A stretch of 30,188 nucleotides of DNA from Treponema sp. (GTDB lineage Bacteria; Spirochaetota; Spirochaetia; Treponematales; Treponemataceae). Location of the stretch: assembly GCA_003455655.1 (NCBI GenBank), contig DMQP01000024.1:1-30188 (forward strand). Reading direction: 5' to 3'. Positions 1 through 30,188 of the stretch are shown here, in pieces. A program made the position numbers and the translations under genes. A model generated the notes under the pieces. It was not told where the DNA came from and ran no database searches. It saw nothing but the letters and a program-made list of their open reading frames with translations. Within the stretch, counting starts at the first letter, position 1. Every line of letters begins with the position of its first letter.

Positions 1-1116
1 AATTCTTATTTTAAGTAATGGATTTTGCTGAGCACGAAGAGAAAGCTCTTTTGCAACAGAAGCAAAACGTTTTTCGCTAAGCATTATCACATCAACTCCA
101 CTTAGTAAAGCTTTTTCCGCTGCATCAAGGGGAGCATATCCATTCTTTTTAAGAGCTGCCATAAAAATATCATCACTTAAAACAAGTCCGTTAAAGCCAA
201 GTTCTTCACGAAGTTTTGTCTGAACCCAATAGTCACTCAAACAAGCGGGAGTTTTTGCATCAGGAAGAGAGACTCTCGCATGTGACATAAGGACTGCAGA
301 AACAGGTGTTGTTTTTATTAACACTTCAAAAGATTGAATAAGTCTTTGTATTTCTTCTTCTGAGGTAACGAAAATTTCTGGTAAACCCGAATGAGGATCA
401 ATGTTTGTGTTGCCAGGAAAATGTTTTAAAACCGAAAGCACACCATTTTGTTCATAAGCCTTTATGCAAGAACGTGCACACTCAATCACCTTTTCAAGGG
501 AACCGTAACTACGCGTATCTAAAAATTGTGCGTTATCTTCTGTTTCAACTTCAGCAACAGGAGCAAGATTCATAGTAATGCCTAAAAGCCGCAACTGTTT
601 TGCTTGACTGTCATACAAATAAAAAGCTTCTTGTTCATTTGTATTTTCTGAAACACGTTTTGCAGAAGGTAAAGTACTGGTTAGAGAACGCAAACGGTTA
701 ACATAACCACCTTCTTGGTCGAGTGCAACATAAGGGTAAGACTGTATATTGTGTAAAGCGCAGTATTCATAGATTGAATCTATATAAGAAATAAAGCCTT
801 CATCTGAATCAGCTATATTGAACGAAAACAAAAGACAACCACCAGGCACAAGATCTGTATCTTCATACTTTTCTAATGCAGTATATTTTTTGTCGCCTTC
901 AATGCTCACTAAAAACAAAAGCCCCATTCGTTCTGCTTCACTAAGAGAATCAAGATATACACTGAGGGCATGTTCTTTGGCAAGACGTTCAGTTTCTTTA
1001 CGTTGCAATTCTAATTCTTCTGCTGTTGGTCCTTCAGCAAGAGCTGGCTCTTTTGCTCTACAAGATACAGCAAGCAGTAAGAACAAAAACATACAGATCC
1101 AATACAAATGCTTCAT
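1..1116 (-). CDS. Glycoside hydrolase family 3 beta-N-acetylhexosaminidase (NagZ-like) lipoprotein, 3' part cut by window edge
   Basis: 372 codons are open from the ATG at 1116 to the window edge; the C-terminus is missing. The N-terminus is a lipoprotein signal: Lys-His, a Leu/Phe-rich core, then LAVSC, with Cys19 as the probable lipidated residue. The body reads as GH3 of the NagZ type: KHFPGN around His232, an IDPHS motif (Asp240, His242) matching the NagZ catalytic Asp-His loop, and VLSDDIFM (Asp315/Asp316), where the family has its nucleophile. NagZ enzymes remove terminal N-acetylglucosamine from peptidoglycan fragments or other glycans; a lipid anchor would put this one at the periplasmic face of a membrane, unlike the cytoplasmic NagZ of E. 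coli. It is divergent from the SDR gene. No Shine-Dalgarno precedes the start, and a TATACT box lies 7 bases upstream. Family call firm; exact substrate inferred. Confidence 0.85.
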   Translation of the reverse strand, partial: MKHLYWICMFLFLLLAVSCRAKEPALAEGPTAEELELQRKETERLAKEHALSVYLDSLSEAERMGLLFLVSIEGDKKYTALEKYEDTDLVPGGCLLFSFNIADSDEGFISYIDSIYEYCALHNIQSYPYVALDQEGGYVNRLRSLTSTLPSAKRVSENTNEQEAFYLYDSQAKQLRLLGITMNLAPVAEVETEDNAQFLDTRSYGSLEKVIECARSCIKAYEQNGVLSVLKHFPGNTNIDPHSGLPEIFVTSEEEIQRLIQSFEVLIKTTPVSAVLMSHARVSLPDAKTPACLSDYWVQTKLREELGFNGLVLSDDIFMAALKKNGYAPLDAAEKALLSGVDVIMLSEKRFASVAKELSLRAQQNPLLKIRI

Positions 1117-1163
1117 GAACTCAAGTATAGCACAGGAAGGCTTGAGTATGCTATACTAAAGGC
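1117..1163. promoter_or_regulatory. Divergent back-to-back promoters with mirrored extended -10 boxes
   Basis: The 47-base gap between the GH3 and SDR genes contains TGCTATACT on the plus strand (1149-1157) and the same nine bases on the minus strand (plus-strand AGTATAGCA, 1124-1132), a perfect inverted repeat with a 16-base centre. Each is an extended -10 (TGn + TATACT). The hexamers end 6 bases before the SDR ATG and 7 bases before the GH3 ATG, so transcripts should start at or next to the start codons. No TTGACA-like -35 is evident on either side. The core promoter of one gene covers the -10 of the other. A second inverted pair, CTCAAG/CTTGAG (1120-1125, 1141-1146), lies in the same gap. 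Confidence 0.6.
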
Positions 1164-2096
1164 ATGAAGAAAATCATCATTGTAACCGGTGCATCAAGCG
1201 GTATGGGCGTGTGTTTTGCAAAACAACTTGCTTTAGAGAGCGCTCAGTTTAGAGAAAAAGCAATTATATATGCTGCAAGTGGAAACGAAAAAGAAAGTTT
1301 ACGTTGGGAAGAAAAAGCTGCAGATGAACTGTGGCTTGTTGCGCGAAGAAGAGACAGACTTGAAGCCCTGGCTAAAGAAATAAACGCTTGCGGTGATGAC
1401 ATGCAAGAAGAAAGTAAAGCAAATGAATTTGCTAAAGGACAACGCCTTTACCCCACAGCACGAGCTGTCCAAGCAGACTTATGTGGGCAAAAAGGAGCTT
1501 TAGAGTTTAAAAAATATTTAGATGCAGAAGAATTTGCAACCCGTTCTGTTGGTGGCATGCACATTAGCGTTTTAGTAAACAACGCAGGCTTTGGCACATA
1601 CGGTCCTTTCGAAAACACCGATACCATCCGCGAAATGGAAATGATAGACACAGACTGCACTTCTCTTACTGGTATAACAGGCTTTGCCCTTCCCTACATG
1701 CACGAAGGTTCTCGAATCATCAACACAGCATCGCTTGCTTCATACATGCCTTTGGGAAACTTTGCAGTCTACGGAGCATGCAAGGCATATGTTCTTAGTT
1801 TTTCTGTTGCACTTGCCGCAGAACTAAAAGACAGAGGCATTAGTGTTACGGCAATGTGTCCAGGACCAGTAAGCACAGAGTTTGCAGCAGTTGCTTCTCG
1901 TGGTGCACGCAAAGCAGTAAAGCATGGACTTTCTCCAGAAAAAACAGTCGCTCACTGTCTTAAAAAATCACGCAAAGGAAAGCACTATGCTCTTATGGCT
2001 TTCAAGTGGAAGTTTAAAGCATTTGCAAGTACTTTTGTTCCACGCTATGCAGGAGCATGGTTTACTTACCGCTTCTGTCCACGCCCCAGCAACTAA
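1164..2096 (+). CDS. Short-chain dehydrogenase/reductase (SDR) with a long insertion
   Basis: 310 aa. Classical SDR signs: nucleotide-binding TGASSGMG (residues 8-15), NNAG (139-142), catalytic Ser190, and Tyr203-x-x-x-Lys207, followed by the CPGPVST segment typical after the active site. The arginines after strand beta2 (ARRRDR, about 60-65) suggest NADP(H) preference. Two things are odd: an insertion of about 28 residues (roughly 26-54) between the first helix and strand beta2, and Asp at 164 where many SDRs have the helix alpha-F Asn. The family is usually near 250 aa, so the insertions explain the length. No Shine-Dalgarno precedes the ATG; TATACT ends 6 bases before it. The substrate cannot be read from the sequence. 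Confidence 0.88.
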   Translation: MKKIIIVTGASSGMGVCFAKQLALESAQFREKAIIYAASGNEKESLRWEEKAADELWLVARRRDRLEALAKEINACGDDMQEESKANEFAKGQRLYPTARAVQADLCGQKGALEFKKYLDAEEFATRSVGGMHISVLVNNAGFGTYGPFENTDTIREMEMIDTDCTSLTGITGFALPYMHEGSRIINTASLASYMPLGNFAVYGACKAYVLSFSVALAAELKDRGISVTAMCPGPVSTEFAAVASRGARKAVKHGLSPEKTVAHCLKKSRKGKHYALMAFKWKFKAFASTFVPRYAGAWFTYRFCPRPSN

Positions 2097-2108
2097 AAGT
2101 AGTTTTGC

Positions 2109-2124
2109 TTACATCGAGATGTAA
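2109..2124. repeat. 16-base inverted repeat downstream of the SDR gene
   Basis: TTACATC-GA-GATGTAA lies 12 bases after the SDR stop and about 30 bases before the -35 of the next gene. It could form a short hairpin but is not followed by a U-run, so it is a weak terminator candidate. It could equally be a protein-binding site for the pncB promoter. The rest of the 104-base gap (2097-2200) holds only the pncB promoter and its palindrome. Confidence 0.4.
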
Positions 2125-2154
2125 AGTTGCCTTTCACAATTAAAAGCTGAATTC

Positions 2155-2183
2155 TTGCATTTTATGCTTTAAAGCAATACAAT
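2155..2183 (+). promoter_or_regulatory. Sigma-70-type promoter of pncB with palindrome in the spacer
   Basis: TTGCAT (2155-2160), 17-base spacer, TACAAT (2178-2183); transcription would start near 2190, just before the AGAGGA Shine-Dalgarno of the next gene. Inside the spacer is a perfect 12-base palindrome, TGCTTTAAAGCA (2165-2176), where a bound repressor would block RNA polymerase. Confidence 0.7.
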
Positions 2184-2200
2184 ACACAAAGAGGAATTCT

Positions 2201-3655
2201 ATGGCAGAAAAAGATATGATTACAAGTGCATTGTTCACTGACTTTTATGAACTTACTATGGCACAAGGCTACTGGAAGCAGAACATGAATCAAGAAGTTG
2301 TGTTTGACATGTTCTTTAGACGACAACCCTTTAACGGTGGTTTTTCTGTATTTGCAGGAATAGAAACACTGCTTGATGTTCTTACTGAATTTTCTTTCAG
2401 CGCAGATGACATAGCTTATTTGAAGGAACAGGGAATTTTTGAACAGGGATTTCTTGATTACTTAAAAGATTTCCGCTTTACCGGAGATTTGTATTCGTTT
2501 GAAGAAGGCTCTCTTATTTTCCCACAGGAACCTATTATTCGTATTCATGCTAATCTCATTGAAGCACAAATTCTTGAAGGCTTAGTTTTAAACCACTGTA
2601 ACTTCCAAAGTCTAATTGCAACAAAAACAGCACGTGTTTGGCTTGCAAGTAAAAAAGGTTCTATTATGGAGTTTGGACTTCGCAGAGCACAAGGTCCAGA
2701 CGGAGCAATGAGTGCAACAAGAGCCGCCTACATTGGTGGTGCTGCAGGAACAAGCAACACACTGGCAGGAAAACGATTTGGCATTCCTGTTATGGGAACA
2801 ATGGCTCACTCATGGATTATGTCTTTCCCGTCTGAACTAGAAGCATTTGAAGCTTACGCAAAAATATATCCAGAAAAAACAGTTTTCTTAATTGACACTT
2901 ATGACACTTTAGGAAGCGGAATTAAAAATGCAATTAAAGCAGGAGCAAAACTGGTAGAACAAGGCTACAACTTTGGCGTTCGTCTTGACTCTGGAGACAT
3001 TGCATATCTTTCTGCAGAAGTTCGCAAAGAACTTGACAAAGCAGGATTCCCACAAGCATTTATTTCTGTTTCAAATGAACTTACCGAAGAAATTATTGAA
3101 ACACTTATTCAACAAAATGCTCCTATAGCAAGTTGGGGTGTTGGCACTCACATGGTAACAGGCGGAACAGAATCAAGCTTTACTGGTGTGTACAAACTTG
3201 CTGCCCGTCATGACGCAAAAACTGACACTATGATTCCAGCAATGAAGTTTAGTGACAATCCCGCTAAAAACACAAACCCTGGAATAAAAAATGTATACCG
3301 TCTCTATGATGAAAACGGAATGGCAAAGGCAGACATTCTTGCGCTTACTACTCAAAGCATTGAACCTGGTAAAGAATATCGGTACCATCACCCCATGGTT
3401 GATTACCGTCAGTTTACTTTCAAGGCAGCTTCGGTAAAAGAAATGCTTAAACTCCGTCTTAAAAACGGCAAGCGAACAGAAGAAAGACTCGATGACAAAA
3501 CTCAGTTGGCAAAAAGTCGCGAAACACTTCGTGCTCAGCTTGAAACATTAGACGCCTCGTACAAGCGCATTATCAATCCGCATATTTACAAAGTATCGCT
3601 TACCGAAGAACTTAAAGACCTTAAAGTTGAGTTCATCAAAAAGAATATAAAATAA
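2201..3655 (+). CDS. pncB: Nicotinate phosphoribosyltransferase
   Basis: 484 aa, full length for the bacterial nicotinate phosphoribosyltransferase family. It makes nicotinate mononucleotide from nicotinate and PRPP with ATP, the entry step of the Preiss-Handler NAD salvage route in the cytoplasm. Seen: the N-terminal TDFYELTMAQGYW motif (about residues 9-21), FRRQPFNGGF (39-48), EFGLRRAQGPDGA with the AYIGGAAGTSN loop that follows (about 157-188), GTMAHSW with the His normally phosphorylated by ATP (about 200-206), LIDTYD, and GVRLDSGD in the phosphate-binding barrel. A good Shine-Dalgarno (AGAGGA) lies 6 bases upstream. It has its own promoter and is convergent with the regulator gene; only 10 bases separate the two stops. 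No other NAD gene is in the window. Confidence 0.95.
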   Translation: MAEKDMITSALFTDFYELTMAQGYWKQNMNQEVVFDMFFRRQPFNGGFSVFAGIETLLDVLTEFSFSADDIAYLKEQGIFEQGFLDYLKDFRFTGDLYSFEEGSLIFPQEPIIRIHANLIEAQILEGLVLNHCNFQSLIATKTARVWLASKKGSIMEFGLRRAQGPDGAMSATRAAYIGGAAGTSNTLAGKRFGIPVMGTMAHSWIMSFPSELEAFEAYAKIYPEKTVFLIDTYDTLGSGIKNAIKAGAKLVEQGYNFGVRLDSGDIAYLSAEVRKELDKAGFPQAFISVSNELTEEIIETLIQQNAPIASWGVGTHMVTGGTESSFTGVYKLAARHDAKTDTMIPAMKFSDNPAKNTNPGIKNVYRLYDENGMAKADILALTTQSIEPGKEYRYHHPMVDYRQFTFKAASVKEMLKLRLKNGKRTEERLDDKTQLAKSRETLRAQLETLDASYKRIINPHIYKVSLTEELKDLKVEFIKKNIK

Positions 3656-3665
3656 TTTGTAAGGC

Positions 3666-4445
3666 CTAAACGCACCGTGCATCTTCAAAGAGGTGCCGGT
3701 TGCGCTCAAAGGCTTTGCGTGCTTGTTCATCACGAATATTTAAATCGTGTGGTAGCGTAAAGACCAACTGATATTTTTTCTGACCAATTCTAACAATATC
3801 CATTTCATACATCAATTCAGAACGACAACACTGACGCAAATCGTGTATGTAAGAATAGAGCGTGTTTAGTTTTTTTTCGTCATAACTTCCCCACACATGC
3901 ATACATAATTGTTCAGCAGTAAGTGCATGACCTAAATGATCAAATAACATTTGAAAAAGACGCATCTTTACAGGACCAATCGAATGTAGAATTTGAAATT
4001 GACTACAGTTAAAGTTTTCGTGAGGAAGCATAGCTGCTGGGTTTAGATCGCGCGGAGGATTTATAAGAGAAATGCAAGGAAGTAATTCTGGCGAAGAAAT
4101 AATTTGATTTATCTGCTTACACAAAAGCACAAAGTCTTCATTATGCGAAGCATTTTGTTTACACCAAAAGTCAATTCGTTCGTCTTCTTGCGGAAAAGGA
4201 TGATTGTAAAAAATAACATTTTGATTAAACGAATGTTCTTTCAAGTATGCAAATATATTAAATGAATGGTGATCGAAAAAGCTAAAATCTATGAGCAAAA
4301 CATGCACTGACTTTTTACAAGAAGAAAGTGTTTGAAAAAACGTTTTTTCTGTTGTACAAACCGTTGCAATATGACCACAAGTTTTTAATCTGTCTGCCAT
4401 AAAGTCACATACAGATTTTTGTCGTGTTAAAAACAAAAGAACCAT
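3666..4445 (-). CDS. Degenerate OmpR-type response regulator (pseudo-receiver plus winged helix)
   Basis: 259 aa from ATG 4445. An in-frame GTG at 4454 would add three residues, but GGGTGGGGG is better spaced for the ATG. The C-terminal half (about 150-240) resembles the OmpR/PhoB winged helix: a helix with VKMRLFQMLF, then LTAEQLCMHVWG, then the recognition-helix region with YSYIHDLRQ. The N-terminal half has receiver-like strand and helix spacing, and VLLIDFSFFD holds an Asp (residue 53) at the phosphorylation position. The acidic pair after strand 1, the Thr/Ser and the conserved Lys are not visible, so normal phosphorylation seems unlikely. It lies 21 bases after mutS, likely the last gene of the tamB operon. 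No kinase gene is nearby. DNA binding is likely; targets and signal are unknown. Confidence 0.7.
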   Translation of the reverse strand: MVLLFLTRQKSVCDFMADRLKTCGHIATVCTTEKTFFQTLSSCKKSVHVLLIDFSFFDHHSFNIFAYLKEHSFNQNVIFYNHPFPQEDERIDFWCKQNASHNEDFVLLCKQINQIISSPELLPCISLINPPRDLNPAAMLPHENFNCSQFQILHSIGPVKMRLFQMLFDHLGHALTAEQLCMHVWGSYDEKKLNTLYSYIHDLRQCCRSELMYEMDIVRIGQKKYQLVFTLPHDLNIRDEQARKAFERNRHLFEDARCV

Positions 4446-4466
4446 AACCCCCACCCTTTTTTGAGT

Positions 4467-7046
4467 TTACTGTCCTGACAAAGATTTTTTCCATCGCGAC
4501 ACTAACTGCAAAGCCGCAAGCGGTGTCATGTTGTCTGTATCGCATGAAAGAATTTCGTCTAAAATCATTTCTTCATCACTAAAAAGAGCACCGGTAAGAG
4601 ACTGTTGTGTTTTTTCTGTTGAAAGCGGAAGAGCAGCAATAGGCCTATCATCTGCATCTTGTTGAATATGAGCTAGAATGTCACGAGCTCTGTTTACTAC
4701 CGCAGAAGGAAGACCTGCAAGACGAGCAACATGAATACCATAAGAGTTTTGACTTGCGCCCTGTATAACTTTTCGCAAAAAGACAACATCATTTCCATTT
4801 TCGTCAACAGCCATGCACAACTGAATTAAGTGTTCATGTTCTAAGCGGGTTAATTCATGATAGTGAGTTGCAAATAATGTTTTACACTGAATGTGATTCA
4901 AAAGCCATTCACTTACTGCCCATGCAATCGAAAGACCATCTTCCGTACTGGTTCCTCGACCTACTTCATCCATAATTACTAAAGAACGGTCTGTTGCTGA
5001 ATGAAGTATACGAGCAGTTTCTGTCATTTCAACCAAAAAGGTAGATTCTCCACGCGCAAGATTGTCGCTTGCACCAACACGACAAAAGATGCGGTCTACA
5101 ATTCCAATATGTGCTTTTGTTGCAGGAACATAAGAGCCTGTTTGTGCAAGTAAAGCAATAAGAGCATTTTGTCTAAGGAAGGTACTCTTACCTGCCATGT
5201 TCGGTCCAGTTATGAGAGCAAAGGCAGCACTGTCATCTGACTGGCACAAGAGCAAATCGTTAGGAACAAATTCTCCGCCGGGTAGATGCGCTTCTACAAC
5301 AGGATGTCTTCCTTGTGTAATGTCAAAAATTCTTGATTGATCTACAAGCGGACGAACCCAATTATTTTTTGCAGCACACTGAGCAAAAGAAGATGTTACA
5401 TCTATGTATGCAATTTCGTGAGCTGTTTGTCGCAAGTATGAAACATATTCTTTTAGCGTGTTTCTAACCTGAACAAAAAGATCTCGCTCTAATTCCAAAA
5501 TTTTTGTACCACTTTCGTTAAGAGAAGCTTCTAATTCCTGAAGTTTTTGTGTGGTATAACGGTCTGCATTTACTAAAGTGCGGCGCATAATAAAATGCTC
5601 GGGAACTTTTGAAAGCTTTCCTTTGGTAACTTCAATAAAGTAGCCCATATTGCCACTTTGTTTTACCCGAAGATTTGCTATACCAGTACGATTGCGTTCT
5701 TCTTCAACATACTGTTCAAGAATTTCTGAAAAATTGTCATGAACTTGATGCCAGTGATCTAGTTCTTCAGACCAATGAGGCTTAATAATATGTCCTTCTG
5801 TAAGAGAAGTTGACGGGTCATCAAGAATTGCATTTTGTATAAGTTCAATTATTTTTTGAGCAGAAGCAACATCAAGTGTCTGTACAGGAAGCAAAGCTTG
5901 AACTTCGATCCACTTTTGCAAACTGGCACGCAAAGCTTGTAAGTCTTTTGCATGAGCACGGTCCATAGCAATACGACAAGCAAGACGTTCTACATCAAGA
6001 ATTCCATCTAAGCGTTCACGGATTTTTTTTAGGAGCGCACGATCTTCAAAAAAGATTTGCACTTGATTTTGTCGCGACTGAATTGCAGCTAAATCGGTAA
6101 GAGGAAAATGCAGCCACTGTCTAACCATACGACTGCCCATTGCTGTGCAGGTACAGTCAACACATTCAAGCAGTGTAAATTGAGATGAACCGTCACGAAG
6201 ATTGTAAGTAATTTCCAAATTACGACGAGACGAGTCATCAATCATAACATATTGACTGTCGTTATATACGGTAATTGATTCAACATGAGCAGAAGAAGCA
6301 TTTGTTGTTTTTTGCAAGTAATCTAACAAAAATGCTGCTGGCGGAACTTCAGGAGATTCTTTAGTAAGTGAAAAAGAACTAAGCGTTGCTGTCTTAAACT
6401 GTTCAAGCAATTTTTTATAAGCAAGATCAACATTGAAGTTCCAGTCTGGATAGTAAGAAACAGAAAGATTGGGTTGAGTAGCTAAGACCGTTTGCACAAG
6501 AGAATTTTGTTTGAGGGAATCAGGAAGCAAGAGTTCCCTAGGCATACAGCGACCTAACTCTTTTGCAAATTGTTCTGAAAGATCTTGGGAAGAAAAATGT
6601 GTTGCTTTAAAATCACCTGTGGTAACATCTATGTAAGAAAAGCCTGCTTGACTTTGGTGAACCCAAAAAGATGCAAGGAAGTTATTTCTTCCGCCATCAA
6701 GATATTCGCTTTCAACAGCTGTTCCTGGTGTAATTATCTCTACAACTTCTCGGCGGGTAAGACCTTTTCCGGGTTTAGCAATTTCTCCCACTTGTTCACA
6801 GATGGCAATTTTTTTTCCTAAGCGCAAAAGACGAGCAATATACACTTTTGCAGCATGATAGGGAATGCCGCACATAGGTTTGTCTGCTCTGTGGGTAAGC
6901 GTTAAGTTGAGGAGACGCGACACTTCAACGGCATCGTCTCCAAACATTTCGTAAAAATCGCCCAGTCTAAAAAAAAGCACTTCGTTTGCATGTTGTGCTT
7001 TTATGCTCTGGTACTGTGCAATCAGTGGGGTGTCGTTTTCTGCCAT
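4467..7046 (-). CDS. mutS: DNA mismatch repair protein MutS
   Basis: 859 aa, the usual length. MutS dimers recognise mismatches and small loops, then signal MutL by ATP-driven sliding. Seen: mismatch-reading GDFYEMF with Phe31-x-Glu33, connector and clamp regions, Walker A TGPNMAGKST (613-622, Lys620), Walker B LVIMDEVGRGTST (Asp693-Glu694), and FATHYHEL. The C-terminal dimerisation tail is present. It lies 17 bases downstream of skp on the same strand and continues the operon. Codon use looks like its neighbours. The same bamA-skp-mutS order is known from Treponema pallidum. A mutL is not in the window. Confidence 0.97.
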   Translation of the reverse strand: MAENDTPLIAQYQSIKAQHANEVLFFRLGDFYEMFGDDAVEVSRLLNLTLTHRADKPMCGIPYHAAKVYIARLLRLGKKIAICEQVGEIAKPGKGLTRREVVEIITPGTAVESEYLDGGRNNFLASFWVHQSQAGFSYIDVTTGDFKATHFSSQDLSEQFAKELGRCMPRELLLPDSLKQNSLVQTVLATQPNLSVSYYPDWNFNVDLAYKKLLEQFKTATLSSFSLTKESPEVPPAAFLLDYLQKTTNASSAHVESITVYNDSQYVMIDDSSRRNLEITYNLRDGSSQFTLLECVDCTCTAMGSRMVRQWLHFPLTDLAAIQSRQNQVQIFFEDRALLKKIRERLDGILDVERLACRIAMDRAHAKDLQALRASLQKWIEVQALLPVQTLDVASAQKIIELIQNAILDDPSTSLTEGHIIKPHWSEELDHWHQVHDNFSEILEQYVEEERNRTGIANLRVKQSGNMGYFIEVTKGKLSKVPEHFIMRRTLVNADRYTTQKLQELEASLNESGTKILELERDLFVQVRNTLKEYVSYLRQTAHEIAYIDVTSSFAQCAAKNNWVRPLVDQSRIFDITQGRHPVVEAHLPGGEFVPNDLLLCQSDDSAAFALITGPNMAGKSTFLRQNALIALLAQTGSYVPATKAHIGIVDRIFCRVGASDNLARGESTFLVEMTETARILHSATDRSLVIMDEVGRGTSTEDGLSIAWAVSEWLLNHIQCKTLFATHYHELTRLEHEHLIQLCMAVDENGNDVVFLRKVIQGASQNSYGIHVARLAGLPSAVVNRARDILAHIQQDADDRPIAALPLSTEKTQQSLTGALFSDEEMILDEILSCDTDNMTPLAALQLVSRWKKSLSGQ

Positions 7047-7063
7047 TCCCTTACCTGCACAAC

Positions 7064-7588
7064 TTACAAGCCTAAGCGCGAAATAACTTCGTCTGTTATA
7101 TCAACTGATGTACTGTACCACAAAATCATATTTGACTGCTGCAAGCTCAATACCATACTGTATCCACCACCTTCAGCAATTTTTTCTATAACTTCATACA
7201 GCTTCTGATAGAATTCATCATTATCTTCAAGAGATGATTTAAGCGCTTCAAGTTCAGCATTTTTTGCATTTACATACTCACGCAAATATTCTGTTCGTTT
7301 AGTAATTTGTGTTTGCAATTTAAGAGCATTTGTGCTGTCATCGTTGCGTTCGTATTCAAGCTGACGGTCGTGCATCTGCTGAATTTCGGCAGTAATGCGG
7401 GCAACTTCGTCTTTAAACTCCTGACGCTTGCGTTCAAAGTTACGAACCTGAACTGAATCGCGGTAATAAGACTGATACACACGGCTTGTATCAACAACAG
7501 CAAATTTTGTAATCTGCTGAGCAAAGGCACCACATACAGAACAAGCTAAAAGTGAAGCAATAACAATCAGTTTTCGTACAGTTTTCAT
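7064..7588 (-). CDS. skp: Periplasmic chaperone Skp/OmpH
   Basis: 174 aa. A signal peptide (MKTVRKL, hydrophobic stretch, then AFAQ with likely cleavage near residue 24) is followed by FAVVDTSRVYQSY, which matches the Skp core strand. A long charged coiled-coil stretch (about 45-135) forms the tentacle-like helices, and a C-terminal strand segment returns to the core. Skp trimers hold unfolded outer-membrane proteins in the periplasm on their way to BamA. The start has TAGGAG 8 bases upstream. It lies 11 bases after bamA, the standard pairing. In spirochaetes the gene is often annotated ompH. Confidence 0.9.
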   Translation of the reverse strand: MKTVRKLIVIASLLACSVCGAFAQQITKFAVVDTSRVYQSYYRDSVQVRNFERKRQEFKDEVARITAEIQQMHDRQLEYERNDDSTNALKLQTQITKRTEYLREYVNAKNAELEALKSSLEDNDEFYQKLYEVIEKIAEGGGYSMVLSLQQSNMILWYSTSVDITDEVISRLGL

Positions 7589-7599
7589 AAGTCTAACTC

Positions 7600-10068
7600 C
7601 TATTTGTTAACAAGATTGAATGAGAGCGTAAAGTTCCAGTTTTTCCACCAATCTGAAAGAGGCTCTCCAAATTTATTGACAGAAGTAATTCCATCGGAAG
7701 TAAATTTAAAGTTGTTTGTTAAAAGTATTCTCAAGGGGAACTGTTGCATGGTAAGACGCAAACTGGGTCCCCAGCTAAAGTACCAGTCGTTGGGATTTGC
7801 AAAGTCAGAGAAGACAGCTCCCAAATCAGGCTTAATCATAACTGCATCGAGGAACAAATCTATAGAAAGAATTCCAGGTGCTACAGGGAAACGAAGTTCT
7901 GCATAGTTTGCAAGCATACCGTTACCGCGTCCGTAAGTAGTGTTATAAATTTGATAGCCACGTCCGTAGAACATTCCGTCTACATAGAGTTTGCTTGTGT
8001 CTTTGATTGTAGTTCCTACTGCTGGAACTTGGAATGAAAGACCAGAGTAAAGGGCAAGCACTAACTTTACGCCCCATGTTTCTGTAACTGGTTTATCTAA
8101 AAGTGTAAAGTAGAGTTCACCTTTTGTTTCGCTACGAAGGAAAAATTCTGTTTCACCAAAATCGCCAATACGAGGAATAAGACCGCGCCAAGTAAGCTGT
8201 TCGCTCACAAACCATCCCTTAGAAGGATCGTAGTTTATGTCACGACCGTCTGCAGAAAATTTTCCGTAGATTGCCGTACTGGGAGACCAGTTATTTCCGT
8301 AAGCACTAACTGAATAATCGACAGGAGTATAAAGTGCAGCATCATAAATGTTGTAGACCATGCTACCGGTAATACCGCCAGTTGCAGTTAAAACAGCCCA
8401 GTCATAAGTCCACCATCTGCTAAAAGAAGCACCAACATTAAACGAAAGCTGGTGATATTCCATATAGTGAGAATTAATTTCCAAATCTCCAGAAGAAGGA
8501 GAAAGATAGTTTCGCAAAGTGTACTGCTTGGTGTGAGAGAAGCCAGCAGAAATGTTCATGCTAATAGGAAGACCAAAGAGCCAACTTTGACCGTAACCAA
8601 AGTTAATAGACTGTTCTTCGGTTGCCAGTTTAATTCCCGCAGACAAAGAGCGACCTTCTCCAAAGAGGTTGGTATCTTGAATAGATGCCATAAGTGCAAT
8701 AGGAAATTCATTTGAGTTACCCATACCGCTGAAAGTAAGTCCAGCAGTAAGAGAGACTGTGTTTTGTTCCTCTACACTAAAAATAACATCAACAAGATTT
8801 TCTTCTGAACCCATCTGAACATCGGGAATGATGTTTGAAAAGTACTGCAGATTGTAGAGACTACGCATTGCAGAATAGAGTTTTGTGTTTGAATAAATGT
8901 CACCAGATTCAATGGGGATTTCGCGAGTGATAACATAATCTTTTGTGCGTTCATTACCCTTTACGATAATGTTTTCGACATGGCTTCGATTACGCTCTTC
9001 GATAACAATCTGATAGGTAACCGTTTTTGTATCTGGATCTTTGGTAACAAAAGGCTGAAACTGATTAGATGTATAACCACTGTTTACATACAGCTGCTGA
9101 ACTGCAATAATTGATTCATTGAGTTTTGTTTCGTTAAAGACATCGCCAGGCTGCATGGTAACAAGAGCTTGAATTTGTTCGGTAGAGAAAACTTTGTTTC
9201 CCAAGAATGTAATTCCGCCGAATGTATACTGAGAACCTTCTTGCAGTACGAAAGTAATAGCAAGTTCTTCGCGTTTTTTTGATTCATTAAAAGTTGTGTC
9301 TCTAACAACATCTACAATTTTTGCATCAATGTAGCCGTGGTCATGATAGTAGGCAATAAGCGCTTGTTTATCAACTTCAAGCACAGACTCTTGGAAATAA
9401 CCCTTGTTGAGCACACCTTCTTTTTTGAGTGTTAACTTGCGTGAAAGGGTTCGGTCAGAAGCAATGGTATTGCCCTGAAAGTTAATGGCAGTAACAACGG
9501 TTGTTGTTCCCTCGTCAATACGGAAGGTAACGACAATGCCCTCTGCTGTTTCTTCGGTGGTAGAAGACACATGTACAGAAGTAAAACCTTTGCTTATGTA
9601 CAAATTGCGTAAAGCGCGTTCGTCAACCAGAACTTTCGCTTGATTGTAAATATCTTTTGCTTTTACAGAAACCGTATCTTTAAGTTCGTTATTTTTGATT
9701 TTGCTGTTACCCAAAAAAACAACTTTTGAAACAACAGGATTTTCTTGAACAACAAGCACAATTGAAACAGACTTACGAGCAGCGTCACCAGGAACCGCTT
9801 CGGGAATAACATCGCTAAAATAATCGAGAGCAAAAACTCGGTTAAGAAGATCTGCAAACAAATCGTCAGAAAATTCTTTTCCAATGTAAGCACTGGTTAC
9901 GCCGTCAAGATCAGATGCTTTTATATTTTGTAAGCCAGAAAAAGTCACTGTACGAATAGGTTTTCCATAATACCATTCTGAATTTTGAGCAAAGGCAGGA
10001 AGACAAAGACCTGCAAGCAAAAAAACTAATGCGATGGCACTTTTGACGGTGCGGTGTAGACTGCGCAT
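7600..10068 (-). CDS. bamA: Outer-membrane protein assembly factor BamA
   Basis: 822 aa. The signal peptide ends near AFAQ (residue 28). Residues about 35-435 hold five POTRA-like repeats, seen as recurring units with F-x-G-N (FLGNSKI, FQGNTIA, FLGNKVF, VKGNERT). The C-terminal half (about 440-822) is a beta-barrel rich in alternating aromatic and polar residues, with the loop-6 motif GRGY (Arg703) that matches the family V/I-R-G-F/Y. BamA inserts beta-barrel proteins into the outer membrane. The last residues are LSFNLVNK, without the terminal Phe/Trp common in proteobacterial barrels. AGAGGGG precedes the ATG. Between tamB and skp, it forms an outer-membrane biogenesis operon; the T. pallidum counterpart is Tp92 (TP0326). 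Confidence 0.95.
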   Translation of the reverse strand: MRSLHRTVKSAIALVFLLAGLCLPAFAQNSEWYYGKPIRTVTFSGLQNIKASDLDGVTSAYIGKEFSDDLFADLLNRVFALDYFSDVIPEAVPGDAARKSVSIVLVVQENPVVSKVVFLGNSKIKNNELKDTVSVKAKDIYNQAKVLVDERALRNLYISKGFTSVHVSSTTEETAEGIVVTFRIDEGTTTVVTAINFQGNTIASDRTLSRKLTLKKEGVLNKGYFQESVLEVDKQALIAYYHDHGYIDAKIVDVVRDTTFNESKKREELAITFVLQEGSQYTFGGITFLGNKVFSTEQIQALVTMQPGDVFNETKLNESIIAVQQLYVNSGYTSNQFQPFVTKDPDTKTVTYQIVIEERNRSHVENIIVKGNERTKDYVITREIPIESGDIYSNTKLYSAMRSLYNLQYFSNIIPDVQMGSEENLVDVIFSVEEQNTVSLTAGLTFSGMGNSNEFPIALMASIQDTNLFGEGRSLSAGIKLATEEQSINFGYGQSWLFGLPISMNISAGFSHTKQYTLRNYLSPSSGDLEINSHYMEYHQLSFNVGASFSRWWTYDWAVLTATGGITGSMVYNIYDAALYTPVDYSVSAYGNNWSPSTAIYGKFSADGRDINYDPSKGWFVSEQLTWRGLIPRIGDFGETEFFLRSETKGELYFTLLDKPVTETWGVKLVLALYSGLSFQVPAVGTTIKDTSKLYVDGMFYGRGYQIYNTTYGRGNGMLANYAELRFPVAPGILSIDLFLDAVMIKPDLGAVFSDFANPNDWYFSWGPSLRLTMQQFPLRILLTNNFKFTSDGITSVNKFGEPLSDWWKNWNFTLSFNLVNK

Positions 10069-10086
10069 ACAACCCCTCTTTTTTTA

Positions 10087-13000
10087 TTAGAACGTTAACC
10101 GCCACGAAAGCGTAACCGATGTTGACGAAACCACAGTATCAGCAAAGTTTTCCAAGTCAGGAGCAAAATTCCACCTGATATTGGCAAAGGGTGCTTCCAT
10201 TTCCAAACCTATTTCTGGCTGGAAGACGATGCCTCCTGTTTCACTGCCACTCATATCTTTATTTTCGTCATACGTCCAGTGTAGCATTGCATCCGCATAC
10301 AGTGACGTTCCGAAGTATTTACCTATGTAAACAGTCGAATTATCGAAATAGTTACCGATTGAAGACCGTTTTGCAACTGAACTTGCAGAAGTATCGAGTC
10401 CCGACCGAACGGCATTCTGCAAGAGCGATGTTCGTATAGAGAATATATCAAAATTCAGTAAATCACGCAATGCATCCTCTATTTTTCTTACTACTGCAAC
10501 CTGAACACCATAGTCTACCGTTGAAAGCAAAAGAGCCGAAACACTTGTAGAGTCTGCCAGTGCCACTTGCCCCAAAAGTTGATACAGTTCGCTTTCAGAT
10601 TTTGCCGGATTAGCATACAGACGTGGAGTAAACTGTGACAAATACTGACGGTTAGCTTCAAGCGTTATGGTTACCGAATCTCCGTTAGTGTCTCGCTCAC
10701 GAGTTTCTGCACGAACGGTAATAAGTGGATCCATTTTTGCCTGTGTTTCGTTAAGTGACACCGAACCTTCTTTTACATAGAAGTTGCGGTTTAAGTAAGA
10801 AACTTCTCCGCCCCGCAAAGAAACATCGCCTTTAACCGCCCAGGTGTTGTTTGAAGTATCAAGCACAATGTCTACTTCGTTACCAGGGGCAATAAGACTG
10901 CGCAAAAGAGGATTTAATTCAAGACGAACTTTTTCTCCAACCGTAAAGTGGATGTTTGCGGCAATATCAACAGGCAGTTTTTGTTCCCCAGAATTTTTAG
11001 CCGCTTGTGCTGCTTCCCTTTCTGCTTTTTTCTTAAGGGGATTAGAATAAAAGTCATCGTCCTCATCATCTAAATCATCAGAAGAATCCATAAGACTAAT
11101 TGTTGTGTTTTTAACTTCAAGTTCTCCCTGAGCTTCAAGCATAGCGTCTTCAAAGTCAAGATTCATACTTACCAGAGCACGGCCTTTTACACGGGCAAGG
11201 TCGGTACGAATGTCTACAGGAATACCTCTGTCTCCTACAGAAGCAAGATAGGCACGCATACTAGAAAGAGACCAACGGTCAAACTCAAGTGTTGCACGGG
11301 CAGTAAGAGCAGTGTCTTTTATTTTAAACTCTGTAGGCGGAACATTGAGTGTATTTTCAAAAAGAGACAGCTGAATTTTTGGTGTGGTAAAATGATCTGA
11401 AATATACGAGGGAACATTAAAGTCAAAGTTGGTTAAAACAAAAGAACCTTCCATTGCGGGATCGGTTGCAAGCCCCGAAATGCTTAAGTCACCTTCGAGC
11501 ACACCTTTGTAAACAGAAAATAAATCTGTGTTGATAAGAAAGGCAAGTTGTGACATGTCAAGATAAAAGTTTGAAAGATTAAACTGAATTGCTTCTGTAG
11601 TTATATTTCCGTTCAAAATAAAATGAAGCGGTTTTGATTCTTCTACCGCAAGGGCTAACTGTCCATTGTCAAACAAATATCCAGATGCACCAAAGTAGTC
11701 GTCTGTTCGGAATTCCCACATTTCAGAAGCATCGTCTTTGTAGCGATTCAATTCTAAGTGAAGAGGTATTGAAGTAGACAGCAGGTTACCGCTTACTTTT
11801 GAAGAATCGATTGCAAGTGAAAAATTATCTGGCAGTGCAAGCATTGCTAACAGTGGCGTATTTTCTGGATAGGGTTCATCTTGATTTTGCAATGTTATGG
11901 TAAGTGGTGCTTTTAATGTCTTACCCATAAAGGCCATATCAAGCGTTGCCTGAGCAAGACCACTAAATGATTCAAGTTCAATTCCTGCAGCAACATTTAA
12001 AAGTTTTATGTCGTTCCAAGAAGCAGAAAGATTTGAAATGCCAAATGTTCCGTCTTCAAGAAGAGCGTTTCCTGCTGCATGGAAAGCCTTACCGTTAAAG
12101 TCAACCGAAACATCTTTAAGTGAAACAGAAAGGAAAGGATTGTCTAAAGTTCCGCTTAACTGAGCCTGAGCAGAGAGTGTGTCGTCTGGATGCTGTCCTG
12201 CTAAGAAGCGAGTCATAAGCAGTGAACTTATATCAAGCTGAGCATCCCAGAACCAATCTGACTGAAGACTTTGTAGAGAGAGTGCTTTTGCGTAGGGATT
12301 GGTAAGAGAAGTATACAGTTCTATTCTTTCACGAGAACTGTCACTTGCTGCTCCTACCTGTAATGTAAAGGCGTCTATAACATCTTCGTCTTTACTCCAA
12401 ATGAAAAATCCGTCACCAGAGAGAGCCGAAGCATTATCTGCATAGGAAAGACTAGAAATAATAAAACTTTGCTCAGAAAGATTTCCTGTAAGGGCTAGAC
12501 GTGGCATAAAGGAAAGCGTACCACTCATTTCTTCTGCCTCGAAGCGAGCAATCTGCATAGCAAAGCCAAAGTTTTTTGAATAGGTGAAAGAAGAATCGAG
12601 GGAAAGTGAAACAAGATAAGGGTCTATGCTTATGGGAAGAGAAGCTATTGTTGCTGTTCCCGAAAGAGGAGAACTCAATGATGATGATATTGCAAGTCCA
12701 TAATCTCCTGTTATAGAAAGCCACTTACCGTCAGTAACAGAACCAGACAAACTGTAGGGAATGCGATTGAACTGAAGGTCTGCAGTAAAGAAAGCAGATT
12801 GTTGTTCAAGAGAAAGATCTATATCTGCAGAAGCTTCAAGATACTGTTTTGCAAAAGCAACTTGTAAAGATGTTACCGAAATAGATTCATCGTTTCCGTC
12901 AAACGAAGCTATGGCAACAAGAGGATCTTCGTCTTCTGTGCTTGCAACAACCATGTAGGGTGTGTTAAAGGTTACTGAAGTTAAATCAGAAGAAACATAA

Positions 13001-14631
13001 AGTTCTGAAGCCATAATGAAACGTTCTAAGGCAGGAGCAATATCGGTAAGGGTTTTCTGCATGTCACCTTCAAGAACAGCACCTGCCGCCTTTGCAATGG
13101 AATCAAGATAGAATGAATCCACTGCAACAGAAAGTTCAAGCCAGGGGAAGTTTCCTGAAACAAAAGTTCCCGATGCATTAAAGGAACCTGGCACATCTGA
13201 TTCTAGATGGGTATAGTCGCTAAAGGAAAGTTCAAAAGCCCATGTATCATCTACAGGAACAAAATCAAGTTGAACAGCATTTATACTTTGAATGGTATTC
13301 ATTGCTGTATCGGTAAAAGCAAGCTCTGGAATGTAACCAGAAAAACCGTCACCTACAGGGTCAAGAAAAAGTTGTGCAGAAAGATAATTTCCGTTGGGCA
13401 GTTTGAAATAATGTAAGTCTGCTTGTCCAGACGGTTGCATGCGCTCAATGTTATAAGAACCGCTTGCCTTTCCCGAAACCAAAGAACCTTTTGCTTCGAC
13501 TGAACCCACAGAAATTGTTTCATTGTTACCACTTAGTGAAAAAGAAAGACTTTGTCCTTGCGGTGCAAGTTTTTTTGCAAAATCGACAGCAGCATTTGTT
13601 GTCCACATAAGCGAGTGTTTTCTAACATTGTACAGAAGAGAAAAATTTCCGCTTAGGGTTGAACCTACAAACTGCTGAGCAAGGTCTGGAAGTGGTGGCA
13701 CTTTTACTAACTGAAAGGGGTTAAAGTTCTGCATGGAAACTTCAACATCTACATCTGCATTTTCAAGATTTATATCTGCTGTAACGACATAAGGCAAAAG
13801 ACGCTGTGTTGACAGAATGTTTAAGTGTTGGTCGTTGTAACGAGCAAGAAATTCTCCTCGGTGAACGGTGTAACTTGCAGCACTGTTTTCGGTAACCGAA
13901 AGCATAAGCGAACTATCATCAAGACGAGGCAATAATGTTCCGCTTAAAGTAAAGGCAAAACCGGCAGTATCATTTTTTAAAGCAGGAATGTTTGCAATGG
14001 CAGTTCCCCGTCCAGAGACAGAAAGCGATGACGCATCATCTGTTTTTTTTGCACGGAGATTTTTTACAAACACATGTGCATCTATGTATGCATTTTTTAC
14101 CGTTACATCAGTATTTTTTACCACTACTGCAAAGGGAAAAGCATAGAGTATGTTCGAAAGCATCTTTCTCATGTCGGGAGTAAGTAACTGCTCATGGTAT
14201 TCATTAGGAGTGTGTCCTAAAAGGCGGTAATTTATAGCATCTACAAAGTGCCAGTTGGCATCTAAATCCATAAAAACAGAAGCATTGTTAACAGTTAATT
14301 TATTAAAGGCTTCTTCTAAGTTTCCTGCCAAAAGTTTTTTTAAGTCATAGGAAAGAACAGCTTTTTTTGCTGTAAGTAAAATATCTCCAGTGAGTGCGTC
14401 TTTGACCTCTATACCTTTTATACGAATTCCTGCTAAAATAGAGGGCGAAAGCGATTTATACGAAATAACAAGGTCTGTCTTTTCAGTTAACAAAGACATA
14501 TACTTAACTTCAGCAGCAGAAAGAGCATCGTTTACACGCCTATACACTGGCTGTAGAGCTGCAAGTGCCGCTGCAAAAATCATGAGGAAAAGTATAAGTC
14601 CTATGACTGTTTTGAGAACCTTCGATTTCAT
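10087..14631 (-). CDS. tamB: TamB-family translocation and assembly module protein (AsmA-like, DUF490)
   Basis: 1514 aa. One N-terminal membrane segment (about residues 7-27) anchors it in the inner membrane. A very long region of amphipathic beta strands follows (about 40-1150), as expected for a hydrophobic groove across the periplasm. The conserved C-terminal TamB domain is clear: VSLRGGEVSYLNRNFYV, a DPLITVRAETRE stretch, then SESELYQLLGQ near residues 1335-1345. Family members carry lipid or help insert outer-membrane proteins. No TamA is present; next to bamA it may work with BamA, as reported for Borrelia. Unusual is a charged linker near residues 1180-1215 with a run of Asp/Glu followed by Lys and Ala. 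It is the first gene of its operon; no good Shine-Dalgarno is visible. Confidence 0.92.
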   Translation of the reverse strand: MKSKVLKTVIGLILFLMIFAAALAALQPVYRRVNDALSAAEVKYMSLLTEKTDLVISYKSLSPSILAGIRIKGIEVKDALTGDILLTAKKAVLSYDLKKLLAGNLEEAFNKLTVNNASVFMDLDANWHFVDAINYRLLGHTPNEYHEQLLTPDMRKMLSNILYAFPFAVVVKNTDVTVKNAYIDAHVFVKNLRAKKTDDASSLSVSGRGTAIANIPALKNDTAGFAFTLSGTLLPRLDDSSLMLSVTENSAASYTVHRGEFLARYNDQHLNILSTQRLLPYVVTADINLENADVDVEVSMQNFNPFQLVKVPPLPDLAQQFVGSTLSGNFSLLYNVRKHSLMWTTNAAVDFAKKLAPQGQSLSFSLSGNNETISVGSVEAKGSLVSGKASGSYNIERMQPSGQADLHYFKLPNGNYLSAQLFLDPVGDGFSGYIPELAFTDTAMNTIQSINAVQLDFVPVDDTWAFELSFSDYTHLESDVPGSFNASGTFVSGNFPWLELSVAVDSFYLDSIAKAAGAVLEGDMQKTLTDIAPALERFIMASELYVSSDLTSVTFNTPYMVVASTEDEDPLVAIASFDGNDESISVTSLQVAFAKQYLEASADIDLSLEQQSAFFTADLQFNRIPYSLSGSVTDGKWLSITGDYGLAISSSLSSPLSGTATIASLPISIDPYLVSLSLDSSFTYSKNFGFAMQIARFEAEEMSGTLSFMPRLALTGNLSEQSFIISSLSYADNASALSGDGFFIWSKDEDVIDAFTLQVGAASDSSRERIELYTSLTNPYAKALSLQSLQSDWFWDAQLDISSLLMTRFLAGQHPDDTLSAQAQLSGTLDNPFLSVSLKDVSVDFNGKAFHAAGNALLEDGTFGISNLSASWNDIKLLNVAAGIELESFSGLAQATLDMAFMGKTLKAPLTITLQNQDEPYPENTPLLAMLALPDNFSLAIDSSKVSGNLLSTSIPLHLELNRYKDDASEMWEFRTDDYFGASGYLFDNGQLALAVEESKPLHFILNGNITTEAIQFNLSNFYLDMSQLAFLINTDLFSVYKGVLEGDLSISGLATDPAMEGSFVLTNFDFNVPSYISDHFTTPKIQLSLFENTLNVPPTEFKIKDTALTARATLEFDRWSLSSMRAYLASVGDRGIPVDIRTDLARVKGRALVSMNLDFEDAMLEAQGELEVKNTTISLMDSSDDLDDEDDDFYSNPLKKKAEREAAQAAKNSGEQKLPVDIAANIHFTVGEKVRLELNPLLRSLIAPGNEVDIVLDTSNNTWAVKGDVSLRGGEVSYLNRNFYVKEGSVSLNETQAKMDPLITVRAETRERDTNGDSVTITLEANRQYLSQFTPRLYANPAKSESELYQLLGQVALADSTSVSALLLSTVDYGVQVAVVRKIEDALRDLLNFDIFSIRTSLLQNAVRSGLDTSASSVAKRSSIGNYFDNSTVYIGKYFGTSLYADAMLHWTYDENKDMSGSETGGIVFQPEIGLEMEAPFANIRWNFAPDLENFADTVVSSTSVTLSWRLTF

Positions 14632-14641
14632 ACCATCGTTT

Positions 14642-14662
14642 TATCGGGATTACCCCACGATA
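14642..14662. repeat. Imperfect palindrome in the tmk/tamB divergent gap
   Basis: TATCGGG and CCACGATA face each other across ATTACC between the -10 box and start codon of tamB. It would form a short hairpin in the tamB leader or act as a protein site. The 68-base gap (14632-14699) contains little else beyond the tamB promoter. Confidence 0.3.
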
Positions 14663-14690
14663 TTGTATCAGTTTTTTTGGTTTTATGGAA
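14662..14690 (-). promoter_or_regulatory. Probable promoter of the tamB-bamA-skp-mutS operon
   Basis: On the minus strand, TTCCAT (14690-14685), 17-base spacer, TACAAT (14667-14662). Transcription would start near 14655, giving a leader of about 25 bases. The -35 overlaps the Shine-Dalgarno region of the divergent tmk gene. The -10 is good; the -35 is weaker than others in the window. I could not settle a promoter for tmk. Confidence 0.5.
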
Positions 14691-14699
14691 GATTTTAAC

Positions 14700-15338
14700 A
14701 TGATATTGCAGAATTTTATCGTATTTGAAGGAATTGACGGAGCTGGAACCACCACACAAATAAGACTGCTCAAGCAAAGAACAGAAAAAAAACGCTTTTT
14801 ATTTACCACAGAACCAACTTCCGCCCCCACAGGAAGCTTTTTGCGCTCCATGCTTTCGGGAAAAATTCCGCTCATTCCGCAAACCGCTGCCTATCTTTTT
14901 GCAGCAGACCGAAGTGAACATGTTGATGGTCCCCTTGTCATAGAAGAAGGAAGTCGCTTAGTCACTGGCGTAAAAAAAGCATGTGAACAAAACTACACAG
15001 TTGTATCAGACCGTTATTTATTTTCAAGTCTTGCCTACCAAAGCATTGACTGTGGCATGGATTTGCCCGAGCGCTTAAACGAGGGTTTTGCACTTCCCCG
15101 CCTTTTGTTTTTCTTTGACATAGATCCCAAAGTGTCGCTTGCTCGGGTTAACAGACGAGGTAAAACAGAAATTTACGAAAAGCAAGATTTTCTTATGCGA
15201 ACAAAAGAAGCATACGAAAAAGTTCTGGAACGCTACGAATCTCAAAAAACAGGCATGACCATTATCCGCCTTGATGCAACGCAATCTCCAGAAGCTATTT
15301 CTGACTTTATCTGGAAACATATGAGCGAAGACGCTTAA
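14700..15338 (+). CDS. tmk: Thymidylate kinase (dTMP kinase) with P-loop lysine missing
   Basis: 212 aa from ATG 14700, chosen because GGAAG lies 8 bases upstream; an in-frame ATG at 14685 has no Shine-Dalgarno and would add five residues. The family start is NFIVFEGIDGAG (residues 5-16), then TTTQ, where nearly all thymidylate kinases have K(S/T)TQ; the codons ACC ACC ACA leave no lysine. The DRYLFSSLAYQ motif (about 103-113), with the Asp-Arg that binds dTMP, is intact, as is a lid region with arginines (ARVNRRGKTEIYE). The enzyme makes dTDP for DNA synthesis. Length and other motifs are normal, so I read it as functional, with a changed nucleotide-binding loop. It heads the plus-strand run to the desulfurase. 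Confidence 0.88.
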   Translation: MILQNFIVFEGIDGAGTTTQIRLLKQRTEKKRFLFTTEPTSAPTGSFLRSMLSGKIPLIPQTAAYLFAADRSEHVDGPLVIEEGSRLVTGVKKACEQNYTVVSDRYLFSSLAYQSIDCGMDLPERLNEGFALPRLLFFFDIDPKVSLARVNRRGKTEIYEKQDFLMRTKEAYEKVLERYESQKTGMTIIRLDATQSPEAISDFIWKHMSEDA

Positions 15339-15345
15339 GGCTCTC

Positions 15346-16011
15346 TTGTCTTTTGCCGATACTGTACATGTGAAAAAGACTCTTGTTTCATTTGCAAAAA
15401 AATGTCTCAAACTTGTGCTCATGCTTGCTGTCTGTGCATGTCTCAACACACAAAGTTCTTATGCCTTTGTTGCAAAATACAAGGAAGACTATTACCGCCT
15501 CTACCACATTCACTATCAGCAGTTACCCGATGACTGTATTGAAAACATTTACTGGTTGGAAAAAGCCGTTAACGCAGATTTTTGTAATCCTCAGTATGCA
15601 ATGGCAAGTATTCAAAACGAAGCTCAGTGGGAAAAATATCGTGCACTTTTTATGATGCATGTAAACTTAAAGCTTATTGAACAGTACCTTCGCCTGGGTA
15701 GAATCTACGACAAAGATGTTGCTTATTTTTATGATGCTCCATGGAAAGATGAATATGTGCGCGACTTACAAAAGGCACTGTCTTGTTACGAAGCTGGCTA
15801 CTACTACTGGGAAGAAGCAAAACTGTGGGCAGAAAAAGCAAATGTTACCAAGTTTTACTTTATGTTCATAACCGACCAACAAGCATGGGAAGACGAAAGA
15901 GAACGCATTGTTACGGGAAAGTTAGATTACCAGCGCATTCTTGACAGAGAGACTACACGCGTTAGAAGTGTTATGAATACCTTCCTTGCAATGGAAGACG
16001 AAACATACTAA
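15346..16011 (+). CDS. Exported alpha-helical protein of unknown function
   Basis: 221 aa from TTG 15346, which has TAAGG 5 bases upstream; GTG at 15370 is the alternative and leaves a clean signal peptide (MKKTLVSF and so on). Either way a Lys-rich N-region, a Leu/Met/Ala core and a cut near SSYAF point to export to the periplasm. The mature part is helical and very rich in aromatic residues (YYRLYHIHY, YYYWEEAKLWAEKA), with spacing that recalls TPR-like helix pairs, but no clear TPR signature. No catalytic motif is visible. It starts 7 bases after tmk and ends 9 bases before aroB. I do not recognise the family; it may be restricted to Treponema. Confidence 0.65.
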   Translation: MSFADTVHVKKTLVSFAKKCLKLVLMLAVCACLNTQSSYAFVAKYKEDYYRLYHIHYQQLPDDCIENIYWLEKAVNADFCNPQYAMASIQNEAQWEKYRALFMMHVNLKLIEQYLRLGRIYDKDVAYFYDAPWKDEYVRDLQKALSCYEAGYYYWEEAKLWAEKANVTKFYFMFITDQQAWEDERERIVTGKLDYQRILDRETTRVRSVMNTFLAMEDETY

Positions 16012-16014
16012 AAT
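15986..16014 (+). promoter_or_regulatory. Promoter of aroB giving a probable leaderless transcript
   Basis: TTGCAA (15986-15991), 17-base spacer, TAAAAT (16009-16014), then exactly 6 bases to the aroB ATG at 16021. The start site would fall on the start codon, and no Shine-Dalgarno is present. The promoter lies within the last codons of the upstream gene, and its -10 includes that gene's stop. Confidence 0.6.
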
Positions 16015-16020
16015 ATCCCC

Positions 16021-17115
16021 ATGGAAGCAAATCTTACATACACGCTCAACTTTCCTGAAAATTCAGGTTTTGAAAAAACGGATATATTTTTTTACTCAGG
16101 TCAACCTCAACTGCAATCTGTCTTTTTTGATGGAAATGAACAGCAAGCACCCATGCGACTTTTTGTAACCGATTCTACAATTGCAAAACTGCCAGCTTTT
16201 GATTCATTTACACAAAACTTCCGCCAAGGAAAAGATTTTCTAACTGTTCTTCCAGCTGGAGAAGCTTACAAAGACATAGAACATGTTCTTGAAATTGTAC
16301 GAACTGCACTGGAACACAACTTTGACAGAGGCTGTCTCTTCGTTGCTATAGGTGGCGGTGTTATTTGCGACATGACAGGATTTGCTGCTTCTCTGTTTAA
16401 GCGAGGAGTTGCTGTTGCCTTTGTTCCCACAACATTACTTGCTATGGTAGATGCAAGCGTTGGCGGAAAAACAGGTTGTGATTTTGATGGATATAAAAAC
16501 ATGATTGGTGCCTTCTATCCTGCAAAAACACTTTATATCTGGCCTTCCTTCGTACAATCGCTTCCCGCAAAAGAATATAAATCTGGGCTTGCAGAAGCAA
16601 TTAAAACAGCGCTTCTTTTTTTACCAGAAACCACAGAACTGCTTTTACAAAATGAAGCCTTAATAAATAGTCGTGACAGTAAAAGCATTGAACAATTGAT
16701 TGTTGCTTGTGTAAAAGCAAAGGCATCTGTTGTGCACAGAGACTTGCGCGAAAAAGGAGAAAGAGCTTTTTTAAACTTAGGGCACACTTTTGGTCATGCG
16801 CTTGAAAGTGTAATGGGCTTAGGAAAAATAACTCATGGAGAAGCAGTTGCATGGGGAATTGCTCGAGCAGCAGATCTTTCTCTTTCGTTAGCTTTATGCT
16901 CCGAAACATTCTGTCAAAAAACAAAAGACTTGTTACAACGTTACCAATACGACACAGAAGCAAAAGCGCTTCTTGCACAAGACTTACTTACTGCAATGAA
17001 AAAAGACAAAAAGAACAAAGCATCTGGTCAACTAAGAGTTATTATTCAAACAGACATTGCACAAAATAAAATTATTGATGTAACAGATGAACAAGTAATG
17101 CAGGTACTCAAATGA
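16021..17115 (+). CDS. aroB: 3-dehydroquinate synthase
   Basis: 364 aa, normal length. It converts DAHP to 3-dehydroquinate using NAD and a divalent metal, the second step of the shikimate pathway. Seen: the NAD-binding GGGVICDMTGF (about 111-121), then PTTLLAMVDASVGGKTG (about 139-155), the NMIG segment, the SGLAEAIKT metal-ligand region, and NLGHTFGHALE with metal-binding histidines, followed by HGEAVAWG. The ATG overlaps no Shine-Dalgarno but follows a promoter. The stop overlaps the next start by four bases (ATGA). No other shikimate gene is in the window. Confidence 0.95.
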   Translation: MEANLTYTLNFPENSGFEKTDIFFYSGQPQLQSVFFDGNEQQAPMRLFVTDSTIAKLPAFDSFTQNFRQGKDFLTVLPAGEAYKDIEHVLEIVRTALEHNFDRGCLFVAIGGGVICDMTGFAASLFKRGVAVAFVPTTLLAMVDASVGGKTGCDFDGYKNMIGAFYPAKTLYIWPSFVQSLPAKEYKSGLAEAIKTALLFLPETTELLLQNEALINSRDSKSIEQLIVACVKAKASVVHRDLREKGERAFLNLGHTFGHALESVMGLGKITHGEAVAWGIARAADLSLSLALCSETFCQKTKDLLQRYQYDTEAKALLAQDLLTAMKKDKKNKASGQLRVIIQTDIAQNKIIDVTDEQVMQVLK

Positions 17116-18299
17116 ACGCAGAACATTATTTTGACTGGGCCGCAACAGCACCCGCAAACACTGACATACAAAAAGAGGCTTTTGAATTTTCGCTTCAACA
17201 CTGGGCAAATCCTTCAAGTCAACATCAAGCTGGCATAGAAGAAAAAAAATGTCTTGCTCAAGCTCGAGAACGATGTGCTAAAGCTATGGGCGTAAAAGCA
17301 GAACAATTATATTTTACTTCCGGGGGAACAGAAAGCGATCACATTCCCCTGCTATCAGTATTGACTCGTCCGCAAAAAGGTTCAGTGCTTATAAGCGGAA
17401 TTGAACACCCAGCGCTACGTGAAATGGCAAAAAATCTTGAACTGTGCGGATGGCATGTCATTACCGTTGCTCCAGACAAAAACGGTTTTGTAACAGCTGA
17501 TGCAGTTGAAGAAAAACTGCAAGACGACACAGCCTTTGTTACGGTTATGGCAGTTAACAATGAAACAGGAGCAATTCAACCCATTTATGAAATTGCAGAT
17601 ATGCTCTGTCAGCACGGAAAAACACGCCGTAAGCCTTTTTTCCATGTAGACTGTGTTCAAGCTGCCGGTAAAATAGAACTTGACATAACCTACAGGGGAA
17701 TAGATTCTGCTGCCTTTAGTGCTCACAAGTTAGGCGGTCCAAGGGGAATAGGACTTTTGTATTTAGCAAAAGAAATTACTCCCTTTTTAAAAGGTGGCGG
17801 ACAAGAACGCAACATTCGAAGCGGAACCGAAAATTTGTTTGGAGCTCAGGCAATGGCTCTCTGCATGGAAAAATACTTTGTGCGTAAGGGCAACGAACAA
17901 GACAATAACGTTATGTTTGAACGCATGAACGAACAAAGAAGAGTTACCGCTCAATTTATTGAAGCATTAAGAACTATACCCGGCTGTACCATTATTCCCC
18001 ATGAAAGAGGACTAAGCATAAGCGAAGACTTTTTTTCTCCGTGGATTGTTCAAGCAGCATTTAAAGGCATACCCGGACAAGTGCTTGTAAGAGCCATGAG
18101 TGCAGACGGTTACTACATTTCTACCGGAAGTGCGTGCTCTGCGGCAAAGGCATCGCGTCCTATACTTGATGCAATGCAAGTAAGCCCAGAAGAAAAAGAA
18201 GATGCAGTACGTTTTAGCTTTGGAGCTTCAACAACAACGCAGGCAATGAAAGACCTCTTTGACGAGACCGTCTTCCAGTCCGCAAAATTCGTACACTAA
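17112..18299 (+). CDS. Cysteine desulfurase (NifS/IscS-like aminotransferase class V)
   Basis: 395 aa. PLP enzyme that takes sulfur from cysteine as an enzyme persulfide, for Fe-S clusters or thio-modification. Seen: YFDWAATAP at the N-terminus, TSGGTESDH in the cofactor region, NNETGAIQP, HVDCVQAAGK, PLP-binding SAHKLGGPRGIG (Lys206) and the mobile loop STGSACSAAK with Cys342, which accepts the sulfur. GGGQERNIRSGTEN is typical of the NifS group. It overlaps aroB by four bases, so the two are translationally coupled. No scaffold (IscU/SufU/NifU) or regulator is next to it, so whether it serves Fe-S assembly or tRNA thiolation is open. Confidence 0.88.
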   Translation: MNAEHYFDWAATAPANTDIQKEAFEFSLQHWANPSSQHQAGIEEKKCLAQARERCAKAMGVKAEQLYFTSGGTESDHIPLLSVLTRPQKGSVLISGIEHPALREMAKNLELCGWHVITVAPDKNGFVTADAVEEKLQDDTAFVTVMAVNNETGAIQPIYEIADMLCQHGKTRRKPFFHVDCVQAAGKIELDITYRGIDSAAFSAHKLGGPRGIGLLYLAKEITPFLKGGGQERNIRSGTENLFGAQAMALCMEKYFVRKGNEQDNNVMFERMNEQRRVTAQFIEALRTIPGCTIIPHERGLSISEDFFSPWIVQAAFKGIPGQVLVRAMSADGYYISTGSACSAAKASRPILDAMQVSPEEKEDAVRFSFGASTTTQAMKDLFDETVFQSAKFVH

Positions 18300-18354
18300 G
18301 AGTTCTGCAAGGCTAACGACAAACAGTTACCATTTACACAAAGGCTGAGGTATA

Positions 18355-18384
18355 TTGCGCAAAAAGTAGAAAGCATGCTACAAT
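18355..18384 (+). promoter_or_regulatory. Promoter of the PUR-domain gene
   Basis: TTGCGC (18355-18360), 18-base spacer, TACAAT (18379-18384). The start site would be near 18391, giving a short leader with the strong Shine-Dalgarno AAGGAAGGA. An AGCATGCT palindrome (18372-18379) touches the -10. The rest of the 114-base gap after the desulfurase gene (18300-18413) shows no clear terminator. Confidence 0.65.
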
Positions 18385-18413
18385 ACGCTACATTTTCTTT
18401 AAGGAAGGATAGC

Positions 18414-18878
18414 ATGGGAATTCGCGGTGAATTGTTTACAACACAGGTAACACTTACAAACAGATCTTATTTTTTTAATGTTAAGGAAAACCGCGCTGGC
18501 GATGTCTTCCTTCAAATTGTTGAAAGCAAAAAGACAGACGGTGAAGGCGATCGTCGTGCAATCGTTGTTTTTGAAGAAGATATGCGCAACTTCCTAAACG
18601 GAATGGATGAATCTCTTTCCTTTATCGAAAAAGAACGCAAGGAACGCGCAAAACAGCGCTCACAGAAAAAAACAGAAAAAACTGCTAAGGGAACAAAAGG
18701 TGAATCTTTTGGCGATGAGACAAAGAAAGTATACCGTCGCAAAGGAGAAAGCCGTTTGGTTGCAGAAAAAAGAGCTGAACGTGAAGACGATGGCATTAAG
18801 CGCACAGGTAAAATAATTCATGTAAAATCAAAGCGCAGCGGTGCTAAACCCGAAGTTTCTACAACAACAGAATACTAA
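18414..18878 (+). CDS. PUR-domain nucleic-acid-binding protein (BpuR-like)
   Basis: 154 aa from ATG 18414; the AAGGAAGGA Shine-Dalgarno decides this start over an in-frame ATG 39 bases upstream that lies in the promoter. Residues 1-72 match the bacterial PUR-alpha-like fold: GELFTTQVTLTNRSYFFNVKE, then GDVFLQIVESKK and AIVVFEEDMRNFL. The Borrelia homologue BpuR binds RNA and DNA and controls gene expression. Residues about 75-154 are a disordered tail of mixed charge, rich in Lys, Arg and Glu, ending in a basic patch and STTTEY; the single-domain BpuR is shorter. Likely a post-transcriptional or nucleoid regulator. It converges on rnhB with four bases between the stops. Confidence 0.78.
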   Translation: MGIRGELFTTQVTLTNRSYFFNVKENRAGDVFLQIVESKKTDGEGDRRAIVVFEEDMRNFLNGMDESLSFIEKERKERAKQRSQKKTEKTAKGTKGESFGDETKKVYRRKGESRLVAEKRAEREDDGIKRTGKIIHVKSKRSGAKPEVSTTTEY

Positions 18879-18882
18879 CAAA

Positions 18883-19467
18883 TCAATACGAAAAAGAAAG
18901 GCGTTGTATGGGCGAAGGTCCTAATTTACGGCATGCTTCTTTGTGTGCCTTTGTGGGATAGCCCTTATGCTGAGCGTATCCGTAACCAGGATAGAGTGCA
19001 TCGTATTCAACCATAAGTCGATCTCGCTTTACCTTTGCAATAATACTTGCTGCACTTACACAAGGAATAGTCGCATCTGCTTTTACTACGGCAGTGCAGT
19101 CAGGAATGTCAGGAACTTTATTACCATCTGCAATTGCGTTTACTTCAATGTTCTCAAAAGAAAAACCATGAGTAAGGCACCACTGGGGAAGTTTTAAAAG
19201 CATGGCTTCATAAGCACGACGCATTGCAAGAAGACTTGCATTTAAAATGTTTATAGAATCAATTTCAACATGATCTACAAAAGCATGACCCCAGCAGCAT
19301 GTTTCTACAATAAGTGGAAAAATGCTTTCTCGTTTTTTTTCAGAAAGAACTTTACTGTCTTTTAAAAGCGAAAGATCAAAATGTGGATCTAAAATAACGC
19401 AAGCAGCACTTACAGGACCAGCAAGAGGGCCTCTACCGGCTTCGTCCAAACCAGCACACAGTTGCAT
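18883..19467 (-). CDS. rnhB: Ribonuclease HII
   Basis: 194 aa. It cuts the RNA strand of RNA-DNA hybrids, including single ribonucleotides in DNA. Seen: LDEAGRGPLAGPV with catalytic Asp8-Glu9, the GRG motif that reads the RNA-DNA junction, AIADGNKVPD, KADATIPCVSAASIIAKVKRDR holding the other catalytic acids, and the C-terminal YPGYGYAQHKGYPTKAH signature. The start overlaps the upstream stop by one base (TAATG); GGAGGG lies upstream within that gene. Last gene of the minus-strand run. Confidence 0.95.
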   Translation of the reverse strand: MQLCAGLDEAGRGPLAGPVSAACVILDPHFDLSLLKDSKVLSEKKRESIFPLIVETCCWGHAFVDHVEIDSINILNASLLAMRRAYEAMLLKLPQWCLTHGFSFENIEVNAIADGNKVPDIPDCTAVVKADATIPCVSAASIIAKVKRDRLMVEYDALYPGYGYAQHKGYPTKAHKEACRKLGPSPIQRLSFSY

Positions 19468-21599
19468 TAAAAACCGCCCTCCTCGTTTGCATAGGCAGTT
19501 ACCACAGAATCAATATCTTTCCAAATTGCAACAGAACCGGGGAAGTTGTCGTTTCGCTGAGCAGAGAAAACACAACCGTTAACCAAAGCAGTTGAATCTA
19601 CGAGTTCTATACAGCGCCCCAAATGAGTAATAATGGTTGCTTCACTTAGGGAACAAGCAAGAGTACTTTTGTTAAGAGTAAGTGTTACTGCTGTTTGTGC
19701 AGTGGATGTGAGTCGGCAGTTACTGACACTTACATCGCAAACTGTTCCAGAAAGAACCGCTGCATAAGAAGCACCTTGGACTGTAAATCCGCTACTTGAA
19801 AGTCCTATAAGCGCATTTGCAGCATCTATAAGAACACCGTCAGCAGCAAAAGTTCCCACAAGTTCACACTCATAAAGTGTTAAAGAACCTCCGTCAACCA
19901 CAAAGAGACTGTCACTTGCAGACGATGCATACTGAGGAACCGTTCGTTCGAAGATACAACCTTCTGCAGAAAAATCGCTTTCTTTTATGACAAGGCGTGC
20001 ATCATCTGGAATAATAATGTGCGAATCAGAACCAACTAAATAAATGGGAGTCGAAATGACGGTATCACCATGAGGCAAAACAATATCTCCCAAAACATGA
20101 AGACGCATAAATGAACTACGAGACAAAGCTTCTTGCGCTTGGGCAAAAGAAGTAAAGGGGTTTGCATAACTTCCATCGGGAACGGCCCCTTCGTTTAATG
20201 CAGAAGATGAGGGAGCAAGATAAAAATTAAATTCATCTACCACAACATGATATTCTGCCCTTTCACTTTGATTTCCTGCAACATCTTTTGCATAGGCACA
20301 GACTTTGTAATAGGTTGTTTTTCGTGAGCGAGAAGACAAGACTATCTCTGAACCATCGTACAAAGAATAGTCACCAACTTCTACAGAAGAAAAAAGCGCT
20401 TCACTTTCTGAAGTTAATCCAGAATCTGTTAGCATTGGTTTACTAACAGCATAATAAATTTCAGAATCACTTTCGCCACTTATAGAAAGAAGAACTCTGT
20501 TTCGTGCATAGCCAGCTTTTTCGGAAGAAGCAATAATGGGCACTTGCGGAATTTTACGGTCAACAAAGAAAGGACAACTTATGTCTCCCTGGTAGACTCC
20601 ACGATAGTAAACTCCCAACTTCATAACAGCATAGAGAGAGTCATCAAAAAAAGTATCACAGACAAGACGACTCTGAGCAGGTAAAGAACTGGTAACACAA
20701 TCTTCTGTTAAAGAACGAGCAGGTCCAAGCGTAAAGTTTGCATTTTTTGCAACACTAAAAGAAACACTTCCGTCGCTTTCTCGGTTTACCGTTAATTCTG
20801 GTTTTGCAGGAAGCGTAAAGACATGCACAGGATTTCCAAACTCATAATTCATCGATTGCCAACGAACGGTATGATTAACAGAACGATCAAGAACAAGAGG
20901 TTCTTTCGAAGCAGTCCAAAAGGCATCATCAATTTGATATATAAGTTTGTCGCCTGTAAAAACAAAAGTTGACCAATCTTCAAGCGTAAAGGGAACATCT
21001 GCATCGAGAAGCACTTGCTCTTTTTGTTCCTGAGGAACAACATGCAAAACAAAATGCCAAAAAGCAGTTCCTTCGGTAACCGTACAAGCAACATAGCGGT
21101 CTACACAGTTAAGCGCAGAAAGAGAAATGCCTTTCCCTTCATAGGTGGGAACAATTGGATTTCCTAAACACCAGCGAAATCGAGCAGGAATATCAAAAGA
21201 ATTTCCTGAAATATATTTTCGTATGGGATTAGACGAAATGGCCTGAACGAATAAAGATTCGTGAGGATCGGTAAAAGTAACAGAAACAGGTTCAACAGTA
21301 TAATTTATGGTAAAATCGGAGCGAACGCCCTGTGCATTTACCGCAGTAATGTTAAGGGTAACAGAACCAGTTTCATCAATCAAAACAGGACCATCGTATG
21401 CAAAACCAGACTCGAGTGGATCACTACCGGTAAGGGAATAGTACAGTTCACTTCCATCTGAACCGTCGAGTACCAGTGCTTGACGATTTGCCCATGTTCC
21501 CTGCGAAGGACTTATAATGTCATTTGCATCAAAAGCTATTGCAGAGAAAGCACACAAAAAGCAAAGTACTTGCAAAAGAATACGACGGTTTGTATTCAT
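19467..21599 (-). CDS. Large exported protein with chitobiase-C-like and right-handed beta-helix domains
   Basis: 710 aa. A signal peptide (NRRILLQVLCFLCAFSAIAF, cleavage near residue 23) sends it across the inner membrane; there is no lipobox. Residues about 28-105 read as the Ig-like CHB_HEX_C domain (SPSQGTWANRQALVLD, then ELYYSLTGSDP). A second such unit lies near 350-455 (GYARNRVLLSISGESDSEIYYA). After GSYANPFTSFAQAQEAL (about 475-490), a start typical of surface parallel beta-helices, residues 490-700 carry short strand repeats in which small polar and hydrophobic residues alternate (GGSLTLYECELVG, SGTVCDVSVSNCRLTS). No catalytic residues are recognisable. TAGGAG precedes the start. It lies between a phosphoribosyltransferase and rnhB, 8 bases after the former. 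Probably periplasmic or surface; role unknown. Confidence 0.7.
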   Translation of the reverse strand: MNTNRRILLQVLCFLCAFSAIAFDANDIISPSQGTWANRQALVLDGSDGSELYYSLTGSDPLESGFAYDGPVLIDETGSVTLNITAVNAQGVRSDFTINYTVEPVSVTFTDPHESLFVQAISSNPIRKYISGNSFDIPARFRWCLGNPIVPTYEGKGISLSALNCVDRYVACTVTEGTAFWHFVLHVVPQEQKEQVLLDADVPFTLEDWSTFVFTGDKLIYQIDDAFWTASKEPLVLDRSVNHTVRWQSMNYEFGNPVHVFTLPAKPELTVNRESDGSVSFSVAKNANFTLGPARSLTEDCVTSSLPAQSRLVCDTFFDDSLYAVMKLGVYYRGVYQGDISCPFFVDRKIPQVPIIASSEKAGYARNRVLLSISGESDSEIYYAVSKPMLTDSGLTSESEALFSSVEVGDYSLYDGSEIVLSSRSRKTTYYKVCAYAKDVAGNQSERAEYHVVVDEFNFYLAPSSSALNEGAVPDGSYANPFTSFAQAQEALSRSSFMRLHVLGDIVLPHGDTVISTPIYLVGSDSHIIIPDDARLVIKESDFSAEGCIFERTVPQYASSASDSLFVVDGGSLTLYECELVGTFAADGVLIDAANALIGLSSSGFTVQGASYAAVLSGTVCDVSVSNCRLTSTAQTAVTLTLNKSTLACSLSEATIITHLGRCIELVDSTALVNGCVFSAQRNDNFPGSVAIWKDIDSVVTAYANEEGGF

Positions 21600-21607
21600 T
21601 ACGACTC

Positions 21608-22219
21608 CTACTTTTCAGAATTAAATATGGGCTCAAGCACTTGGCGCAACTGAGGATAGGGTTTGTAATAGTGCTCTTCAAGTTCTTGAGGGGTAAGACC
21701 TACCATTTCATGACTCATGTAGTTTATCCAGCGGTTTTGCTCTGGAGAATCAACAACAATTTTGCGACAATAGTAATCGGGCTCTATGGGAAGTTTGTCT
21801 TTGTAGGTAAAACATTTGTAGTCATGAACAACAACTTTAATGTTGCTCCGAGGAATACCTGTCTTTAAAAGTTCATTCGTAAGAAAGTTAAGAGTTCTGC
21901 CTGAATCACAAATGTCATCAACAAGCATAACTTTGTCGCCCAAACGCAAATACTGGGGAGAATATGTCCAACCGTCAACTCTAACTTCATCATGCTGATT
22001 TACATCGGTGTAACTGCGCGCTACAACAGCAGCATAGAGTACGGGCTTATGGTCTTTGAGTGCAACTTTGTAGTATTCACTGATGATGTTTGCCATATAC
22101 GCACCACCACGCAATGAAGCATAAATAACATCGGGAACAAAACCGTCTTCATGATACATTTTGTGTGCAAGCATAAGTGCGTTATTACGAACTTGATCAT
22201 ACTGAAGAAATTCTTTCAT
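21608..22219 (-). CDS. Purine-type phosphoribosyltransferase (xanthine/hypoxanthine-guanine family)
   Basis: 203 aa. Type I phosphoribosyltransferase: ASLRGGAYMA (34-43) supplies the pyrophosphate loop, and VMLVDDICDSGRTL (97-110) is the PRPP-binding motif, with Ser where Thr is usual. The late segment PDYYCRKIVVDSPEQNRWINY resembles the base-binding and hood region of Gpt-like enzymes. It likely converts a purine base and PRPP to the nucleotide for salvage. The base (xanthine, guanine, hypoxanthine) cannot be fixed from sequence. GGCGGAGG is a strong Shine-Dalgarno. It has its own promoter in the end of clpC and heads the last three genes of the run. Confidence 0.8.
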   Translation of the reverse strand: MKEFLQYDQVRNNALMLAHKMYHEDGFVPDVIYASLRGGAYMANIISEYYKVALKDHKPVLYAAVVARSYTDVNQHDEVRVDGWTYSPQYLRLGDKVMLVDDICDSGRTLNFLTNELLKTGIPRSNIKVVVHDYKCFTYKDKLPIEPDYYCRKIVVDSPEQNRWINYMSHEMVGLTPQELEEHYYKPYPQLRQVLEPIFNSEK

Positions 22220-22239
22220 TCAAAAGCCTCCGCCCTTTT

Positions 22240-22268
22240 ATTATAAGACAGAAGCGTCTGTTGCGCAA
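22240..22268 (-). promoter_or_regulatory. Promoter inside the 3' end of clpC for the phosphoribosyltransferase gene
   Basis: Minus strand: TTGCGC (22268-22263), 17-base spacer, TATAAT (22245-22240), the best -10 in the window. The start site would be near 22233, 14 bases before the ATG. The spacer holds ACAGACGCTTCTGT, an almost perfect palindrome centred in it. The promoter overlaps the last clpC codons and stop. Confidence 0.7.
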
Positions 22269-24808
22269 TCTGTCTGTTTCTTTTTTGAACTTGAACTGTT
22301 ACGAGCTCTTGTTTTTTTGAAACTTACATCAATGTGATTGTCTGTAAAATCTACCACAACAGAATTACTGCTTCCGCGTTTTCCGCTCAGAATAAGTGTT
22401 GCAAGTCTATCTTCTACTTCGCGCTGAATTAAACGTCTCATAGGGCGAGCACCCATTGCAGGTTCATAACCGTGGTCAATAAGATAGTCTCTCGCTTTTG
22501 CTTTAACCGTAAGCGAAAGATTTTGTTCTGCAAGGCGACCTTCCAATTCTGAAAGCTGAATATCGAGAATCGCCTTAACCTGCTCACGAGTAAGTGCATT
22601 AAAGACAACAACATCATCAATACGATTTAAAAGTTCTGGAGACATAATGCGCTTTAATTCTTCCATGGCACTTGCTTTTATTTCATCATAAGGAAGCACT
22701 CCATCGCGAACGGTTGAAAATCCCATGCGGCCGTCTGCCATAATGTTTCGAGCACCAGCATTACTGGTCATAATAAGCAGTGTGTTTCTAAAGCTAACAG
22801 TGTGTCCCAGATTGTCTGAAAGTTCTCCTTCTTCAAGTGTTTGTAACAAAAGATTAAAGACATCAAGATGAGCTTTTTCAATTTCGTCCAAAAGAACAAC
22901 TGAATACGGATGCTGGCGAACAGCTTCGGTAAGCACACCACCCTCTTCATATCCAACGTATCCTGGAGGAGCACCAACCAAACGAGAAGCATTGTATTTT
23001 TCCATATAGTCACTCATGTCTATACGAATCAAAGCATCTTCTGTTCCAAACAAAAATTTTGCAAGAGCTTTTGCAAGTTGTGTTTTACCAACACCAGTCG
23101 GACCCAAAAATATAAATGAACCAAGTGGCCGCTTAAGTGAAGATACACCAGCCCGACTTCTGCGAACAGCACCACTTATAAGACGAATTGCCTCATCTTG
23201 TCCAATAACATCTTTATGAAGTTCTGCTTCCATGTTGACTAAGCGAGTCGATTCTCCATCGTCTAATTGTTCAACAGGAATACTGGTTGTAGAACTTATA
23301 ATTGCACACACATCTTCTTTGGTAACATGAGGTCGCATTGAAGTTTCGTTGTTTTTCCAGAACAAACTAAATTCATCAAGACGACGGCGAAGTTCAACAA
23401 CTTTATCGCGAACAAAGGCAGCCTTTTCATAATCTTGTTCTGCAACAAGACGTTTCTTTTCTTCGGTAAGTGCCTCAATAGAATGTTCTAGTTCTTCAAG
23501 TTCAGAAGGACGAGCTTCTTCTTGAATTTTTTTTGCAGCACCTACTTCATCAAGAATGTCTATTGCTTTGTCGGGTAGACAGCGTTCGGAAATGTAACGC
23601 TCAGAATACATAACAATTGATTCTATAACGCCATCATCATAAATAACATGATGATAATCTTCGTAACGACCTTTTAGTCCACGCAATATATTTTCAGTAT
23701 CTTTTTGAGTTGGTTCGTCTACGGTAACTTTTTGGAATCGTCTGGTTAAGGCACTGTCGCGTTCCAAATACTTGCGGTATTCTTTTGTCGTTGTTGCACC
23801 AATGACTTGAATTTCTCCACGGCTTAATGCAGGTTTCATAATGTTACTTGCATCCATAGAACCTTCAGGGCCACCAGCGCCAATAACGGTATGAAGTTCA
23901 TCAATAAAAAGAATGACGTCGTTAGCTTCTTTTACTTCCTTCATCATTTTTTTCATGCGCTCTTCAAATTCACCACGATACTTTGTTCCTGCAATCATAG
24001 CAGCAAGGTCAAGCGTAAGAACTCTTTTTTTCAAAAGATCTCGGGGAACTGTTCCCTTTACAATATGCTGAGCAAGACCTTCAACAATTGCCGTTTTTCC
24101 AACTCCTGGTTCACCGACCAAGACAGGATTATTTTTTGTTCTGCGACTTAAGATTTGAATAACGCGAGCAATTTCTACTTCACGTCCCACAACAGGATCT
24201 GAAATTCCGTTACGAGCAACATCTGTTAAGTCACGAGTAAACTGTGCAAGAATTCCTTGTTTCATGCGAGAACGAGACTGAGAAGAACCGTCAGACATAA
24301 GAGGTTCAGAATTATGGAAGAGTGCATCAGCAGCTGCTTTCATTCCGTCTGCTCTTGCTGAAGAAGGAATTTTTCGTTCTATTTCTACAACCGTTTGACG
24401 AGCTTGGGCAAGAGTTATTTCTGCTTTTTCAAAATAACGTGACAAAAGAGAATTTTCTTCGCGGATGGCAGCAAGCAAAATATGTTCAGTTCCTACATAC
24501 GAAACATGTAAAGACCGAGCTTCAACTGCTGCAACATCAAGCAAATTCTGCATTCTTTGAGAAAGTGGTATTTCTGAAGCAACTGGTAAGGGAACACGAG
24601 CAGGCAAACTTTGTTCAATAGCAAGCTGCATAGTAAGCACATTAATTCGCAGTGCCTTTAGAGTAAGGTAACCCAATCCATCACCACTACGCAACATGGC
24701 AAGCATGACATGTTCAGGCAAGAGATGGTCGCTTCCAAATTTATATGCTTCATCCTGTGCAAGTGCAATAATGAGCCGCTGTGCACGCGGTGAAAGATTC
24801 TTCATCAT
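22241..24808 (-). CDS. clpC: AAA+ unfoldase ClpC
   Basis: 855 aa from ATG 24808, six bases after GGGAG; a start 30 bases further up lies inside mcsB and lacks a site. The N-domain has two repeats (about 1-145), keeping Glu32 (LLPEH) and the GTEH glutamate of repeat two, which in Bacillus bind phospho-arginine. AAA1 has Walker A GEPGVGKT (232-239) and Walker B VILFIDE. A UVR-containing middle region lies near 445-480. AAA2 has GPTGVGKT (569-576) and VVLLDE. The MGF loop (695-697) is the ClpP-docking tripeptide. It unfolds proteins for ClpP. The tail is a Ser/Lys-rich stretch. It follows mcsA-mcsB, one base after the mcsB stop. No clpP is in the window. Confidence 0.95.
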   Translation of the reverse strand: MMKNLSPRAQRLIIALAQDEAYKFGSDHLLPEHVMLAMLRSGDGLGYLTLKALRINVLTMQLAIEQSLPARVPLPVASEIPLSQRMQNLLDVAAVEARSLHVSYVGTEHILLAAIREENSLLSRYFEKAEITLAQARQTVVEIERKIPSSARADGMKAAADALFHNSEPLMSDGSSQSRSRMKQGILAQFTRDLTDVARNGISDPVVGREVEIARVIQILSRRTKNNPVLVGEPGVGKTAIVEGLAQHIVKGTVPRDLLKKRVLTLDLAAMIAGTKYRGEFEERMKKMMKEVKEANDVILFIDELHTVIGAGGPEGSMDASNIMKPALSRGEIQVIGATTTKEYRKYLERDSALTRRFQKVTVDEPTQKDTENILRGLKGRYEDYHHVIYDDGVIESIVMYSERYISERCLPDKAIDILDEVGAAKKIQEEARPSELEELEHSIEALTEEKKRLVAEQDYEKAAFVRDKVVELRRRLDEFSLFWKNNETSMRPHVTKEDVCAIISSTTSIPVEQLDDGESTRLVNMEAELHKDVIGQDEAIRLISGAVRRSRAGVSSLKRPLGSFIFLGPTGVGKTQLAKALAKFLFGTEDALIRIDMSDYMEKYNASRLVGAPPGYVGYEEGGVLTEAVRQHPYSVVLLDEIEKAHLDVFNLLLQTLEEGELSDNLGHTVSFRNTLLIMTSNAGARNIMADGRMGFSTVRDGVLPYDEIKASAMEELKRIMSPELLNRIDDVVVFNALTREQVKAILDIQLSELEGRLAEQNLSLTVKAKARDYLIDHGYEPAMGARPMRRLIQREVEDRLATLILSGKRGSSNSVVVDFTDNHIDVSFKKTRARNSSSSKKKQTDCATDASVL

Positions 24809-24809
24809 A

Positions 24810-25886
24810 TTATTCTCCCGTAACAGAAATTGCTTCAAAGGCTTCTTGAACTATTAACGCTCTGAGTCGCTCTTTTTTTTGTTGCATATTCTGTGCGATA
24901 TCTTCTTCAAAATGAAAGTCACCGTTTTTAAGAACAAACTCTAAGTGTCCATCTTGCATTCTGTACAAAAGCGCATGAACAACACTGTCGTCAACACCAG
25001 AAAGCAGTTTTGTATCAAGACCAAACTGAACACCACTAATTAAAGAAATTGCTTCTCTTAACTCAAGCAGTTTGCTGTATTTGCAAAGGGCAAGAGAGCG
25101 GTAAACCTGATTACGAACTTGAGTCTGTGCTGATTCCATGCACTGTTTACGAGCAAGTCGTTCTTGTTCTGTAAGTTGTTGAATTGCCGCAGTAAGAGAT
25201 GCAACTTGATCAAACTCACTGCCAGACAAACTGTTAAGCGATGAAACTTGGTAGAAAGAACCCAAAGATGAACCTTTAGCACCCAGTCCATAGGTTGCAG
25301 TAAAAGTAAAACCTTTTTTAGAAAGACTTTCTCCAGCTGAACCAATTTTTCCTAAAAGCGAAAGAGATGGAAGATGAAGGCGAACAGAAAGTTTCATTCC
25401 ACTTCCTGCGTCAAACAGAGAAGATGTTAAATAACCAAAGTCATAACTTGCTGCAAACTGAACACTCTTTTGGAGAGAGGCATCAACATAGCGTCCTGCA
25501 GAAAGAGCAGCATCAAAATCTAAGCCTGTGGAAAAAGAAGAAATGCGCACATGATCAACATCATTTACCGTACAAGAAACTTTTCCGTCTGAACGCATAA
25601 CAACGCCACTGTACTTTCCGTCACGAGAAGCGTCTAAAACTCCGCGCTCAACAAGAATTTCTTTTCCAACTGCATCTAACTGTTGTACCGAAATTGCTTG
25701 ATACGATTCGCTATCTTCAAAATGATTAAAAGCATCAAAGACAATAGCTTGGATTCGTTCGCTATCTGAAGCTCTCAGTCTAGCAGGAAAAGGAAAGTTT
25801 GCAAGGTTACGGGCAAAACGAACACGAGAAGAAAGCACTACATCATTGTCTTTACCAGGAACAGCATACCATGCGTCAGAGTTCAT
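24810..25886 (-). CDS. mcsB: McsB-like protein with a degenerate arginine-kinase active site
   Basis: 358 aa, the normal McsB length, aligned end to end by eye: VVLSSRVRFARNL (16-28), FGYLTSS (150-156), LHLPSLSLL, GSFYQVSS, then a C-terminal domain. The family adds phosphate to protein arginines and, as McsA partner, targets proteins to ClpC. Here the substrate and ATP loops are lost: NEEDH is NDVDH (108-112), so the catalytic Glu is Val110; the family CPTN-x-GTGxR is SLFDAGSGMK (156-165), losing Cys, Thr, Asn and Arg; and RGxYGEG becomes TYGLGAK (198-204), losing the second catalytic Glu and an Arg. The C-terminal ERDIRRA sensor is EEDIAQN. It is open and overlaps mcsA by four bases. I infer a pseudokinase adaptor rather than an active kinase. 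Confidence 0.85.
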   Translation of the reverse strand: MNSDAWYAVPGKDNDVVLSSRVRFARNLANFPFPARLRASDSERIQAIVFDAFNHFEDSESYQAISVQQLDAVGKEILVERGVLDASRDGKYSGVVMRSDGKVSCTVNDVDHVRISSFSTGLDFDAALSAGRYVDASLQKSVQFAASYDFGYLTSSLFDAGSGMKLSVRLHLPSLSLLGKIGSAGESLSKKGFTFTATYGLGAKGSSLGSFYQVSSLNSLSGSEFDQVASLTAAIQQLTEQERLARKQCMESAQTQVRNQVYRSLALCKYSKLLELREAISLISGVQFGLDTKLLSGVDDSVVHALLYRMQDGHLEFVLKNGDFHFEEDIAQNMQQKKERLRALIVQEAFEAISVTGE

Positions 25887-26404
25887 GAATTCTGTTCTCC
25901 TTCTGACACGGGAGTTTTTTCTAATGCACGCAGATAATCGCGATAGAGTGCTGCTTTTTCGTAATCTTCATTTTTGATTGCATCGTTTAATTTGTTTTGC
26001 AAAGCAATGCGATCGTTTAACACTGAACGGAAGGAAGCTAGCCGAGTGGGCATAGTTCCTGTGTAAGTTCCGCGCACACCTTTTACATCAAGATAGTGCT
26101 GAATGTTGTCTTTGAAAATAGCATAACACTCTGGGCAACCAGCCTTTGCTGTCTGCTTTATTTCAAGCAGTGTTGTTCCGCACACAGGACACATACGAGC
26201 GTTTTCTTCTTCTATATGTTTTGCCTTTTCTGACAATTCTTTAAACAACTGACCAATTGAGGATTCTATACTCTTTGGATCCGGGCTTATTCCGTGTTCG
26301 ATGGCACATTCCATACACAAGTTGATCTTACGCTTTTGACCGTTAGGTGCAACCTGTTCCAAATAAATCACCGGTTCTCTTTCATGACAAAAATCACAAA
26401 CCAT
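25883..26404 (-). CDS. mcsA: McsA-like zinc-finger and UVR protein, McsB/ClpC partner
   Basis: 173 aa. Two zinc sites: Cys3, Cys6, Cys30, Cys33 and Cys72, Cys75, Cys90, Cys93 (CPVCG and CPECY). A UVR domain at about 125-163 (LNDAIKNEDYEKAALYRDYL) is the kind that contacts ClpC. In Bacillus McsA activates McsB and couples it to ClpC. Here it comes first in mcsA-mcsB-clpC; the repressor gene ctsR, usually first in Firmicutes, is absent, and lolC-type DNA precedes. No Shine-Dalgarno; the start follows a promoter by 6 bases. All cysteines are kept, so the protein looks functional even though its partner is altered. Confidence 0.9.
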   Translation of the reverse strand: MVCDFCHEREPVIYLEQVAPNGQKRKINLCMECAIEHGISPDPKSIESSIGQLFKELSEKAKHIEEENARMCPVCGTTLLEIKQTAKAGCPECYAIFKDNIQHYLDVKGVRGTYTGTMPTRLASFRSVLNDRIALQNKLNDAIKNEDYEKAALYRDYLRALEKTPVSEGEQNS

Positions 26405-26410
26405 ATTTCT

Positions 26411-26439
26411 ATTCTACCGTATTTTTACATTTTACGCAA
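26411..26439 (-). promoter_or_regulatory. Promoter of mcsA-mcsB-clpC giving a probable leaderless transcript
   Basis: Minus strand: TTGCGT (26439-26434), 17-base spacer, TAGAAT (26416-26411), then 6 bases to the mcsA ATG at 26404. The -35 lies in the last codons of the lolC-like gene. No CtsR-type GGTCAAA heptads and no Shine-Dalgarno are visible. Confidence 0.6.
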
Positions 26440-27777
26440 AGTGTCTATAGGCTTTTCCCTACCCGCCCGTATGGCAGGAACCGTAGAAGCTAGAAGCGAA
26501 AGTAAAAGTGTTCCCACGGCAATTACCAGTAATTCTGTACAGGGAATAGTAACAGGAATGTTTTGAAGATAATAGGCTGGGTCTAAAAGATGTATTTCTG
26601 AAGCTACTGTTGCTTCTCCTGTTAACAAAGTGTTTAACATAAGCTGGAGTGCATTAACCGTTTTTTCCATCCAAGCAATAATGCGGTTAATGTTAACGGC
26701 AGCAAGTAAGCCTAAGGGAATACCAACAAGCACTCCTCCAGAACCGGCTGCAAATCCTGCTACAAGGAAAGAAAGCGACACTTCGGCCTTTGTACTGCCT
26801 AAACTTTTTAAAATTGCAATTTCTTTTTTTCGTTCCATTACCAGCATAATGAGTGCAGAACTAATGTTTATGCTTGCTACCAAAACAATTAAAAGCATTA
26901 TTAAAAGCAAAAGAACTTTTGTTGAAGCAAAGTTTTCGTATTGGGCTGAGTTCAATTCATTCCACAAATACACTGCAGCACTTTCTACAAAACTGCCACC
27001 GCCGGTGCCATATAAATCTTGCTGAACTCTATAGGCAATAGTTGCTATGTCTGGAGAAAAAGAATCTTCGGTTACCAAAGCAATTGAATACTGAGATGAA
27101 CTAGAAGGTAAAATAGAAAAACCAAGAGAAAGCGGAACGAATACCCACAAAGCATCCAGCTCCTGATATCCGCAAGAAACAATTCCACTTACGGTAAGCA
27201 CAGTAACTTTAGGAAGCACTCTACTTGACTGTTCATCGCCCACCGTATTTATAGTGATTAGACGAATACTGTCTCCTGCGTGAAGGCCCAAATCGTTTGC
27301 CAGTTTGGAACCAATGACAGCACTACGGGAACGAGAAAGACTTGCCTCTCCTTCTACAACTTCAAACAATGTTTTAAAGCGAATGTTTTTTTCAAACACA
27401 TCTTCGGGAACAGCACGAACAGTTGCACCAGAACGAGAAGAATCTCCTACAGCTAAAGCGGTTCCTTGAACTTCGGGAACAGAAGCAACAACGCCTTCAA
27501 CTTGCAGCAATCTGTCTGACAGTTCTTGAAATGAAGATGCAGAAGCACAAAAACTTTCATCAGAAGAAAGCGAAACAGAAATATCTTGTGAAGAAAGACC
27601 TATAATGCGACCTGTAATGCCAGAGATCATTCCGTCACTAATCGAAAGCACTGCAACAAGAGGAACAAGACTAATTGCAATACACACAACCGCACCAACA
27701 AGGGTTCTTTTTCCGTGACTGGCATTTTTTTCGAACAAAAGTTTTTTTGCATACAGGAGGCTCGACTTTACATTCAT
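26425..27777 (-). CDS. LolC/LolE-type lipoprotein-releasing permease (first of two)
   Basis: 450 aa. FtsX-like permease with four membrane segments: one N-terminal (about 28-48, LVGAVVCIAISLVPLVAVLS), a large periplasmic domain (about 50-285), and three near the C-terminus (about 287-312, 330-360, 410-435). The cytoplasmic loop ERKKEIAILKSLGSTKAEV is the family signature that contacts the ATPase. With the other permease and LolD it forms the complex that extracts lipoproteins from the inner membrane. GGAGG lies inside the lolD end, and the gap is 3 bases. Which partner is LolC or LolE cannot be told by eye. Confidence 0.88.
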   Translation of the reverse strand: MNVKSSLLYAKKLLFEKNASHGKRTLVGAVVCIAISLVPLVAVLSISDGMISGITGRIIGLSSQDISVSLSSDESFCASASSFQELSDRLLQVEGVVASVPEVQGTALAVGDSSRSGATVRAVPEDVFEKNIRFKTLFEVVEGEASLSRSRSAVIGSKLANDLGLHAGDSIRLITINTVGDEQSSRVLPKVTVLTVSGIVSCGYQELDALWVFVPLSLGFSILPSSSSQYSIALVTEDSFSPDIATIAYRVQQDLYGTGGGSFVESAAVYLWNELNSAQYENFASTKVLLLLIMLLIVLVASINISSALIMLVMERKKEIAILKSLGSTKAEVSLSFLVAGFAAGSGGVLVGIPLGLLAAVNINRIIAWMEKTVNALQLMLNTLLTGEATVASEIHLLDPAYYLQNIPVTIPCTELLVIAVGTLLLSLLASTVPAIRAGREKPIDTLRKM

Positions 27778-27780
27778 GAG

Positions 27781-28464
27781 CTACAGTTCCTCCAAAGCAC
27801 CCTGACTTATGGTGTAACACACATCACCTTTAGAAGCAAGTTTCATATCATGAGTTACCAGAATAAGCGTTTTTTTGTAACGTTCTGCCATAGAAAACAA
27901 AAGGTCTCCTATAAGCAAAGCATTTGCAGGATCCAAATTACCTGTTGGTTCATCAGCAAGAATAACAGTTGGATCATTTATAAGACTTCGGGCAACTGCA
28001 ACACGCTGACGCTCTCCACCAGAAAGCTGAGACGGTAAATGTGTTTCGCGGTCAGACAAACCCACATCAGCTAACAACTGCCGTGCTTTTTCCATTGCAT
28101 CTTTTTTAGAAAGCCCTGACATATATGCAGGAAAAAAAACATTTTCCAAAGCAGTAAAATCTTTAAGCAAGTAATGAAATTGAAAAATGAGCCCCAAATG
28201 TTTTTTCCTGTAAAGCGCAAGTTCATCTTCAGAAAGAGAAGAAATGCACTGCCCTGCGACGGTAACACTTCCTGATGTTGCAAGATCGAGTCCGCCAATT
28301 ATGTTAAGCAATGTTGACTTTCCACTTCCGCTTGAACCAACAATAACACACTTTGCACCAGTGTCAACTTTCATGGAAAGATTTTTCAAAATAGTAAGCG
28401 ATTCACTGCGAGTCTTATACGTTTTTTCAAGTCCAGAAACAATAACCGATCCATCATTCATCAT
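27781..28464 (-). CDS. lolD: Lipoprotein-releasing ABC transporter ATPase LolD
   Basis: 227 aa from ATG 28464, which has GGAGG 6 bases upstream; a TTG 15 bases further up has no site. Walker A GSSGSGKST (43-51), a Q-loop reading FQFHYLLKDFTALENV (very close to LolD), signature LSGGERQR, Walker B VILADEPTGNLD and H-loop VTHD are complete. It powers lipoprotein extraction by the two flanking permeases. Overlaps the upstream permease gene by 11 bases. Confidence 0.93.
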   Translation of the reverse strand: MMNDGSVIVSGLEKTYKTRSESLTILKNLSMKVDTGAKCVIVGSSGSGKSTLLNIIGGLDLATSGSVTVAGQCISSLSEDELALYRKKHLGLIFQFHYLLKDFTALENVFFPAYMSGLSKKDAMEKARQLLADVGLSDRETHLPSQLSGGERQRVAVARSLINDPTVILADEPTGNLDPANALLIGDLLFSMAERYKKTLILVTHDMKLASKGDVCYTISQGALEEL

Positions 28465-29752
28465 GCAAAACCTCCACAACTGTCAGTTTAAGAACATCAC
28501 GACCAGCCAAGGCTGCGGCAAAAAGCGCTGACAGTAAACCAAATAAAAATACCGCAAGTACTTCACCAGGGAAGATTCGTGCGGGAATACTTGCATAAAT
28601 TGCATACATAGGATTCTCTGTTAAGAATGTTGCATTTTGAGGAGCAAGAAGATTCATAAACACGAGTGTAAAAAAGTATTGGAGTTTCGAAAGTAAATAA
28701 AAAACTGACTTCATGTTAATACACACAAAAAGTCCTAACACTACTCCTAAAAAAGCACCCGTAAAGCCCATCAAAAAACCTTTCATCATAAAAACAGAAA
28801 GAATTTCTTTTTTTAGTGCGCCCAGTGCAGACATAACCGCTATTTCTTCTCGGCGTTCGTAGACCATGCGCTTCATACCGTTATAAATGTTTATTGCAAC
28901 AACAATAAAAATCAAAAAGACTAAAAGCATGAGCATGTTTTTTTCAACACGCAAAGCTCCAAAGAATGTACGGTTGTAACTTCTCCAACTTTCAGCAGTA
29001 AGATGGGGAAAGGCTTTATTTAAACGCTGAACAAAAAGAGCATCTGCATTTGATTCAGAAAGTTTTATACCAAGCGTTACCGCCTGACCTTCGCCCATTG
29101 TGTTTTTTCCTGCTTCCATACCAATAAAGGCATACGTTGCATTAATGTCTGCATATTCACAACGGAAGGTTCCTGTTACGGTAAAGACTCTATCCTGCGA
29201 AAATAAACTTGTATCTGACGAACCGCTCATTGCAAGAATAGTCACTTCATCTCCTACACGAAGAGAAAGTTGTCTTGCAAGAGTTGAACCTAAAACAATA
29301 CCGTTACCACTTACATCGAACATACCAGACTGAATGTCTATTTCACGAGAAAGACCAGCATCTTGACTAAGCACATCAGTAGGCAGGGCTCTTACTAAAG
29401 CAGCTCGCTGTCTGGAAAAACGACCAACAAACAAAGCTTGCGCTTCCATAAACGGATAAGACGAAATAACAGAAGAATCTTCTTCGCACCAGTTAAGCAC
29501 AGGGACTATTTGTTCTTGAGAAAGATTGTTTATTCGTACATGGTAAGAAGATATTTCCATTATGGCATCTTTGAACCCCATTTGAAATCCATTCATAACA
29601 CTAAGAACAACAATCAAAACCATAACGCCTAGACAAATTCCCAAAGAAGCCAACAGTGTTGTTACAAAAGAGCGTCCTTCTTTTTCAACCGAAGAAAATT
29701 TTCGTGAAGTAAAAAAAATCCATCTGAGCGATGCAGCTATATCAGTCTTCAA
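28454..29752 (-). CDS. LolC/LolE-type lipoprotein-releasing permease (second of two), TTG start
   Basis: 432 aa. Same layout as its partner: membrane segment about 31-52 (TLLASLGICLGVMVLIVVLS), the MNGFQ motif after it as in LolC/E, a periplasmic domain, then three C-terminal segments around ERREEIAVMSALGA. It starts at TTG 29752: an in-frame TGA is directly upstream, no usable ATG lies before the first membrane segment, and GGAGG is 9 bases away. It overlaps the upstream YD-like gene by 11 bases, as lolD overlaps it. Translation of the set appears coupled. Confidence 0.88.
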   Translation of the reverse strand: MKTDIAASLRWIFFTSRKFSSVEKEGRSFVTTLLASLGICLGVMVLIVVLSVMNGFQMGFKDAIMEISSYHVRINNLSQEQIVPVLNWCEEDSSVISSYPFMEAQALFVGRFSRQRAALVRALPTDVLSQDAGLSREIDIQSGMFDVSGNGIVLGSTLARQLSLRVGDEVTILAMSGSSDTSLFSQDRVFTVTGTFRCEYADINATYAFIGMEAGKNTMGEGQAVTLGIKLSESNADALFVQRLNKAFPHLTAESWRSYNRTFFGALRVEKNMLMLLVFLIFIVVAINIYNGMKRMVYERREEIAVMSALGALKKEILSVFMMKGFLMGFTGAFLGVVLGLFVCINMKSVFYLLSKLQYFFTLVFMNLLAPQNATFLTENPMYAIYASIPARIFPGEVLAVFLFGLLSALFAAALAGRDVLKLTVVEVLHDE

Positions 29753-30188
29753 TCAGTTTTTCCTCCACTTTAATTTTATCTTGGTAGACAGCAACAATTT
29801 TATGGCTACTGTCAAAGTAAATAGTTTGAATTACACGACTGTCTGATTCATGTTCTTCGGTAATGCGAAGTTCTCCATCTTCGTAAAAAGACATATCTGG
29901 AGTTGACGAACGCAGAGTGTGTGTGTACTCGTAACGTAAAACTTGCGTACGCTTTCCATCACTGACCGTTTCTTCCTGAGCAATTAGACGATTTTGGCTG
30001 TCATAAGAAAAAGTACCCTTGTATGTAAGCATATTTTCTTCTGTTTTTTGTAGCGAAAGAAGATTACCCTGAGCGTTATAAAGATAGATGGTTTTACTTA
30101 CTTCTTTTCCTTCTGAATTATACAAAGAAGTTTCTAAGGTCTTTGTCTCTTCACGATACTGCCACTTATTCTTTTTAAACAAGTGCAT
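29742..30188 (-). CDS. YD/RHS-like repeat protein, 5' end outside the window
   Basis: 148 codons to the window edge, the C-terminal part of a longer protein. A Met codon falls at the edge, but no signal or upstream sequence can be seen, so the true start may lie outside. The visible part is short beta-hairpin repeats of the YD type: TIYLYNAQGNLLSLQKTEE, then TFSYDSQNRLIAQEE, then YEDGELRITEE. Such repeats occur in exported or surface proteins. It ends 11 bases into the permease gene and likely shares its operon. Function unknown. Confidence 0.6.
   Translation of the reverse strand: MHLFKKNKWQYREETKTLETSLYNSEGKEVSKTIYLYNAQGNLLSLQKTEENMLTYKGTFSYDSQNRLIAQEETVSDGKRTQVLRYEYTHTLRSSTPDMSFYEDGELRITEEHESDSRVIQTIYFDSSHKIVAVYQDKIKVEEKLIED

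Follow-up and report, generated by a model that had tools for sequence, protein, structure and literature searches.

Does an McsB homologue that has lost the residues of the arginine-kinase active site still act as a kinase, or has it been kept for another role? The question is raised by a 30,188-nucleotide stretch of a Treponema sp. contig (the window). From the sequence alone, it had been proposed that the mcsB gene of this contig encodes a protein with the McsB fold and operon but without the catalytic site, and that the protein has a non-catalytic role, for example as a ClpC adaptor, or a different chemistry (the original prediction). It is a matter of debate whether McsB itself serves as a ClpC adaptor or does no more than write a phospho-arginine (pArg) tag, a debate to which Kirstein 2007 and Trentini 2016 are reportedly tied. 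The genes concerned are as follows.

24810..25886, minus strand: McsB homologue with a degenerate active site, 358 amino acids
25883..26404, minus strand: mcsA, activator or partner of McsB, with its eight zinc-ligand Cys residues kept
22241..24838, minus strand: clpC, AAA+ unfoldase, with the TTG start as listed

As originally described, the mcsB frame is open over its full length of 358 amino acids and overlaps mcsA, in this case by 4 bases. The protein scores 225 and 215 bits against the NCBIfam McsB models, short of the equivalog cut-offs (385 and 500, respectively), and matches PDB 6fh1 with an E-value of 1.6e-47. Structure modelling gave a confident, full-length McsB fold, both sequence and fold are closer to McsB than to other guanidino kinases, and the protein groups with canonical McsB in the tree. 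By its fold, its place in the tree and its mcsA-mcsB-clpC neighbourhood, the window protein is an McsB homologue by descent. Phosphagen (arginine or creatine) kinases align only to model residues ~10 to 250; compared with them, the window protein has an extra C-terminal McsB domain and has lost the active site. The nearest known systems are the McsB kinases of Bacillus, Geobacillus and Staphylococcus (PDB 6fh1-6fh3, 6tv6, 8gqd, 8wtb and 8wtc), from which the window protein differs in the replacement of both catalytic Glu residues, the catalytic Cys and two phosphate-binding Arg residues, and in an FxFExDI insertion.

The active-site positions are given below in what we take to be arginine-kinase (AK) numbering, in which C271 and E314 also occur in the titles of mutant entries.

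25818..25826, minus strand: R21 and R23, kept nucleotide-phosphate arginines (SSRVR; AK R124 and R126)
25572..25574, minus strand: C105, a Cys fixed in treponemes
25557..25559, minus strand: V110, replacing the catalytic Glu of NEEDH (McsB E121, AK E225)
25545..25547, minus strand: R114, kept, equivalent of AK R229
25419..25421, minus strand: S156, replacing the catalytic Cys (CPTN to SLFD; AK C271)
25392..25394, minus strand: K165, replacing the equivalent of AK R280
25299..25301, minus strand: T196, replacing the equivalent of AK R309
25284..25286, minus strand: L201, replacing the second catalytic Glu (McsB E212, AK E314)

Alignments thus bear out the change of the NEEDH Glu to Val110, the loss of the Cys with its CPTN context, and the retention of the first ATP-binding arginines (SSRVRFAR), all of which had been predicted. 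The second Glu is also lost, and Lys165 does stand for a loop arginine, although the residues first named as Ala203 and Thr198 are each off by two and should be Leu201 and Thr196. Three of the five nucleotide-phosphate arginines (R21, R23 and R114) and the DH pair remain. The lost Cys corresponds to Cys157 of S. aureus McsB, which PMC12467219 describes as catalytically essential. Residue C105, located three positions ahead of the N in what was the NEEDH motif, is newly fixed in treponemes: it is present in 119 of 119 treponeme rows, and the position is mostly Ile in 29 canonical-like rows.

The same loss is found throughout the treponemes. One scan yielded 64 named loci, each bearing the title of Treponema or some other spirochaete, which with the query make 65 sequences; L046 ends before the active site, which leaves 64 treponeme sequences with data. 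All three of E225, C271 and E314 are missing from 61 of these, so the loss that the original prediction raised for Treponema is clade-wide. A catalytic Glu is kept only in L041, L050 and L053, with both in L050, and the Cys in none. The extracted McsB frame of L046 stops at 117 amino acids and its tblastn match spans residues 4-353, which may reflect a frame break or an assembly error.

A search of the spirochaete phylum, in which genomes are called treponeme by tree position and Brachyspira by the names in the source records, gave an McsB match in 241 of 392 genomes. Of these, 236 have exactly one. As regards a second, complete McsB, which would have refuted the original prediction, the closest genome searched (G001) has a single guanidino-kinase match. 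Absences from the genome searches with the McsB and PF00217 models are not firm, as the control B. subtilis, which has these genes, went unmatched.

Among the 180 of these 241 matches that were examined at residue level, the McsB sites of the spirochaete phylum grade from intact to fully lost. All ten scored residues are kept in six (L076, L099 and the fused proteins L227, L229, L248 and L249), E225 and the Cys are kept in 32, and all three catalytic residues are lost in 114. Midway stands a clade of most of L070-L100, in which NEEDH and the Cys are mostly kept and E314 is often Asp, Gln, Asn or another residue. A query from the Brachyspira clade listed 73 matches, of which 72 were used and a few bear Brachyspira names. 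In these, Lys, Ser, Glu, Asn and Ser usually stand at the five arginine positions, Asn at E225 and Ser at the Cys, and 61 have a gap at E314; only five matches, the more distant ones, keep all ten residues. Brachyspira and other spirochaetes have lost the site too. As a control, the best 120 matches of the intact spirochaete McsB L076, which come from several phyla, keep all ten residues in 119 cases and both Glu residues in 120, versus both Glu in 0 of 120 matches to the treponeme query, although the use of an intact query biases this control toward intact sites.

Two variants at other loci deserve mention. In Brachyspira-type loci (L132, L137, L148 and others), the five phosphate arginines are mostly or entirely replaced and the second Glu is missing; mcsA adjoins and clpC does not. 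In one spirochaete lineage, an McsA-like zinc part is fused to a kinase core next to clpC (L246:2774-3796, L248:3774-4790, L249:3070-4305, L227:1393-2418 and L229:1399-2391). The catalytic residues of these proteins are in place (GDEDH or DDEDH; CPTN, CPGN or CPSN; GE), with L246 keeping all three and missing the aligned N-terminal residues. Judged by length, they are without the McsB C-terminal domain, and we read them as a fused writer.

Trees built by a quick method with no bootstrap place the treponeme McsB proteins in a clade with support of 99-100. The first tree was built from 129 rows, left after removal of 18 short or off-family rows, the fused kinases included, and subsequent thinning. 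Input to the second tree omitted 15 long-branch rows and was further reduced by thinning about half of the named treponeme rows that were left. In this second tree, for which the active-site columns were masked, the spirochaete proteins form one group beside canonical McsB (support 92, not starred); within it, an intact lineage and a small degenerate clade together lie apart from the others. On this masked tree, the Cys requires at least 6 changes between kept and lost states, E314 11-12, E225 16 and the combined state 8. Because these minima run from 6 to 16, the active site was probably lost more than once in spirochaete McsB.

To tell pArg phosphatases from others, we take as a guide the distinction given in PMC8001253, in which a P-loop Thr marks the pArg phosphatase YwlE/PtpB and Ile marks the pTyr type. 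Low-molecular-weight phosphatases were matched in 52 of 80 genomes, and P-loops were read at 63 of 67 places (those unread being one each in G037, G183, G107 and G008). Among the loops read in these 80 genomes, CTGNTCRSPMAE, of the YwlE type, was seen at L273 in G017 and at L271 in G041 and nowhere else; these two genomes are the ones that carry an intact classical McsB. No YwlE-type P-loop was read in treponeme genomes: 14 copies in the treponeme clade read CHGNICRS, the second G193 copy is divergent and G370 has CIHNSGRSQM. The one such phosphatase match in G001 is CHGNICRS, of the Ile type. The loop CVHNTARSQMAE of G191 and G221 (2 of 80) also has Thr at that place, and we take it to be of the arsenate-reductase type. 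Since G017 and G041 are one related pair, the coupling of kinase and YwlE is a single evolutionary contrast. Nor is it universal. In 13 genomes chosen as the fused-kinase lineage, five of which were checked at sequence level, the loop is of the Ile type in 12 (one of them, G146, also has CTGNTCRSQMAD) and G195 has only CIENSNRSQ. A strict coupling of intact kinase and YwlE, which we had considered, is weakened by this intact lineage.

Although the active site has been lost, the gene is under purifying selection. Between the window and L001 (93% identical), dN/dS is 0.040 for mcsB, 0.019 for mcsA and 0.060 for clpC, ratios that are approximate because dS is high (1.26 for mcsB and 1.89 for mcsA). 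Other close mcsB pairs with a finite estimate range from 0.033 to 0.162, and three pairs gave no estimate. When variability ranks over 334 columns are compared between canonical and treponeme sequences, the mean rank of both Glu residues and the Cys rises from 0.04 to 0.75, an increase matched in 0 of 20000 random column draws. PMC12467219 reports that loop Y147-Y153 of S. aureus McsB contacts the McsA zinc finger, and its equivalent in the window is as follows.

25431..25451, minus strand: residues 146-152, equivalent of the S. aureus McsA-contact loop Y147-Y153

The variability rank of this loop falls from 0.45 in canonical McsB to 0.20 in treponemes, a drop reached in 392 of 20000 random draws and in 25 of 328 contiguous windows, and its conservation in treponemes is matched by 10 of 328 contiguous windows. 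The most conserved seven-residue window in treponemes, 143-149, overlaps it. S. aureus McsB has an R262-E277 oligomer contact, whose counterparts R263 and E278 are conserved in 99% and 95%, respectively; in a second oligomer contact, 64% have Tyr at F261, and R271 shows no conservation.

The C-terminal pArg receptor is partly kept. According to PMC8370763, the receptor residues of McsB are R337, D338 and R341. The original prediction had paired ERDIRRA with EEDIAQN and concluded that the sensor was lost. This pairing, which is given by a single-sequence phmmer alignment, is a misalignment: a multiple alignment and a structural superposition, in which the aligned range runs up to residue 354 of both the model and the McsB chain, both overrule it and place KKERLRA opposite the receptor.

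24861..24875, minus strand: K338, E339 and R342, the better-supported counterpart of the pArg receptor (alignment and superposition)
24900..24917, minus strand: residues 324-329 (FxFExD), part of a treponeme-typical insertion

The claim of a lost sensor is thus mostly wrong. The Arg equivalent to R341 (R342) is kept in 120 of 120 treponeme-query matches and the D338 position is Glu in 80, although the R337 position is mostly lost, being Ile, Asn, Val or Thr in 97. An FxFExDI-type pattern near the C-terminus is found in 116 of the 120, versus 4 of 120 canonical sequences, and the segment lies in a treponeme-typical insertion.

The partners of McsB are retained. McsA adjoins mcsB in 170 of 185 loci and ClpC does so in 143; in Brachyspira-type loci McsA is adjacent and ClpC is not. 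The eight zinc Cys residues are conserved in no fewer than 114 of the 121 McsA sequences in the largest group, with similar or higher shares in other groups. Window ClpC, whose N-terminus is better fitted by an internal ATG near 24808 than by the listed TTG, retains both Walker A and B motifs, together with a tripeptide, MGF, that is similar to the ClpP loop. The pArg-pocket glutamates of ClpC are E32 and E106, and these pockets also serve resting-state contacts, according to PMC12583610. Each glutamate is found in 59 of the 60 named treponeme loci, and most members of all other groups have them as well; the pockets, kept nearly everywhere, therefore do not separate kinase from pseudokinase genomes, and we set them aside as uninformative. 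The S. aureus ClpC resting-state anchor pair K85-D356 is Gln and Gly in window ClpC, and these positions vary across spirochaetes, including genomes with near-intact McsB.

A strong ClpP match was found in 29 of 30 genomes, G041 having a weak one only. Two strong ClpP matches occur in each of the 22 treponeme-clade genomes searched, and one in Brachyspira-type and other genomes. MecA was matched in 0 of 30 genomes; for MecA, ClpP and the low-molecular-weight phosphatases the B. subtilis control was positive. CtsR, the repressor of the classical CtsR-McsB-YwlE pArg system, gave no match in 80 related genomes, a weak test in which only Lactococcus among 14 controls matched, and not B. subtilis, which has the gene. 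Upstream of mcsA (window 26425-29752) lies a permease gene with a LolC/E-family match, followed on the same strand, as judged from the translations, by an ABC ATPase and a second permease gene; together they make a LolCDE-like set.

Loss of the kinase site with selection for another function is well supported. Since the catalytic residues are gone, the rest of the protein is strongly selected and the operon is kept, the McsB-like protein of rumen treponemes and their relatives is probably a structural partner or adaptor and not a kinase. A freed active site, a constrained docking loop and oligomer contact, and kept partners fit a pseudokinase that acts with McsA on ClpC without phosphorylation, and we lean toward this reading of the window protein. 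It would no longer phosphorylate arginine. Assembly with McsA would rely on the conserved docking loop and on the oligomer contacts of McsB (R263 and E278), and the resulting complex would attach to clients or to the N-terminal region of ClpC, as an adaptor or regulator that controls ClpCP independently of phosphorylation. The scaffold half of the job of McsB would have been kept after loss of the kinase half. As to the non-catalytic role first proposed, the loss and the selection are upheld by the clade-wide pattern, the low dN/dS, the operon and the docking loop; the role as a ClpC adaptor is one that we infer.

Some observations run counter to this reading. With three phosphate arginines and the DH pair remaining, nucleotide binding is possible, and the enzyme could have been rewired, with nucleotide bound via R21, R23, R114 and K165 and used in another phospho- or nucleotide-transfer reaction. 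This is unlikely: of 120 treponeme-query matches, 76% keep R21, 78% R23 and 80% R114, while 78% have Lys at R280, and C105 and other residues are newly fixed, but these arginines are not invariant and are mostly replaced in the Brachyspira-query matches, where E314 is mostly a gap. A different chemistry, as first suggested, is conceivable, but no conserved replacement occupies the catalytic positions; in treponemes, position 110 ranks among the most variable (~93rd percentile), and those of the Cys, R309 and E314 vary more than the median. The ClpC pocket glutamates, which fit a pArg-reading system, and the R341 equivalent are also kept. Without catalysis, binding of nucleotide or pArg might switch a complex with McsA and ClpC. 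The kept phosphate arginines, the universal R342 and the frequent Glu at D338 agree with such a sensor, which nevertheless seems quite unlikely, given the loss of R337 and that no pArg writer was identified in treponeme genomes with the McsB and PF00217 models, by which B. subtilis was also unmatched.

Low residual kinase activity via other residues would draw on the three of 64 treponeme sequences that keep a catalytic Glu, above all L050 with both. L050 is itself without the Cys, however, as are all 64, the window protein lacks both Glu residues as well, and the treponeme phosphatase loops read are not of the YwlE type, so that we judge this very improbable. That mcsB is a decaying gene hitch-hiking in the operon, as its degenerate site and the short L046 frame might suggest, is scarcely credible and is rejected on the dN/dS values; an early end is seen in just 1 of 64 named loci, and 2 of 64 are cut at contig ends.

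The pseudokinase reading has parallels. MecA, which we take to be another family unrelated to McsB, is a ClpC adaptor without catalysis that activates ClpC by binding, as proposed for window McsB, but has no counterpart among the 30 genomes searched. Like other bacterial pseudokinases and pseudoenzymes, window McsB combines a conserved fold under selection with a lost catalytic motif, although the bacterial families reported in PMC12599244 are Ser/Thr-kinase-like and window McsB is guanidino-kinase-like. No published description of a degenerate McsB was found in the open literature (subscription papers and preprints being outside the search).

For those treponeme proteins that one source labels "protein arginine kinase", these results suggest that the name is misleading, and "guanido phosphotransferase" may mislead for Brachyspira proteins too. 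More tentatively, spirochaetes may repeatedly have made McsB into a kinase-dead McsA partner that drives ClpCP without a pArg tag and that was kept throughout treponeme history. A natural, strongly selected, kinase-dead McsB with its own McsA and ClpC would make the question of adaptor versus writer testable with purified proteins. If the proposed role is true, McsB can act as scaffold or adaptor independently of its kinase function.
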